From assembly GCA_903930255.1 (NCBI GenBank), contig CAIYYA010000236.1, forward strand, positions 1 to 63,122: 63,122 nt of DNA, given 5' to 3'. Shown here in pieces: positions 1-63,122 of the stretch. Each line of letters opens with the position of its first letter. Position 1 is the stretch's first letter. The notes under the pieces were generated by a model, which was not told where the DNA came from, did not search any database, and worked only from the letters and a program-made list of their open reading frames with translations. This stretch comes from an uncultured beta proteobacterium (GTDB taxonomy: Bacteria; Pseudomonadota; Gammaproteobacteria; Burkholderiales; Burkholderiaceae_C). A program made the position numbers and the translations under genes.

Positions 1-370
1 GGTTAGCACGGCGATAAGTGTGATCAACCACCCTGGTATCGTGATGAACTGGGTACCAAGTGTTGGTTACAAAAACCATCGCCATTTGGACTATTGATAT
101 CCGTAAACGAAAGCGGGGTTATTGATCACAAACTTCGAAGTTTGCGCCGGCCAAATGTGGTTGTTAAAAGCTCCCCTTTCGCCCGGCGGGGCGAGAGGGG
201 TTGGGGGAGAGTGGGGTGACTACTGCAAAAAAAATACAGAAAAGTTACACCGCACAGCGATCGCTCAAGCAAACTGGTTGTGACTTCTATCACTACACCA
301 CTTAATCACGCCCCAATCCGACTGATACACTTTTCGGGTATCAACCAGCGGCCACAAACCCTTGCCAGCT
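1..370. other. Left-edge intergenic region before argA
   Basis: No recognisable gene. A minus-strand frame opening with ATG near position 83 stays open to the left edge (about 28 codons) and could be the start of a gene lying outside the window; a plus-strand frame open from base 2 to a TGA at 95-97 could be a gene end. Neither is recognisable. Bases about 170-210 form a G/C-rich imperfect inverted repeat (ctcccctttcgcc / ggcgagaggggt) that could be a transcription terminator or a degenerate repeat. Confidence 0.4.
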
Positions 371-1720
371 ATGCCCTCTGTCTTCAACTTCACTTTTGTA
401 CCCTGGTTCCGCTCGGTGGCGCCCTACATCCACAAGTTTCGCAACCAGACTTTTGTCGTGGGTGTCTGTGGCGAAGCCATTGCGGCTGGCAAGCTACCCA
501 ACTTGGCGCAAGACCTTGCACTGATTCAGAGCATGGGCGTCAAACTAGTGCTGGTGCACGGTTTTCGACCTCAAGTGAACGAGCAACTTGCGGCAAAAGG
601 ACACACACCACGTTATTACAACGGAATCCGCATTACCGACGAAGTGTCACTCGATTGCGCCCAGGAAGCTGCTGGCCAATTACGCTATGAAATTGAAGCC
701 GCCTTTAGCCAGGGACTGCCCAACACGCCCATGGCGGGCGCCACGGTGCGCGTGATCTCGGGCAATTTTTTAACCGCGCGCCCTGTGGGCATTCTGGATG
801 GCGTCGATTTTCAGCACTCGGGGGTGGTGCGCAAAATTGACACGGCGGGCATCATGCGCTCGCTCGATATGGGTGCTTTGGTGCTGATGTCACCGTTTGG
901 GTTTTCTCCCACCGGCGAAGCGTTTAACCTGACCATGGAAGAGGTGGCAACCTCGGTGGCGATTGGTTTGCAGGCCGACAAATTGATTTTCGTCACTGAA
1001 ATTGCGGGTATTGCAACCCAGGTGGATCAACCGGTCAGCGAAGACAACCCGATTGATACCGAACTGCCCCTGGCTTCTGCCGAAAAACTCTTGGCCGACC
1101 TGCCCAACGCCAATCAGCCCAGTGACACTGCGTTTTATTTGCAGCACTGCGTCAAAGCCTGCAAAAGTGGGGTGGAGCGCAGCCACATCATTCCATTCGC
1201 GGTGGATGGCTCGATCTTGCTGGAGGTGTATGTGCACGATGGCATTGGCACCATGGTGGTCGATGAAAAACTCGAGAGCCTGCGTGAAGCCAGCGTAGAT
1301 GACGTGGGTGGCATTTTGCAGTTGATCGAGCCGTTCGAGAAAGACGGCACCCTGGTCAAGCGCAGTCGCACCGAAATTGAGCGAGATGTCGGCAATTACA
1401 CGGTGATTGAGCACGACGGCGTGATTTTTGCCTGTGCCGCGCTTTACACCTACCCCGAAGCGCGCACGGCGGAAATGGCCGCACTGACCGTATCACCTCA
1501 GGTGCAGGGTCAAGGTGATGGCGAAAGGGTACTCAAACGCATTGAGCAACGCGCCAAGGCGGCCGGACTAGAAAGCATCTTTGTGCTAACAACGCGCACC
1601 ACGCACTGGTTTTTAAAGCGCGGGTTTGCGCTGGTTGACCCAGATTGGCTGCCCGAGGCGCGCAAACGCAAATACAACTGGGACCGCAAAAGTCAGGTGC
1701 TGGTTAAAAAAATAACCTAA
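371..1720 (+). CDS. argA: N-acetylglutamate synthase (amino-acid N-acetyltransferase)
   Basis: Transfers acetyl from acetyl-CoA to glutamate, the first step of arginine synthesis in the cytosol. The 449-residue product has the classical two-domain layout: an N-terminal amino-acid-kinase fold (about 1-290, with the stretch LVLVHGFRPQVNEQL near residue 55, as in ArgB/ArgA) and a C-terminal GNAT acetyltransferase domain (about 295-449) whose acetyl-CoA loop is seen as VQGQGDGERVL near residue 377. Length fits the classical ArgA family (about 440). An in-frame TTG at 362 would add three residues, but the ATG at 371 aligns better with the family start. In related genomes yggX often follows argA directly; here a ParA-like gene, ppk2, dsbB and a small gene lie between them. 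The assignment is secure from architecture. Confidence 0.93.
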   Translation: MPSVFNFTFVPWFRSVAPYIHKFRNQTFVVGVCGEAIAAGKLPNLAQDLALIQSMGVKLVLVHGFRPQVNEQLAAKGHTPRYYNGIRITDEVSLDCAQEAAGQLRYEIEAAFSQGLPNTPMAGATVRVISGNFLTARPVGILDGVDFQHSGVVRKIDTAGIMRSLDMGALVLMSPFGFSPTGEAFNLTMEEVATSVAIGLQADKLIFVTEIAGIATQVDQPVSEDNPIDTELPLASAEKLLADLPNANQPSDTAFYLQHCVKACKSGVERSHIIPFAVDGSILLEVYVHDGIGTMVVDEKLESLREASVDDVGGILQLIEPFEKDGTLVKRSRTEIERDVGNYTVIEHDGVIFACAALYTYPEARTAEMAALTVSPQVQGQGDGERVLKRIEQRAKAAGLESIFVLTTRTTHWFLKRGFALVDPDWLPEARKRKYNWDRKSQVLVKKIT

Positions 1721-1815
1721 GCTCAGCACAAGGCACGTTTTTTGAGCACGACTCTTGCTATCACTCAAGTAGCCGCCTTCGGCGACGAATTCATTCACTA
1801 CACAGGATTATTATT

Positions 1816-2520
1816 ATGAGCTCTTTGAACTTCATTGGTGGCGAAAAAGGGGGCGTCGGAAAGTCCGTACTTTCACGCGTCCTGGCACAGTACTTCATTG
1901 ACAAAGATCGCCCATTTATTGGTTTTGACACGGATCGCTCTCACACCTCATTCACTCGCTTTTATGCGGATTACGCCAGCCCGGTCATTGTGGATAGTTT
2001 CGAGGGCCTCGATGCCATTGCCGCAGCTTTTGAAAACGACGATTCGGACAGCGCTGTGCCGAATGTGATTGTTGATTTGGCAGCCCAAACGGCTACCCCA
2101 CTGGCGCGCTGGATCAAAGATTCAGATGTCTTCACGGTTTTGGCCGACATGGGCATCACCGTCAATTTTTGGCATGTGGCAGATGCAGGCAAAGATTCAG
2201 TTGACCTGCTAGGCCGCCTGGTTAACACTTTTGAGAGCGGGCCGAATTATTTTGTGGTGAAAAATTTTGGTCGTGGTTCGGATTTTTCACAACTTGATAA
2301 CTCTGCAGCTCTGGAAAAAGCCATCGCGTTAGGTGCCCGGGTGGTCAATTTGGCACAATTACATGAAGCCAGCATGCGCAAAATTGATCGGCAAAATGCA
2401 AGCTTTTGGGCGGCCATTCACACCCGATCAGAAACCGATGGTCTTGGACTTCTGGAACGCCAACGCGTCAAGCACTGGCTTAAGAAGACCTATGAAACAT
2501 TCGATGCCTTACCGATTTAA
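1816..2520 (+). CDS. Orphan ParA/MinD-like P-loop ATPase
   Basis: The 234-residue protein opens with a deviant Walker A motif (GEKGGVGKSVLSR, residues 8-20) carrying the signature lysine of the ParA/MinD/ArsA superfamily, followed by a FDTD-type segment near residue 36 and a Walker-B-like VIVDLAAQ near residue 85. An AGGAT ribosome-binding site precedes the ATG. No ParB, MinC/E or centromere-like repeats lie nearby, so a DNA-segregation role is not supported. Similar chromosomal orphans are, as I recall, sometimes annotated as mobilization proteins, with no experimental basis known to me. It sits alone between argA and ppk2 and may be transcribed on its own. ATP binding is well supported; the cargo is unknown. 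Confidence 0.75.
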   Translation: MSSLNFIGGEKGGVGKSVLSRVLAQYFIDKDRPFIGFDTDRSHTSFTRFYADYASPVIVDSFEGLDAIAAAFENDDSDSAVPNVIVDLAAQTATPLARWIKDSDVFTVLADMGITVNFWHVADAGKDSVDLLGRLVNTFESGPNYFVVKNFGRGSDFSQLDNSAALEKAIALGARVVNLAQLHEASMRKIDRQNASFWAAIHTRSETDGLGLLERQRVKHWLKKTYETFDALPI

Positions 2521-2589
2521 ACTGACACAAGTCAAGACGCGCCCCTATTTTGGGTAGAAAATATTGGCTTCTTTATGCAGGAGCCAGTC

Positions 2590-3714
2590 ATGACCAGCGC
2601 AAAAATCTCAGCACCCCGCGTTCGACGCACGATTTTGGGTGATACAAGCGGAGCCAAAACCACAGCGGGTATTGGCAAGCAGGTGATCAAGAACAACACA
2701 AATGCAGCGCAAGACGCGCAAAACAGTGCGCTCCAAGATATTCTGGATCACGCCAGCAACAAAGCTGACGCGCTCAAGACATTCCTGGCGGGAAGTTCAC
2801 CCGACGATGTTGCCGCCATTCGCCAGATGCTGCTCGACAACACCGGTGGCAATGTCCCACCAACCAAACCCGACGAAGAGTTGTCGAGCGATTGGCGCAC
2901 CGGTGGTTATCCCTATAAAAACCTGATGTCGCGCAAGCGCTATGAGTCGCAAAAATACAAACTTCAAGTTGAGTTGCTGAAGCTGCAAAGCTGGGCCAAG
3001 GAGACCGGTCAACGCATCATCATCCTCTTTGAAGGTCGCGATGCAGCCGGCAAAGGCGGTGCCATTAAACGCTTTATGGAGCACTTGAACCCGCGTGGTG
3101 CCCGCTTGGTAGCGCTGGAAAAACCCTCAGCAACCGAGCTGGGGCAGTGGTACTTTCAGCGCTATGTGCAGCATTTGCCAACCGCTGGCGAAATCGTCAT
3201 GTTTGACCGCTCTTGGTACAACCGCGCCGGCGTTGAGCGGGTAATGGGTTTTTGCACCGAGGCGCAATACCAGCAGTTCATCCACCAGGCGCCTCTGTTT
3301 GAACGCCAATTGGTGCAAAGTGGTGTGCACCTGATCAAGTTCTGGTTTTCTGTCAGTCGCAAAGAACAGCGTCGCCGTTTCAAGGAACGCGAATTGCATC
3401 CGCTCAAACAATGGAAGCTCAGCCCGATTGACCTGGCCTCGCTGGACAAATGGGATCAGTACACCAAAGCCAAAGAAACCATGTTTTTTGAAACAGATAC
3501 CGCCGATGCACCGTGGACTGTGATCAAGTCAGACTGCAAAAAACGTGCGCGACTGAATGCCATGCGCTATGTTTTGCACAAAATGCCCTATACCAACAAA
3601 GAGCTGGAGAATATTGGCTCACTCGATACGCTGCTGGTGGGACGTGCCCATGTGGTTTATGAGCGCGGCGAACACCCATCTAGTGGGCTTATGAAATCAG
3701 CACCACAGGGTTAG
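2590..3714 (+). CDS. ppk2: Polyphosphate kinase 2 family protein
   Basis: PPK2 enzymes move phosphate between polyphosphate and nucleotides, mostly making ATP or GTP from the diphosphates. The 374-residue protein has a poorly conserved N-terminal extension (about 1-110), then the PPK2 core: Walker A in FEGRDAAGKGGAIKRF (about 147-162), the Walker B and lid region in DRSWYNRAGVERVMG (about 205-219), and a basic C-terminal lid (KEQRRRFKERE). I chose the ATG at 2590 because AGGAG lies 6-7 bases upstream of it; the ATG at 2575 has no such site. Its last four bases overlap the end of the convergent dsbB. Substrate preference (ADP, GDP or AMP) cannot be read from sequence alone. Confidence 0.92.
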   Translation: MTSAKISAPRVRRTILGDTSGAKTTAGIGKQVIKNNTNAAQDAQNSALQDILDHASNKADALKTFLAGSSPDDVAAIRQMLLDNTGGNVPPTKPDEELSSDWRTGGYPYKNLMSRKRYESQKYKLQVELLKLQSWAKETGQRIIILFEGRDAAGKGGAIKRFMEHLNPRGARLVALEKPSATELGQWYFQRYVQHLPTAGEIVMFDRSWYNRAGVERVMGFCTEAQYQQFIHQAPLFERQLVQSGVHLIKFWFSVSRKEQRRRFKERELHPLKQWKLSPIDLASLDKWDQYTKAKETMFFETDTADAPWTVIKSDCKKRARLNAMRYVLHKMPYTNKELENIGSLDTLLVGRAHVVYERGEHPSSGLMKSAPQG

Positions 3715-4226
3715 CGTTGTTTAACCATGCGCCACAGCATGCGCATGGCAATTGCAGCAAACAGCATGAAGCTAAGAAATGACCAATTGGCGATGGAACC
3801 ACCTAAAAAAGTCCAGTCCACCGCCGAGCAGTCACCACTGCCCTTAAAAATCATCGGGACGACCCGATTCAGCGGAAAATTTTCGATCATGCCGTAAAAA
3901 TCCCGGCCACAGGTGGCAACTTGCGGTGGATACCACTGCAGCCAGCTTTGCCGTGCTGCCACAAATGCACCGAAACCAGCACCCACCAGCAGCAGCATCC
4001 AAGCTGAAAAATATACCTTATTTTTGCCGATAGAGCCCGCCAATAAAGCGACGATAGCTATGAATAAAAGAGCGTATCGTTGCACAATGCACATCGGACA
4101 GGGCTCAAGTCCGAAGCGCTGCTGCAGCAGCAAGCCAAAGCCTAGCATGCAAAAACAGGCAGCACTAATGAATAAAAAAACGTGCCGGGACGAGCCGTTG
4201 AACACAGCCAAAATGCGATTCAGCAT
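3711..4226 (-). CDS. dsbB: Disulfide bond formation protein B
   Basis: Inner-membrane quinone reductase that reoxidises DsbA in the periplasm. The 171-residue protein shows four predicted membrane helices and both required cysteine pairs: CPMC at residues 43-46 in the first periplasmic loop and C106/C133 in the second. Length matches the family. Converges with ppk2, with a 4-base overlap. The small cysteine-rich gene just upstream on the same strand (3 bases between them) may be co-transcribed. No dsbA is in the window. Confidence 0.93.
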   Translation of the reverse strand: MLNRILAVFNGSSRHVFLFISAACFCMLGFGLLLQQRFGLEPCPMCIVQRYALLFIAIVALLAGSIGKNKVYFSAWMLLLVGAGFGAFVAARQSWLQWYPPQVATCGRDFYGMIENFPLNRVVPMIFKGSGDCSAVDWTFLGGSIANWSFLSFMLFAAIAMRMLWRMVKQR

Positions 4227-4229
4227 GCG

Positions 4230-4460
4230 TTATTTAAGCGCTTCGTCGAGCGCTTTGCACGAAGGTGCACACACTGCCTGCGATTTGCCCAATATTTTCT
4301 TGGACACCATTTGCGAGCGGGCTCGGTGCTTGCCACACAAAAAACACGACATAGTAGCCGCGCCAAAGGAGGTTGCCGCCGTGAAAGGCGAGCCTGAGAC
4401 TTTGGATTTGTAACGTAGGCCATCGGCCACAATTTTGGTTTTGGTATCTACTTTTGCCAT
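4230..4460 (-). CDS. Small four-cysteine protein, putative zinc-binding
   Basis: Unrecognised 76-residue protein. It contains a CFLC pair at residues 39-42 and a CAPSC pair at 64-68, spaced like a small zinc ribbon, embedded in many lysines and arginines; there is no signal peptide or membrane segment, so it is probably cytosolic. The first methionine that fits the compact domain is at 4460; an upstream ATG at 4484 would add eight residues. It ends 3 bases before dsbB on the same strand, suggesting co-transcription. Zinc or nucleic-acid binding is inference from composition only. Confidence 0.65.
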   Translation of the reverse strand: MAKVDTKTKIVADGLRYKSKVSGSPFTAATSFGAATMSCFLCGKHRARSQMVSKKILGKSQAVCAPSCKALDEALK

Positions 4461-4540
4461 AAGTGGAGATTTTACTGCAGTCACCCAGATACTGGAAAAC
4501 CTTGCTAAAGTTCACCCTTTATTTGTATTGAAGGGGCTCC

Positions 4541-4813
4541 ATGGCACGCACTGTGAATTGCATCAAACTTGGCATCGAAGCAGAGGGGCTTGACTTGCCA
4601 CCTTATCCTGGTGAACTTGGTAAACGCATTTGGAGCCAGGTTAGCAAGCAAGCTTGGGCTGATTGGCTGAAACACCAAACCATGCTGGTTAACGAAAACA
4701 GACTCAGCCTGGCTGATGCACGGGCACGCCAATATTTGGCCAGACAAATGGAAAATCATTTTTTTGGTGGCGGAGCAGATGCTGCGCAAGGCTTTGTGCC
4801 ACCTAAAGCTTGA
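4541..4813 (+). CDS. yggX: Probable Fe(2+)-trafficking protein
   Basis: YggX-family proteins help protect iron-sulfur clusters from oxidation. The 90-residue product shows the family hallmarks: MARTVNC at the N terminus with the conserved cysteine 7, [10 protein letters not shown] near residue 21, [18 protein letters not shown] near residue 40, and the FF region near the end. Full length. Its stop overlaps the TTG start of mnmC by four bases, implying translational coupling. Confidence 0.95.
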
Positions 4814-6597
4814 CACCCCCTTTGCCCTGGCAGGGCTTGACTCAGTGGCGCATCCTTGACACTGATTTCGGCAACGGCGACGCGTTTTTCAGCTTCTGGC
4901 AGCTCTGGCAAGCTGATGCACAGCGTCCGCGCATGTTGCATTATGTTGCGCTATCAAAAAACGCTCCGAGTCAGGCAGATTGGCGCCGATTGGCACAGTG
5001 TGAAGCCAATCTGAACGAGCCAAGTCAAGCACTTGCCAAGCATTGGTTCGGGTTATTACCAGGCTTTCACCGTTTTCTGCTTAGCCAGGGGCACGTTGTT
5101 TTGACCCTGTGCATCGGCGCGACTCTGCCCCTGCTGCGTCAGCAGCAGTTCGCGGCTGATAGCATCTTTTTACGCGAATCAACCCGTCTGCCGGACGGCG
5201 ATTTGATCTGGCTGGCCAAAGCATTGGCCGCATGCAGCCAGCGCGGCACCAGACTGCAAGCCATTCGCCCCCCTGCTACGCACAGCAGCAGCGTGCTTCT
5301 AGCAGCATTGCAGCATTGCGGATTTACCATTGCCAACACCCTGACCACAACAGACTGTGAGCACCTGATCGCCCACTATGAACCCGCCTGGACACTCAAG
5401 AACACACGCGCCACCCGGTTTTGTGTTGCAACACCCGTTGGTCGATGTGCGGTCATCGGCGCGGGTCTTGCCGGAGCCAGCGTAGCCGCCGCCCTGGCAA
5501 GGCGCGGTTGGCAAGTGCACGTGCATGAGCAGGCCGCAAACCCGGCAGCAGGTGCATCGGGTTTGCCTGTTGGACTGATTGCGCCCTATGTTTCAAAAGA
5601 TGACAGCGCACTTTCACAGCTGTCGCGAGCCGGGGTGCGCTTGATGCTCCAACAAGCGAAGGCGTTACTTGAAGCAGGTGCAGATTGGGCACCTGTGGGC
5701 GTTTTGGAGCGCCATATCGGCGGCACTCCAAGTTTGCCGGGGAACTGGCCAGATGCTGGCCATGCATGGTCAACCCTGGCGCGCCCTGCACTGCCACCTG
5801 ACGCATGGCGCACGGGGTTCGACACTGCACGCGATCTCTGGCACGCCCAAGCGGCCTGGCTCAAACCCGCGGCTTTGGTGCATGCTTGGCTGAATCAGAG
5901 CGGTGTGCAATTCACAGCAGGTCATGCGGTAGCGCGCATCTGCCGCCAGCAAGGTCAATGGACATTGAAAAACAGTCAGGGAACGGTTCTTGACAGCGCA
6001 GATCGCGTGGTTATCGCCAATGCCAGCGCTGCCACTTTGCTGCTACAGGCGCTTTCGCACGACTATCCACACCTTGCAAACGATCTGAAGCGTGTACCAG
6101 CCATGCACGGCATGCGGGGACAGCTCAGTTGGGGTCGGCATGCCGATGCGCCTTCTGCAGCTTTTGCGCCTTTTGGTGTGAATGGCTCGGGTAGCTTGAT
6201 TGCTGGCGTGCCAACCGAACTAGGTCTGGCCTGGTTTGCTGGCTCCAGTTACCAGCCAGCCGATCAGGTTGAACGCGGCGAAGCTGAAAACCACCTGCGT
6301 AATTTGCAACATCTACAGCTATTGCTTCCCACTTTGGCCAACGAATTAGCAGCCAAATTCATCGCGGGTCAGCTCAATGCATGGAAAGGCACACGCTGCA
6401 TCTCGGCTGATCGTTTGCCAGCGGTTGGCGCACTCGATGCAGCGGCACAAAGTGGACTCTGGCTGTGCGCTGGCATGGGCTCGCGCGGGCTGAGTTTATC
6501 GATGCTGTGTGCAGAGATATTAGCCGCGCAGTGGTGTGCCGAACCACTCCCGGTAGAAGCCAAGTTGGCGCAGTTGCTCGCAGCCCTGCGCTGTTGA
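4810..6597 (+). CDS. mnmC: MnmC-like tRNA wobble-uridine enzyme with degenerate methyltransferase domain
   Basis: MnmC normally finishes mnm5U34 in tRNA: an FAD domain removes the carboxymethyl group and an N-terminal SAM domain methylates the amine. The C-terminal FAD domain looks intact ([13 protein letters not shown], dinucleotide fold at about 216-228; [15 protein letters not shown] near the end). The N-terminal domain does not: the protein begins at a TTG about 45 residues inside the usual family N terminus, the SAM motif usually read as ETGFGxG is DTDFGNG (17-23), and the region where the catalytic aspartate sits in FLDGF reads FLRES (about 119-123). The total of 595 residues is shorter than typical betaproteobacterial MnmC as I recall it. 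Translationally coupled to yggX. The methyltransferase step is probably lost; the oxidoreductase step is probably kept. Confidence 0.85.
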
Positions 6598-6601
6598 AAA
6601 G

Positions 6602-7744
6602 CTACAAACGTTGCAGCTTTTCCAAAGCCCGGTTCAGCGTTTCGGTTTTTTTGGCAAAACAAAAACGCACCGTGTGCTGATCAAATCCATTGCCATAAAA
6701 CGCCGATAAAGGAATGGCAGCAACGCCCATTTCAGAGGTGAGCCAAGTGCAAAAATCGGCCTCCTTCATGTCGTTGACAGCAGATATATCAACGCATTGA
6801 AAGTAGCTACCTTCGCAGGGCAGCAGTTTGAGCTTGCTGCCGGCCAGGCCAGCACGAAACAGATCGCGTTTTTGCTGATAGAAATTCGACAAGTCGAGGT
6901 AGGCAGATGGTTTTTCCATAAAGTGCGCAAGCGCGTACTGCATGGGAGTGTTGACTGTGAAAACATTGAATTGGTGGACTTTGCGAAACTCATGAGTCAA
7001 GTTTTTAGGCGCTGCCACAAAGCCAACTTTCCAGCCCGTCACGTGATAAGTTTTGCCAAAACTTGAGATCACAAATGCACGCTGCGCTAACCCGGCGAAA
7101 CGGGAGGCACTTTGGTGCTGCTGCGCGTCAAAGACCATGTGCTCATAAACCTCGTCGCTGATCAATACGATGTCTGTTGGTGCCAGAAGTTGTTCGAGTT
7201 GACGCATTTCTTGCGCACTCCAGACGGTTGCACTCGGGTTATGCGGCGAGTTGACGATGATGGCGCGGGTTTTGGGCGTCATGGCGGCTGCAATTAGCGC
7301 GAAGTCCGGGCGAAAACTGCCCGGCTTCAGCGGCACCCGCACCGGGACACCGCCAGCCAGCTCGATATTGGGCACATAACTGTCATAGCACGGCTCTAAC
7401 ACGATCACCTCATCGCCCGGGTGCACCACTGACAAGATCGCTGTCAAAATACCCTGAGTTGCCCCTGCAGTAATGGTTAATTCGGTTGCGGGGCAATACT
7501 GATATGCGTAGAGCGCTTTAATTTTTATAGCAACTGCTTCACGTAACAGTAGCACCCCTGGCATCGGTGGATACTGGTTGAAGCCTTGTTGCATGGCTTG
7601 CGTGACCGCGTCGATAAGGCTTGGGTCGCAGTTAAAGTCTGGGAAACCCTGACCTAGATTAACCGCATTTTTTTCCGCAGCGAGTGCTGACATGACGCTG
7701 AAGATGGTCGTGCCAACGTTGGGGAGTTTGCTTTTCAGGTTCAT
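6602..7744 (-). CDS. PLP-dependent aminotransferase, YbdL/methionine aminotransferase type
   Basis: Class I/II aminotransferase of 380 residues. Seen: NLGQGFPDF (29-37), which binds substrate in the KAT/YbdL group; NSPHNPSATVW (165-175); the SDEVYEH motif (about 196); and the PLP lysine K231 in SSFGKTYHVTGWKVG. These are the marks of the YbdL/glutamine-transaminase K/kynurenine-aminotransferase family, where bacterial members prefer methionine and act in methionine salvage or keto-acid exchange. Full length and intact. It ends 4 bases from mnmC in convergent arrangement. Substrate is inferred from subfamily only. Confidence 0.88.
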   Translation of the reverse strand: MNLKSKLPNVGTTIFSVMSALAAEKNAVNLGQGFPDFNCDPSLIDAVTQAMQQGFNQYPPMPGVLLLREAVAIKIKALYAYQYCPATELTITAGATQGILTAILSVVHPGDEVIVLEPCYDSYVPNIELAGGVPVRVPLKPGSFRPDFALIAAAMTPKTRAIIVNSPHNPSATVWSAQEMRQLEQLLAPTDIVLISDEVYEHMVFDAQQHQSASRFAGLAQRAFVISSFGKTYHVTGWKVGFVAAPKNLTHEFRKVHQFNVFTVNTPMQYALAHFMEKPSAYLDLSNFYQQKRDLFRAGLAGSKLKLLPCEGSYFQCVDISAVNDMKEADFCTWLTSEMGVAAIPLSAFYGNGFDQHTVRFCFAKKTETLNRALEKLQRL

Positions 7745-7827
7745 GATTTAAAGTTTCGACAAAGTGTTGCTGACAGAGCTGGTGCAAGGTGTGTAACGGG
7801 TGCGATTCAAAGTGAGTTGTACTTAAA

Positions 7828-8088
7828 TCAAGCTGCATAGCGGTAATTTGTATTCCAGTAGCTATTCCATTCACCATTAGACCTGCAGACTTTGTGGGCG
7901 AGCATATGCTCTGCATTTTCTGGACTCCACCAGGCTCCTGCCAGCTTCATACGTTTTTGCACAGTTAGCCTCATTTCAGCATCGTCAGCGAGTTTTAAGT
8001 CGCCGCCCGTATCGACTACTGCAGACAGTATTGAGTCTATGCGATTGCGTATTTCTGGGTTTTTGTAAATCTGATCTGAAGTTGGCAA
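7828..8088 (-). pseudogene. Transposase-like C-terminal remnant
   Basis: An 86-codon open stretch with no convincing start (the first codon in frame is TTG directly behind the DUF5615 stop). The segment KRMKLAGAWWSPENAEHML followed by a tryptophan near the end is reminiscent of the C-terminal tails of ISKra4- or ISLre2-type transposases (RxKxxGxxWSxxxAExML). No terminal inverted repeats or upstream catalytic domain are present, so at best it is a relic. It lies beside a toxin-antitoxin pair at the edge of the accessory island. It could instead be a small gene coupled to the toxin. Confidence 0.4.
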
Positions 8089-8091
8089 TAA

Positions 8092-8412
8092 CTACATCGG
8101 CAACACCGTAAACGTATTGGGTGTGAAACCATCGAGTGTCCGCAACAGCTCTGGCACCAAAGGCAAAAAGCTTTCCAATTTGTTGCTCGGTGCGAGCAAC
8201 ACAATCACGCCCATGGACAAATAAACCTGATTTTGCTGGGACTCCATGTTTTGGTCGCCTGTAATGAGCACATCAAAATCAACGCTGGCAGCGGCCAGCA
8301 GTTTGACGTTGTCAAGGCCACTCAAACCGATCTGCTGAACCGTTCGCACATAGTGGCCTGCCAGCAAAAAGCCGAGTTTTCTGGGCAGCGACTCGTCAAG
8401 CAGGATGCGCAT
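8092..8412 (-). CDS. DUF5615 PIN-like toxin
   Basis: 106-residue protein starting MRILLDESLPRKL, with D5/E6 and the later pattern DVLITGDQN (about 62-70), the acidic positions of the DUF5615 family, a compact PIN-like nuclease fold. Such proteins are usually paired with DUF433 antitoxins, as here, and are thought to act like VapC RNases, but cleavage targets are unknown. I chose the internal ATG because the upstream one adds twelve residues not resembling the family. The start overlaps the end of the DUF433 gene by 17 bases, indicating one transcript with the antitoxin first. Confidence 0.82.
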   Translation of the reverse strand: MRILLDESLPRKLGFLLAGHYVRTVQQIGLSGLDNVKLLAAASVDFDVLITGDQNMESQQNQVYLSMGVIVLLAPSNKLESFLPLVPELLRTLDGFTPNTFTVLPM

Positions 8413-8623
8413 TGCAGGCAGACAGCCGGATTTGTTCCAGTGACGCAATCACTTGTGCACGACTAACCGAGGGATACTCGTCCAAAAAGGCATCAATGCT
8501 GTCGCCAGTTTCCAGGTAGTCAAACAAAATACGAAACGGCACCCGCGTGCCTGAAAACACAGTCGTGCCGCGCAAGATGTCTGGTTTTGACCAAACGGCT
8601 GGTGCCGTATTTTGGTTTTGCAT
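8396..8623 (-). CDS. DUF433 family antitoxin
   Basis: 75-residue protein with the DUF433 pattern: a strand with TVFSGTRVPFRILFDYLETG (about 20-39) followed by FLDEYPSVSRAQVIASLE (about 45-62), the helix-turn-helix-like part. DUF433 proteins are VapB-like antitoxins that bind their own promoter and neutralise DUF5615 or VapC partners. First gene of the pair, overlapping the toxin. There is no visible sign of decay. Confidence 0.85.
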   Translation of the reverse strand: MQNQNTAPAVWSKPDILRGTTVFSGTRVPFRILFDYLETGDSIDAFLDEYPSVSRAQVIASLEQIRLSACNAHPA

Positions 8624-8640
8624 CTGTTTATTCTAGAACC

Positions 8641-8676
8641 AAACATCCCCAAAGGTGCTGCGCGCGCCAAACACTA
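8641..8676 (-). repeat. Shared post-stop block, copy C
   Basis: This stretch, immediately downstream (minus strand) of the DUF1566 remnant stop, matches 8825-8860 closely: both read aacaYccccaaaKgYgct and then GC-rich sequence and ccaaRcactRac on the plus strand. A shorter version follows the third DUF1566 locus. Conservation of noncoding sequence beyond the stop codon suggests a duplicated or exchanged cassette. Confidence 0.55.
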
Positions 8677-8718
8677 ACGCACGAATCGAACCTGGCCGCG
8701 GTTGACATTTGAACTGCC
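8674..8718 (-). pseudogene. C-terminal scrap of a DUF1566 gene
   Basis: Only the last 14 codons and stop are recognisable (GSSNVNRGQVRFVR), matching the SGHVRLVR ending of the two DUF1566 loci upstream. Nothing of the rest of the domain can be followed beyond about 8720. It is therefore a truncated paralogue or the trace of a recombination event at the 3' end. Confidence 0.5.
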
Positions 8719-8824
8719 AGAAATAATATGAAAAATAAGCCTCAAGCGCATGCCCACATTGCACAGACAGCTATGATTTTTAAAGTGAAAATCTACTCTG
8801 GCCCTCATTGCCCCCTGGCCCCAA

Positions 8825-8880
8825 ACACCCCCAAATGCGCTACGCGCCCCAAGCACTGACGGGCACGCAACTCACGCCCA
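8825..8880 (-). repeat. Shared post-stop block, copy A
   Basis: Noncoding block directly after the stop of the 8881-9339 DUF1566 gene. Together with the last coding bases (to about 8902) it is about 92% identical (four mismatches in about 54 bases by eye) to the block after the 9635 DUF1566 stop, and its distal half resembles copy C at 8641-8676. Confidence 0.6.
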
Positions 8881-9339
8881 CTACCGCACCAGCCGCACAT
8901 GGCCGGCGCTACCGCGGCCGTCGTAGTCGACGTAGCCACCGTAGAAATCGACGAACCAGGCGTAGGACGGATTGGCCGCATAGGGAGTCGATGTCCAGAA
9001 CCAGCTTGACTGCGTTGCCGGAAAAGCCGTGACATCAATGGCAGGGTAAATGCGGGTCTTGTCGGTGATGCTGGACAGCTCCTTCACATTGGGCAGGCGC
9101 CAGCCAGTTTGACTTTTGGCATAGCTCAGCGCGGCGTCATGCGTGAAACCAGCCGCTGTGCCGCCGCACGTCGTGATCGTGCCAGCCATCCAGGTCTGCC
9201 CTGCGCTGCAGCGCTGCCAGATCAGGCCGGTTTTGCTGTCGGTCACTTCTGCACCATCGGTCGAATAGCTAAAGCGTGCCTGTGCTTGCACGCTGCTGAC
9301 ACAACACAAACCGGCCAGCAGTGCCGCACTCACCAGCAT
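8881..9339 (-). CDS. Secreted DUF1566 (Lcl-type) protein; upstream start blocked by TGA
   Basis: Product of about 152 residues from the ATG at 9339: a signal-peptide-like stretch ending VSSVQAQA, then a DUF1566 domain (GLIWQRC; WRLPNVKEL; WTSTPYAANPSYAWFVDF) ending GHVRLVR. DUF1566 is a C-type-lectin-like fold seen in surface and collagen-like bacterial proteins; ligand unknown. The best ribosome-binding site (AAGGAG) is upstream of an in-frame ATG at 9396, but that frame hits TGA at 9366-9364 after ten codons; the present gene must use reinitiation at 9339 or TTG 9348, or be a pseudogene. The residues between VDF and GHVRLVR are almost all encoded by NNC/NNT codons and differ from the neighbouring paralogue. 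Confidence 0.65.
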   Translation of the reverse strand: MLVSAALLAGLCCVSSVQAQARFSYSTDGAEVTDSKTGLIWQRCSAGQTWMAGTITTCGGTAAGFTHDAALSYAKSQTGWRLPNVKELSSITDKTRIYPAIDVTAFPATQSSWFWTSTPYAANPSYAWFVDFYGGYVDYDGRGSAGHVRLVR

Positions 9340-9396
9340 TTGACCCAACGGGTGGCATGAGCGTCATTGTGGGCGCAAAATTTTCAGACAGTTCAT

Positions 9397-9589
9397 TGGA
9401 TTTCTCCTTCAGGTTTTAAAAATTGACGGACACAGGGCAGACGATTTATGAATTCGGAGTCTTTAGTTGTTAGAAACTCCAAACAATGCCGATCCGGTTT
9501 ATTGCCCCATCTTTTGAAATTGCCCGTTTGGTGTGGTAGCTGTGAGTTTTTAGTATTCAACTCAAGACTCGGCTGATGAGTCACTTTTA
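9397..9589. other. Intergenic region between DUF1566 loci
   Basis: Contains the leader and the AAGGAG site of the 8881-9396 locus at its left end and an imperfect hairpin around 9456-9480 (ggagtcttt / agaaactcc). An 80-codon open frame crosses it on the minus strand but has no recognisable features and no ribosome-binding site; I do not call it. Confidence 0.4.
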
Positions 9590-9637
9590 ACACCCCAAAA
9601 AGCCAAACACTGAAGGGCTCGCAACTCACGCCCACTA
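9590..9637 (-). repeat. Shared post-stop block, copy B
   Basis: Noncoding block after the 9635 DUF1566 stop. The segment reading acactgaagggctcgcaact on the plus strand matches copy A with a few substitutions and continues into near-identical final codons of the gene. Further out, the ccccaaa and ccaaacact elements are also shared with copy C. Confidence 0.6.
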
Positions 9638-10732
9638 CCGCACCAGCCGGACATGGCCGGAGTCGTAGCGGTTGTTCCAGTTGACGCTGCCTGTTGGTTG
9701 TACGTAGCCAAAGCGGAAATCGACGATCCAGAAGACAGACGGATCAAAGGACCAAGAAGTGGCAGACCAGTAAGCATCTGGAGCGGTATTGGTGGCGGCA
9801 TCTATGTCGGTCTGCGTTGGGTTGACAGAGGCGCTGTCATTCCAGAACTGGGCTGCCGCCGTGTTGTCGTAGTTGGTGTAGCTGGCGGGGTTGGGCACGC
9901 TGCTGTAGCTGAAGCCGAGCTTGCCATCTGCGGCATCGGGTGTGCTGACGTCGCGTCCGATCATGCCGTCCTGGCTGGCGTTGAGGGCGATGGCCGTGGC
10001 ACTGGTGCAACTGACCAGCACATCGCTTCCGGCTGCATAGCACTGGCTGGCGGTGATGCCGGTGTCGGTGAGCGCAAAGGTTGGCGGCAGCGTGGTGGAA
10101 CCACCCCCTGTGGCAGCGACTGCGCTCACATTCAGCCAAAAACCCGCTTGCAGTCCAATCGCCGTCTCAAATGCTGCATAAGTTTTGCTGTTGATGTAAT
10201 CGGACAATACTGTGCCACCCAGTGCAGCCAGCGATGGTGCAAAAAACTTCCAGCGGGCCGCGCTGGCTTCCCAAGCACATTGCGTTGCAATGCCTTTGCC
10301 GGCTGCACCAAGGCTGGTGCTCAGCCCGGCGTTAAGTTGGGTTGGCGTTTTAGCATCGGCACTGGCGGATAGATTCCAGCCCAGCGCCAGATCGCTTTCG
10401 AGCAAGACAACGGCAGGGCCAGTCACTTGCGCAGGAGCTGGGTCAATCAGGCTGGGAGTTATTGCTGCGTTGACCCAGAAGCCTACTTTGGTTCCAATAC
10501 TGCCAAGCACATCGTAACCCTTGTTTTGTGCTTAAGTCGCCAATTCAGGTGCAGTCATGTTGGGCGTATAGAAAGCCCATTTGCTTGATGCCTTGTTCCA
10601 TTTCCAGACGGTTACCACCTTGCTGGTGTCATTCAAACGGGTCACAACATCAATGGCACTGGTTTCACTGTTACCCAGCAAATTCCACACTTTCACAACA
10701 TCGATGGTGACGCCAAACGAACTGGCAGACAT
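9635..10732 (-). pseudogene. Large secreted DUF1566 protein interrupted by an in-frame TAA
   Basis: One reading frame split by TAA at 10534-10532. The upstream part (10732-10535, 66 codons) and downstream part (9635-10510, 291 codons, opening at a GTG) are in the same frame and belong together: each contains one copy of a repeat with the pattern WNL...W.W.....W.F..P....L..Y....Y.....I....GFWxN, and the TAA falls exactly where repeat 2 has tyrosine, so a single TAY-to-TAA change explains it. A DUF1566 domain follows (YWSATSW; WIVDFRFGYV; ending SGHVRLVR). A signal-peptide-like stretch (RVKLFAALAVCAM) lies in frame just upstream of 10732 but no ATG/GTG/TTG precedes it, so the true start may also be lost. 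It begins 75 bases after the ruvB stop, on the same strand. Confidence 0.7.
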
Positions 10733-10807
10733 GGCGCAAACCGCCAGGGCTGCAAATAGTTTGACCCTTTTGAGACGCCAGTGTTGGGCAGTGGTTGTGC
10801 ATGCTGT

Positions 10808-11878
10808 TTAAGAAGTCTCAAACAACTCCCCACCCCCCTGCGCCACCGGCGGTGTCACACCCAAATGCCGATACGCGGCCAGCGTGGCAATGCGTCCGCG
10901 TGGAGTGCGTTGCAGATAGCCCTGCTGAATCAGATAGGGCTCAATCACGTCCTCAATGGTTTCGCGCTCTTCGCCAATGCTTGCGGCGATGTTGTCCAGC
11001 CCGACCGGGCCACCATCAAAACGGTGAATCACGGCCTCAAGCAGTTTGCGGTCCATCAAATCGAAACCTTGTGGATCCACATCGAGCATGGCCAGCGCGC
11101 GGTTGGCGATGTCCAAGGTAATTTCGCCGGTGCCCTTCACATCGGCGTAGTCGCGCACCCGGCGCAGCAAGCGGTTGGCAATGCGTGGCGTGCCGCGCGA
11201 GCGCCGGGCGATCTCAAAGCCACCCCGTTCGTCGGTGGGCACATTCAGCAGCCCGGCGCTGCGTTTCACAATGCGTGCAAGTTCTTCGGGGGTATAAAAC
11301 TCAAGCCGCGCCACAATGCCAAAACGGTCGCGCAGCGGGTTGGTCAGCATGCCGGCGCGGGTGGTGGCACCCACCAGGGTAAACGGTTGCAGGTCGAGCT
11401 TGATGGAACGTGCAGCCGGGCCTTCACCGATCATGATGTCGATCTTGTAGTCTTCCAGCGCGGGGTACAAAATCTCTTCCACCACCGGGCTCAGACGGTG
11501 AATTTCGTCGATAAAGAGCACATCGTTTTTTTCCAGATTGGTCAGCAGTGCGGCCAGATCCTTGGGTTTTTCGAGCACCGGGCCGCTGGTTTGGCGCAGG
11601 TTCACGCCCAACTCGGCGGCGATGATGTGACTCAGCGTGGTTTTGCCCAAACCCGGCGGGCCAAACAGCAACACGTGGTCGAGCGCCTCGCTGCGCATTT
11701 TGGCTGCGCTGATAAATATCTGCAGCTGCTCGCGCGCTTTGGCCTGCCCCACGTATTCGTCGAGCAACTTGGGGCGTAGCGCACGCTCGATCGCTTCTTC
11801 TTTGGGCGAAGCAGGGGCGTTTGACACCACACGCACAGTGCGCGCAGCCGGGGCAAAATCGTCGGTTTGAATGCTCAC
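10808..11878 (-). CDS. ruvB: Holliday junction branch migration helicase RuvB
   Basis: Hexameric AAA+ motor that drives branch migration with RuvA and hands junctions to RuvC. Walker [11 protein letters not shown] (about 73-82), Walker B FIDEIHRL (about 122), sensor region [20 protein letters not shown], and the C-terminal winged helix with [16 protein letters not shown] are all present. I place the start at the GTG at 11878 (MSIQTDDF, 356 residues); the longer frame to 11920 runs into a repeat element. ruvC is present at 22.8 kb; ruvA is not in the window. Confidence 0.95.
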
Positions 11879-11897
11879 AAAATTTCCATCACAACAA

Positions 11898-11998
11898 GGA
11901 CTTACGCAAAACCGTTCCAACTAGGCATTCCGACGCAAGCAGTACAAACGTACGACAAGGCGGAATAACGACCCTGAGGCGGTTTTGCGGATGTCCTA
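11898..11998. mobile_element. MITE-like element, copy 1
   Basis: About 101 bp bounded by terminal inverted repeats: AGGACTTACGCAAAACCG at the left and the complement of AGGACATCCGCAAAACCG at the right (16 of 18 match). Internal sequence (gcattccgacgcaagcagta) matches copy 2 at 33319-33418. It has no coding capacity and lies in the divergent promoter region between ruvB and the RNB ribonuclease. AACAAGG flanks it at 11894 and 12001, possibly a target duplication, though the left copy overlaps the element end. Confidence 0.65.
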
Positions 11999-12045
11999 AA
12001 AACAAGGCGCCAACTATAGCGCTGCACCCATGGGACAATCTGCAC

Positions 12046-14091
12046 ATGTACTTATTATTTGAAGAAACTGGCAAATTCCTGGCGGGCCGCATGCTCTCTG
12101 AAGCCGACACCTCAGCGCAGGTCGAATTGGACTCGGGCAAACGCGTCAAGGTCAAGGCCACCAATATCCTGCTGAAATTTGACAAGCCCACGCCCGCCGA
12201 ACTGATGGCAGGCGCACAAGCGCAAGCTGCCAGCATCGAACTTGACATGGCCTGGGAGTTTGCAACCGATGACGAGTTTGGCTTTGCCGACCTGGCTCGT
12301 GACTATTTTTCAGCGCAGGCGAGCCTGATCGAGCAAGCCGGCATGCTGTTTGCCTTGTACGAGGCACCGCATTATTTTCGCCGTGCTGGCAAAGGGCGCT
12401 TTCGCAAAGCCTCGGCCGACATCTTGACGCAGGCGCTGGCGGCCATTGAGAAAAAGAAACAAATCGCCTTGCAGGTTGAAGCTTGGGTGAAAGAGCTCAG
12501 CGCAGGCACATGCCCGCAAGCCATTCGCGACCAGCTCTACAAAATATTGTTCAAGCCCGACAAAAACGCGCCCGAATACAAGGCGGTGGTGGATGCATCG
12601 CGCGCCACCCACCTGGGGCCGCTGGACTTGCTCATCAAGGCCGGTGCCATTGATTCGCCTTACCAGTTCCACTGGCGGCGTTTTTTGCTGGAAAATTTCC
12701 CCAAAGGCACGGGGTTTGCCAAGCTCGAAGCGCCGCTCATCAAAGACGATTTGCCGCTGTCAAGCGCGCACGCGTTTTCTATCGACGACTCAGCCACCAC
12801 CGAAATTGACGATGCCTTGTCACTGCAAGGGCTGGGCAGCGGTACGGTTGTGCTGGGCATTCACATTGCAGCCCCGGCGCTGGCCATTGTGCCGGGCAGC
12901 CCGGTTGATTTGGCTGGGCGCAACCGACTCAGCACGGTGTATATGCCGGGCTACAAGCTGACCATGCTGCCCGATGAGGTGGTGCAAAACTACACCTTGA
13001 TGCAGGGGCGCGACTGCCCGGCGGTTTCGCTGTATGTCACGCTTGATGAAGCCTCGCTGGCCATCAAGGCCACAGAAACACGGCTTGAGCGGGTGCACAT
13101 TGAAGCCAACCTGCGCCACGACCAGCTGGACGCAGTGGTCACCACCGAATGGCTCGACAATCCAAATTTCATACACCAAATTGACCCCCAGCGCTTGTCA
13201 GACAAGCGTGAGCAGCTATCGTTTTTATATCGCCTGGCATACCACCTGAAAGCACAACGCGAAGTGGTGCGCGGCAAGCCCGAGAACTTCAACCGGCCCG
13301 ACTACAACTTCCGGCTGCTTGGCAATGAGGGCGCCGAACCCAAGGGAACCGAACAGGTGCAGATCAGCGTTCGCCAGCGCGGTGCCCCGCTGGATCTGAT
13401 CGTATCGGAGGCAATGATTCTGGCCAACAGCACGTGGGGCAGCTGGATGGCCGAGCTGGGTGTGCCGGGCATTTACCGCAGCCAGGCCAGCATGGCGCCC
13501 GGCGTCAAAGTGCGCATGGGAACCAAGGCACTACCTCACGCTGGTATTGGGGTAAAAAGCTACGCTTGGAGCAGTTCGCCGTTGCGCCGCTATGTCGATT
13601 TGGTGAACCAGTGGCAGATTATTGCCTGCGCCCGCCATGGCAAAACCGCCGCGCTGGCAGCGCCTTTCAAGCCCAAGGATGCCGAGCTGTTTTCGATCAT
13701 CTCCAGCTTCGACGGTGCTTATGCGGCTTACAACGGTTACCAAAATGCCATCGAGCGCTTTTGGACGCTCAAATTTGTCCAGCAAAACAGCCTGCTTGAG
13801 ATCGAAGCCACCCTGTTCAAAGACAACCTGGTGCGTGCCGACCACCTGCCGCTGGTGCTGCCAGTGCTGGGCGCACAGGGTTTGCCGCGCGGCGCCCGCG
13901 TGCGTGTGAAGCTGGGCGACATTGATCTGGTTTCTCTGGATATCCACGGCACTGTTGTCGAGCACCTGGATGCCCAATCTCAAGCCGCAGGAGAAGACGA
14001 CGACAGCGACGACGACAGCATGGCCGGCCCGATTGCCATTGCCGTTGACATCAACGAAGCCGATGCGGCTGGGCCGTCCACCGCACCGTGA
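12046..14091 (+). CDS. RNase II/R-family ribonuclease (RNB domain)
   Basis: 681-residue exoribonuclease-like protein. The RNB catalytic core is marked by FSIDDSATTEIDDALSLQG (about 244-262), which carries the acidic metal-binding cluster, then GIHIAAPALAI, LPDEVVQNYTL and a C-terminal YVDLVNQWQI region. It lacks the cold-shock and S1 domain spread of canonical RNase R at its N terminus, which instead begins MYLLFEETGKFLAGRMLSE as in betaproteobacterial RNB-domain proteins. Expected role: 3'-to-5' RNA decay. I chose the ATG at 12046; the longer frame runs through the MITE. The stop overlaps the GTG start of the TonB-like gene by four bases. Confidence 0.88.
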   Translation: MYLLFEETGKFLAGRMLSEADTSAQVELDSGKRVKVKATNILLKFDKPTPAELMAGAQAQAASIELDMAWEFATDDEFGFADLARDYFSAQASLIEQAGMLFALYEAPHYFRRAGKGRFRKASADILTQALAAIEKKKQIALQVEAWVKELSAGTCPQAIRDQLYKILFKPDKNAPEYKAVVDASRATHLGPLDLLIKAGAIDSPYQFHWRRFLLENFPKGTGFAKLEAPLIKDDLPLSSAHAFSIDDSATTEIDDALSLQGLGSGTVVLGIHIAAPALAIVPGSPVDLAGRNRLSTVYMPGYKLTMLPDEVVQNYTLMQGRDCPAVSLYVTLDEASLAIKATETRLERVHIEANLRHDQLDAVVTTEWLDNPNFIHQIDPQRLSDKREQLSFLYRLAYHLKAQREVVRGKPENFNRPDYNFRLLGNEGAEPKGTEQVQISVRQRGAPLDLIVSEAMILANSTWGSWMAELGVPGIYRSQASMAPGVKVRMGTKALPHAGIGVKSYAWSSSPLRRYVDLVNQWQIIACARHGKTAALAAPFKPKDAELFSIISSFDGAYAAYNGYQNAIERFWTLKFVQQNSLLEIEATLFKDNLVRADHLPLVLPVLGAQGLPRGARVRVKLGDIDLVSLDIHGTVVEHLDAQSQAAGEDDDSDDDSMAGPIAIAVDINEADAAGPSTAP

Positions 14092-14945
14092 ATCTGCGCA
14101 CGCTCAGCACCCTGCAAGTCGCACTTGGCACGTCGATCGCCGTGCATGCTGCGCTGCTGGGTCTGCGCTTTGCCGACCCGCAAACCTTTAACCGGGTGTT
14201 TCAGGACACCCCACTCGAAGTGATTCTGGTCAACGCGCGCAGCAACGAGCGTCCTGAAAAAGCCCAGGCCATTGCGCAGGCTAACTTGGCCGGTGGGGGT
14301 GATGTCGAAAAAGGACGCGCCACCAGCCCGCTGCCGCCTTCACATGTAACATTTAACGGCAAAGACACCGAGCACGACCAGCAGCGCCAGCTCAAAGATA
14401 TGCAAGAGCAGCAAAACCTGATCCTGGCGCAAATCAAAACCACACTGGCCAACCTGCCACCCAGCAAGCCGCAAGACGAGCAGAAAAATCCCGAGCAAGC
14501 ACAGCTCGATCAAAAACGCCGGCAATTAACGCAGCTGCTGGCTGAAATCGAGAAGCGCATCAACGCGGAAAATGCGCGTCCGAAAAAACGCTACATCAGC
14601 CCGGCCACCCAAGAGGCGGTGTATGCCGTTTATTACGACCATTTGCGCCGAACCATCGAGGACAAGGGAACTGAAAATTTTCCACAATCCAAAGGCAAGA
14701 AACTTTATGGCGAACTGACCATGGTCATCACCATCAACCACGATGGTCACGTGCTTTCTACCGAAGTGGTACAAAGCTCGGGCAAACCGGTGCTCGATAG
14801 ACGCGCCAGCAGCATTGCCAGCAGCGCCGGGCCGTTTGGTGCGTTTAGCCCTGCCATGCGCCAGCAAGCCGATCAGATTGCGGTGGTCTCGCGCTTCAAG
14901 TTCACCCGTGATGAAACCCTGCAAACCAGTTTAAGCAACAACTAA
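14088..14945 (+). CDS. tonB: TonB-family energy transducer-like protein
   Basis: 285-residue protein with an N-terminal membrane anchor (VALGTSIAVHAALLGLRF, about 10-27), a long periplasmic linker rich in Q, K, E and P with likely coiled coil (about 100-165), and a C-terminal TonB-like domain (YGELTMVITINHDGHVLS about 203-220, ending VVSRFKFTRDETL). ExbB and ExbD are not adjacent, so which receptors it serves is unknown. GTG start overlapping the upstream stop (GTGA); aroE follows after 5 bases. Probably one operon rnb-tonB-aroE-mtgA. Confidence 0.8.
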   Translation: MNLRTLSTLQVALGTSIAVHAALLGLRFADPQTFNRVFQDTPLEVILVNARSNERPEKAQAIAQANLAGGGDVEKGRATSPLPPSHVTFNGKDTEHDQQRQLKDMQEQQNLILAQIKTTLANLPPSKPQDEQKNPEQAQLDQKRRQLTQLLAEIEKRINAENARPKKRYISPATQEAVYAVYYDHLRRTIEDKGTENFPQSKGKKLYGELTMVITINHDGHVLSTEVVQSSGKPVLDRRASSIASSAGPFGAFSPAMRQQADQIAVVSRFKFTRDETLQTSLSNN

Positions 14946-14950
14946 CAAGT

Positions 14951-15784
14951 ATGACCAACGACTATTACTGCGTCATGGGCAACCCAGTGGCGCACAGCCG
15001 CTCGCCCTGGATTCACGCCCGCTTTGCCGAGCTCACCGGCCAACTGTTGCACTACGACAAACGCGAGATCCCGCTCGACCACTTTGATGCCAGCGTGCAG
15101 GCGTTCATCGATGCGGGCGGGCGCGGCTGCAACATTACTGTGCCGTTCAAGTTCCAGGCTGCAGCGCTCGCCACCCACACCAGTGAGCGTGGCTTGTTGG
15201 CGCAGGCGTGTAACGTGCTGACCTTTAAAGATGGCCAGATTTTGGCCGACAACACCGATGGCATTGGTTTGGTAGACGACATCGAGCGCAACGCGGGTGT
15301 GCCGCCCAAAGGCTTGCGCCTGCTGTTGATTGGCGCAGGCGGTGCGGCGGCCGGTGTGCTCGGGCCACTGCTACAAACCAGCCCAGCGCACATCAGTGTG
15401 GCGAACCGCACAAGGCACAAAGCTAGCACCCTGGTGGCACGCCATCAAAGTCTCGCATCGCTACAAAATACAGAGCTAGTTGCGCATGATTTACAAGCGT
15501 TAGAGGCTGATTATGATGTGATTATCAATGGCACAGCGAGTAGCCTCAGTGGCGCCGGCGTGCCGGTTGGTGAGCATGTGCTAAAACCTGGCGCACTGGC
15601 TTACGACATGATGTATGGCCCTGGTGCGCACGGTTTTATGGATTGGGCACGCCAACACGGCGCACTGCCACGCGATGGCCTGGGCATGCTGGTGGAGCAG
15701 GCAGCCGAAGCATTTTTGATCTGGCGCGGGGTTCGCCCACCCTCCGGACAAGTGCTGGCGGAGTTGCGCCAAGTCATCGCCTGA
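14951..15784 (+). CDS. aroE: Shikimate dehydrogenase
   Basis: NADP-dependent reduction of 3-dehydroshikimate in the aromatic amino-acid pathway. The 277-residue protein shows HSRSPWIHARF (substrate side, about 14-24), NITVPFK with the catalytic lysine (about 60-66), the conserved DNTDGIG (about 100), the nucleotide fold LLIGAGGAAAGVLGP (about 123) and GLGMLVEQAAEAF near the end. Residues about 172-188 are encoded by a copy of the dispersed repeat also found at 30.2 and 42.0 kb, located on the surface between the NADP domain strands; the frame is kept. Enzyme likely functional. Confidence 0.94.
   Translation: MTNDYYCVMGNPVAHSRSPWIHARFAELTGQLLHYDKREIPLDHFDASVQAFIDAGGRGCNITVPFKFQAAALATHTSERGLLAQACNVLTFKDGQILADNTDGIGLVDDIERNAGVPPKGLRLLLIGAGGAAAGVLGPLLQTSPAHISVANRTRHKASTLVARHQSLASLQNTELVAHDLQALEADYDVIINGTASSLSGAGVPVGEHVLKPGALAYDMMYGPGAHGFMDWARQHGALPRDGLGMLVEQAAEAFLIWRGVRPPSGQVLAELRQVIA
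15464..15515 (+). repeat. Dispersed TAGCTAC...GCGYTAGAG repeat inside aroE
   Basis: Sequence AGAGCTAGTTGCGCATGATT followed by TACAAGCGTTAGAGGC is a recognisable copy of the about 50-bp repeat found downstream of mpl, fabH and the cdsA-like gene and inside rseA. Here it is translated as part of AroE. Confidence 0.55.
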
Positions 15785-15788
15785 GCGT

Positions 15789-16562
15789 ATGAGACCCCTA
15801 CTGCGCTGGCTCGGTTTGCTGGCCATGGCAGGCTTGCTGCTACAACTGTTTTTTGTTGCGCGCATTGCGGCGATGCTGGTCATCGACCCGCAATCTACAG
15901 CTTTTGAACGCTCGGAAGCCTGGCGTGTTAGCACCGAAAAAGGCAGCCTGCGCTGGCGTCAAAAATGGACATCCTATGGCCAAATTGCAGACAACCTCAA
16001 ACGCGCGGTAATCGTCAGCGAGGACGATGGTTTTGCCAACCACGATGGTGTGGATTGGAACGCACTCGAAAAAGCCTGGCAAAAAAATGCCAAGGCCGAA
16101 GAGCAAGCGGCAAAGGCTCAGACAAAAAACTCTGCTAAATCGAACACCAAAGCAGCCACAACGCAGGCACCAAGCAAGCCCGCAAAACCCCCAAAAGTGG
16201 TGGGCGGCTCCACCATCACCCAGCAGCTCGCCAAAAACCTGTTTTTGTCGGGTGAGCGGACTTTGCTGCGTAAAGGGCAGGAGTTTGTGCTGACGCTGTT
16301 GCTCGAAGCACTCTTGGACAAGCAGCGCATTCTGGAAATTTACCTCAACAGCGTGGAATGGGGCGAAGGCGTGTTTGGTGCCGAAGCGGCCGCCCAGCAC
16401 TATTACCGCAAGTCCGCAGCTCAGCTGAGCGCCTATGAAGCAGCGCGGCTGGCGGTGATATTGCCGCGCCCCAAATATTTTGAAAAACTGCCCAATTCGA
16501 GTTATGTAGCCGGTCGTGCCGAAGTCATTGTGAGCCGCTTGAACAGCGCTGAATTGCCCTGA
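15789..16562 (+). CDS. mtgA: Monofunctional peptidoglycan glycosyltransferase
   Basis: Polymerises lipid II glycan strands at the outer face of the inner membrane. The 257-residue GT51 protein has an N-terminal anchor (about 7-33), the catalytic region VIVSEDDGFANHDGVDW (about 75-91), GGSTITQQLAKNLFLSGER (about 139-157) and RILEIYLNSVEWGEGVFG. Between the first two motifs there is a low-complexity insert of about 35 residues made of K, A, T, S, Q and P (about 99-135), absent from usual MtgA. The frame continues and all catalytic motifs are intact. It follows aroE after 4 bases. Confidence 0.92.
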   Translation: MRPLLRWLGLLAMAGLLLQLFFVARIAAMLVIDPQSTAFERSEAWRVSTEKGSLRWRQKWTSYGQIADNLKRAVIVSEDDGFANHDGVDWNALEKAWQKNAKAEEQAAKAQTKNSAKSNTKAATTQAPSKPAKPPKVVGGSTITQQLAKNLFLSGERTLLRKGQEFVLTLLLEALLDKQRILEIYLNSVEWGEGVFGAEAAAQHYYRKSAAQLSAYEAARLAVILPRPKYFEKLPNSSYVAGRAEVIVSRLNSAELP

Positions 16563-16598
16563 GGGGTTTCCCCCATTTGAATTTTGACAAAATTCCCA

Positions 16599-17801
16599 TC
16601 ACTCAGCCCGCAGCGCCTCGACCGGATCAAGCTTGGCCGCCCGGATGGCAGGCAATACACCGGCCAGCAGGCCAATGGCCAGCGCCACTGCTTCGGCCAG
16701 AATGACAAACCCGATGGGCGTGTGCACTGGCAAGGCAGGCACAGCCAGATGAATCAACTGCGCCAAGCCAAGACCCAGCAGCAAGCCCAGCACCCCCCCT
16801 AACGCCGACAGGGTTACCGCCTCGCCTAAAAATAATCCAATGATGGTTCTCCGGGGAGCCCCCAGCGCGACCAGCAAACCAATTTCTCCAGTGCGCTCAC
16901 TCACGGCAATGGTCATGATAGTGACGATGCCGACCCCGCCCACCAGCAGCGAGATGCTACCCAGCGCACCCACGGCCATGGTCAAAATGTTCAGTATGTT
17001 GGAGAGTGTGCGCAGCATGTCTTCCTGCGTGGTGATGGTGAAGTCTTCGCGGCCGTGGCGCGCCATCAGGCTGGACTTGATGGCAGCGACCACACGTGCT
17101 GCAGGAACCCCTTCCTCATAGGCTAAATCGATCTTCATCAGGCCGTCGCGGTTGAAGAGTTCGAGCGCGCGCGCACTCGGAATATAGGCCGCGTCGTCCA
17201 GGTCAATGCCCAAAAACTGCCCTTTGGCTTCAAGCACACCGATCACGCGAAACTGCAAATTGCCCACCCGAACACGCGCACCTAACGGGTTGGCGCTAGC
17301 AAACAGTTCTTCTTTCAATTTTGCGCCCAGCACCACCAAGGCACGCGCATTTTCCAGGTTTTCAGCGGGCAAAAACTGACCGGTCTTGACCTTGATGTTG
17401 TAGACCTTGAGCATGTCAGCACCCACCCCATTGACAGTGGTGCGGCGCAAGCGACCATTGGCACCCACCTCGGTGTTGCCCCACACGGTGGCCGTCATGG
17501 CAGTGACCTGTGGCAAATCGGCCAGTGCGCGCGCATCGTCCAGGGTGAGTGGGCGCACCGAGGTCGGAATACCCGTGGGTGCTGGCCCTGACGTTTTAAC
17601 TTTGCCCGGCGAGATGCTGGCGATGTTGGTGCCAAACTGGGTGAATTCGGCCAGCACAAAGCGGTGAATGCCTTCACCAATCGAAGTCAGCAAAATCACG
17701 GCGGCAATGCCCACGGCAATCCCCAGCAGCGTCAGGAAACTTCGTAAACGCTGGGCGGTCACGGCGCGCAGTGCCAACCAGATTGCATCGGGGAGCAGCA
17801 T
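16599..17801 (-). CDS. MacB-like ABC permease, second paralogue
   Basis: 400 residues: N-terminal helix (about 17-40), a large MacB-type periplasmic domain, then three C-terminal helices with the family signature EIGLLVALGAPRRTIIGLFL (about 300-319) and ending AIRAAKLDPVEALRAE. Belongs to the FtsX/MacB permease fold that couples ATP hydrolysis to periplasmic mechanotransmission. Last gene of a four-gene operon (adaptor, ATPase, permease, permease), so it probably pairs with the neighbouring permease as a heterodimer. Substrate unknown. Confidence 0.9.
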   Translation of the reverse strand: MLLPDAIWLALRAVTAQRLRSFLTLLGIAVGIAAVILLTSIGEGIHRFVLAEFTQFGTNIASISPGKVKTSGPAPTGIPTSVRPLTLDDARALADLPQVTAMTATVWGNTEVGANGRLRRTTVNGVGADMLKVYNIKVKTGQFLPAENLENARALVVLGAKLKEELFASANPLGARVRVGNLQFRVIGVLEAKGQFLGIDLDDAAYIPSARALELFNRDGLMKIDLAYEEGVPAARVVAAIKSSLMARHGREDFTITTQEDMLRTLSNILNILTMAVGALGSISLLVGGVGIVTIMTIAVSERTGEIGLLVALGAPRRTIIGLFLGEAVTLSALGGVLGLLLGLGLAQLIHLAVPALPVHTPIGFVILAEAVALAIGLLAGVLPAIRAAKLDPVEALRAE

Positions 17802-17817
17802 GGTGAATATCTGTCCG

Positions 17818-19026
17818 TTAGCGCTTCGCCAGCGCCTGCACCGGATCTAATTGCGCCGCACGTCGCGCCGGCAACAGCGCAAACAAAATGCCCGTGAACA
17901 GCGCAGTGCCCAAGCCGGCCAACACCGCCCAGTCTGGCGCAAATGCTGGAAAAGTCGGGTACAACTGCCGAATCAGCGCAGCACCAGCCTGCCCCAGGGC
18001 ATAGCCAAGCACGGCCCCGGCCAAAGACATCAGGCAGGCTTCGGTGAGAAACAGCAGCCGAATGGTTGCGCCCGTGGCACCAAGCGCCTTGAGCAGGCCA
18101 ATTTCGGCGGTGCGTTGGGTTACCGAGACCAGCATGACATTCATCACCAGGATGCCAGCCACCGCCAGACTGATGGCCGCAATGCCTGCCACACCCAGAG
18201 TCAGCGCGCCTAACAAACGATCAAAAGTTGCCAACACAGCGTCTTGCGTGATGACGGTCACGTCTTGCTCACCGTCATGGCGCAGTTTGATGATCTCGGT
18301 CACCTGTGTCTTGACGATTTCAATGGCTTCGCGACTGTTAGCTTCGACCAAAATGCGAAACAGCGTGTTGCTGTTAAACAGGGCTTGCGCCTGCGAGACC
18401 GGCACCATCACCAGCTCGTCGGCATTCATGCCCAAACCCTGGCCACTGCTGGCCAGCACACCCACTACCCGAAAACGCCGGTCTCCAATGCGCACCCATT
18501 GCCCAATCGAGGGCGCGTTGCCAAACAACTCAGCCCGCACACGCGCGCCAATCACGGCTTCGCCGGCGCCCCGGTGCCAGTCACCATGGGAGAGAAAACG
18601 CCCCTGTGTCAGCGCCATCTGGCGCAATTGAAAGTAGCCGGCCGTGGTGCCAGCCACCATCACTTCGCGCAGTTTGCCGCCGGCACTGATTTCAGAAGTG
18701 CCAATGGCAAGTGGTGCTACCTGACGCACACCCCGAACCCGCAACAGGGCCTGTGCATCGTCGATGCTCATATCACGCGGTGTGCTGGTGATGACGTTGC
18801 CGGGGTTGAACCCACCGGTTTGAGAACGCCCCGGCAAGATGATGACCAGGTTGCTACCCAAAGAAGCAAACTCGTTCATCACATAGCGCCGTGCACCGTC
18901 GCCCAAGGCGGTGAGCACCACGACCGCAGCGACACCAATGGCCATCGCCAACACCAGTAGCGCAGCACGCAAAGGGTTGCCGCTGGCGGCTAAGCGCGCA
19001 AAGCGGATCAGGTCGGCGTTGCGCAT
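17818..19026 (-). CDS. MacB-like ABC permease, first paralogue
   Basis: 402 residues with the same layout as its downstream neighbour: an N-terminal helix, a MacB periplasmic core domain and three C-terminal helices, with EIGLLKALGATGATIRLLFL (about 316-335) and the terminal ARRAAQLDPVQALAKR. The start overlaps the end of the ATPase gene by 19 bases. The two permeases are clearly diverged paralogues rather than a recent duplication. Confidence 0.9.
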   Translation of the reverse strand: MRNADLIRFARLAASGNPLRAALLVLAMAIGVAAVVVLTALGDGARRYVMNEFASLGSNLVIILPGRSQTGGFNPGNVITSTPRDMSIDDAQALLRVRGVRQVAPLAIGTSEISAGGKLREVMVAGTTAGYFQLRQMALTQGRFLSHGDWHRGAGEAVIGARVRAELFGNAPSIGQWVRIGDRRFRVVGVLASSGQGLGMNADELVMVPVSQAQALFNSNTLFRILVEANSREAIEIVKTQVTEIIKLRHDGEQDVTVITQDAVLATFDRLLGALTLGVAGIAAISLAVAGILVMNVMLVSVTQRTAEIGLLKALGATGATIRLLFLTEACLMSLAGAVLGYALGQAGAALIRQLYPTFPAFAPDWAVLAGLGTALFTGILFALLPARRAAQLDPVQALAKR

Positions 19027-19715
19027 GCTGAGCGTACTGAATCCTGTTGAAGCGTGCCGTCTTGCATCAGCAACTGACGCTTGGCGCGTGCGCCCAGATG
19101 AGGGTCATGGGTGACCACAATCAAGGTCACGCCGCGCTGGTTGAGCGCTTCAAGCAAATGCACCACTTCTTCGCCGGTGCTGCGATCGAGGTTGCCGGTG
19201 GGTTCATCGGCCAAGATCAGCGCCGGCTGCATGATGGTGGCGCGGGCGATGGCCACGCGCTGGCGTTGCCCGCCCGAGAGCTCTTCGGGCCGGTGGTTGG
19301 CACGGTTTTCCAGACCGTAATCCTGTAGAGCCTGCGCCACACGTGCGCGACGCAGCGCTGGTGCAACACCCGCCAACAGCATCGGCAAGGCAATATTTTC
19401 GGCAGCGCTTAAACGCGGCACCAGGTGAAAACTCTGAAACACAAAGCCGATGCGCTGGCTACGCACTCGCGCCTGCTCATCCGGTGTCAGGGTCGTCACG
19501 TCGCGTCCTTCGAGCTGATAAACGCCCGCGTTGGGGCGGTCGAGTAGCCCCAATAAATTCAGCAGCGTGGATTTGCCCGAGCCCGAGGGTCCCATGACGG
19601 CCACGTACTCACCCGCTGAAATGTTCAAGTTGAGGTCGCGCAGTGCATGCACCTCGGAGTCACCCAGGTGGAAAACGCGCTCAATGCCATGCAAGGCGAT
19701 TTGCACCACGCTCAT
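19008..19715 (-). CDS. ABC transporter ATP-binding protein (LolD/MacB type)
   Basis: 235-residue ATPase: Walker A GPSGSGKSTLLNLLG (about 41-55), Q-loop FVFQSFHL, ABC signature ELSGGQRQRVAIARA (about 143-157), Walker B LILADEPTGNLD (about 162-173) and the H-loop in VVTHDP. The starting ATG at 19715 shares ATGA with the adaptor gene's stop; the longer frame upstream is inside that gene. Drives the two MacB-like permeases. Confidence 0.93.
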   Translation of the reverse strand: MSVVQIALHGIERVFHLGDSEVHALRDLNLNISAGEYVAVMGPSGSGKSTLLNLLGLLDRPNAGVYQLEGRDVTTLTPDEQARVRSQRIGFVFQSFHLVPRLSAAENIALPMLLAGVAPALRRARVAQALQDYGLENRANHRPEELSGGQRQRVAIARATIMQPALILADEPTGNLDRSTGEEVVHLLEALNQRGVTLIVVTHDPHLGARAKRQLLMQDGTLQQDSVRSACATPT

Positions 19716-20869
19716 GGCTTGGCTTGGTCTTCCAGCACAAAATGAGCCCCTGCTTTGACCTCTTCGCGCTCCAAAGAGGTAACAACCCGGTCTCCCACCA
19801 GCAAACCGTCCAGAACTTCGGTGAACTCCCAATTGGCCAGGCCAGTTTTTATTTTGCGCAGCTGCAATTGGCCGTCGATTCCCGCCAGTAGCACCATCGA
19901 ACCTTCTTGCAAGGCCGATGTGGGTACGCGAACCACGTTCTCGCGCAGTGCCAGAATAACCTCCACATCAGCGCTGTAACCCACCAGTAGTTTGGGTGGA
20001 GCCGCTGCGGGGTCTAGAGTGGCCTCGAGATCAACTGTGCGAGCCTGCTTCTCGACGGCAGAAACATAAGACGCTACACGCTTGACATGACCCGCAAAAG
20101 ATTGCTTCGGCAAGGCATCAAAGCTGATCCGAACCACCTGTCCGGGTGCAATTTTGGGCGCATCGATTTCATCCATCGGGGCTTTCACGTAGAGGCAAGA
20201 GTCGTCAATCAGATCAATGGCTGGTGGTGTTGGCACACCAGGCGGCGAAGGGGTCGCGTATTCACCAACCGCACCGACGATCTTGGCAATCGTGCCAGCG
20301 AACGGTGCGTACAGCACAGTGCGACTCTGCTCGACCCGAGTCGCATCAACCTTGGCCAACGATTGCGCCACATCGGCTTGAGCCGCTTCGCAAGCGGCGC
20401 GCCTGGCCTGCGCTTCGGCACGAGCTTGCTCCTCGCGTGAGCCCGAGACAAAGCCTTGCGCCCGCAACAAGCTTTGGCGTTGCGCTTCGGCCTCGACGTT
20501 CGTGGCTAACGTGCAGACCTCCACCACACGCTGGCGCGCCGTGCTGACCTGTGCCAAAGCCAAGGCACTTTGCGCCTGTTGGTCGTCGTTCCAGAGCTTG
20601 ATTAGCAACTGGCCTTTTTTGACCTGATCGCCTTCCTTGACGGCTAGCACTTCAATGCGTCCGCCCATGGTGGCAGAGAGTCTGGTTCGCTGACAGGCCT
20701 CAACAGTACCAGCGCGGGTGTTGGCTATGCTTGATTCGACCTTGCCACGGTCGATTTGCCAAAGCAGCACGGAAACCGGTTTAGGTCGGTTGCCCCACCA
20801 CAGGCCAGCGATTAACATGACCAGAACAACCAGAGCCAGCAGCAAGCGACGAATCAGTGAGGAAGGCAT
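19712..20869 (-). CDS. HlyD/MacA-type periplasmic adaptor
   Basis: 385-residue membrane fusion protein: N-terminal anchor (about 8-25), a biotinyl-lipoyl half domain (GGRIEVLAVKEGDQVKKGQL, about 69-88), a coiled-coil hairpin rich in A, Q, R and E (about 95-175), then the second lipoyl half (YAPFAGTIAKI) and beta-barrel. First gene of the exporter operon. No TolC-like outer membrane gene is in the window. Substrate unknown; MacAB-type pumps export macrolides, peptides or heme precursors. Confidence 0.9.
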   Translation of the reverse strand: MPSSLIRRLLLALVVLVMLIAGLWWGNRPKPVSVLLWQIDRGKVESSIANTRAGTVEACQRTRLSATMGGRIEVLAVKEGDQVKKGQLLIKLWNDDQQAQSALALAQVSTARQRVVEVCTLATNVEAEAQRQSLLRAQGFVSGSREEQARAEAQARRAACEAAQADVAQSLAKVDATRVEQSRTVLYAPFAGTIAKIVGAVGEYATPSPPGVPTPPAIDLIDDSCLYVKAPMDEIDAPKIAPGQVVRISFDALPKQSFAGHVKRVASYVSAVEKQARTVDLEATLDPAAAPPKLLVGYSADVEVILALRENVVRVPTSALQEGSMVLLAGIDGQLQLRKIKTGLANWEFTEVLDGLLVGDRVVTSLEREEVKAGAHFVLEDQAKP

Positions 20870-21110
20870 GACAGGCTTTCTTGTCGGTTAGGGATGCGGT
20901 CTGCATCCCAATGTTCTAATGACAATGCTAGTGTCCGAGAAAATCCATTCGGCAGGTCTTTGACCCTGCTCAGTGCCATACGGGTGATTTGTGGTCATTT
21001 TGAACGCCCATTCGTCGTCCATAGCCAAGCTATGAACTTCTCATGTACATCCAAACTGCCTCGCAACTCACCTCGCCTGGTATCTGAACCCTCATGAATT
21101 TTCTCCGATT
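20870..21110. promoter_or_regulatory. Divergent intergenic region with a 7-bp hairpin
   Basis: Separates the minus-strand exporter operon from plsC. A perfect inverted repeat GGGATGC-GGTCT-GCATCCC at 20891-20909 lies about 22-40 bases before the adaptor start and could be an operator or leader hairpin. A second small palindrome (CATAGC-CAA-GCTATG) sits at about 21019-21033. No gene seen. Confidence 0.4.
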
Positions 21111-21734
21111 ATGATCCGCGCCATGCTTGCCAAAATGATGAGTTATTTCTTGTTGGGCCTAATCCGTGTTCTGACCGGCTCACAAGCACGTTGGTATGGC
21201 TGCCCGCCCAAGGCCGAGCAACGCATCTATTTTGCCAACCACCAAAGCCACGCCGATCTGGTGATGATCTGGGCGGCCTTGCCCAAAGAATTGCGCAGCA
21301 GCACCCGAGCCGTGGCAGCACGCGATTACTGGACACGCACACCCTTTAAGCATTGGATAACCCGCGCTGTATTCAATGTGATTTATGTCTCACGAGAGCG
21401 CCATGCCGATGAAGACCCACTGGAGCCCTTGATCGATGCCATGAACCAGGGCGACTCACTGATTCTGTTCCCTGAAGGTACGCGTGGTCATGCGGATGAA
21501 CCACAGGCTTTCAAGGCTGGCCTGTTCAATCTGGCGCAAAAATTTCCTCACGTCGAACTCATCCCGGCCTGGATTGCCAATGTGCAGCGCGTCATGCCCA
21601 AAGGCGAGATTGTTCCTGTGCCGGTGTTGTGTTCAGTCACCTTTGGCGCACCGATGCAAGTGCATGTGGGTGAAGATCGGCAGGCTTTTTTGCAACGTGC
21701 GCGCAACGCCGTGCTGGCCTTGCGCGAAATTTAG
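21111..21734 (+). CDS. plsC: 1-acyl-sn-glycerol-3-phosphate acyltransferase (PlsC-like)
   Basis: Membrane-associated acyltransferase making phosphatidic acid or a related lipid. The 207-residue protein has an N-terminal hydrophobic segment, the HX4D catalytic motif in NHQSHAD (43-49), and the FPEGTRG motif (about 121). Small for the family but complete. It is followed after 9 bases by a CdsA-like gene, which uses the phosphatidic acid product, so the pair probably acts in one pathway. Could also acylate a non-glycerolipid substrate. Confidence 0.85.
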   Translation: MIRAMLAKMMSYFLLGLIRVLTGSQARWYGCPPKAEQRIYFANHQSHADLVMIWAALPKELRSSTRAVAARDYWTRTPFKHWITRAVFNVIYVSRERHADEDPLEPLIDAMNQGDSLILFPEGTRGHADEPQAFKAGLFNLAQKFPHVELIPAWIANVQRVMPKGEIVPVPVLCSVTFGAPMQVHVGEDRQAFLQRARNAVLALREI

Positions 21735-21743
21735 GCCTCAAGC

Positions 21744-22733
21744 GTGTACCAGGCACTTAAAAATCTCAGTCCGACACAGCAGGTGGGTGCCCTGTTTGTG
21801 CTGGTTTTTGGTTTGCTGCTGCTGGCCACTAGCATCACGTTTTTGCTTTCGATGCGTGAGATGGATGACTCTGCGCAAGCACAAAGCCGAAAAAAAGCGC
21901 TGAACGATGTGCAAGCCTTGCTGGGGACCAGCTGGACTTTGATTTTTGTGTTCTGGATTGCCTGGCTGGCCAGCGATATCACACGTTTGGTGTTGTTTGC
22001 TTTGGGCTCATTTTTTGCGTTGCGTGAGTTTTTGACACTCTCGCCGACGCGCCAGGGCGACCATCGCAGTCTGGTATTGACTTTTTTTGCCGTGCTGCCG
22101 TTTCAATACTGGCTGGTTGGCACCGAACAATTCAGCTTGTTCACCGTTTTTATTCCGGTGTATGTGTTTTTGACTTTGCCCGTAGCCAGCGCACTGGCTA
22201 ACGATCCGCAACGTTTTCTTGAGCGCAACGCCAAGCTCCAGTGGGGCATCATGGTGTGCGTCTACGGCATGAGCCATGTGCCTGCCCTGCTGCTGCTGAA
22301 GTTTCCACATTACGATCAAAAAAATGCTTTTTTGGTGTTTTTTTTGGTGCTGGTGGTACAAACCTGCATGCTCACGCAGCACTTGGTCGCACGCTATTCA
22401 CCCTCGCCCCCCGCCGCCGACAACATCAGCCATAGTTTCAACTGGAACAGTTGGAGCTGGGGCATGGCTGCCGGCAGTTTGCTGGGTGCTCTGCTAGCAG
22501 GTGTTACCCCTTTTGTTCCAGGGCAGGCATTTGCCATGGCTTTTATTGCCTGCGCCGCTGGTTCACTCGGCCACCTGGTCATGAAAGCACTGAAACGCGA
22601 CCGTGGCATTCCGATCTGGCGCGACCAGGGCAAAGGCGTGACTGGCGCTGGCGGCATGCTTGACCGAATCGATTCTCTGTGCTTTGCAGCCCCCGTATTT
22701 TTCCATTCAATGCGCTGGTATTTTGACCTCTAA
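21744..22733 (+). CDS. CdsA-like phosphatidate cytidylyltransferase
   Basis: Multi-pass membrane protein of 329 residues with about eight hydrophobic helices. The C-terminal signature is the CdsA one: [12 protein letters not shown] (about 282) followed by [20 protein letters not shown] (about 300-319), carrying the KR, the paired aspartates and the conserved DRIDS. Makes CDP-diacylglycerol from CTP and phosphatidate. GTG start at 21744. Coupled with plsC. Its stop codon lies in a reverse-oriented copy of the dispersed repeat. As it is sited away from the main lipid genes it may be a paralogue of the essential cdsA. Confidence 0.85.
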
Positions 22734-22766
22734 CGCATGCCACATATGCTTCACAAGCTACAAAAA
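22725..22766 (-). repeat. Dispersed repeat, reverse copy at the end of the cdsA-like gene
   Basis: On the minus strand it reads TGTAGCTTGTGAAGCATATG then TGGCATGCGTTAGAGGTC, matching the TAGCTAC...GCGYTAGAG family. The TAA stop of the cdsA-like gene (22731-22733) is part of it. Confidence 0.45.
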
Positions 22767-22774
22767 TTAGAGCA

Positions 22775-23323
22775 ATGAGAATTCTTGGAATTGATCCCGG
22801 TTTGCGCACCACTGGCTTTGGCGTGGTCGATGTTGAAGGTGTCGATTTGCACTATGTCGCGAGTGGAACCATCACCACAACGCACCTGGATAAAGGCCAA
22901 CTGCCGGCACGTCTAAAAGTCTTGTTTGACGGCATTCATGAAGTGGTGGCACGCTACCAGCCCAGTGCATCGGCCGTCGAGGTGGTGTTTGTCAACGTGA
23001 ATCCGCAATCAACGCTACTGTTGGGTCAGGCGCGTGGTGCAGCCATCACGGCGCTGGTCAGCAGCAACCTGAGTGTGGCCGAATACACCGCCTTACAAAT
23101 GAAGCAGGCCGTGGTCGGCTGGGGTCGGGCCGACAAAAAGCAAATTCAGGAAATGGTGCGTCGCTTGCTCAACTTGCCAGGTCTACCGGGCCCTGATGCA
23201 GCCGATGCATTGGGGTTAGCGATCACACACGCCCATGCCGCCAAAGCCATGGCCCGTTTGGCGCATGCCGACGGGGTAATTGGCGCTGGCAGCGGCAAAT
23301 ACAAGGCCGGACGCAGCCGCTAA
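22775..23323 (+). CDS. ruvC: Holliday junction resolvase RuvC
   Basis: 182-residue endonuclease that cuts Holliday junctions with RuvAB. Catalytic acids are visible: D7 in [15 protein letters not shown] in [13 protein letters not shown] (about 68), and the DAADAL pair near residue 141 followed by H. Full length. It is separated from ruvB by 11 kb, and ruvA is not next to it in this window. Confidence 0.95.
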
Positions 23324-23350
23324 CGGGTTTCAAATCACCACGCCATACTG

Positions 23351-23380
23351 CAGCTAACCGCAGCTAACCGCAGCTAACCG
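23351..23380. repeat. Three perfect 10-bp tandem repeats (cagctaaccg)
   Basis: Three exact head-to-tail copies of cagctaaccg followed by a partial fourth (cagcc). They lie between the ruvC stop and the inverted-repeat element. Ten bases is close to one DNA turn. No known function. Confidence 0.8.
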
Positions 23381-23388
23381 CAGCCATT

Positions 23389-23550
23389 AGGGAGCAGAAA
23401 TTGCAAATGTACCGTTTATGGCGAGTGCTGGAGGGATGCAGCGCTAGGCGCTCAGAGCGCAGTGTGGCAAGACCACACAAGCGATGAGCAACGAAGCAAT
23501 GCGCCCGCCAGTGCCGCCAGAAATGGGATATTTGCATTTTCTGCATCCCT
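23389..23550. mobile_element. 162-bp element with long terminal inverted repeats
   Basis: Left arm 23389-23435 and right arm 23503-23550 are near-complementary over about 47 bases: AGGGAGCAGAAATTGCAAAT at the left against AGGGATGCAGAAAATGCAAA on the opposite strand at the right, continuing through TGGCG and CTGG. The middle holds a further hairpin (GTGTGG-caaga-CCACAC). It has no coding capacity. Could be a MITE, or a large foldback terminator for ruvC. With its surroundings it fills the gene-free stretch 23324-23629. Confidence 0.6.
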
Positions 23551-23578
23551 TACTTCAACCGAGAAAATGCATTAGCCC

Positions 23579-23596
23579 CGTTCGCCCTGAGCTTGG
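23579..23596. repeat. Half copy of the GTTCGCCCTGAGCTTG palindrome
   Basis: The sequence cgttcgccctgagcttg, 34 bases beyond the DUF3426 gene stop, is one arm of the palindrome found complete inside the same gene at 24278-24327; the other arm is missing. Confidence 0.55.
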
Positions 23597-23629
23597 CCGG
23601 TAAATTTTCCTAATGGATTCAATCCCGGT

Positions 23630-24742
23630 TCAAGGATAAAAGGCCAGTAAACGGTAGCCCTGCACGGTCGGCAAATTCGACTCCGGCTTGACCTGCAGCA
23701 CGGTTGAAACCCGCCACTCAGCTCCGGCTGACAAGCTTGCCGTTTGAGTGCCTAGCTCGCTATACGTCAAAACACGGCGCACAATCACCTGATCGGTCAT
23801 ATCGGTCAGAGTCAACTCAATGTCTGGCGTGGCCAAATCAACAGCTGCGCTATTTTTGACCACAAAATCCAAACGGTACGCATCTTTGCCAAACTTGGTG
23901 AATGTCGCAGAGTCAAGCACCACTGATTCAATGCCACGCAAAGGCGAGACCGCACAACCCAAGGGTTGACACAGGGTTTGCAGCAGCGGTTTGAGTGGCG
24001 CATGCACTGCCGCCAGACGATCGCGTTCGTGATAAAGATATTGCGCCAAAAGGCACAGCATGAAAAACAGCGCACAACTGCCCAACAGTACGCGCCAGAG
24101 TGGTTGATGCCAACGCGAAACGGCAGATGGCGGGTTTAAAAATGACAGGTCTGCTGCTGGCGTTTCAGACAGCGGCAGATCAGCCCAGTCGGCCGAGGTG
24201 GTGTGCTCCAGGTTTGGTGCTGCCTGCGGCACTTCTTCAGTCGCATCTTCTATTGCTACGGCCCGATGAAGTTTGAACCGCTCGCCCTGAGCTTGTCGAA
24301 GGGTTTCGACAAGCTCAACCCGAACGGAACTTGATACATCATCGGGCCGGATCAATAATGTTCCTACAGCTGTTTCTTCAAGTGCTTCAGCGGTCACTTG
24401 CTCTGAAACATTTTTTGGTAAGGCATGCGCAGCGGAGTCTTGCGCGGATATTGCGATCGAGGTGGCAATGTGAACCGCTTGCGCATCCGGCACGGCCTGT
24501 TGTGTAGTGCTGGTAGGCACCGCTGCCAGCAAAGATACAGAAACGACTGGCAGCTCGGGCTCTGCCGCTGAAGCCGAACGTTCGTCAACAGATGGCGGAG
24601 CAGCTAGCTCCAGCATGTGCTTGGCAGCATCAAAGACTTCAGCACACTGACCGCAGCGAACCCAGCCTTCAGAAATGCGCAACTGGTCGGGCACCACCTT
24701 AAAGCAGGTGTTGCAAGCTGGACAACAGGTTATGAGGCTCAT
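23630..24742 (-). CDS. Zinc-ribbon/DUF3426 membrane protein
   Basis: 370-residue protein. N terminus is an MJ0042-type zinc ribbon with CPAC (8-11) and CGQC (31-34). A variable, low-conservation middle follows, then one membrane helix (LLGSCALFFMLCLLAQYLY, about 218-236) and a C-terminal DUF3426 periplasmic domain. The family is typical of beta- and gammaproteobacteria and commonly follows prmA, as here; function unknown. Residues about 139-155 (RVELVETLRQAQGERF) are the translation of an inserted palindromic repeat. Probably transcribed with accB-accC-prmA. Confidence 0.85.
   Translation of the reverse strand: MSLITCCPACNTCFKVVPDQLRISEGWVRCGQCAEVFDAAKHMLELAAPPSVDERSASAAEPELPVVSVSLLAAVPTSTTQQAVPDAQAVHIATSIAISAQDSAAHALPKNVSEQVTAEALEETAVGTLLIRPDDVSSSVRVELVETLRQAQGERFKLHRAVAIEDATEEVPQAAPNLEHTTSADWADLPLSETPAADLSFLNPPSAVSRWHQPLWRVLLGSCALFFMLCLLAQYLYHERDRLAAVHAPLKPLLQTLCQPLGCAVSPLRGIESVVLDSATFTKFGKDAYRLDFVVKNSAAVDLATPDIELTLTDMTDQVIVRRVLTYSELGTQTASLSAGAEWRVSTVLQVKPESNLPTVQGYRLLAFYP
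24278..24327. repeat. Full palindromic CCCTGAGCTTGTCGAA repeat inside the DUF3426 gene
   Basis: The arms ctcgccctgagcttgtcgaa and ttcgacaagctcaacccgaa form a long imperfect hairpin. The repeat type is widespread in Burkholderiales and other proteobacteria as an intergenic element; here it is in frame within a coding region, in the poorly conserved linker. Confidence 0.8.
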
Positions 24743-24778
24743 GTGGACGCTTACATGGTTGAGCCGCAGCGTGTGCGC

Positions 24779-25660
24779 TCAGGCCGTCATCAAAATCCAG
24801 CCGTCTTCACAGTCGGCCACACGCAAATCACAATAGGGCGCATAAGCGGCGATCAACTCATCGGCCTGGCGCTGCAAAATCCCTGCCAGCACCAAAGAAC
24901 CGCCTGGCGCAACACGCCCCCACAGCAAGGGCGCCAGCACTTTCAGCGGCGTAGCCAGAATATTGGCCAGCACGGTTTGATACACACCTTCGGCGCTTTG
25001 CGGCAAACCACAACGCAGCGCAACCTGATTGGCCTGCGCATTGCGTTCAGTCGACTCAACGGCAGCACTGTCAATATCCACGGCATCGATGTCGCTAGCA
25101 CCAAATTTGGCAGCACCAATGGCCAAAATGCCCGATCCACAACCGTAGTCAAGTACTCTGCCCAAATCACGTGCAGCACCCTGCTGAGCAATCCAGCGCA
25201 AGCACATGCGCGTGGTGGGATGTGTGCCCGTGCCAAAAGCCAAACCGGGGTCAAGTCGAATCGCAATGCGCGCTTGCGCGGGTAATTCGTGCCAGCTTGG
25301 AACGATCCAGAACTCGGGGGTGATTGGCACCGGTGTAAATTGCGACTGCGTCAAGCGCACCCAATCCTGCTCAGGCACATGCTGTAACCCTAAAAACGTG
25401 CAATCGGCAAAAAAATCTTGCGCTTGCAGCAAGCGCAAAGCATCTTCAGCTAGCACTTGAGTGTCAAACAAAGCCAACACGCGCGAACGCTGCCAACCTT
25501 CTTTAGGAGGTGGCATGCCAGGTTCGCCAAACAGGGCTTGCTCGGCATCGGTTTGGGCATCGGCATCTTCCACACTCACACTCAAAGCATCGACTGCGTC
25601 GAGCGCATCGCCCAGAATTTCCACCCGATTTTCCGGGCACATCAAGCGCAGTTCAAACAT
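24779..25660 (-). CDS. prmA: Ribosomal protein L11 methyltransferase
   Basis: SAM-dependent trimethylation of ribosomal protein L11 lysines and N terminus. The 293-residue protein has an N-terminal substrate-binding region (MFELRLMCPENRVEIL), FGTGTHPTTRMCL (about 147) and the SAM motif LDYGCGSGILAIGAAKFGA (about 174-192), then VLANILATPL. Lies 8 bases after accC, as in many relatives. Confidence 0.93.
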   Translation of the reverse strand: MFELRLMCPENRVEILGDALDAVDALSVSVEDADAQTDAEQALFGEPGMPPPKEGWQRSRVLALFDTQVLAEDALRLLQAQDFFADCTFLGLQHVPEQDWVRLTQSQFTPVPITPEFWIVPSWHELPAQARIAIRLDPGLAFGTGTHPTTRMCLRWIAQQGAARDLGRVLDYGCGSGILAIGAAKFGASDIDAVDIDSAAVESTERNAQANQVALRCGLPQSAEGVYQTVLANILATPLKVLAPLLWGRVAPGGSLVLAGILQRQADELIAAYAPYCDLRVADCEDGWILMTA

Positions 25661-25668
25661 GGTGGAAA

Positions 25669-27018
25669 TCAGCGTGTATGGTTGGCCAACCAGCCTTCAA
25701 GATAATGAATATTGGTGCCACCCGTGATAAATTGTGCGTCCACCATCAGCTCGCGATGCAGCGCAATATTGGTGTTGATGCCTTCGACCACGGTTTCGCC
25801 CAACGCTGTGCGCATGCGCGCTAGCGCTTGGTCGCGCGTATCGCCATGAACGATGATTTTGCCGATCATGGAGTCGTAATTGGGTGGCACAAAATAATTG
25901 GTGTAGATATGCGAGTCAACCCGCACACCGGGTCCACCCGGAGCATGCCACATCGTGATGCGACCCGGAGATGGCGTAAATTTGTAGGGATCCTCGGCAT
26001 TCAGACGACACTCAATGGCATGGCCACGAATCTGAATCTGACGCTGCGTAAACGGCAATTTTTCACCTGCAGCCACCATGATCTGGGTTTTAACAATATC
26101 AATGCCGGTCGTCAATTCGGTCACCGGATGCTCCACCTGCACCCGGGTATTCATTTCGATGAAATAAAACTCTCCGTCTTCGTATAAAAACTCAATGGTG
26201 CCAGCTCCTCGGTAGCCAATTTTTTTACAAGCACTCACACAGCGGTCGCCCACTCGTTCGATCAATTTGCGCGCAATGCCAGGTGCCGGCGCTTCTTCAA
26301 TGACTTTTTGGTGACGGCGCTGCATGGAGCAGTCGCGTTCTCCTAAATAAACCGCGTTTTTATACTTGTCAGCCATGATCTGAATTTCGATATGGCGCGG
26401 GTTTTGCAAGAATTTCTCCATGTCAACCGCAGGGTTGCCAAAGGCTGCACCGGCGTCGCGTTTGGTCCTGGTGACGGCGGTGATGAGCGCTGCCTCGGTA
26501 TGCACCACTCGCATGCCGCGTCCACCCCCCCCCCCTGCGGCTTTGATGATGACCGGATAACCGACCAATTTGGCAATGCGCCGAATTTGCACCGGATCGT
26601 CTGGCAGTTCGCCTTCAGAACCTGGCACACAAGGCACCCCCGCTTTGATCATGGCTTGCTTGGCTGAAACTTTGTCGCCCATGATGCGGATCGACTCTGG
26701 CGTGGGGCCAATGAACTGAAAGCCACTGCGCTCGACTCGTTCAGCAAAGTCGGCGTTTTCACTGAGGAATCCATAGCCAGGGTGAATCGCTTCTGCATCG
26801 GTAACCTCTGCGGCCGAAATAATGGCCGGCATATTCAGGTAACTCAAGCTCGAGGCAGCCGGGCCGATGCAGACAGCCTCTTCAGCCAGCTTGACATATT
26901 TGGCATCCCGGTCGGCTTCCGAATACACCATGACAGCTTTGACGCCAAGTTCGCGGCAAGCGCGCTGAATACGCAACGCGATTTCCCCGCGATTGGCAAC
27001 CAGAATTTTTTTAAACAT
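25669..27018 (-). CDS. accC: Acetyl-CoA carboxylase, biotin carboxylase subunit
   Basis: ATP-dependent carboxylation of biotin on AccB, the first half of malonyl-CoA synthesis. The 449-residue ATP-grasp enzyme shows the glycine-rich loop [13 protein letters not shown] (about 161-173), [20 protein letters not shown] (about 228-247), [14 protein letters not shown] (about 288) and the C-terminal domain. The glycine loop is encoded by an uninterrupted run of eleven G (11 C on the plus strand at 26525-26535); the frame is correct as given. Co-transcribed with accB. Confidence 0.96.
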
Positions 27019-27033
27019 GGGAGCAGCCTGATC

Positions 27034-27486
27034 TCAATCGATGATGAACAAAGCTTGACCGTATTCAACCGGCTGGCCGTTGTCGACAAGAATACGGCGC
27101 ACCCTTCCTGCATGGTCAGATTCGATTTCATTGAGAATTTTCATGGCCTCAATGATGCACAAGGTATCGCCCTGCTTGACCACATCGCCCACTTCAACAA
27201 AAGATTTTGAGCCCGGTGATGCGGAACGATAAAAAGTGCCCACCATCGGCGACTTGATGGTCACACCGGTATCCACAACAACAGGAGCAGGCACAACGAC
27301 AGCCTCAGGAGCGGGCGCCTGCATCATGGGTGTGGGCATGACCATAGGGGCACTGGCGTAATGCTGGGGTGCCAGTCCGGAGCCCTTGACAATGCGCACT
27401 TTGCCTTCGGCTTCGGTTATTTCGAGCTCTGAAACGTTTGAATCCGATACCAAATCAATCAGGGTTTTGAGTTTTCTGAGGTCCAT
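27034..27486 (-). CDS. accB: Acetyl-CoA carboxylase biotin carboxyl carrier protein
   Basis: 150-residue BCCP. N-terminal dimerisation part (MDLRKLKTLIDLVSDSNVSE), a proline/alanine-rich flexible linker (about 45-75), and a C-terminal biotinyl domain with the modified lysine K116 in CIIEAMKILNEIE. First gene of accB-accC-prmA-DUF3426. A perfect inverted repeat lies upstream at 27564-27578. Confidence 0.96.
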   Translation of the reverse strand: MDLRKLKTLIDLVSDSNVSELEITEAEGKVRIVKGSGLAPQHYASAPMVMPTPMMQAPAPEAVVVPAPVVVDTGVTIKSPMVGTFYRSASPGSKSFVEVGDVVKQGDTLCIIEAMKILNEIESDHAGRVRRILVDNGQPVEYGQALFIID

Positions 27487-27563
27487 GCGTGCTCCAACGT
27501 TACGGGAGATTGAAATTAAGTCGGGATTGATTAATTTTCATCTATCGCTATTTAATTGCTATT

Positions 27564-27578
27564 AACTTGATTCAAGTT
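27564..27578 (-). promoter_or_regulatory. Perfect inverted repeat in the accB promoter region
   Basis: AACTTGA-T-TCAAGTT, arms of seven bases with one central base, 78-92 bases before the accB ATG in a very AT-rich intergenic segment (27487-27610). Position and symmetry suggest an operator for control of fatty-acid synthesis. The regulator is unknown and the site does not obviously match FadR or FabR consensus sequences as I know them. Confidence 0.45.
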
Positions 27579-27610
27579 GATATTATTTTACATAAGAACT
27601 CAAATCAAAC

Positions 27611-28150
27611 TTAGCGGATGGTCTGCAGCAAGGCCGAGAGGTCTTGTGCTGCAAGTTTGCCAATTTTACGATGCACGATACGGCCCGCAGCGTTAAACAC
27701 CACCGTAAAAGGCAAGCCCGAGCTCAAATTTCCGAGCGATTTGCTCAGCCCGATGCCTTCAAAACCGGTTAAAGCCACCGGAAATTGCAGGGGAGCAGCC
27801 GCCAGATAGCGCTGCACGGCATCTTGTCGATCGGCTGCCAAACCCAAAACTTGCCAACCTTTAGCCTTGTTTTCTTGGTAAAAAACGTTTAATAACGGCA
27901 ATTCCTCCACACAAGGTGGACACCAGGTTGCCCAAAAATTAAGCAGCAAAGGGTGCCCACTGAAACCTTGCATGGGCAGCAGCACACCATCGATCTGCTG
28001 CCATTGGCTTTGCCAAAACTGCATTTCGGATGCCGTCAATGCAACGGTTTCGGTCTCGCTGGCTCGCCAGTTCCAGGCCGCGCCACCGGCAACGGCTCCA
28101 GCCAGCGCGGCAGCGATCCAGCTTCGGCGTCCGATTGCGCGCTGCGTCAT
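27611..28150 (-). CDS. TlpA/ResA-like membrane-anchored thioredoxin
   Basis: 179 residues: an N-terminal signal anchor (SWIAAALAGAVAGGAAW, about 10-26) and a periplasmic thioredoxin fold with NFWATWCPPCVEELP (C77 and C80). Likely reduces periplasmic disulfides, for example in cytochrome c maturation, though no ccm gene is near. The ATG overlaps the stop of the upstream gene by four bases, so the two are coupled. Confidence 0.88.
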   Translation of the reverse strand: MTQRAIGRRSWIAAALAGAVAGGAAWNWRASETETVALTASEMQFWQSQWQQIDGVLLPMQGFSGHPLLLNFWATWCPPCVEELPLLNVFYQENKAKGWQVLGLAADRQDAVQRYLAAAPLQFPVALTGFEGIGLSKSLGNLSSGLPFTVVFNAAGRIVHRKIGKLAAQDLSALLQTIR

Positions 28151-28740
28151 AACATATCCTGTGGCATCAAGCGACGTAACGCCTGTATATCACCACGCGG
28201 CGTGCGACCCTTGGCATCGGCTTTGAGTGCGCCACGCACATCGTTATGGTCATAAATCATCAAATGCAAACTGATCTCCTGTTTCAGCGTGTCGCAATAA
28301 ACACCCAAACTCAATGCATCAACCGGCGCGCCATGCAATCCATTCACCGTTTGGACTTGATAGCTCAAACGCTGATCAATCAACGTGATTTCAGCCGATT
28401 TGCTGTCATCACAAAACAATTGCAAATAAATATCAGACAGTCGAGTGGCGTAACCATGCCAGACAGAACCGCTCAAATAAGGACGAAAAGGTGCCAAGCG
28501 TTCCATCCAGTGCAAAGCCAAGCGCCGCAACGCCAGCAATTCAGCGGGTTGTGTGTCCGCACAAAACAGCGTAACGTAGTCAACCACAGCGCACTCCAGC
28601 GTGGCGTTATCAGGCAAATCCGCACGCCCTGTCAAACCCAGCTGTTTGGCCGCACGACGCTTGGCCGGGCCAAATTCCATCCCATCTTCGACCACCCAGC
28701 GTGCAGCTGCAGCAGCTATTTCAGTTTGCGCATCAGTCAT
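28147..28740 (-). CDS. Conserved protein of unknown function upstream of the thioredoxin gene
   Basis: 197-residue cytosolic protein (no signal or membrane segment). I do not recognise an established family. Residues about 90-116 (SGSVWHGYATRLSDIYLQLF) resemble the GS...D.DLxLF pattern of nucleotidyltransferase-fold proteins, but one of the acidic positions is tyrosine, so this is a weak hint. It is divergent from mpl (38 bases between starts) and coupled to the TlpA-like gene. This protein type seems to accompany mpl in related genomes, as far as I recall. Confidence 0.7.
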   Translation of the reverse strand: MTDAQTEIAAAAARWVVEDGMEFGPAKRRAAKQLGLTGRADLPDNATLECAVVDYVTLFCADTQPAELLALRRLALHWMERLAPFRPYLSGSVWHGYATRLSDIYLQLFCDDSKSAEITLIDQRLSYQVQTVNGLHGAPVDALSLGVYCDTLKQEISLHLMIYDHNDVRGALKADAKGRTPRGDIQALRRLMPQDML

Positions 28741-28778
28741 GATGCCTGCATTGTGCCAGCCACCTCTAAAATCCGCGA

Positions 28779-30176
28779 ATGCACATTCATATATTAGGTA
28801 TTTGCGGCACCTTCATGGGAGGACTCGCCGCTTTGGCCCGCGAAGCGGGGCACCAAGTCACCGGTTGCGATGCTGGTGTTTACCCCCCCATGAGTGACCA
28901 GTTACGCGCCTTGGGAATTGACTTGATCGAAGGCTTTGGTGCCGAACAATTGGCATTGGCGCCTGATATTTTTGTGATTGGCAACGTGGTTAGTCGCACC
29001 CGCCTGGCTGACGGCAGCCCGAAATTTCCACTGATGGAGGCCATTCTGGACGCTGGCTTACCCTATACCAGTGGTCCGCAATGGCTTTGCGAACATGTTC
29101 TGCAAGGCCGCCACGTGATCGCCATTGCCGGCACTCATGGCAAAACCACCACCACCGCCATGACCAGCTGGATTCTTGAGAAAGCCGGCCTGCAGCCAGG
29201 GTTTTTGGTTGGTGGCGTCCCCCTGAATTTTGGCATTTCGGCTCGCTTGGGTCAGGGCAAAACTTTTGTCATAGAAGCTGATGAATACGACACGGCTTTT
29301 TTCGACAAACGCAGCAAATTTGTTCACTATCGCCCACGCACAGCAGTTTTGAACAACCTAGAGTTCGATCACGCCGATATTTTTGATGATCTGCCCGCCA
29401 TCGAGCGCCAATTTCACCATTTGGTGCGCACGGTTCCTGGCGCTGGCGCGCATGGCAGCGGACGCGTTATTGTGAATGACCTCGAAGAGAGTCTGGCCCG
29501 TGTGCTGCACCAGGGTTGCTGGAGCGAGGTGCGTGGATTTGGCTCCGCCGTCAGCGACTTTTCGGCAACTGGCGAGCCCAATAACTTTGCCGTGGTACAG
29601 CATGGCCAAGTAGTCGGCCATGTCAACTGGCAGCTCGGCGGTGTGCATAACCAGCTGAACGCGTTGGCGGCGATTGCAGCGGCCCAGCATGTGGGTGTGT
29701 CCGCCGACGAAGCTGCACAGGCGCTCGGGCGCTTTGAAAACGTCAAACGGCGCATGGAAATACGCGGTTGCGTGCCAACCCGAGGCGGTGAAATCACCGT
29801 TTTTGATGACTTTGCCCACCACCCCAGTGCCATTCGAACCACAGTCGATGGACTGCGCCGCACCCTGCAACCCGGTCAACGCATTCTGGCCGTGTTTGAG
29901 CCACGCTCCAACACCATGAAATTGGGCACCATGAAAGCTCAGTTACCCTGGAGCCTAGAGCAGACCGACCTGGCCTTTTGCTACTGCGGTGGCCTTGACT
30001 GGGATGCCAGTAGCGCCCTGGCACCCATGGGCGAGCGTGCACACGTAGCGCACAGCATTGATGCGCTGGTGGCGCAAGTAGTCACACAGGCTCGCGCAGG
30101 TGATCAAATTCTGTGCATGAGCAATGGCGGTTTTGGTGGCGTGCATGCAAAACTCTTGCTTGCGCTATCAAAATAG
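28779..30176 (+). CDS. mpl: Murein tripeptide ligase Mpl
   Basis: UDP-N-acetylmuramate:L-alanyl-gamma-D-glutamyl-meso-diaminopimelate ligase, which recycles cell-wall tripeptide. The 465-residue Mur-ligase fold begins MHIHILGICGTFMGGLAALA as typical for Mpl, with the ATP loop GTHGKTTTTAMTSWILEKA (about 115), the EADEYDTAFFDKRSKF segment (about 167-182) that distinguishes Mpl from MurC, and FDDFAHHPSA (about 345). Full length. Its TAG stop is contained in a dispersed repeat copy. Confidence 0.95.
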   Translation: MHIHILGICGTFMGGLAALAREAGHQVTGCDAGVYPPMSDQLRALGIDLIEGFGAEQLALAPDIFVIGNVVSRTRLADGSPKFPLMEAILDAGLPYTSGPQWLCEHVLQGRHVIAIAGTHGKTTTTAMTSWILEKAGLQPGFLVGGVPLNFGISARLGQGKTFVIEADEYDTAFFDKRSKFVHYRPRTAVLNNLEFDHADIFDDLPAIERQFHHLVRTVPGAGAHGSGRVIVNDLEESLARVLHQGCWSEVRGFGSAVSDFSATGEPNNFAVVQHGQVVGHVNWQLGGVHNQLNALAAIAAAQHVGVSADEAAQALGRFENVKRRMEIRGCVPTRGGEITVFDDFAHHPSAIRTTVDGLRRTLQPGQRILAVFEPRSNTMKLGTMKAQLPWSLEQTDLAFCYCGGLDWDASSALAPMGERAHVAHSIDALVAQVVTQARAGDQILCMSNGGFGGVHAKLLLALSK

Positions 30177-30221
30177 ATAGCTACTCACGCATGCTGGATA
30201 AGCGCTAGAGCCTATTTTTAC
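30169..30221 (+). repeat. Dispersed repeat at the mpl 3' end
   Basis: Reads aaaatagatagctactcacg then catgctggataagcgctaga and a T-rich tail. The mpl stop codon (30174-30176) is inside its left edge. Partial dyad symmetry with a T-run at the end may give it terminator activity. Confidence 0.65.
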
Positions 30222-30238
30222 AAAATATTTGCTGTTCC

Positions 30239-31453
30239 ATGCGATTTTTCAAAGACCTTTCAGCCTCCGCTTTCACCGCAGGTTTTGTGGCTGTGCTGGT
30301 CGGCTTCACCAGCTCGGTGGCGATTTTGTTTCAAGCCGCACTGGCTTTCGGCGCTACACCAGAACAAATCACCTCGTGGATGTGGGCTCTGGGCCTGGGC
30401 ATGGGTTTGTGCACCCTGGTGCCATCGCTCATTTTGCGCAAACCGGTGATGGTGGCCTGGAGTACACCGGGCGCTGCCGTGCTGGCGACAGCCGGCCTTG
30501 CTGGAAGTTTTTCGATGGCTGAAGCCGTGGGTGCATTTATGCTTTGCGCAGCGCTCATCACGCTGGTTGGTGTGACAGGCTGGTTTGAACGTTTCATGAA
30601 TCATCTACCCATGGCGCTTGCCTCGGGCTTGTTGGCGGGCGTTCTGGCACGCTTTGGCATGCAGGTTTTTACAGCAGCACAAACCAATTTATCGATCGTG
30701 CTGGTGATGCTCTGTAGCTATCTGATTGGCAAACGCTTGACACCGCGCTTTGCCATTCCATTGACTTTGCTTGTGGCGATTGCTTATGTCGCGCTGAACA
30801 ACGGGTTCAGCAACGCCAACATCCATTTTGATCTGGCCATACCGGTGTTCACGATGCCGGTTTTCAGCATTGCAGCAACGGTTAGCTTGGCATTGCCCTT
30901 GTTTGTGGTCACTATGGCATCGCAAAATCTGCCGGGTGTAGCCGCCATCAACGCAGCCGGCTACAGTCACAGTGCCAACAAACCGGGCATACCTGTTTCA
31001 AAAATCATTACCCTGACAGGGCTGGCCACCTTGCTGCTGGCACCATTTGGCGCTTTTGCACTGAATTTGAGTGCCATTACGGCGGCTATTTGCATGGGCG
31101 ATGAAGCCCATCCAGATCCGGACAAGCGTTACACCGCCTCCGCCACCTGTGGTGCCATGTATCTGCTGATTGGCACTTTTGGAACCGCTATCACCGGTGC
31201 GCTGACGGCGTTTCCCAAAGAACTGATATCCGCCATTGCTGGCTTGGCGCTTTTGGGGACGATTGGTGCAGCACTTACTCAAGCCTTGCGCGACGAATTT
31301 CACCGCGAGGCCGCGTTGATCACTTTTCTGGTGACTTTGAGCGGCGTGGTGTTGGGTGGCGTTGGCTCGGCTTTTTGGGGGGTACTCGCGGGTACCTTGG
31401 CATTGCTGGTGCAAAGAGTCGGAAAATCGCACTTCGAGCGCCCTAATAGATAA
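30239..31453 (+). CDS. BenE-family benzoate/H+ symporter-like transporter
   Basis: 404-residue inner-membrane protein with about eleven to twelve hydrophobic helices, opening with FLKDLSASAFTAGFVAVLVG-like sequence typical of BenE. Conserved pieces: PVMVAWSTPGAAVLA (about 78-92) and LVVTMASQNLPGVAA-like region (about 224). No aromatic-degradation genes are nearby, so the substrate is uncertain; E. coli YdcO is a comparable orphan. It follows mpl after the repeat and could share its transcript. Confidence 0.85.
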   Translation: MRFFKDLSASAFTAGFVAVLVGFTSSVAILFQAALAFGATPEQITSWMWALGLGMGLCTLVPSLILRKPVMVAWSTPGAAVLATAGLAGSFSMAEAVGAFMLCAALITLVGVTGWFERFMNHLPMALASGLLAGVLARFGMQVFTAAQTNLSIVLVMLCSYLIGKRLTPRFAIPLTLLVAIAYVALNNGFSNANIHFDLAIPVFTMPVFSIAATVSLALPLFVVTMASQNLPGVAAINAAGYSHSANKPGIPVSKIITLTGLATLLLAPFGAFALNLSAITAAICMGDEAHPDPDKRYTASATCGAMYLLIGTFGTAITGALTAFPKELISAIAGLALLGTIGAALTQALRDEFHREAALITFLVTLSGVVLGGVGSAFWGVLAGTLALLVQRVGKSHFERPNR

Positions 31454-31469
31454 CGCAATAGGTTCCACT

Positions 31470-32468
31470 ATGAAACTGCTCTTCATCACCGATCCGCTGT
31501 CAAGCTTCAAAATTTACAAAGACACCAGCTTTGCCATGATGCGCGCAGCCCAATCGCTTGGGCACACCATTGCAGCGTGTCAACCCGAGCATATTCGCTG
31601 GCTTCGAGGTCAGCCAGTGGACGCCTTGGTGAGCCATCTCTGGCTCACTGGAAAAGCCACCGATTGGGTTGCCATTCATAGCACGCAGCGCATGCCACTC
31701 AAGGCGTTTGATGCAGTTGTGATGCGAAAAGATCCGCCTTTTGACAGCGAGTATTTTTATGCCACCCACTTGCTTGAACAAGCACAGCGCGAGGGTGCGC
31801 GCGTCTTCAACAACCCCAAAGCTTTGCGCGATCACCCTGAAAAGCTGGCGATTCTGGAATTTCCCCAGTTCATTGCCCCGACTTTGGTAACACGCGAGTC
31901 AGACGATGTGCACGAATTTCATGCGGAGCATCACGACATCATTCTCAAACCCCTCGACGGCATGGGTGGACTGGGTATTTTCAGAGTCAAACCCGATGGC
32001 ATGAATCTGGGCAGCATCATCGAGACCCTGAATCAAAACGGTTCACGCACACTGATGGTGCAAAAATTCATCCCCGCCATTGCTCAGGGCGACAAGCGGG
32101 TGTTATTGATCGACGGGCAGGCCGTGCCTTATTGCCTGGCGCGTATCCCGCAGGGCAACGAAGTGCGTGGCAATTTGGCAGCAGGTGGCAAGGGTGTGGC
32201 GCAGGCTTTGAGTACACGCGATTGGGAAATCGCCCAAAGTCTGGGGCCGGTGCTGCAACAACGCGGGCTATTTTTGGTGGGTTTGGACATCATTGGTGAG
32301 CAATTGACCGAAATCAACGTCACCAGCCCCACCTGTTTTCAGGAGATTACCGAGCAAACGGGACTGGATGTAGCGACGTTGTTTGTGCAGGCTTTGAGTC
32401 AGCGTGTTGCAGACTGCAACTTGCAAGGCGCCCCTCTTCAAACACCAGCAATTCACCCGGCTCCATAG
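31470..32468 (+). CDS. gshB: Glutathione synthetase
   Basis: ATP-grasp ligase adding glycine to gamma-glutamylcysteine. The 332-residue protein starts MKLLFITDPLSSFKIYKDTS with the family substrate motif and shows VMRKDPPFDSEY (about 89), KPLDGMGGLGIFR (about 161) and EINVTSPTCFQEI (about 282). The C terminus has about a dozen residues beyond the usual end, and the last 122 bases overlap the convergent amidotransferase gene. No gshA nearby. Confidence 0.94.
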   Translation: MKLLFITDPLSSFKIYKDTSFAMMRAAQSLGHTIAACQPEHIRWLRGQPVDALVSHLWLTGKATDWVAIHSTQRMPLKAFDAVVMRKDPPFDSEYFYATHLLEQAQREGARVFNNPKALRDHPEKLAILEFPQFIAPTLVTRESDDVHEFHAEHHDIILKPLDGMGGLGIFRVKPDGMNLGSIIETLNQNGSRTLMVQKFIPAIAQGDKRVLLIDGQAVPYCLARIPQGNEVRGNLAAGGKGVAQALSTRDWEIAQSLGPVLQQRGLFLVGLDIIGEQLTEINVTSPTCFQEITEQTGLDVATLFVQALSQRVADCNLQGAPLQTPAIHPAP

Positions 32469-33198
32469 CTACCCACGACTCATCCGAGGTGAGTGGTTCG
32501 GTTACTACGACCGCCAAACGGTCTTGCGGGCTGTTCAACTCGGCCAGATCAACGCACACATCATCGTCTTTAAGGTGCACTTCGCCAAACGGATGAGCAC
32601 GCAGCACGTAATAAAGCTTGGTGGTGGCATGCGCCCACAGTGCCTGGCCGTTGCTGAGTAAGAAATTGAAAGTGCCATAGTTGGCCAGTTGTGGCACCAA
32701 CTCGCGCAGGGTACAGGTGAGTTCGGCAACGCTGGGCACACTGGCATGCGATTTGGCCAACTCTTGCAAGAGCCAGCAAAATGCCAGCTCGCTGTCGGTG
32801 TTGCCAACCGGCCGGAAGCTGCCGTGTAGCAACGGCGCATAATTTCTCAGGTCGCCGTTGTGCGCAAAAACCCAATACCGCCCCCACAACTCTCGCACAA
32901 AAGGATGACAGTTTTCCAGCGTTACCTGCCCCACCGTGGCCTTGCGCACATGCGCCACAACATTGTGGCTTTTGATTGGGTAGCTTTTGAGCATTTGCGC
33001 TATCGGCGAGGTGGCTGCGCTAGTGGTATCCACAAAATGGCGAATGCCTTTGCCCGGGCTCGCGCAATCACTCTCAAAAAATGCCATGCCCCAACCGTCC
33101 GCGTGGTGGTCGGTGCAACCTCCGCGCTGAGCAAACCCGGTGAAACTCAATGTAAGACTGGCCGGTAAACGACTGTTCATTCCAAGTAATTGACACAT
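32347..33198 (-). CDS. Class II glutamine amidotransferase (YafJ-like)
   Basis: 283 residues starting with the processed nucleophile Cys2 (MCQLLGMNS), then HADGWGMAFF (about 34), HVRKATVG (about 77), NCHPF and the HNGDLRNY oxyanion region (about 106), and a D-S-E segment (about 128), all Ntn-hydrolase amidotransferase features. YafJ proteins are related to the glutamine-hydrolysing domain of GlmS and to fungal DUG3; the last gives a possible link to glutathione breakdown and to the neighbouring gshB. The C-terminal about 40 residues are encoded antiparallel to gshB. I chose the internal ATG that puts Cys at position 2. Confidence 0.88.
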   Translation of the reverse strand: MCQLLGMNSRLPASLTLSFTGFAQRGGCTDHHADGWGMAFFESDCASPGKGIRHFVDTTSAATSPIAQMLKSYPIKSHNVVAHVRKATVGQVTLENCHPFVRELWGRYWVFAHNGDLRNYAPLLHGSFRPVGNTDSELAFCWLLQELAKSHASVPSVAELTCTLRELVPQLANYGTFNFLLSNGQALWAHATTKLYYVLRAHPFGEVHLKDDDVCVDLAELNSPQDRLAVVVTEPLTSDESWVAMEPGELLVFEEGRLASCSLQHADSKPAQTTSLHPVPFAR

Positions 33199-33318
33199 AC
33201 GGTATGTTTGGGTGGTAATGTGATGAATGTTAATGGAAGCGAGTCGTGAATGTGCCCGGTTCGCTCTTAAAATTAACACAGCGAAACCGTTCTAAACGGC
33301 ATTTCATTTATGATGGAT
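33199..33318. promoter_or_regulatory. Divergent intergenic segment upstream of the YafJ-like gene
   Basis: Between the YafJ-like gene and MITE copy 2. Contains a small hairpin CCGTT-cta-AACGG at about 33287-33299 and presumably the YafJ promoter; nothing else recognised. Confidence 0.35.
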
Positions 33319-33418
33319 AGGACTTACGCAAAATAGCCCCAGCCAGGCATTCCAACACAGGCAGTACAGTCGTACAACCAGTCGGAACAACAACGCCAGG
33401 GCGGTTTTGCGTAAATTC
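33319..33418. mobile_element. MITE-like element, copy 2, with target duplication
   Basis: About 100 bp, left end AGGACTTACGCAAAA, right end TTTTGCGTAAATTC (inverted). Flanked on both sides by TGATGGAT (33311-33318 and 33419-33426), an 8-bp direct repeat that looks like a target-site duplication. The middle (aggcattccaacacaggcag) matches copy 1 at 11898-11998. It sits directly before the FimV-like gene, between divergent genes as in copy 1. Confidence 0.75.
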
Positions 33419-33452
33419 TGATGGATCAAATCACATCTCCCGGAAAATTTTC

Positions 33453-35708
33453 TTGCTAAGCCGATTGCGTTTATTTATTGCCATCTTGTCCTTGGGTCTG
33501 CTATTGGCATGTCCGAGTGCGTTTGCCTTTAAGCTGGGTGAACTGCAAGGATCTGCAGTGATTGGGCGCATGCTTGATGTCAGCGCCCAAGTGCTGGCGG
33601 GGCCCGGCGAAGATGCTGCCATTTCGTGTTTTGCGGCTGAAGTTTATTACGCAGATGCCCGTCAAAAATCACCGGTCTTAAGCATGCGCTCAGCGTCCAC
33701 CACACAGGGCACTGTTTTGCGCGTGCAACTTGACGAGCCGGTCAACGAAACTTTTGTCACTGTTATATTGAACGCAAGCTGTGGCTCCAACACTTCTCGT
33801 CGCTATGTCTTGCTAGCTGACGTGCCGCTGGCCTTGGCAACCAAGATATCAACCGAACCCACACTGGTTGTTTTGCCCTCACAGACCACGAGCGTTGCGG
33901 CACAAGCTGTGACACCAAACTCAGAAAATAAGTCACCAGAGACAGCAAAAAAACCAAAATCCGGCAAAAAATCAGCGCAGATAACCGGTGCGCCAAAGTC
34001 CAAACAAAACAAAAGTGTCAATGAAGCAAGTGCAACCACTGGCAAAGCACGCCTAAAACTCGACGCAATGACGTTTCTTTCAGATCGCATGGATTCGCTA
34101 GATATGCCCATGCTGTTTGCCCCGACCGAAGATGTTTTGCTGCATGCGAAACAAATCTCAAGCCTGGAAACTGACTTAAAAACCCTGCGCAAACAAGCCG
34201 CCGGCCAAGATTTGAAACTCCTCGATTTGCAAACCCAGTTGCACGATGCACAAAGTCAGCAAATTCCGCTTTGGATGATCTACGGCGCGGCGCTGGCGCT
34301 GCTGGTCTGTTTGCTTGCTTTGGCTTGGCTTTGGCAGCGCCAGCGTCAACTCAGTGCGACTGGCCATGCTTGGTGGCAAGATCCCGATAAAAACGATGCA
34401 CCTTCGACCGTCTTAGTTTCGAGGATGCCAGAGACACAACCCAGCGATTTCAGCCATACTGTTCAAACACCCCCGGTCAAGTCCAGTCCGACAGTGACCC
34501 CCGTCTCAGAAAAAAAAGCGCCCGAAGTCGATCTAGACATCACAACGGGCAGTTTTATGCTGTCCAACGCCAAACGCAGTCCAGCGGAAACGGGCAAAGC
34601 AGTCAAAGGTCACCATCTGATGGCGGAAGACATCCTGGATGTGCGCCAACAAGCTGATTTTTTTGTCTCGTTAGGTCAAACCGAACGCGCTCTCGACATT
34701 TTGTGCAAACAAATTTCCCAAGCCAGTGAACCCAACCCTTTGCTGCATCTCGATCTGATCACGCTATACCATGCCCTTGGCATGAAAAGCGACTTCTCAG
34801 TGCAACGCGATAATTTCAGCCACTATTTCAATTGCATCATTCCTGAGTTTGCCCATTTCACCCAAGAAGATAAAAGTCTCGACGGTTACCCCGAAGTTCA
34901 GGAAGACCTGACCCGTCTCTGGCCTAATGTTCAGGCTCTGGCTTATCTGGATGCTTGTATTTATCGCGATGCGCAAGAACACGAAGAAACTTTTGACCTG
35001 GCTGCTTTCCGTGATCTGTTAACGCTGCATGCACTAGCCGAAGTCGTCGCAACAGAAACAAAAGCACCGCCACCCAAGCCCTTACACAAGGTCAAGCCCA
35101 AAAAAGTGACGGCCGTTCAAGAGGTTTCTACCGCCAAACCGGTCGCCACACCGCTCGCCACACCGTCACCCAAGAGCTTGCCGTCTTTGCCAAGCTTTCC
35201 GGCGCCTGCTGCCGCACCGTCCCAAAAAATGGTGACTGCGCCTAGCGTGCCAGAAATTACGGCACCCTTGCTTTCTGATGCCGAACTTTTGGCCTCGTTG
35301 CCCAGTATTTTTATGGACTTTGAGGTTAAGTCTGCAAGCGTGGCTCCTGCAAAAAAAGAACCCTTACCCAGCCTTCCAGAAGCCGGCAAAATTGAAGAAC
35401 CCATTGACACATTGGCGTCAGGGCTGATACCACCCCGTGTGCAAAATTCAATGGCAGAACCCGTGCGTCCGCTGGCGCTGGCAACGCCAGCAGCGGCGCC
35501 ATCTGTTGGCAAATTTGAGCCCATCGCTGCGCTTGAAGCGGAGCCAGAAGCCCCCACACGCATGCTGGATCTTGATTTCTCTAACTTGGAAAGCAGCGCT
35601 AAAGAAACGTCCACAGAAACACCCGCCAGCCCGAGTGCTGCGGCTCGCTATGCCACTCGCTCACGCTGGCCAGTGAGCAAAAAACCCGGAAAAACTGATT
35701 TACCCTGA
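33453..35708 (+). CDS. FimV-like inner-membrane/pole-organising protein
   Basis: 751 residues. Signal peptide (about 1-25, ending SAFAF), a FimV-type N-terminal region (KLGELQGSAVIGRMLDVSAQ, about 27-46) without a clear LysM, a coiled-coil stretch (about 230-270), one membrane helix (about 274-294), then a long acidic/proline-rich cytoplasmic part with a TPR-like segment (DILDVRQQADFFVSLGQTER, about 392-411) and low-complexity A/P-rich tail. FimV proteins organise cell poles and type IV pili. The start codon is TTG at 33453; no better start is available after the MITE. The family assignment rests on layout and N terminus. Confidence 0.7.
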   Translation: MLSRLRLFIAILSLGLLLACPSAFAFKLGELQGSAVIGRMLDVSAQVLAGPGEDAAISCFAAEVYYADARQKSPVLSMRSASTTQGTVLRVQLDEPVNETFVTVILNASCGSNTSRRYVLLADVPLALATKISTEPTLVVLPSQTTSVAAQAVTPNSENKSPETAKKPKSGKKSAQITGAPKSKQNKSVNEASATTGKARLKLDAMTFLSDRMDSLDMPMLFAPTEDVLLHAKQISSLETDLKTLRKQAAGQDLKLLDLQTQLHDAQSQQIPLWMIYGAALALLVCLLALAWLWQRQRQLSATGHAWWQDPDKNDAPSTVLVSRMPETQPSDFSHTVQTPPVKSSPTVTPVSEKKAPEVDLDITTGSFMLSNAKRSPAETGKAVKGHHLMAEDILDVRQQADFFVSLGQTERALDILCKQISQASEPNPLLHLDLITLYHALGMKSDFSVQRDNFSHYFNCIIPEFAHFTQEDKSLDGYPEVQEDLTRLWPNVQALAYLDACIYRDAQEHEETFDLAAFRDLLTLHALAEVVATETKAPPPKPLHKVKPKKVTAVQEVSTAKPVATPLATPSPKSLPSLPSFPAPAAAPSQKMVTAPSVPEITAPLLSDAELLASLPSIFMDFEVKSASVAPAKKEPLPSLPEAGKIEEPIDTLASGLIPPRVQNSMAEPVRPLALATPAAAPSVGKFEPIAALEAEPEAPTRMLDLDFSNLESSAKETSTETPASPSAAARYATRSRWPVSKKPGKTDLP

Positions 35709-35713
35709 ATTCT

Positions 35714-37027
35714 TTAGGCGATGACGGTTCGTTCAACCAGTCGATCATCGCCCAGCACAATCAGCGCAAACAACAGTTCATCGAGATTCTTGGCCAACGC
35801 CGTCTTGCGTGCCAATAGCGCTGTGGCTTGGAGGTTCAGTACCACAAAATCGGCTTCACAGCCAACTTGCAAATTGCCCACAACGCCCGCCAAACCCAGG
35901 GCACGCGCTGCACCTGCCGTATGCTGCCACCATAAATGCTGCGGACGCAAACTCAGGCCCGACTTGGACTGCCCTTCACGACCAACGTAATAGGCTCCCA
36001 GCATGGTGTGAAATGGGCTAAAACTGGTGCCACCGCCCACATCGTTGGCCAATCCATAGGCAAAACCAGCCCGATCAGCCTTCACGTAATCAAAAAACCC
36101 ACTCCCCAAAAACAGGTTGCTGGTCGGGCAAACTGCTGCTGCTGCACCAGTTTCATGCAACAAAATGCGGTCTTCATCAGCCAAGTGGATGCAGTGGGCA
36201 TAAATGGCGCGCTGGCGCAACAGCCCAAAGTCAGCATACGTGGCCAGATAACTGCGCGAAGTCGGAAACAACTCTCTGGCCCAGGCAATTTCATGCTGGT
36301 TTTCCGCCACATGCGACTGAATCCAGACATCCGGGTAGCGCTTTGCCAGTTGCCCAGCACCGCGCAACTGTGCTTCGCTGCTGGTCGGCGCAAAGCGTGG
36401 CGTGATGGCATAACCCAAGCGACCAACTCCGTGCCAACGCTGAATCAAGGCTTCTGTGCTCAGCAGACTTTGCTCAGTTGCATCGCTTCTACCAGCGCCA
36501 CTGGGTTGATTCAGCAGCGCAGCTGGCGCATGCCGATCCATTAAACACAAGCCACTGATCAGGCGTATGCGCGATCGCTGTGCCTGCTCAAACAGAGCGT
36601 TCACCGAAATAGCATGAGAAGTGGCAAAAGTCAGGGTTGTGGTGATCCCGTTGCGCAACATTTCCGCTATAAAAAAACGAGCTGCCTGAGTACTGTAATC
36701 AAGCTCTGCAAAGCATTTTTCTTCAGGGAATGTGTAGTTTTCGAGCCACGGCAGCAAACCCTCGGCGGGCGAGCCAATCACGTTGGTTTGCGGGTAGTGG
36801 CTATGCAAGTCAACAAAACCTGGCGCAATCAGACGGCCACTCAAATCTTCAAGCACGACATCAGCAAAGCGTGGCCGCAACTCGTGGAAAGACCCAACCG
36901 CGTGCACACGCTGCGTTCCCTGGGCATCGGGTGCGACCACCAGCAAACCATCCTCTTCATAGACAGCGCTCTGACTCGGTGGACGATCAGTAGCAAAACG
37001 CAAAATGGCAGAACGATAAGCTTTCAT
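35714..37027 (-). CDS. guaD: Guanine deaminase
   Basis: Hydrolyses guanine to xanthine. The 437-residue amidohydrolase shows the metal site HSH in GFVDLHSHYPQTNVIG (about 70-85), WLENYTFPEEKCF (about 93), HVAENQHEIAW (about 238), HCIHL (about 276) and the final aspartate in NDVGGGTSFS (about 328). Complete. Divergent from the queuosine-precursor transporter gene (47 bases between). Confidence 0.93.
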   Translation of the reverse strand: MKAYRSAILRFATDRPPSQSAVYEEDGLLVVAPDAQGTQRVHAVGSFHELRPRFADVVLEDLSGRLIAPGFVDLHSHYPQTNVIGSPAEGLLPWLENYTFPEEKCFAELDYSTQAARFFIAEMLRNGITTTLTFATSHAISVNALFEQAQRSRIRLISGLCLMDRHAPAALLNQPSGAGRSDATEQSLLSTEALIQRWHGVGRLGYAITPRFAPTSSEAQLRGAGQLAKRYPDVWIQSHVAENQHEIAWARELFPTSRSYLATYADFGLLRQRAIYAHCIHLADEDRILLHETGAAAAVCPTSNLFLGSGFFDYVKADRAGFAYGLANDVGGGTSFSPFHTMLGAYYVGREGQSKSGLSLRPQHLWWQHTAGAARALGLAGVVGNLQVGCEADFVVLNLQATALLARKTALAKNLDELLFALIVLGDDRLVERTVIA

Positions 37028-37074
37028 AGGTTGTCAAGCTTAACCAATCTGCAAGCTCGAGTGATAATTCGGCT

Positions 37075-37629
37075 ATGAAAAATTCTTCGCAAATCACACT
37101 GACCGCGCTCTGGCGTCCCATTTTGGCGATGTTCATCGTCATCACCTCGTCTAACTATCTGGTTCAATTCCCGATCAACGACTGGCTCACTTGGGGTGCA
37201 TTCACCTTTCCTGTGGCATTTTTGGTGACCGACTTAACCAACCGTGCTGTCGGTGCAACGGCAGCCCAGCGCGTCGCCTGGGTCGGTTTTGGCATTGCCA
37301 TTCTGGTCTCATTGTTGCTGGCACCCTGGCGCATTGCAATCGCTTCGGGCATTGCTTTCATTCTTGGTCAGCTGCTCGATATCGTGGCATTCAACCGTCT
37401 GCGTGCCCTGTCCTGGTGGAAAGCACCGTTGATCGGTTCGATCGTCGCATCGGTGGTCGATACCGGTATTTTTTTCTTTCTCGCCTTTGCCGGCACCAAC
37501 CTCGATTGGCTCATGCTTGCCGCCGGTGATCTGGGCATCAAGTGGCTGATGGCTGCCTTGCTGCTAGCGCCCTATCGTGCCATGCTTCCACGCCTGCAAA
37601 GCTGGGCGCCCATGGGTGTGCGTGCTTAA
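37075..37629 (+). CDS. Queuosine precursor transporter (YhhQ/QPTR family)
   Basis: 184-residue membrane protein with about six helices and family motifs ITSSNYLVQFPI (about 22), FPVAFLVTDLTNRAVG (about 44-59) and GQLLDIVAFNRL (about 99). YhhQ imports 7-deazapurine precursors such as preQ0/preQ1 for tRNA queuosine. Its divergent neighbour, guanine deaminase, acts on a related purine base, a suggestive but unproven link. No preQ1 riboswitch is evident in the 47-base leader. Confidence 0.87.
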   Translation: MKNSSQITLTALWRPILAMFIVITSSNYLVQFPINDWLTWGAFTFPVAFLVTDLTNRAVGATAAQRVAWVGFGIAILVSLLLAPWRIAIASGIAFILGQLLDIVAFNRLRALSWWKAPLIGSIVASVVDTGIFFFLAFAGTNLDWLMLAAGDLGIKWLMAALLLAPYRAMLPRLQSWAPMGVRA

Positions 37630-37650
37630 AAACCTGACAGACTCCCCATT

Positions 37651-38433
37651 TCAGACCCCTATTGCAAACACAGCAGGCGTTGCGTTATCCAGCACGAACT
37701 GGCGCTGTTTCCAGTTTTTCACACTGTCACTGCAAGACTGTGCCCGTGCAAGACTTAAACCACTGCTGATAGCCAGCCGTGTGCCGGGCTGCAAAGTTTG
37801 CAACAAAGACTGAAGCATCGCCAAATTGCGATAAGGTGTCTCAATAAATAGCTGGGTTTGACCGGTTTTCAACGCGAATGCTTCCAGCTCTCGCAAACGA
37901 CTGACCCGTGCGGCAGTGTCTTGAGGCAAATAACCGACAAATGCAAAATTTTGCCCATTCAGCCCGCTCGCGGCCAAAGCAAGCAGCAACGATACTGGGC
38001 CAACCAAGGGGAAAACCTGCAAGCCCAGATCATGTGCAGCGCGCACCACCGAAGAACCCGGGTCAGCCACCGCAGGCATGCCCGCTTCGCTGAGTAAGCC
38101 CATGTTGTGCCCCTGCAAAGCGGCTGCCAACATACCACGCGCATCGAAATTGCCTAAATGATCGCCCTTTTTATGCACTGCACGCGGTAATTCCTGCCAT
38201 TGCATGGCCTGCAGCGGCAGCGCCAATGGGCACACAGCATCGATGCGCTTGAGGTAGGCACGGGCCGATTTGGCGTTTTCGCAAATCCAGTGCGTCAGTC
38301 CGGCTGCCAGCGTGAGGGTACCCAGCGGAATACTGGCACGAAGATCCGGCACCTCATCGCAGCCAAAGTCCAGCGGTGCTGGCACTAGGTAAAGATGACC
38401 TTTATTGGGTTGGCTCAGGTTAGACATCGTCAT
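37651..38433 (-). CDS. RsmI-like tetrapyrrole-methylase family protein
   Basis: 260 residues. Contains LLSEAGMPAVADPGSSVVRA (about 113-132), which is the RsmI SAM-binding motif, and GPVSLLLALAASGLNGQNFAFVGYLP. RsmI methylates C1402 ribose of 16S rRNA, but this protein starts with a divergent N terminus and is a known Burkholderiales-type paralogue class, so the rRNA role is uncertain. The ATG overlaps the maf stop (TAATG), so the two are coupled. Confidence 0.82.
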   Translation of the reverse strand: MTMSNLSQPNKGHLYLVPAPLDFGCDEVPDLRASIPLGTLTLAAGLTHWICENAKSARAYLKRIDAVCPLALPLQAMQWQELPRAVHKKGDHLGNFDARGMLAAALQGHNMGLLSEAGMPAVADPGSSVVRAAHDLGLQVFPLVGPVSLLLALAASGLNGQNFAFVGYLPQDTAARVSRLRELEAFALKTGQTQLFIETPYRNLAMLQSLLQTLQPGTRLAISSGLSLARAQSCSDSVKNWKQRQFVLDNATPAVFAIGV

Positions 38434-39029
38434 TACCCGAGCACCTGGACACCTGCAGCCTCAAGCAGCTGACAGGTGCGAATCAGCGGCAAGCCGACCA
38501 ATGCGCTGGGATCGTCGTTGTCAATGAACTCCAGCAGTGCGATGCCCAAGCCTTCGCTTTTGGCGCTCCCAGCACAGTCGTAGGGCATCTCGGCACGCAA
38601 GTAGCGCTCAATTTGCTGATCGCTCAGTTTTTTGAATTTGACTTTTACTTGCGCCAGCTCGACTTGAGCAAATCCAGTTGCATCACAGACCACGGCAACA
38701 GCCGTTTGAAACACCACGGTTTGCCCCCGCATCATTTGCAACTGCAACACGGCACGCTCGTGCGACAGCGGTTTGCCCAAAGCTTGACCGCTCAGATCGG
38801 CCACCTGATCCGAGCCAATCACGACACAAGCCGGAAATTGCCTTGCCACCGTGCGTGCTTTCAGCATGGCTAAGCGGCATGCCAAGTGTTCGGGCACCTC
38901 CCCCGGAAGCGGTATTTCGTCGACCTCTGACGCCACGACATCAAAAGGCAGACGTAAACGAGCCAGCAATTCACGTCGATAAACAGAGGTCGAAGCGAGG
39001 ATAAGTTTGCGCGTTATGGAATCATTCAT
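38433..39029 (-). CDS. Maf-like nucleotide pyrophosphatase (YceF type)
   Basis: 198 residues with LASTSVYRRELLARL (about 11), SEVDE (about 34), IGSDQVADLSG (about 71) and KSEGLG (about 158). The YceF/Maf-2 group hydrolyses 7-methyl-GTP and similar noncanonical nucleotides. It is divergent from yceD, the arrangement seen in many proteobacteria. Confidence 0.92.
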   Translation of the reverse strand: MNDSITRKLILASTSVYRRELLARLRLPFDVVASEVDEIPLPGEVPEHLACRLAMLKARTVARQFPACVVIGSDQVADLSGQALGKPLSHERAVLQLQMMRGQTVVFQTAVAVVCDATGFAQVELAQVKVKFKKLSDQQIERYLRAEMPYDCAGSAKSEGLGIALLEFIDNDDPSALVGLPLIRTCQLLEAAGVQVLG

Positions 39030-39054
39030 AGCGCGATTCTCTTACACTGCGCAC

Positions 39055-39600
39055 ATGCCAGACATCTCACGCCCTCCAAAACTCGACATCAAGCAAGCGG
39101 CGCATGCTGCTGAATCCCTCAGTGGGAGTGATTTGCTATGTAATTATGAGCGTCTTATGCAAGAAACCAAAGGTTTGGGCGCAAATAACGCACTCAACTG
39201 GTCAACGCAGATTGCAGCGCAGGCGGATGCCCTCGGCAAAGCACAGGTCTGGCTACACCTGCAAGTTGAGGTCACCCTAGCGCAAACCTGTCAGCGTTGC
39301 TTGCAGCAGATGGCAATCACGCTCAAAATTGCTCGGTCATTTCGCTTTGTTGCCAATGAATCCCTGGCTGCCGAGCAAGACGACGAATCGGAAGAGGACT
39401 TGCTGGTGGCAAGCCGAGCCTTTGATTTGGCCACTTTGATTGAGGACGAAGTGCTGATGGATTTGCCGCTGGTGCCGCGCCACGATGTTTGCCCGATAGA
39501 ACTCAAATTAAGCAGTGCAGACGCCGACTTTGACGACAACCCCACACCGCCCAATCGCTTTGCGAAATTGGCACAACTGAACACGTCAAAGCAAAATTAG
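39055..39600 (+). CDS. yceD: YceD/DUF177 family protein
   Basis: 181 residues, starting MPDISRPPKLDIKQAA. Holds the CQRCL motif (about 81-85) and an acidic region (DDESEED, about 109). DUF177 proteins are found before rpmF across bacteria and take part in 23S rRNA maturation or stability in some species. I chose 39055 over the longer frame since it avoids overlap with the maf promoter. Same operon as rpmF is likely. Confidence 0.88.
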   Translation: MPDISRPPKLDIKQAAHAAESLSGSDLLCNYERLMQETKGLGANNALNWSTQIAAQADALGKAQVWLHLQVEVTLAQTCQRCLQQMAITLKIARSFRFVANESLAAEQDDESEEDLLVASRAFDLATLIEDEVLMDLPLVPRHDVCPIELKLSSADADFDDNPTPPNRFAKLAQLNTSKQN

Positions 39601-39716
39601 CCGATTAGGCATCTGATGCGCTATACTGGCGGACTTTTGCGCATGGGTGTCCAGCGCATTTCAATCACCAAGTCTGGGCTGCAAAACCTGCAGCCGTTCG
39701 TTTAAAGGAGCCCAAA

Positions 39717-39899
39717 ATGGCCGTCCAACAAAATAAAAAGTCTCCGTCCAAGCGCGGCATGCATCGTTCACACAACGCACTGGTTGTGCCCGGAATCGCG
39801 GTTGAGTCCACCACGGGTGAAACCCATTTGCGTCATCACATCAGCCCCACCGGCTTTTATCGTGGTCGCAAAGTGCTAAAGACCAAATCTGAAGCTTAA
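39717..39899 (+). CDS. rpmF: 50S ribosomal protein L32
   Basis: 60 residues, [20 protein letters not shown] then [15 protein letters not shown]. Strong AAAGGAG ribosome-binding site. The usual paired cysteines are absent, making this the zinc-free (C-minus) L32 form. It lies between yceD and plsX, with a terminator after it. Confidence 0.97.
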
Positions 39900-39916
39900 T
39901 TCGGCGAACCCACCTG

Positions 39917-39959
39917 AGGCCCGAGGCTGCCAAAGCGTGGCCTCGGGCCTTTGCTTTTG
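39917..39959 (+). terminator. Rho-independent terminator after rpmF
   Basis: Stem AGGCCCGAGGC (39917-39927) pairs perfectly with GCCTCGGGCCT (39940-39950), followed by ttgcttttgt. It would attenuate read-through from rpmF into plsX. Confidence 0.88.
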
Positions 39960-39993
39960 TGCCTTTTTGACGATTGCCAGGTTTTAGCACTTC

Positions 39994-41010
39994 ATGATTA
40001 CCATTGCCGTCGATTGCATGGGTGGAGATCACGGCCCTAGCGTGACTCTGCCCGCCTGCACCCAATTTCTCGATCAGCACCCCGATGTGCAATTGATCAT
40101 GGTTGGCAAGCCCGATAGTCTGGCGGGTTTCAGCCATGCACGCGCCCAACTGGTCTGCGCAAGTGAAATTGTCACCATGGATGATCCGCTTGAAGTCGCC
40201 TTGCGGCGCAAAAAAGACTCATCTATGCGAGTTGCCATCACACAAGTAAAAGATGGCAAAGCACAAGCGGTCGTGTCAGCGGGCAACACCGGCGCGCTCA
40301 TGGCAATTTCACGCTATGTTCTCAAAACACTCGACGGCATCGACCGCCCTGCCATTGCGGGTCAAATCCCCAATGCCAAAGGCCAGGCCACCACCGTGCT
40401 CGACATGGGTGCCAACGTCGATTGCCAGCCCGTGCATTTACTCCAGTTTGCGGTGATGGGCTCTGCACTGGTGTCTGTTCTAAACGGCAACGACAACCCA
40501 TCAGTGGGTTTGTTAAATATTGGCGAAGAAGCCATTAAAGGCAACGAAGTCATCAAAAAAACGGGTGAATTGCTGCGCAATGCTGCCAAAACTGGTGATT
40601 TAAATTTTTACGGCAACGTCGAAGGCAACGACATTTTCAAGGGCACGGCAGACATTGTGGTGTGCGATGGGTTTGTTGGCAATGTCGCCCTGAAAGCCAG
40701 TGAAGGCTTGGCGAGCATGATCGTGAACTTCCTAAAAAACGAGTTCTCGCGCAATATTTTCACCAAAATGGCAGCTGTTGCAGCTTATCCAGTGATCAAT
40801 GCGCTCAAAACCAGAATGGATCACCGGCGTTACAACGGTGGTGCCTTGCTCGGATTGCGCGGTTTGGTATTCAAGAGCCATGGTTCAGCCGACGTTATGG
40901 CTTTTGGCTTCGCGCTAACCCGGGCGTATGATGCAGCCCGAAATAATTTACTAGAACGCGTTCAGGTTCGCATTGCGCATGCAGCACCACTTTTGGCGAG
41001 CAACGAGTGA
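39994..41010 (+). CDS. plsX: Phosphate acyltransferase PlsX
   Basis: 338 residues, converting acyl-ACP to acyl-phosphate for phospholipid synthesis. Starts [20 protein letters not shown] with the family glycine motif; later [13 protein letters not shown] (about 69), [11 protein letters not shown] (about 90) and [13 protein letters not shown] (about 221). Heads the fab gene cluster. Confidence 0.95.
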
Positions 41011-41046
41011 CCGGCCTGAACCTCTGTTTTTAAAGCTGCTTGATTC

Positions 41047-42024
41047 ATGAAAATTTATTCCCGCATCACAGGCACGGGCAGTTATCTGCCACCACGCCGC
41101 TTGAGTAACGCTGATCTGGTCAAGCAGCTGGCGGATCAAGGCATTGAAACCACCGACGAATGGATTGTTGAACGCACGGGTATTCGGGCGCGTCATTTCG
41201 CTGACATGGATGTATGCAGCAGCGATTTGGCATTACAAGCCAGTCAGCGAGCACTGCAGGCAGCGGGTCTGGATGCCCAAGACATCGATCTGATCATTGT
41301 TGGCACCTCCACACCGGACATGATTTTTCCGTCGACCGCGTGCATATTGCAGGGCAAGCTGGGCAACCAGGGCGCCGCTGCTTTTGATGTGCAAGCGGTG
41401 TGCAGCGGTTTTGTCTTTGCCCTGAGCATTGCCGATGCCATGATTCGCGCAGGCACGGCCAGCAAAGCATTGGTGGTTGGTGCCGAGGTGTTTTCGCGGA
41501 TTCTGGACTTTAAGGATCGCACGACGTGCGTTTTGTTTGGCGATGGTGCCGGTGCTGTGGTGTTACAAGCCTCCAAAACCCCAGGTATTTTGGCAACCGA
41601 TCTGCATGCCGATGGGCGTCATACCAAAGTTTTGTGTGTGCCAGGGCATGTCAGTGGCGGGCAAGTGTTGGGCGACCCGCTGTTGCGTATGGATGGACAG
41701 GCTGTTTTTAAACTGGCTGTGGGTGTGCTGGATGAGGCCGCGCGCGCTGTGTTAGCCAAGGCTGACAAAACCGCTGCCGATGTGGATTGGCTGATTCCGC
41801 ATCAAGCCAATATCCGCATCATGCAAAGCACTGCCAAAAAACTCAAACTACCGATGGACAAGGTGATTGTTACGGTCGATCAGCACGGCAACACATCCGC
41901 TGCCTCGGTGCCGTTGGCGTTAGATGCTGCGGTGCGTAGTGGTCGCGCGCTGCCTGGTCAAACACTTTTGCTGGAAGCCGTTGGTGGTGGCTTTACCTGG
42001 GGTGCAGTGCTACTTAAACTGTAG
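41047..42024 (+). CDS. fabH: Beta-ketoacyl-ACP synthase III
   Basis: 325 residues; starts fatty-acid synthesis by condensing acetyl-CoA with malonyl-ACP. The catalytic triad is visible: Cys in [11 protein letters not shown] (about 119), His in PHQANIRIM (about 252) and Asn in GNTSAAS (about 282). The stop codon lies inside a dispersed repeat. Confidence 0.96.
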
Positions 42025-42070
42025 CTACTTACGCTTGCCATGTAAGCGCCAGAGCCATATTTTTTATACA
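42021..42070 (+). repeat. Dispersed repeat at the fabH 3' end
   Basis: Reads gtagctacttacgcttgcca then tgtaagcgccagagccatat and a T-run. The fabH TAG stop (42022-42024) is part of it, as with mpl. Confidence 0.65.
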
Positions 42071-42084
42071 AGACAGAGACACAC

Positions 42085-43047
42085 ATGAAACCGTTTGCTT
42101 TTGTTTTTCCGGGTCAGGGCTCACAGTCTGTGGGCATGCTCGACGCCTGGGGAGATCATCCTCAAGTCATTCAAACGCTTCAGGAAGCTTCTGACGCGCT
42201 GGGCGAGGACATGGCCCTGCTGATCAAGCAAGGTCCCAAAGAAGCCCTGGCACTGACCACCAACACCCAACCTGTGATGCTGGTCGCCGGAGTCGCTGCT
42301 TATCGCGTCTGGATGACAGAAGTTGGCATTGCTCCACAGGCGGTTGCCGGGCATTCGCTGGGTGAATATTCGGCCTTGGTGGCTGCTGGCGCTTTGACGC
42401 TGACACAGGCTGCGCCTTTGGTGCGCTTTCGTGCCCAGGCCATGCAAGAAGCTGTACCGGTTGGTGTCGGTGCGATGGCTGCCATTTTGGGCATGGATGC
42501 TGCCAAAGTGATCGCTGGCTGCGCTGAAGTCAGCGCCAGCTTCGGGCAAAGCACTTTCGAAGTGGTTGAGGCTGTGAATTTCAACGATCCTGCACAGACA
42601 GTCATCGCTGGCTCCAAAGCCGCAGTGGAGGCCGCGTGTATTGCCTTGAAGGCGCAAGGCGCCAAGCGTGCTCTGCCTTTGCCCGTCTCGGCACCCTTTC
42701 ACTCGAGCCTGATGCGCCCCGCTGCGCAGAAACTCAAAGAAAGACTCGCTTGCACGACCTTGCTAGCAGCGCAAATTCCGCTCATCAACAACATTGACGT
42801 CTGCGTGGAACAAGACGCCGAGCGCATTCGCGATGCCTTGGTGCGGCAGGCTTTTGGCCCGGTGCGCTGGGTTGAATGCGTGCAAGCCATTGGTGCGCGC
42901 GGTATTTCAACCCTGATCGAATGCGGCCCCGGCAAAGTGCTGGCAGGCATGACCAAACGCATCGATGCCAATTTGCAAGGGTTCCCCCTGTTTGATCCAA
43001 CCAGTCTGGCGGAAGTTAAATCGTTTGTTTTGGAGACGACAGCATGA
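42085..43047 (+). CDS. fabD: Malonyl-CoA:ACP transacylase
   Basis: 320 residues. FPGQGSQSVGM near the N terminus, the catalytic serine in AGHSLGEYSAL (about 90-100) and the histidine in VSAPFHSSLM (about 207). Stop overlaps the fabG start (ATGA). Confidence 0.96.
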   Translation: MKPFAFVFPGQGSQSVGMLDAWGDHPQVIQTLQEASDALGEDMALLIKQGPKEALALTTNTQPVMLVAGVAAYRVWMTEVGIAPQAVAGHSLGEYSALVAAGALTLTQAAPLVRFRAQAMQEAVPVGVGAMAAILGMDAAKVIAGCAEVSASFGQSTFEVVEAVNFNDPAQTVIAGSKAAVEAACIALKAQGAKRALPLPVSAPFHSSLMRPAAQKLKERLACTTLLAAQIPLINNIDVCVEQDAERIRDALVRQAFGPVRWVECVQAIGARGISTLIECGPGKVLAGMTKRIDANLQGFPLFDPTSLAEVKSFVLETTA

Positions 43048-43793
43048 GCGATACCCCATTTGCAGGTCAAGTCGCGTTAGTTACTGGCGCAACGCGTGGC
43101 ATCGGCGCTGCTATAGCGCTTGAGTTGGCACAGCGTGGTTTGAAGGTCATTGGCACAGCGACCTCGGACGAAGGTTCAGCACAAATCAGTCAAACCCTGG
43201 CAGGTTTTGCCGGTTGCAGCGGTAAAACCCTCAACGTCAACGATGCAGTTGCAGCTCAGGCTCTGATCGATGCCATTGTCAAAGAACATGGTGGTTTGCA
43301 GATTTTGGTGAATAACGCCGGCATCACGCGCGACAACCTGGCCATGCGCATGAAAGATGACGAATGGGATTCCGTGCTGGATACCAACCTGAAGGCGGTT
43401 TTCCGTATGAGTCGCGGAGTCATGCGCAGCATGATGAAACAGCGCTATGGCCGCATCATCAGCATCACCTCAGTGGTGGGTGCCAGCGGCAACCCTGGCC
43501 AAGCCAATTACGCAGCCGCCAAAGCCGGTGTGGCCGGCATGACCCGTGCCTTGGCGCGCGAGCTTGGCTCACGCAACATCACCGTCAACTGCATTGCTCC
43601 GGGCTTTATTGCCACGGACATGACAGCAAAATTACCCGAAGAGCAGCACAAAGCCCTGTTGGGGCAAATTCCACTCGGCCAATTGGGTCAGCCTGCCGAC
43701 ATCGCGCACGCGGTGGCTTATTTGGCTTCGCCTCAGGCCGGTTACGTGACGGGGCAAGAGTTGCACGTCAATGGCGGCATGTTCATGGCTTGA
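43044..43793 (+). CDS. fabG: 3-oxoacyl-ACP reductase
   Basis: 249-residue short-chain dehydrogenase: TGATRGIGAAIALEL (about 14), NNAGITRDN (about 91), ITSVVGASGNPGQANYAAAK with catalytic Ser, Tyr and Lys (about 140-159). Coupled to fabD. Confidence 0.96.
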   Translation: MSDTPFAGQVALVTGATRGIGAAIALELAQRGLKVIGTATSDEGSAQISQTLAGFAGCSGKTLNVNDAVAAQALIDAIVKEHGGLQILVNNAGITRDNLAMRMKDDEWDSVLDTNLKAVFRMSRGVMRSMMKQRYGRIISITSVVGASGNPGQANYAAAKAGVAGMTRALARELGSRNITVNCIAPGFIATDMTAKLPEEQHKALLGQIPLGQLGQPADIAHAVAYLASPQAGYVTGQELHVNGGMFMA

Positions 43794-43872
43794 GACTGCA
43801 AGCCATCAAGCTATGTCAAAATAAAGCAGCATTGACCGTTGCGGCTAAAATCACGGTTCCTTTTCCACTTAA

Positions 43873-44130
<258 letters not shown>

Positions 44131-44217
44131 GGTCGCCGAGCTGCAGCGCAGCTCGCCTCGTACCGCCGCCGCCCTGTGTTACGGCGGTCAATTTCACTGA
44201 CGAACCCGCTTACACCT

Positions 44218-45462
44218 ATGTCCCGTCGTCGCGTTGTTGTTACAGGTTTAGGTTGCATCAGTCCCGTAGGTAACTCGGTTGATGCACTCTGGGCCGCTCT
44301 TCTGGCTGGTCAATCGGGCATTGGCCCGATCACCAGATTTGACGCCTCCACCTTCAATTGCAAAATTGCCGGTGAAGTGAAAAATTTCGATATTGAGTCC
44401 TACATGAGCGCCAAAGAAGCGCGCACCATGGACACCTTTATTCACTATGGCATTGCTGCAGCTGCGCAGGCCGTGGCTGATTCGGGTTTGCCTACCGGTG
44501 CAGCACTTGACGATGATCTGGCCACGCGCATTGGCTGCATCATTGGCTCTGGCATCGGTGGCCTACCCATGATCGAAAGCGTGCATGCTGAGTTTGTGCA
44601 GCGTGGTGCACGCCGCATATCCCCGTTTTTTGTTCCTTCGACCATCATCAACATGATTTCGGGTCATGTTTCCATTCGCCACGGCTTCAAGGGTCCCAAC
44701 CTGGCGATCGTGACGGCCTGCACCACCGGCCTGCATTGCATTGGCGAAGCCGGTCGCATGATCGAGTATGGTGATGCTGATGTCATGGTGGCTGGTGGTT
44801 CGGAAGCCGCCGTGTCAGTGTTGGGTGTTGGGGGCTTTGCCTCCATGCGCGCCCTGAGCACTCGCAACGACGACCCCACAACCGCTTCACGCCCTTGGGA
44901 CAAAGACCGCGATGGTTTTGTGCTGGGTGAGGGTGCCGGTGTCATGGTGCTGGAAGAATACGAACACGCCAAAGCACGTGGTGCCAAAATTTACGCCGAG
45001 CTCAGTGGCTTTGGCATGAGCGGCGATGCAGGCCACATGACCGCACCCAACATGGACGGCCCACGTCGTGCCATGGTGAGCGCCATGCGCAATGCTGGGG
45101 TCAATGCCGACCAGATTGATTACGTCAACGCCCACGGCACATCAACCCCGCTGGGTGATCTGAACGAAACCAATGCGATCAAGGCTGCTTTGGGCGAACA
45201 TGCCAAAAAGACGGTAGTCAACTCGACCAAGTCCATGACGGGGCATTTGCTGGGTGGCGCGGGAGGCCTCGAATCGGTGATCACCGTGCTGGCTTTGCAC
45301 CACCAAAAATGCCCACCCACCATGAACATCTTCAACCAAGATCCGGAATGTGATCTGGATTACTGCGCCAACACTGCACGTGACATGAAGATGGATGTCG
45401 CACTGAAAAATAATTTCGGCTTTGGTGGCACCAACGGCTCTCTGGTTTTCAAGCGCACTTAA
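44218..45462 (+). CDS. fabF: Beta-ketoacyl-ACP synthase II
   Basis: 414 residues. Catalytic Cys in [12 protein letters not shown] (about 166), His in [11 protein letters not shown] (about 305) and His in [13 protein letters not shown] (about 341). Start at 44218 ([12 protein letters not shown]) matches the family; the longer frame adds 14 residues from the acpP-fabF gap. Confidence 0.96.
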
Positions 45463-45493
45463 CGCCCTGCTCGGCTGAACCTGCAAGCTTTGT

Positions 45494-45931
45494 ATGCATA
45501 GCGCCCCATCGGTTAGTTTTCCGCTGGGGCGTTCGCGTTTTGGGCTCGCCATCGTGTCGATGTTCATCGCGCTTGGAGCTGCCGCCCAGATCAGCTGGAT
45601 GCTGCAATCACAAACACTCGGGGTCGTTCACATGACGGGTTGCTGCCTCTGGGCATTTGGGGCCGGTCTGGCGCTGCGCTATTGGGTTCATACACCGAGT
45701 GGCGATTTGGCATGGACGGGCGCGCACTGGAGCTGGACTGCACAGAACGCTTCGGTGCCTGTAGCAGCGATGCTGGTGTTTGATTTTCAGTCGATTCTGC
45801 TGTTAAAACTGGTTTTTCCTGAAGAGGCAAGCTACTGGTTTTGGGTGCAGCCAAACGCAGCGCCGGCGCGTTGGCTGGATTTGCGTCGTGCTTTGACGAA
45901 CATGCCCTATCGTGTGGAAGTGACTCCGTGA
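45494..45931 (+). CDS. Small membrane protein between fabF and rpoE
   Basis: 145 residues with two membrane helices (about 16-36 and 43-61) and a C-terminal soluble part rich in tryptophan. The pattern PLGRSRFGLAIVS...ARWLDLRRAL faintly recalls the YgfX/CptA family, but I am not sure. Its first codons overlap a stem-loop (GCGCCCC / GGGGCG, about 45502-45531) that could be fabF's terminator. The stop overlaps the rpoE GTG start by four bases, so it is probably the first gene of the sigma-E operon. Confidence 0.65.
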   Translation: MHSAPSVSFPLGRSRFGLAIVSMFIALGAAAQISWMLQSQTLGVVHMTGCCLWAFGAGLALRYWVHTPSGDLAWTGAHWSWTAQNASVPVAAMLVFDFQSILLLKLVFPEEASYWFWVQPNAAPARWLDLRRALTNMPYRVEVTP

Positions 45932-46566
45932 GCGCAGATTCAGAGTCAGTGCCGCTTGTTGCTGCCGGTGATAGCGACACCCTGTTGGTTGAGCGCACTT
46001 TGGCTGGCGACCAGCGGGCTTTTGAATTGCTGGTTATCAAATACCAGCCTCGCATTCAGCGACTGATCCGGCGCATGGTGCGCGATGTCGACCTCATTGA
46101 AGACATCGCCCAGGAAACCTTTATCCGCGCCTACCGAGCTCTGCACCAGTTTCGTGGTGAAGCTCAGTTTTACACCTGGCTGTACCGCATTGCGGTGAAC
46201 ACGGCCAAGCGCTTTTTGCAAAACATGAAGCACGATCCGATGCTTGTGCAAAGTGCTTTGTCAGCCAATGACGAAGAAGATGAAACTTTTCAGCGCAAAA
46301 CTGAACCAAGCAACAACGAAACCCCTGAATCGATTCTGGCGGCCAAAGAAATTGCTGACATGGTCAACAACACATTGGCTGCTTTGCCCGAAGATTTGAA
46401 ACAAGCTTTAACCCTGCGTGAACTCGATGGACTCAGTTATGAGGAGATTGCAGAAGTGATGAATTGCCCCCCAGGCACTGTGCGTTCGCGTATTTTTCGA
46501 GCACGTGAAGCCATCTCTGCCAAGATCAAACCCATGCTCGACAAGCAAACTAACAAACGCTGGTAA
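45928..46566 (+). CDS. rpoE: RNA polymerase sigma-E factor
   Basis: 212-residue ECF sigma factor controlling the envelope stress response. Region 2: ELLVIKYQPRIQRLIRRMVR and FIRAYRALHQFRGEAQFYTW; region 4: LPEDLKQALTLRELDGLSYE followed by PPGTVRSRIFRAREAI. Start GTG at 45928 overlaps the preceding stop. Followed by its own anti-sigma and co-regulators in the order rseA, rseB, degP. Confidence 0.95.
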   Translation: MSADSESVPLVAAGDSDTLLVERTLAGDQRAFELLVIKYQPRIQRLIRRMVRDVDLIEDIAQETFIRAYRALHQFRGEAQFYTWLYRIAVNTAKRFLQNMKHDPMLVQSALSANDEEDETFQRKTEPSNNETPESILAAKEIADMVNNTLAALPEDLKQALTLRELDGLSYEEIAEVMNCPPGTVRSRIFRAREAISAKIKPMLDKQTNKRW

Positions 46567-46568
46567 CC

Positions 46569-47186
46569 ATGAAAACCGCTTCAGACGAACACTTGAGCCA
46601 ACTTTCGGCACTGGCCGATGGACAGTTGCACGGTGCCGCGTTCGCTCAGCAGATGGCCGAGCTCGATGAAGACGAACCCAGCATCGAGCGCTGGCACAGC
46701 TATCACGTGGTGGGCGAAATCATGCGCTCTGGCGCGGCTGGAGCAGCACCGCTGGATCAACTGTTTTTGCAAAATTTGCGTCTTCAATTAAAACAAGAAT
46801 CAACTAATTTGATAGCACTCCATGCATACCCAACAAGCGTTGCAGCCACAAATGATGCTAAAAAATCAAGTGCAAACGAACACTATTGGCGCTTGCTCGC
46901 AGGCTTCGCATCTTTGGCACTGGTCGGTGTGGTTGCCTGGCAGGCTTTATCAACGCCGGGTCTGAGCGACAACAACGTGCTGGTGAACGCCCCCATTGCA
47001 GCACCGGTCGCCAGCGTTGTTGCCCAATCCGTCATGCCAGCAGCTAACGCATCCGGGCCAGCGGTGATGCTGCGAGACGCACAACTCGATGCCTTACTGG
47101 CCGCGCACCGACAATTTGGCGGAACCTCGGCCTTTCAGACTCCAGCCGGATTTTTGCGCAATGCCACTTTTGAGGTGCAGCGTTGA
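46569..47186 (+). CDS. rseA: Anti-sigma-E factor RseA
   Basis: 205 residues. N-terminal sigma-binding domain (LSQLSALADGQLHGAAF; WHSYHVVGEIMRSG), one membrane helix (LLAGFASLALVGVVAWQAL, about 110-128) and a periplasmic tail. Residues about 80-97, in the linker before the helix, are encoded by a copy of the dispersed repeat. RseA holds sigma-E at the membrane until proteolysed by DegS/RseP. Confidence 0.88.
   Translation: MKTASDEHLSQLSALADGQLHGAAFAQQMAELDEDEPSIERWHSYHVVGEIMRSGAAGAAPLDQLFLQNLRLQLKQESTNLIALHAYPTSVAATNDAKKSSANEHYWRLLAGFASLALVGVVAWQALSTPGLSDNNVLVNAPIAAPVASVVAQSVMPAANASGPAVMLRDAQLDALLAAHRQFGGTSAFQTPAGFLRNATFEVQR
46808..46860 (+). repeat. Dispersed repeat inside rseA
   Basis: Reads ttgatagcactccatgcata then cccaacaagcgttgcagcca; a diverged copy of the family, translated in the cytoplasmic linker of RseA. 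Confidence 0.45.
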
Positions 47187-48193
47187 TCAAGCGCTTTGTT
47201 CGCATCTGTCTGACCTTGCTTTGGGGGTTGGCTGGCAGCATGGCGCTGGCGCAAAGCCCTCCAGCCAACAAAGCCGATGCGCAAGTTAGCCAATGGCTGA
47301 TGCGTTTGCACGCTGCAGCTAACAAAATGGCTTATAGCGGCACATTTGTGGTGAATGCAGGCGACAACATGTCGTCGTCGCGCATTTGGCATGTGTGCGA
47401 CGAGCAAGCTCAAATGGAGCGCGTGGAGGCCTTAACAGGAGAGTCCCGCATCACCTTGCGGCGCAACAATGAGGTGCTCACCTTGCTTCCTGAGCGACAG
47501 CTGGCAATTGCCGAAACACGCGAATCCTTGACTCTTTTTCCAAACTGGCTGCACCAGGCTGATTCGTCAATCGCCCAGTTCTATCGACTGCTGCCGCAGG
47601 GTCAGCAGCGCTTGGCCGGACTGATGGCCGATGTGGTGCAGCTGGCACCGGTAGATGCCCTGCGCTTTGGCTACCGGGTCTGGACCGAACAAAAAACCGG
47701 CGTGGTGATGAAGCTGCAAACCCTTGATTCCGCGCAAAACCTGCTCGAACAAGCGGCCTTTTCCGAGCTGCAACTGGCATCCTCACTGAGCATGGGGCAG
47801 CTATTAGCCATGATGCAAGCCACCCAGGGGTATCGGGTGGTGCGCCCGCAGATGCTGCAAACCAGTGCTGAGCAAGAAGGCTGGGTTTTCAAACAAGTCG
47901 CACCGGGCTTCAAGCCCATGAATTGTCATAAGCCAGCCGTCACCAGCAGCCCCTCGAGCCGCCCCAAAGATACCCTGCAGTGTGTCTTTTCAGACGGACT
48001 GGCATCCGTTTCGCTTTTTATTGAAACCTATGACGCAGCACAACACGCCAAGCCACTTGCGCACGCAGATTTCACCATGGGTGCTACGCACATGCTGAAC
48101 CAGCGGCTAGGTGCCTGGTGGCTGACCGCTGTGGGTGAGGTTCCCCGGCAAACATTGGCTGTTTTTGTCAGTCATCTTGAAAGAAAGAAATGA
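47183..48193 (+). CDS. rseB: Sigma-E regulator RseB/MucB
   Basis: 336-residue periplasmic protein with signal peptide (about 1-22, ending MALAQ). The N-terminal LolA-like domain (MAYSGTFVVNAGDNMSSSRI) senses mislocalised lipoproteins; the C-terminal domain contacts RseA. TTG start overlapping the rseA stop. Full length. Confidence 0.9.
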   Translation: MIKRFVRICLTLLWGLAGSMALAQSPPANKADAQVSQWLMRLHAAANKMAYSGTFVVNAGDNMSSSRIWHVCDEQAQMERVEALTGESRITLRRNNEVLTLLPERQLAIAETRESLTLFPNWLHQADSSIAQFYRLLPQGQQRLAGLMADVVQLAPVDALRFGYRVWTEQKTGVVMKLQTLDSAQNLLEQAAFSELQLASSLSMGQLLAMMQATQGYRVVRPQMLQTSAEQEGWVFKQVAPGFKPMNCHKPAVTSSPSSRPKDTLQCVFSDGLASVSLFIETYDAAQHAKPLAHADFTMGATHMLNQRLGAWWLTAVGEVPRQTLAVFVSHLERKK

Positions 48194-48231
48194 ATCCCTA
48201 TGTGCATTTGCGATTATTCGAAAGGTCAACC

Positions 48232-49695
48232 ATGATTCAACTCAAAGCAACCAGCGCCTGGGGGCGCAGCGCACTGCTGTCGCTAGCCACCAGCAGCATC
48301 CTGCTGCTGAGCATTGCCCCGGCAACAGCGCAAGTGCGCGCCCTGCCCGACTTCACCGATCTGGTCGAGCAAGTGGGCCCGTCGGTCGTCAACATCCGCA
48401 CGCTTGAAAAAGTCGCCCCCAAAGGTCCACAAGGAAACTTCAACGACCAGGACATGATGGAGTTTTTCCGCCGCTTTGGCCTGCCCATACCGAATGCGCC
48501 GCGCCAGGCACCGCCACAAAACCACGGGCAAACACAGCCCGAAGAGCAACCCAAAGGGGTTGGCTCTGGTTTTATTCTGAGCTCCGACGGCATGGTCATG
48601 ACCAATGCCCACGTGATTGAAGGCGCCGACGAAGTCATCGTGACGCTAACCGACAAGCGCGAGTTCAAAGCCAAAATCATTGGTGCCGACAAGCGCAGTG
48701 ATGTGGCCGTGGTAAAAATTGAAGCCACCGGCCTGCCGGCCGTCAAAGTAGGCGATGTGAGTCGGCTCAAAGTGGGCGAGTGGGTGATGGCAATTGGCTC
48801 ACCGTTTGGGCTCGAAAACACCGTCACCGCTGGCATTGTCAGCGCCAAACAGCGCGACACCGGCGACTACCTGCCATTCATTCAGACCGACGTAGCCATC
48901 AACCCGGGCAATTCGGGTGGTCCGCTCATCAACATGCGCGGCGAAGTGGTCGGTGTGAACAGCCAAATTTACTCCCGCTCGGGTGGCTCCATGGGCATTT
49001 CGTTCTCGATTCCCATGGATGAAGCGGTGCGCGTGAGCGAGCAGCTGCGCGCTACCGGCCGGGTTACACGCGGCAGAATTGGTGTGCAAATTGACCAGGT
49101 CAGCAAAGAAGTTGCCGAGTCGATCGGTCTGGGCAAACCCCAAGGTGCCTTGGTGCGTGCGGTCGAAGCGGGCGCTCCGGCTGACAAAGCAGGCGTCGAA
49201 GCGGGCGACATCATCCTCAAATTTGATGGCAAAACGGTAGAAAAATCATCCGACTTGCCACGCATGGTTGGCGCGACAAAACCCGGCACCAAAAGCACGC
49301 TAACGGTGTTTCGCCGGGGCAGCAACAAAGACCTGACGGTCACCATCGCTGAAATTGAATCAGACAAGACAGTGGCCAAAGCCGCCGAAAAACCCTCCAA
49401 ATCGAAGGGCTCAACGGCAGCGCAAAGCTTTGGACTAACCGTCGGTGAATTGACCGATGCACAAAAAAATGAACTGAAAATTAAAAATGGCGTACAAATT
49501 GAGAGCGCAACAGATGCTGCAGCGCGTGCCGGTCTGCGCGAAGGCGATGTGATTTTGCAGGTCGGCAATGTCGTCATTACCGACCTGAAAAATTTTGAAG
49601 CGGTGCTGGCCAAAGCAGATAAAGCGAAGCCACTGGGCTTGCTGGTGCGCCGTGCCGAGATGGCGCAGTTTGTCATCATTCGTCCAACCCGCTAA
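48232..49695 (+). CDS. degP: Do-family periplasmic serine protease (DegP/MucD)
   Basis: 487 residues: signal peptide (about 1-34, ending ATAQ), trypsin-like domain with His in MTNAHVIEGADEV, Asp in DKRSDVAVVKIEA and Ser in INPGNSGGPLIN, then two PDZ domains. Quality-control protease/chaperone for envelope proteins. An upstream ATG at 48190 overlaps the rseB stop, but 48232 has GAAAGGT before it and gives a proper signal peptide. A terminator follows. Confidence 0.93.
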   Translation: MIQLKATSAWGRSALLSLATSSILLLSIAPATAQVRALPDFTDLVEQVGPSVVNIRTLEKVAPKGPQGNFNDQDMMEFFRRFGLPIPNAPRQAPPQNHGQTQPEEQPKGVGSGFILSSDGMVMTNAHVIEGADEVIVTLTDKREFKAKIIGADKRSDVAVVKIEATGLPAVKVGDVSRLKVGEWVMAIGSPFGLENTVTAGIVSAKQRDTGDYLPFIQTDVAINPGNSGGPLINMRGEVVGVNSQIYSRSGGSMGISFSIPMDEAVRVSEQLRATGRVTRGRIGVQIDQVSKEVAESIGLGKPQGALVRAVEAGAPADKAGVEAGDIILKFDGKTVEKSSDLPRMVGATKPGTKSTLTVFRRGSNKDLTVTIAEIESDKTVAKAAEKPSKSKGSTAAQSFGLTVGELTDAQKNELKIKNGVQIESATDAAARAGLREGDVILQVGNVVITDLKNFEAVLAKADKAKPLGLLVRRAEMAQFVIIRPTR

Positions 49696-49756
49696 GTTTG
49701 CCGCCAATTACAATCACCCCCACTCCATTTCGCTGATGCCGCAAGGCATCCCTCCT

Positions 49757-49787
49757 GAGCGCAGCCCCAAGGACTGCGCTCTTTTTC
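49757..49787 (+). terminator. Rho-independent terminator after degP
   Basis: Stem GAGCGCAG (49757-49764) with CTGCGCTC (49774-49781), loop of nine, followed by TTTTTCT. Separates the sigma-E operon from lepA. Confidence 0.9.
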
Positions 49788-49817
49788 TGTGCCACTGTGT
49801 TCAACACTTTTTTGCCG

Positions 49818-51629
49818 ATGCATCACATCCGAAACTTTTCCATCATTGCCCACATTGACCATGGCAAATCGACGCTGGCCGACCGTCTGATTCAGCGTTG
49901 CGGTGGTCTGCAAGAGCGCGAAATGGAAGCCCAAGTGCTCGATTCGATGGACATCGAAAAAGAGCGTGGCATCACCATCAAGGCGCAGACCGCTGCCCTG
50001 CATTACAAAGCGCTCGACGGTCAGGTCTATAACCTGAACCTGATTGATACGCCCGGCCATGTCGATTTCTCCTACGAAGTGAGCCGCTCGCTGTCGGCCT
50101 GCGAAGGTGCGCTGCTGGTGGTCGATGCCAGCCAGGGCGTGGAAGCGCAAACCGTGGCCAACTGCTACACCGCGCTCGACCTGGGCGTGGAAGTGGTGCC
50201 AGTGCTCAACAAGATGGACTTGCCCAACGCCGACCCAGAGAACGCCAAGTCCGAGGTAGAAGACGTGATTGGCATTGATGCATCCGATGCGATTGCCTGC
50301 TCGGCCAAAACCGGCATGGGCATTGACGATATTCTGGAGGCTGTGGTGGCGCGCATTCCGGCTCCCAAAGGTAACCCCAAGGGACCGCTGCGTGCCATGA
50401 TCATCGACAGTTGGTTTGACAGCTATGTCGGTGTGGTGATGCTGGTGCGCGTGGTCGATGGCCGTCTGGCACGCGGAGACCGCATCAAGATGATGGCCAC
50501 CGAGACCACCTACAACGCCGACGGCCTAGGTGTTTTCACCCCCGCCAACGAGCCGCGCGACGCGCTCGAAGCGGGCGAAGTGGGCTACATCATTGCTGGC
50601 ATTCGCGAGCTGCAAGCGGCCAAAGTGGGCGACACCATCACCCAAATCAAACTCGGCAGCGGTGGCGCGGCGTTTACCGCCACGCAAGCGCTGCCTGGCT
50701 TCAAAGAAATTCAGCCCCAGGTGTTTGCCGGGCTCTACCCGACCGAAGCCAACCAATACGAAGGTTTGCGCGACAGCCTTGAAAAACTCAAACTCAACGA
50801 TGCCTCCCTGCACTATGAGCCCGAGGTGTCGCAAGCGCTGGGTTTTGGTTTCCGCTGTGGCTTTTTGGGGCTGTTGCACATGGAAATTGTGCAAGAGCGC
50901 CTGGAGCGCGAGTTTGACCAAGACCTGATCACCACCGCACCCAGCGTGGTGTATCAGGTAGTGCAGGCTGACGGCGTTGTCAAAATGGTCGAAAACCCGG
51001 CCAAAATGCCCGATCAGGGTCGTCTCGATGAGATTCGCGAACCCATCGTCACAGTGCATTTGTACATGCCGCAAGAGTACGTCGGCGCGGTCATGACGCT
51101 GGCCAACCAAAAACGCGGCGTGCAAATGAACATGGCCTACAAGGGCCGCCAGGTGGTGTTGACCTACGACATGCCTCTGGCCGAAATCGTGATGGATTTT
51201 TTTGACAAACTCAAAAGCGTTTCGCGCGGTTATGCCTCGATGGAATACGCCTTTAAAGAGTACCGCCCCGCCGATGTCGTCAAAGTCGATATTTTGTTGA
51301 ATGGCGAAAAGGTCGACGCCCTGTCGATCATTGTGCACCGCTCGCAATCACAGTACCGCGGTCGCGGTGTGGTGGCAAAAATGCGCGAAGTCATTCCGCG
51401 CCAAATGTACGACGTGGCGATTCAGGCCGCCATTGGCTCCAACATCATCGCCCGCGAATCCATCAAAGCGCTGCGCAAAAACGTCATTGCCAAGTGCTAT
51501 GGCGGCGACATCAGCCGTAAACGCAAACTCCTCGAAAAACAAAAAGAAGGCAAAAAACGCATGAAACAAATTGGTACGGTCGAAGTGCCGCAAGAAGCTT
51601 TCCTGGCTATTTTGAAGGTCGACGCATGA
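49818..51629 (+). CDS. lepA: Elongation factor 4 (LepA)
   Basis: 603-residue translational GTPase acting on stalled ribosomes or during 30S assembly. G1 [14 protein letters not shown] (about 10-23), G3 DTPGHVDF, G4 NKMDLP, and the LepA C-terminal domain ([20 protein letters not shown]). The ATG at 49818 ([12 protein letters not shown]) matches the family length; the upstream GTG at 49797 does not. Overlaps lepB by four bases. Confidence 0.97.
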
Positions 51630-52594
51630 TGCAAACACTGACGTCTTTTGTTTTGGCCGCCTTTGTTGGCTACGCCAGCGCCTGGTACTTTGGCATGGTC
51701 GAAGGCAACTTCGCCCTTTTGTTGTTTTTGGCAACGCTCGTTACCGGCATTTATTGGCTGGCCGAGCGCTTTTATTTCTTGCCACAACGCCAACAAGCCG
51801 CCGCTTTGCTGGAGGCTGAGTCCCTGCGTCGCAACCAGGAGCTGAGCAAACTCGGCATCAACAAAGTCGATGGGGATGTGTCGGCCGCCAAAGCTCAAAT
51901 CCTGGCGCAACCCTGGTGGCTGGACTGGACGGCGGGGCTGTTCCCGGTGATCATTGCGGTGTTCATCTTGCGCTCGTTTCTGTTTGAGCCTTTCAAAATC
52001 CCCTCGGGTTCGATGATTCCAACACTTTGGGTGGGTGACCTGATACTGGTGAACAAGTTTCACTATGGCCTGCGTTTGCCCGTGCTCAACACCAAAATCA
52101 GCGAGGGCACAGCCCCCCAAGCAGGCGATGTCATGGTGTTTCGCTACCCGCCCAAGCCCAGTTTGGACTACATCAAGCGCGTGGTGGGCGTGCCCGGTGA
52201 CGAAGTTGCTTACCTCAACAAACGCCTCACCATCAACGGCAAAGTGCTGCCAACCCAGTCTAGCCCCGAGTTTTTTGACGAAGACGCCATGCGCTATTTC
52301 AAGCAGTTTGAAGAAGACCTGGGTGGCAAAAAACATGGCCTGCTGATCGACGATGCACGCCCTGCTTTTGTGCCTGGAGCCGATGAATTTCAGTTCAAAG
52401 AAAATTGCCGCTACAGCATTGAAGGCGTGGTGTGCAAAGTGCCAGCTGGCCACTATTTCATGATGGGCGACAACCGCGACAATTCGTTGGATTCGCGCTA
52501 TTGGGGCTTTGTGCCCGAGAAAAATATCGTTGGCAAAGCCTTTTTTGTCTGGATGAATTTTGGTAACCTCAAGCGCATTGGTTCTTTTAATTGA
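51626..52594 (+). CDS. lepB: Signal peptidase I
   Basis: 322-residue leader peptidase: two N-terminal helices, catalytic Ser in [13 protein letters not shown] (about 128-140), Lys in [14 protein letters not shown] (about 181), and the [18 protein letters not shown] box near residue 280. Coupled to lepA (ATGATG overlap). Confidence 0.97.
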
Positions 52595-52607
52595 GCAGGA
52601 GCACCAC

Positions 52608-52961
52608 ATGACGATTGCATTCAAGTCCAGACAGCGGGGCATCTCTTTTCTGGGTCTGTTGTTTGTCGCCAGTGTGTTGGCCGCCACCGGTGTCATCCTG
52701 GTTCAGGCCGTTCCTACCTTTATGGAATACCTGGCTGTGAGCAAAGCCGTCAACAAAGCCAAAGAAGGTATCACCATCGACGACATTCGCAGCACGTTTG
52801 ACAAAGCGGCCCATGTCGATGGCATCAAAGCCATCAACGGCAAAGACCTCAAAATCAGCAAAGCGGGCGACAAAAACGTGGTCAGCTTTGCCTACCAGCG
52901 CGAAATCCATCTGGCCGGCCCGGCCTATTTAACGCTCAAATACGCTGGGCAATCCAATTGA
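52608..52961 (+). CDS. DUF4845 domain protein
   Basis: 117-residue protein with one N-terminal membrane helix (GISFLGLLFVASVLAATGVI, about 11-30) resembling a pilin-like anchor. DUF4845 proteins sit between lepB and rnc in many beta- and gammaproteobacteria; function unknown. The start at 52608 has GAGCAGGAG upstream. Stop overlaps the rnc TTG start. Confidence 0.88.
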   Translation: MTIAFKSRQRGISFLGLLFVASVLAATGVILVQAVPTFMEYLAVSKAVNKAKEGITIDDIRSTFDKAAHVDGIKAINGKDLKISKAGDKNVVSFAYQREIHLAGPAYLTLKYAGQSN

Positions 52962-53662
52962 ATGCAAGCAGCAGCCTGAGCCCGGCCCTGTCTGCCCTGC
53001 AAACTCGGCTTAAGCACAGTTTCAAAAATCCAGACTTACTCCGACAAGCGCTCACGCACCGCAGCTTTTCCAGCGACCATTACGAACGTCTGGAGTTTTT
53101 GGGTGACTCGGTGCTCAGTCTGGCCGTGTCCGATTTGCTTTACCAAGCGTTGGGGTCTCTGCCTGAGGGCGATTTATCCAGGGTGCGTGCCAATCTGGTG
53201 AAACAAGAAACGCTGCACCAACTCGCCATCAGTGCAGGTGTGCCAGCTGCGATTTTGCTGGGCGAGGGTGAAATGCGCTCAGGTGGCCAAAAGCGTCCTT
53301 CCATTCTGGCCGATACCCTCGAAGCTCTGATCGGTGCGGTTTACCTTGACGGTGGCTTCACGGCCGCCCAGGCGCTGGTGCAACGGCTCTACCAATCAGT
53401 CGAGATCAATCCAGCCATGCCTGCCATAGGTAAAGACCCCAAAACCGAACTTCAAGAATGGCTACAAGGCAAACGCCTGCACCTGCCCAGTTACCGGGTG
53501 GTCGCTACCCTGGGGGCTGCGCACATGCAAACCTTTGACGTGGAATGCGAAATCGCACAACTTAATCTAACCGAACGCGGCATTGGTGGCTCGCGCCGCG
53601 CCGGCGAACAAGCAGCCGCCCAGGCCATGCTGCAAACACTCAAATCCAGGGAAAAGCCATGA
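52958..53662 (+). CDS. rnc: Ribonuclease III
   Basis: 234 residues. Family signature [17 protein letters not shown] (about 43-59), second acidic cluster [15 protein letters not shown] (about 120), and a C-terminal dsRNA-binding domain. Processes rRNA precursors and structured mRNAs. TTG start overlapping the DUF4845 stop; overlaps era by four bases. Confidence 0.96.
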
Positions 53663-54735
53663 CAGAAACCAAATCAAGCAAAAAACCTGCAACGGCAAAA
53701 ACCAAGATTGCTCCTGAAAAAGTAGCTGCTCAAGTAAACCAGACGGGCGCCGAGGTGCAAAACAACCTCGAAGAACTGCTCGCAGGCATGCGCCGCGACA
53801 TGCGCCCGGCCGGCGCCCCTGAAGCCGCCGTGGCAGGCCAGCGCTGTGGTCTGATCGCCATCGTGGGCAAGCCCAATGTGGGCAAATCAACTTTGCTCAA
53901 CGCGCTGGTCGGGCAAAAAATCAGCATCACCTCACGCAAGGCGCAAACCACACGCCATCGCATCACCGGCATGCACACCGTGGGCGCAAGCCAATTTGTC
54001 TTTGTTGACACACCCGGTTTTCAAACACTGCACAGCAATGCGCTGAACAAGTCACTGAACAAAACCGTGCAAGGTGCTGTTGCCGATGTCGACCTGATCT
54101 TGTTTGTGGTCGAAGCCGGCAGCTTTACCCCGGCCGACGCCCGTGTGCTGGCGCTGCTGGGCAAAAACATCCCCACGCTGCTGATTGCCAACAAACTCGA
54201 CAACGTGCACCGCCGTGGCGATATTGCACCCTGGCTGCAAAACATGCAGGTCAAACACAGTTTTGCCGAATTTGTGCCCATGTCAGCCAAAAGCGCCAAA
54301 GACATCGAGCGCTTGCTCGACATTTGCGCCAAATACCTGCCAGAGCAAGCCTGGTGGTATGCCGCCGACGAGCTGACTGACCGCAGCGAACGCTTCATGG
54401 CATCTGAAATGGTGCGCGAGAAGTTGTTTCGCCTTACCGGTGACGAGCTGCCCTACACATCCACCGTCATCATCGACAAATTTGAAGAAGAAGCGCCACA
54501 AAAAAAGGGCCAAAAACGCCTGCTGCGTATCGCCGCCACCATCGTGGTTGAGCGCGACAGCCACAAAGCCATGGTGATTGGCGACAAAGGTGAACGCATC
54601 AAACGCATTGGCATGGAAACCCGGGTCGAACTAGAGAAACTGCTCGACTGCAAAGTCTTCATCGAAATGTGGGTCAAAGTGCGCTCGGGTTGGGCCGACG
54701 ACGAAGCGCGGGTTCGCTCTTTTGGCTACGAATAA
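53659..54735 (+). CDS. era: GTPase Era with N-terminal extension
   Basis: 358-residue 16S-rRNA-binding GTPase for 30S assembly. G1 [17 protein letters not shown] (about 73), G3 DTPGF, G4 NKLD and the KH domain ([20 protein letters not shown]). It has about 60 extra N-terminal residues, rich in K, A and E, compared with the usual 300-residue Era; the extension is in frame with the ATG that overlaps rnc, and the next ATG (53788) would leave a near-normal length. Confidence 0.94.
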
Positions 54736-54859
54736 GCCCAGCCACGGCAGTTCGGCTCATCCAAACTGACCCAATGTAAGAAAATGTAAGTGGTTAATTT
54801 CAGGCGATTTCAGTAAAGTCGGCGGGCTTTTGTGTCCGTCCACCTGAACTGAATCGCTT

Positions 54860-57800
54860 ATGAAATTTAACCTCACATTTCGCCAAATCGTCACGCCGCT
54901 GCTGCTCGCCTCGGCAGCCTTGTTGGCCAGTTGCGGTGGCGGCGAGAATAAAACAGCCGCTGGCTCGAGTATTCTGCCAACAACCAATACCTCTACGTTG
55001 ACCCAGCAGCAAATGACCGCCATGCTGAGCAGTGTCAGCGCCATCCAGCACAAAGCCGGCCCCGGCAGGCTGGTGGGTTCAAAAGTCGAAGTGATGAATG
55101 CTTTTGACCTCTCGAAAAAAGTTTTTTACTCAACCACCACCGACAGCAACGGCCAGTTTTTTCTGAATATGTCGGGGGCAGACCTCTCAGGGCTGTATCT
55201 GGTTCGCGTCAGTGGCGGCGATGACTGGGATGTCAACAACGATGGGGTGACCGATACCACGCCCAAGACGTTCACCGGTGCACTGCACGCACTGGCCAGC
55301 GCTGTTGACCTGTCGAGCAGCTCGATTCGCGTCAGTATCTTGTCCGATATGGTTTTTCGTCTGTTGGGAGAAAACGCTTCAACCTTCGGTGAATTGGGTC
55401 TGACCGTCGAGATGCAGCGGCTTGCTGGTGTTCTGCTCAAACAAGACCTTGATGGCAAGACCGGCATGAGTGCACACGATCTGCTGGTGTTTGATGCAAC
55501 CCGTGCCGACCATCGGGCAGCACTCAATTTTGACTGGGGCCTGCTCATTCAGCCAACGGCTGATGGCAAGTCTATTCTTGACAAATACTATGCTGGCACC
55601 ACCGACGTGGCCGCGGCCTATCGCAATTCAGCGCTGTCTGCCACCCCGGGGTTGATGCGCACACTCCAAGAAGAGCAAAACTCGCCCTATATGACACTCA
55701 AGGTCAGCATGCAAGGCAACGGGCAGATTAGCGGCACCGCACTCAAAGGTGTGGCCATCAAGACAGAGCAAGACACGCGCTCGTTGCCCATGTTCAAAGA
55801 CCCTGCTCTGACCACGGTCTCTGTGTTTGAAGCAGCCGAAACCGACAACCTGTGGCGTTTTCACTCGTGGGTTGGCTGCACCAAGACCAGCGGTGTACGC
55901 TGCGAGGTAGTTTTAGCGCAAGATGTGGCCATTCAGGCTCGCTTTGAATTGAAAACACCCACCTTGAAGCCCGAGGTGAAATCGCTGGCTGGCATCACGC
56001 CAGCTGCTGGCTTGACCAATATCAGCTTCACTGGCACCACGGCAACGGTGCTGACACGCGATGCAGCCACAAAGGCTTCTTTACTGGCACTGCAGATCGG
56101 TTCGGTTTTAAAAACCGGCCACCGTGACCACCCGCTGATTTGGGTAAAGAGCGTGCCCACGCAAAATGACACCCCCGTGGCCGGTGGCAACGTTCACACC
56201 ACCAGCTTTGAGTTCACCGAGGCGAACCTGGGCGAGATTTACGCTGCTGCCAGCGTGATTGCCGACCCGGAACCCATGCGCTTTGATGAAATCAAGGCCA
56301 TCACGCTTTCCAGCGAAGCAACCGGTACCGTCAAAACAGTGCTGCCCTGGCCTGACTACAGTGCCAGCGTTGCCAATGGCAATGTTGCCGCCGTCACACC
56401 TACCTGGTATGTGACGCTCTCGGCAGACAGCAAAACCTGCAACGGCTATGGCAGCGACACCACGGTGCAAGCTTCGCTGACGGCGGCATGGGCTAGTGTC
56501 CCCAAAGCTTATCCATTCAATAGCACAACCCTGGCGCAGTGTGTCACGCTCAACCAGTTCACCATGGTGGGCGACCTGTCGGCTTATGTGGCAGCCAAAG
56601 TGGGCGGCGAATCGGATCTGGCCAACGGCCACAACGACAGTACGAATCTGATCGCCAAGGCCCGTGTCAGCTCGGCCACAACCTTGGCGGCCATTGCACC
56701 CAAGAAAGGCCAGAACATCGAGCGCAAGGGCGAACCCATTTGGTTAGCCGGCGTGGGGCCGGCGGTTGACGTTGGTCAGGGTCTGTTTATTGCCCAACGC
56801 AGCGACGGCACACCCGGTTTTCAACTGATCTCGGCGCAAAACAAACGGCGCATCACGTCTGCAGAGGCTGTTAAATTTGCCCGCTCCGACTGCAGCCTGC
56901 GTGGCGACGCCAAGGCCTGCGCACTGGTAGCCACCCTGTCGCGGGAACGTGCAGGTCTGCAAAACACCGGTATTCCGCTTCTAGGCAGCCCCCTGGAAAT
57001 GAGTTTTTCCAATGGCTCGTATTTCACGGCAACAATTTCTTTGCTAATCAATATTGACGTGTCACCACGGGTTTCGTCGAGCTGGGGCGTTACCGATGTC
57101 AATGTGTCGGCCGGTGCCGGTTATATGGTGCGACCCGAGCTGGGTCTTAAACTGGCATTGGGCGGCACCTGGGATCGCAATGTTGACACGAGTGTTTACA
57201 GCAACAAAAGAAAATTTGACAAAAACAAAAGCAACGCCAGAGCGCAAAAGAACAGAGGCGGCGACAGAAAGCAATTGATCAAAGTTGACTTGGGTCGCTT
57301 GGTGCCATCGGTGGGTGCAGTTGCAGATATCTCGGTGAATCTGGTTTTGGGCATTGAGGCTGGCGGCGAGATATCTGTCGAAATCAAACCCTTTGTCGAA
57401 TTGACAGGTGATTTCAGTGTGAACGCGGGTTATCGCTGCTGGTTCGATTGGTTCAGCTCTGGCTGTGGTAGCTGGGTAAACCCGTCATTCAGCAAACCTA
57501 AAATGAAAGCCGGCTACTCTTTAACGGCAGGTGGTGAAGCACAGATTGCACCCTATGCTGAGGTCAATGTGTCGGCAGGCATTCGTGGTCTTGCCTCCGA
57601 TGTGGGCAAGGTCTATCTCAAGGCGTCGGTGCCACTCAAAGGCCAGATCAGCACCAGCATGACCTACAACATCGAGTCTCGCACTGAATATGTTTCTGGT
57701 TATCAAATGGCTTCCAGCGTTGTTCACGCTGGCGGATGTTCGCAAAATCAAATTAATAATGACGAATGCCAATGCCAGGAATGGTGGAATGGTCCTTGCT

Positions 57801-58063
57801 ATTGGGGCACTCGATACTGGTGGGTTCACGGCTACAACAAAACCACTGATCTGCGCTGCATCAGCAGCCCCGACATTTCACTGGGCTTGTATTTCGCACT
57901 CGAAGCGGGTGTCGAAGTCAGCACCGATGGTGCTAATTGGCCGATTAACAAGATCGGCCTAAGGCAAAACTGGAAGCTTTACGAGAACGAGTGGCCTCTG
58001 TGGGAGTATCCGGCCCAAGACGGCGACAGCACCCCAACCGGTTGCACCCCCATTCCCAATTAA
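54860..58063 (+). CDS. Large lipoprotein of unknown function in a two-partner-secretion locus
   Basis: 1067-residue lipoprotein: signal peptide with lipobox LASC and acceptor Cys25, then G26, which favours the outer membrane. Parts seen: a carboxypeptidase-regulatory-like fold with DWDVNNDGVTDTT, a calcium-loop-like segment (about 120-132); an InlB-like repeat ending WVGCTKTSGVRCEVVLAQDV (about 338-357); a basic stretch (KRKFDKNKSNARAQKNRGG, about 780); glycine-rich beta repeats; and a C-terminal cysteine/tryptophan-rich region (CQCQEWWNGPCYWG, about 972). I do not recognise the full-length family. It lies 43 bases before the TpsB start, so the three genes probably form one unit and the protein may help present or anchor the TpsA exoprotein. 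That role is inferred from position only. Confidence 0.75.
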   Translation: MKFNLTFRQIVTPLLLASAALLASCGGGENKTAAGSSILPTTNTSTLTQQQMTAMLSSVSAIQHKAGPGRLVGSKVEVMNAFDLSKKVFYSTTTDSNGQFFLNMSGADLSGLYLVRVSGGDDWDVNNDGVTDTTPKTFTGALHALASAVDLSSSSIRVSILSDMVFRLLGENASTFGELGLTVEMQRLAGVLLKQDLDGKTGMSAHDLLVFDATRADHRAALNFDWGLLIQPTADGKSILDKYYAGTTDVAAAYRNSALSATPGLMRTLQEEQNSPYMTLKVSMQGNGQISGTALKGVAIKTEQDTRSLPMFKDPALTTVSVFEAAETDNLWRFHSWVGCTKTSGVRCEVVLAQDVAIQARFELKTPTLKPEVKSLAGITPAAGLTNISFTGTTATVLTRDAATKASLLALQIGSVLKTGHRDHPLIWVKSVPTQNDTPVAGGNVHTTSFEFTEANLGEIYAAASVIADPEPMRFDEIKAITLSSEATGTVKTVLPWPDYSASVANGNVAAVTPTWYVTLSADSKTCNGYGSDTTVQASLTAAWASVPKAYPFNSTTLAQCVTLNQFTMVGDLSAYVAAKVGGESDLANGHNDSTNLIAKARVSSATTLAAIAPKKGQNIERKGEPIWLAGVGPAVDVGQGLFIAQRSDGTPGFQLISAQNKRRITSAEAVKFARSDCSLRGDAKACALVATLSRERAGLQNTGIPLLGSPLEMSFSNGSYFTATISLLINIDVSPRVSSSWGVTDVNVSAGAGYMVRPELGLKLALGGTWDRNVDTSVYSNKRKFDKNKSNARAQKNRGGDRKQLIKVDLGRLVPSVGAVADISVNLVLGIEAGGEISVEIKPFVELTGDFSVNAGYRCWFDWFSSGCGSWVNPSFSKPKMKAGYSLTAGGEAQIAPYAEVNVSAGIRGLASDVGKVYLKASVPLKGQISTSMTYNIESRTEYVSGYQMASSVVHAGGCSQNQINNDECQCQEWWNGPCYWGTRYWWVHGYNKTTDLRCISSPDISLGLYFALEAGVEVSTDGANWPINKIGLRQNWKLYENEWPLWEYPAQDGDSTPTGCTPIPN

Positions 58064-58106
58064 TGCATTGCCGCACGCAATCACCGAACCATTTGATGGA
58101 ACTTTC

Positions 58107-59735
58107 ATGAGTCCAATTTCGAAACACTCTTCAATCGGGTCAATCTCTTTGGTGCTGGCCGCCTGCCTGGCAGCTTTGGCACCAGCGGGCACGGTCAGCG
58201 CAGCCGAACCTGCCGGCGTTACCCTCACGGTGCAGCAATTCGAGCTGAGCGGCAATCAGGCCATTGCCAGCGACGTCTTGCAGCCATTGCTCAAAGTGTG
58301 GACGAACCGCCAGGTGGCGCAGGCTGACCTGGCGCGTGCAGCGCAATCGGTGACCGACGCCTATGCCAGTCGCGGCCTGTTGGCCAGGGCCTATTTGCCA
58401 AAGCAGGATGTCACCGGGGGTGTGGTGCGCATTCGTGTGCAGGAATCGGTCTTTGGGCAAATCAAATTGATCGGCACCGTTCCCAGTGCCATCACCGAGC
58501 AACAAGCCAAGGCTGTGGTCATGGTCGGTCAGCGCCAGGGGCAAATTGTTCGCCTCGATGACCTGGACCGCGCATTGGGCATATTGGCCGAGTGGCCTGG
58601 GGTCAGGGCAACCGGTGATTTGGTCAAAGGTAGCCTTGAGGGTCAAACCGATCTGGCATTGTCTTTAACGCCAGCCCCGGCTGCCAGCTTTGTGATTCGC
58701 GCCGACAACGAGGGCGCGCGCTCCACCGGTCAAGCCAGGCTCAGTGTGAATGGCGTGTGGTATTCGCCGCTGGGTCTGGGCGAAACTTTTTCATTTAACA
58801 CCGTGTTGAGCGAAGGCAGCAAAAATTTGCGACTTGCTGCCGAGGCGCCTGTCGCGGCCACGGGTTTGCGTGCTGGGGTATACGCCAGTGCGATGGACTA
58901 CCTGCTGGTCAGCCCCGAATTTAATTCGTTATCGGTCAAAGGGCCATCCAGCACAGTGGGGCTGAGCTTGCGCTGGCCGTTAGCCCGCGCTGCGGTGCGC
59001 ACCACCGACCTGAGCGCCCAATTGGAGCGACGCAGCTTTAACAACGAAGCGCTTGGCACCACCCTGTCCGATTACAAAATCAATGCTTTCACGGCAAATT
59101 GGGCCGACCAGATGACAGACTGGTTCAAGTTCAATGCCCGCATCAACCTGGATATCAACTACACACTGGGCAATGTTGATCTGAATGGCTCACCCAACCA
59201 GGCCGCAGACGCACTGACCACGCGCACCGAGGGCACTTATCACTTGTTACGCGCTGGCGTGCAACGCCTGCAAACGCTCGACAAGGGGCGTAGCTGGTTA
59301 TTTAAAGTGAATGGCCAGGTTGCCAGCCGCAATTTGGACAGCTCTGAGCGCTTGCCCATTGCCGGCGCGCAAGGGGTGCGTGCTTATCCGATCGGTGAAA
59401 TTTCTGCATCCGAAGGCTGGGTGGTGCAGAGCGAATTGCGGCAAAACCTGGGGGTTATCGGACAGCCAGATTTCACTGTTGCGCTATTTGGTGATATTGG
59501 CTTTGGTTCGCAGCTCACCGATCCCAATTTTGCCGGTGCACCGCTGAACAACAGCCTCACGATCAAAGGGGCTGGTTTGTGGTTTGAATGGCGACCTGCA
59601 GCCAAACCGGTGTCGGTGCGACTCAGCTGGGCGCAGCGCTTGGGTGACCACCCCAACCCGACGGCTCTGGGCACCAATCAAGATGGCAGCAGCGGCGCAC
59701 ACCGCTTTTGGCTGACTGCACAAGTGGCTCTTTGA
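58107..59735 (+). CDS. TpsB/ShlB-FhaC family outer-membrane transporter
   Basis: 542 residues: signal peptide (about 1-33), POTRA domains (VTLTVQQFELSGNQAI; GGVVRIRVQESVFGQIKLIG) and a 16-strand barrel with the VRAYPIGE version of the VRGY loop-6 motif (about 431), closing in a terminal aromatic-leucine strand. Exports the adjacent TpsA. I used the internal ATG at 58107, which begins the signal peptide; 58068 adds 13 unrelated residues. Confidence 0.92.
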   Translation: MSPISKHSSIGSISLVLAACLAALAPAGTVSAAEPAGVTLTVQQFELSGNQAIASDVLQPLLKVWTNRQVAQADLARAAQSVTDAYASRGLLARAYLPKQDVTGGVVRIRVQESVFGQIKLIGTVPSAITEQQAKAVVMVGQRQGQIVRLDDLDRALGILAEWPGVRATGDLVKGSLEGQTDLALSLTPAPAASFVIRADNEGARSTGQARLSVNGVWYSPLGLGETFSFNTVLSEGSKNLRLAAEAPVAATGLRAGVYASAMDYLLVSPEFNSLSVKGPSSTVGLSLRWPLARAAVRTTDLSAQLERRSFNNEALGTTLSDYKINAFTANWADQMTDWFKFNARINLDINYTLGNVDLNGSPNQAADALTTRTEGTYHLLRAGVQRLQTLDKGRSWLFKVNGQVASRNLDSSERLPIAGAQGVRAYPIGEISASEGWVVQSELRQNLGVIGQPDFTVALFGDIGFGSQLTDPNFAGAPLNNSLTIKGAGLWFEWRPAAKPVSVRLSWAQRLGDHPNPTALGTNQDGSSGAHRFWLTAQVAL

Positions 59736-59772
59736 GCCAAAACCCTTTTAAACACCTTAGAGAGACGTTGCC

Positions 59773-62700
59773 ATGAAGCAGCACGCCAGCATGAACCGTT
59801 CTTACCGTTTGGTGCGTCGTTCCGACGCACAATGTGTCGCCGTTCCCGAAACAGCCAAAGGCCATGGAGCCGGCAGCGCTTTGCGCGCCGTCATGCCTTG
59901 CGTATTGGCTCTTGCCATGACGCACGCCTGGTCGCAAACTGCGCCGCCACCTGCGCCAAACCAATTGCCAAGCGCTGGCCGCGTTGTGGCTGGCTCGGCC
60001 AACCTGGCGCAGCAGGGCAACCTCATGACGATCACTCAGGCCACGCAGCGTGCCGTGATCGACTGGCAAAAGTTCAACCTGGGCAGCCAAGCTACGGTCA
60101 ACTTCAACCAGCCCGGGCGCAGCTCGGTCACGCTGAACCGCGTGCTTGACAGCCAGCCAAGCCAGATATTGGGGCGCATCACAGCGCCCGGGCAAGTGTT
60201 TATCAGCAACCCCGGTGGCGTGATATTTGGCAGCACGGCCAGCGTTGATGTGGGTGGCCTGGTAGCCACCAGCATGAGCATGAACGCCGATGCCTTCATG
60301 AGTGGTGGTGGCACCTGGGAACGCCAGGGAGCCACTGGCGCAGTGGTCAATGCGGGCACGCTACAGGCCACGCACGGCGGCTATTTGGCGTTATTGGCGC
60401 CTGAAGTTCGCAACGAGGGGGTTATTTTGGCGCGCGCCGGCACAGTGGCCATGGCCGCTGGCGAGGTGATTCGTCTGGATTTTGAAGGCACGTCGTTAAC
60501 CGGCCTGCAAATTACCCCGGCAGCCCTTAAAACCCTGGTCAGTAACAGCCAGGCCGTGATCGCTCCCGATGGTTTGGTCATCATGTCCGCACGCAGCGTG
60601 GCCGACCTGCGCAGCGGCACCGTCACGCAAAGTGGCACGATAGAGGCCAACAGCCTGGTTGCACGCGGTGGGCGGATCATGCTCGAAGGTGACCAGATCG
60701 ACCTGGCTGCGGGCAGCCGCATGGATGCCAGTGGCGCCACCGGTGGTGGGCAGGTGTTGGTTGGTGGTGACTGGCAAGGCAGCTCAGGCATGCATCAGGC
60801 CACCCAAGTCAGCATGGCTCCTGATGCGCGCATTGACGCATCGGCCACCGCGCAGGGTGACGGCGGCAAGATTGTGCTGTGGAGTGACGTCAAGTCCGCC
60901 AACAGCCGCACGGCTGCGCAAGGCGAATTGTTGGCAAACGGTGGGCCACAAGGCGGCCATGGTGGTGCCATTGAAACCTCTGGGCATGCGCTGGTGACAG
61001 ATGGCGTGCGCGTGTCGGCAGCAGCGGGGCCGGGCGGCAATGCTGGCACCTGGTTGCTGGATCCGACAGACATCACGATTGCTGCGAATACCTGTAGCGG
61101 ACCATCTTGCCTTTCGGCCACCACACTCGCCAGCACGCTGAATGCTGGCACCAATGTGTCGCTAACCACGGCAGGTGGTGGCACCGACACCGGCAACATC
61201 AACATCAATGCCGATGTGGCATGGAGTCAATCGACGCTGTCGCTGGCCGCCACCAAAAACATCAATGTCAACGCGGTCATGGGCGTCACGGGCACGGGTG
61301 CCCTGACCTTGAGCTTTAACGGTGGTGCCTACCCGGATGATGCCACTGCGGCGACGGCAGGGTATTTGAGTATGACGCGTGGCGGTGATACCTCCTTTAC
61401 GGGCAAGATCAACTATTCGAGCAGCGGCGCGTTGACCATCAACGGCCATGCCTACACCGTCGTCAATAGCTACGCGACCATGGATGCACTCATAGGAGGA
61501 GGCAGCATCAGCGGCACCCTTTCGAACGGCAGTTGCACCGGCGGGTACTGCTCAGGCTATTACGCGCTCGGTTCGGACTTTGCCGCGACAGCCACAAATA
61601 TTCTTGGGGACAGATCCGGTGGCGCGCAGTTCTGGCTCATGCTTGAAGGTCTTGGACACAATATTGCCGGTGTCTCGAGAAACTTCTCCGGCGGCGGCCT
61701 TACGTACGTCGGGATGTTCGGAAAAATCTACCACCCCACAACTTGGAGCCTGATTTCCAATGTCGGCTTGACCAATGTAAACGTACAGTCTAACTCGGCG
61801 GCGGCCGGTGGTCTGGCGGCTGAGATATCCCATTCAATCACGTATAACTCCTACGTCACTGGAACCGTCAATTCCACAGCAGGCGTGGTGCCTGGCAACT
61901 GGGGTCTTCCGGTTGCCAACGTCGCGGCTGTCGGCGGCTTTACCGGGTCTGCCTTCAATGCCTCAGTCTTCATCAATGACTACTCAACCGCAACGGTAAG
62001 CTCCCCGAATAATGCCGTTGGTGGATTTATTGGGTTTGCCGGAACCAATAATGGAGCTAACAATGGCGTCCAAGTTATCAACTCTTCTGCCGGAGGAACT
62101 GTCAGCGGTGGTGATTACATTGGCGCGCTGATTGGCTATGAACAGAAAGTTAACGCTCGGCCCAACGTCATCAACAGCTACTCAACCAGCACAATTACCG
62201 CGACAGGCGTTAACAAGGGTCCCGTTGCCGGCAACTATCCGACAATTAGCACGCCCACTTTTGCCAACACAGGCAGTGGCAAGCAAGTGAGTATCACCAA
62301 TGGCACCGCACCAGCAAATTCGACAGTCAAAATTTATGACACGCTCAATGGGCTAACTACGCTGATCGGCACAACAACTGCTGGTGGCGATGGTAACTGG
62401 ACTTACTCGGGTACTCTGACTTCTGGCGGATCGCATTCGCTCTTTGCAGTCGCGACAAGTGGCTCGACAACTTCCGACGCGAGTAGCCGTGTGGCAGTGA
62501 CCGTGACTTCGGCTTATCTGAATTTTTTAGCCGGCAACAGTATTTATGGTGATGCACCGAGTTTTACCTATGGCTACTACACCACGCCAACTTACGGGGT
62601 AGGAACATTGATAACAGATGCCGTACCGACGGGAACAGTCATCTGGAGCGGCGCGCCCACGTCGCTTTCAAATGTGGGCACTTACAGCGTGACCTACGGC

Positions 62701-63122
62701 AGTGGTATCACCCTTGGCAGTAGTGCCTATGTGCTGACGATTGGCAATGCAGCGAACTGGATCATCAACCCCAAGACTGTCTCACTATCAGCAAGCAAAA
62801 CATATGACGGCACAACCAGCCTGACTGGCAACGTAACACTCGCCACGGGTGTTGGCAGCCAAACGCTAACCTACAGCGGGGCAGTAGCCAGCGATAGCCA
62901 CGTCGCCACGGTTGGCAAATACATCAGCGCTATCACCTTGGCCAACGCCACAGACGGCTCGGGTGGCCTGGCCAGCAACTACCAGTTGCCCACACTGGAT
63001 GCGACCACGGCAGCACTCACGATCGCTGCAAAAACCGTAGCACTCTCAGCAAGCAAGACCTACGATGGCGGCACATCCCTTACGGGCACGAATGTGACGA
63101 TTGACACGGGCATCACGGGTCA
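59773..63122 (+). CDS. TpsA exoprotein, filamentous-hemagglutinin type (3'-truncated by window end)
   Basis: At least 1116 codons, open to the window edge. Start at 59773 has an AGAGAG site; an ESPR-like extended signal begins at 59791 (MNRSYRLVRR...VPETAKG), as in large autotransported proteins. Then a TPS domain with GSQATVNFNQPGRSSVTLNR and NPGGVIFG (the family NPNG box; about 150-157), the repeat GTWLLDPTDITIA typical of hemagglutinin-like exoproteins, GLUG-like beta repeats (about 660-810), an Ig-like segment (about 835-910), and MBG/YDG domains (SLSASKTYDGTTSLTGN, about 1006 and again near 1090). Secreted by TpsB; adhesion is the likely role. The C terminus lies outside the window. Confidence 0.9.
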   Translation, partial: MKQHASMNRSYRLVRRSDAQCVAVPETAKGHGAGSALRAVMPCVLALAMTHAWSQTAPPPAPNQLPSAGRVVAGSANLAQQGNLMTITQATQRAVIDWQKFNLGSQATVNFNQPGRSSVTLNRVLDSQPSQILGRITAPGQVFISNPGGVIFGSTASVDVGGLVATSMSMNADAFMSGGGTWERQGATGAVVNAGTLQATHGGYLALLAPEVRNEGVILARAGTVAMAAGEVIRLDFEGTSLTGLQITPAALKTLVSNSQAVIAPDGLVIMSARSVADLRSGTVTQSGTIEANSLVARGGRIMLEGDQIDLAAGSRMDASGATGGGQVLVGGDWQGSSGMHQATQVSMAPDARIDASATAQGDGGKIVLWSDVKSANSRTAAQGELLANGGPQGGHGGAIETSGHALVTDGVRVSAAAGPGGNAGTWLLDPTDITIAANTCSGPSCLSATTLASTLNAGTNVSLTTAGGGTDTGNININADVAWSQSTLSLAATKNINVNAVMGVTGTGALTLSFNGGAYPDDATAATAGYLSMTRGGDTSFTGKINYSSSGALTINGHAYTVVNSYATMDALIGGGSISGTLSNGSCTGGYCSGYYALGSDFAATATNILGDRSGGAQFWLMLEGLGHNIAGVSRNFSGGGLTYVGMFGKIYHPTTWSLISNVGLTNVNVQSNSAAAGGLAAEISHSITYNSYVTGTVNSTAGVVPGNWGLPVANVAAVGGFTGSAFNASVFINDYSTATVSSPNNAVGGFIGFAGTNNGANNGVQVINSSAGGTVSGGDYIGALIGYEQKVNARPNVINSYSTSTITATGVNKGPVAGNYPTISTPTFANTGSGKQVSITNGTAPANSTVKIYDTLNGLTTLIGTTTAGGDGNWTYSGTLTSGGSHSLFAVATSGSTTSDASSRVAVTVTSAYLNFLAGNSIYGDAPSFTYGYYTTPTYGVGTLITDAVPTGTVIWSGAPTSLSNVGTYSVTYGSGITLGSSAYVLTIGNAANWIINPKTVSLSASKTYDGTTSLTGNVTLATGVGSQTLTYSGAVASDSHVATVGKYISAITLANATDGSGGLASNYQLPTLDATTAALTIAAKTVALSASKTYDGGTSLTGTNVTIDTGITG

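Follow-up and report, generated by a model that had tools for sequence, protein, structure and literature searches.

The window, that is, the whole 63,122-nt stretch of DNA that was analysed, is contig C236 of the draft genome G000 (4.5 Mb in 377 contigs, 93.67% complete, 6.51% contamination), and three DUF1566 loci lie one after another on its minus strand. The first, a long gene here called target a, is open at 9635..10510 (-), and an N-terminal part in the same frame reads as an ORF at 10532..10732 (-) that is ended by a TAA. Target b (8881..9396, -; ORF listed as 8881-9348) is a short gene of secreted type with an Lcl_C match of 107 bits; target a scored 24.4 bits against this profile, below the 34.9 cut-off and at profile positions 65-117 only. 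Both genes carry a variable segment, at 9656..9727 (-) in target a (IVDFRFGYVQPTGSVNWNNRYDSG, longer than its counterpart in target b by an insertion) and at 8902..8955 (-) in target b (FVDFYGGYVDYDGRGSAG), and both finish in a shared end block (9603..9660, comprising the final codons and some 32 nt past the stop, and 8849..8906, both -). At 9393..9431 (-), at the start of target b, lies an apparent relic of a reverse transcriptase (RT), VRQFLKPEGEIQ plus a stop. The third locus is a remnant of a target end (8640..8709, -), with NVNRGQVRFVR and a stop at 8674-8709 and a post-stop block. As the first-pass annotation had claimed, all three loci end in VR(L/F)VR, GHVRLVR being the C-terminal end of both 8881-9348 (-) and 9635-10510 (-). 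The remnant is adjoined by a DUF5615 and DUF433 pair (8092-8448 and 8396-8623, -), an arrangement which we take to be toxin-antitoxin-like. Profile searches returned 20 DUF1566 matches in the draft genome. Matches on contigs C140 and C229 run off the contig ends, and such assembly breaks may hide further targets; on another contig (C357:12500-16032, L034), further decayed DUF1566 pieces and an end block occur, at 2612-2726 and 3031-3088.

The two long loci have the framework W-x-V-x-F-xx-G-x-V-...-R-xxxx-HVRLVR in common, with the insertion of the 9635 gene placed inside it, and the earlier description of a constant framework around a variable interior was thus borne out. In target b the nucleotide frame is TGG-x-GTC-x-TTC-xx-GGC-x-GTC-xxxx-CGC-xxxx-CAT-GTG-CGG, and all 13 variable codons are NNY, in agreement with the NNC/NNT-like composition that had been reported for this gene. 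NNY was counted in the eight end-block copies that fit the pattern (one from the window, two from G013, one from G023, three from G219 and one from G459), where it accounted for 103 of 104 variable codons. Left out of this count are the 9635 gene and G023:C146, whose insertions keep them from fitting the pattern. The insertion of the 9635 gene holds CAA, CCA, ACA and TGG codons, and the phrase "almost wholly NNY" is less true of that gene. Ordinary diversifying selection on a lectin surface, acting in genes whose bias toward C-ending codons gives the NNY look, would be another way to such a pattern: GC-rich genes favour third-position C, and the most frequent residues at the variable positions are G, S, Y, N and D, as would be expected of a binding surface. 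However, in 15 other ends, which fit the framework loosely, only 158 of 195 codons were NNY (Fisher 7e-7 against 103/104). These controls included L226, L228, L229, L233 and L234 (L233 and L234 are viral), each with 13/13 NNY, and these five ends look DGR-written, that is, written by a diversity-generating retroelement (DGR); minus the five, the control value was 93/130 (Fisher 9e-10). An ordinary orthologue pair moreover keeps its third-position excess in the same segment, and RT genes of one family adjoin the targets (both described below), which leaves selection by itself a highly improbable explanation.

Differences at codon positions 1, 2 and 3 were counted over the 28 columns before VRLVR in nine family pairs. 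The closest pair, the tandem genes G219 a/b, differed at 8, 10 and 0 sites, respectively, and window b/a at 11, 8 and 2; the values were 12, 12, 4 for G023 a/b and 9, 6, 5 for G013 a/b. Target b of the window gave 11, 8, 6 against G023a and also against G023b, and 12, 11, 5 against G013b, while G219b gave 15, 15, 5 against window b and 10, 13, 9 against G023a. Upstream of the segment, alignable pairs showed an excess of third-position differences (3, 7, 21 in G023 a/b; 7, 10, 28 in window b/G023a); the upstream parts of G219 a/b and window a/b could hardly be aligned. In the control, the ordinary orthologue pair G010/G023:C82, the segment (2, 3, 9) and the upstream part (3, 12, 23) both had this excess. 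Fisher's test of segment versus upstream part, applied to six of the nine pairs, which are not independent of one another, gave p from 5e-5 to 0.01 (control 1.0). Non-synonymous change among the relatives is concentrated in the segment, as the first-pass annotation had expected of such a comparison. Speaking against DGR writing, some pairs do differ at third positions, G013 a/b and G219b/G023a among them.

The earlier note had also allowed for plain gene conversion, in which conversion or cassette recombination among DUF1566 paralogues would move 3' ends without reverse transcription. Ends are indeed common to genes that are unrelated upstream (window a/b and G219 a/b), and the 20 DUF1566 matches in the genome would provide material. 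Conversion, however, copies existing letters and would not limit differences to positions 1 and 2 of NNY codons; alone it fails to explain the absent third-position changes in G219 a/b, and searches of the genome turned up no donor for the segments of the window. Although conversion may have helped to spread the ends after writing, it is very unlikely to account for the island.

The window protein had 314 homologues, and variability across this wider family was measured in an alignment of the 120 that were listed. The 13 positions at which templates have N reached 3.08-3.35 bits each, and the residues between them were nearly fixed (W128, V130, F132, G135 and R142 at 0.14-0.32 bits; V137 at 0.98). 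Two columns just ahead of the 13, 125 and 126, were equally variable (3.08 and 3.33 bits), although N also occurs there in some templates. A scarcity of NNY-incompatible residues (W, M, Q, K, E) at variable positions was initially considered as evidence (53/1554 versus 87/719); this argument was dropped because the contrast vanishes once the Trp column is removed (47/1554 versus 24/719, p 0.70).

The end blocks of the two long loci (8849-8906 and 9603-9660) align over 58 nt with 93% identity (E 3.7e-18), close to what had been stated for the last codons and post-stop bases; taken as a single ungapped repeat of 89 nt, the same two ends are 80% identical. The post-stop block of the third remnant aligns with that of the 8881 gene, in keeping with the longer common block claimed before. 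Beyond the window's genome, copies of the end block were found in three Comamonadaceae-related members of its genus, which includes G013 and G023, and in one genome of another genus, so that a conserved, IMH-like 3' end block is present in both window genes and in the G013, G023, G219 and G459 copies; it would have served as the homing sequence. Among 299 family genomes, with at most three candidates scored per genome, nine had an end-block match at E <= 0.001, G000 and G219 included. Of the other seven, the match in G310 was dismissed as chance, lying inside a gene read as kynureninase, and six are candidate matches (E 3e-4 to 6e-4). The genome-contig collection yielded seven stretches, three real and four chance on reading. 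A hairpin or cruciform just past the segment is a feature of DGR targets, according to one report (PMC3240598). In several copies a GC-rich inverted repeat lies about 30 nt after the stop; it is absent from w9635, G013a and G219a. Folding gives no support to a post-stop stem-loop as homing signal: four of five stretches folded no better than shuffled sequences and the stronger-than-shuffle fold of the fifth is a different stem.

Templates with the same wording exist elsewhere. Pattern matches were obtained in 57 viral contigs, and a related pattern matched 4 of 399 family genomes; the translations read AWNVNFNNGNVNNN(N/H)RNNN... or close variants. The window segment matches DGR templates of the form AWNVNFNNGNVNNNNRNNNN(H/Y)VRxVR without gaps, and in the ungapped comparison of AWFVDFYGGYVDYDGRGSAGHVRLVR with template L169 (AWIVNFNNGNVNNNNRNNNNYVRPVR) the non-N residues agree save for I/F, Y/H and P/L. 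Template, RT and DUF1566 target occur together in G022:C108, of the same genus. In the viral DGR L233 (IMGVR_UViG_3300047202_000009), a target 40% identical to the window protein, a template (AWNVNFNNGNVNNNNRNNNNYVRPVR) with the same framework and a DGR-type RT stand side by side; unlike the window locus, L233 is complete, has the tail VRPVR and another post-stop sequence, and carries its template at the start of the RT frame. DUF1566 is, in two published accounts, the most common Pfam domain of DGR targets, and the DUF1566/Lcl_C DGRs described there resemble the window in target domain, framework, template N positions and a VR at the 3' end of the gene, whereas the window has no working RT or template at the locus (PMC4159848, PMC6642488). 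No template with the window's end block was found in any search, and adenine origin is accordingly read from the signature and from the templates of other DGRs; the AAY-to-NNY change within a constant framework is likewise deduced here without a cognate template. Searches for a carrier of the cognate element gave no match to the template-plus-end pattern and none to the RT-stub pattern, window DNA had no match among plasmids and window protein none among phages, and the end-block pattern matched two viral contigs, both by chance on reading. RT P0121, a homologue described below, matched 579 stretches of viral contigs (the best 80 at 46-54% identity in the best segment), 36 plasmid records and 78 phage records, with all plasmid and phage matches below 60% identity.

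The first-pass annotation had reported neither an RT nor a template repeat in the window. No intact RT is present, but the last 12 codons of one apparently survive at 9393-9431: 10 of their 12 residues are as in the C-terminus of DGR RT P0121. The protein match alone is weak (tblastn E 0.13); at the nucleotide level, the junction of RT and target has 28 identical nt (9401-9428) in the window and in G459:C85, compared with 12 in the best of 500 shuffles. As in G459, the relic's stop, a TGA, overlaps ATG 9396 of target b, and the 12-codon stub could be kept mainly as the leader of that gene. An alignment of six DGR RTs, searched against 89 genomes of the genus, matched in 42 of them at E <= 1e-8, group II types included, and a DGR-type motif was scored by script in 10 of 25 RT loci scanned (30 were returned). 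An eleventh locus, G459:C85, holds an N-terminally truncated RT (LPVGNLTSQ, RDVDD) with its stop overlapping the start of a window-type target and with the end block present. All of the 12 best homologues of this RT (P0121-P0132) have VGNLTSQ and RYVDD, nine of them with 404-437 aa and three shorter, and a FLKPEGE-like tail ends 11 of the 12.

Relatives of the locus have lost the RT to different extents. With tblastn, P0121 was recovered over residues 156-419 in G459 (85%), in pieces in G023:C146 (61-95, 321-340, 335-392 with a stop, and 382-419), over 402-418 in G013 (E 0.013) and over 402-417 in the window; nothing credible was found in G219. The same target is immediately preceded by RT remnants in G459 and G023:C146 and by the stub in G013 and the window, and in G023:C146 the RT start directly follows the end block of an upstream, frame-broken target. 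Nine pairs of target and RT homologues (from 120 of each) had longest contigs of identical size, at least 3000 nt, where a shifted-size null gave a mean of 0.44 and a maximum of 4, and for eight of the nine the listed sources overlap; these coincidences are circumstantial, because the pairing rests on matching sizes. P0128, P0129, P0131 and P0181 are shorter than their relatives (211-358 aa) with parts missing, some perhaps cut by contig ends. From the sequences, it looks as if RT decay were frequent in the P0121 family. Altogether, the codon positions, the NNY codons, the ungapped match to A-rich templates, the end block and the RTs beside homologous targets make it well supported that the variable segments were written in DGR style.

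An RT and a template in the rest of the genome were searched for, as had been proposed. Three PF00078 RTs were found in the window's genome, on C9 (QGGPLSP), C231 (a fragment, QGAVISP) and C74 (IGSLSSQ, RYVDD), and the one on C74, the sole DGR-type RT in the draft, does not match the window locus. In G219 there were nine PF00078 matches, eight with QG(G/S)PLSP and one with QGACTSS, none with a DGR-type motif; G013 and G023 had one match each, of the QGxxxSP type. The RT labels group II and retron-like follow the motifs and are presumptive. A DNA search with both window segments found no cognate template in the draft genome, and the template pattern, with up to three mismatches, matched only C74 there; G013, G023 and G219 likewise gave no cognate template by DNA or pattern. 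Because the genome is a draft, these absences are absences from the assembly.

C74 carries an apparently complete second DGR (L024, C74:25000-35436), with the RT at L024 7211-8482 (+), the template core at C74:33494-33631 (-) and the DUF1566 target segment at C74:34500-34637 (-). Over 138 nt, template and target have 26 mismatches, 24 of them at template adenines, with one C-to-A and one T-to-G. Template and target share one strand and the RT is on the other, an arrangement also seen in G442:C113 (L244). A 204-aa ORF between template and target (L024:8870-9481, that is, C74:33869-34480, -) had no family in Pfam, PHROGs or NCBIfam; it is possibly an accessory gene, and the name Avd was withheld for lack of a family match. 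The check proposed in the first-pass annotation thus comes out mixed: the genome does hold a DGR-type RT and an A-rich template, but neither matches the window genes, and change among the relatives is, as said above, concentrated in the segment. Like the window, the C74 DGR has a DUF1566 target; it differs in its template, in the gene end YVSCVR and in an RT that is about 37% identical to P0121. C74 was rejected as the source of the window segments, as segment, gene end and template all differ. The 9635 insertion and the C74 template agree at 92% over 25 nt (E 0.019); since NVNWNN is found in further templates as well, this match is taken as common template wording, with a shared origin still conceivable.

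Damage is seen in both window targets. Read from ATG 9396 and compared with homologue P0002, target b runs into a TGA at codon 11, and a start at the internal ATG 9339 would keep the hydrophobic stretch and lose the start of the signal peptide. Target a is interrupted by the TAA at 10532-10534, lacks a 32-residue block that BLAST finds in G013a, and also lacks a second block before the segment, as seen with the two sequences side by side. The fold of the targets is probably lectin-like, according to an uncertain model; a sequence search of solved structures gave nothing below E 0.4.

The targets might nevertheless be live, if an RT and template acted on them in trans from sequence missing in the assembly, from a mobile element or from other cells, or if the C74 RT worked with an unseen template. 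The draft state of the genome (93.67% complete, 377 contigs) leaves room for this, and the ends of G219 a/b, identical save for codon positions 1 and 2 of the segment, suggest recent writing in a three-contig genome where no DGR-type RT was found. G219 has open DUF1566 genes, unrelated upstream, at 4970-6139 and 6469-6960 (+) of G219:C1:1880000-1893000 (L153). However, G000, G013, G023 and G219 hold no cognate template by DNA or pattern and, except for C74, no PF00078 match of DGR type; the C74 template and end differ from those of the window; both window targets are damaged, and G013 is in the same stub-only state. A live target is therefore unlikely. Accordingly, although the proposed DGR reading stands as far as DGR-type writing is concerned, the evidence does not extend to a working DGR at the window locus: searches of the draft genome found no cognate template or RT, the local RT is a relic of 12 codons, and both targets are damaged.

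Taken together, these data indicate that the island is very probably a fossil DGR locus, of DGR origin and no longer a working system. The ancestral order on one strand was likely target a, template, RT and target b, with the stop of the RT overlapping the start of target b. We place the template beside the RT start because G023:C146 sets the upstream target there and because the RT protein P0133, from residue 46, reads template-like in another frame (back-translated by eye). The element most likely worked in the manner of other DGRs: template RNA would have been copied with errors at adenines, and the cDNA would have replaced the 3' part of the DUF1566 targets, with the end block anchoring the replacement, such that NNY codons arose from AAY while framework and end block were preserved. 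Template and RT would later have been deleted, leaving two written targets, the third remnant and the last 12 RT codons, within which the GGAG ribosome-binding sequence of target b also lies. The targets would have been secreted proteins of lectin fold, with the variable residues at a binding surface.

Leftover DGR targets whose RT and template are gone have been described in Treponema denticola isolates, and in one of these a complete DGR coexists with leftovers of a different type (PMC4891356). The window resembles those cases in having written-type targets without RT or template, and leftovers beside another complete DGR (here C74). It differs in that the case for adenine origin is made without a known cognate template, in that an RT stub is still in place, and in that RT loss is graded across several species, in betaproteobacteria; the stub in place and the graded loss are additions to the T. 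denticola leftovers. A literature search without most subscription papers found no title on RT stubs beside DGR targets, and no literature was found that joins diversity-generating retroelements with Rhodoferax.

More tentatively, and with considerable doubt, DGRs in this lineage may be write-then-lose modules, in which template and RT are repeatedly deleted, possibly when the template recombines with target ends that are almost identical to it, while the lectin variants written last persist as fixed genes. Such a series would run from a full-length RT (P0121) through a truncated RT with an intact target (G459) and a gutted RT (G023:C146) to a stub only (G013 and the window), and finally to no trace beside two open, freshly diverged targets (G219). 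Retention by selection is unsupported in the window, because its targets are damaged. The series of decay stages falls within one bacterial group, and DGR targets remain recognisable after loss of the machinery from their codon positions and end block. Such loci would be overlooked in surveys that begin with the RT; a large survey itself states that remote targets would escape detection (PMC8144416). If selection keeps written variants in place once the RT is gone, DGRs would supply new fixed binding proteins.
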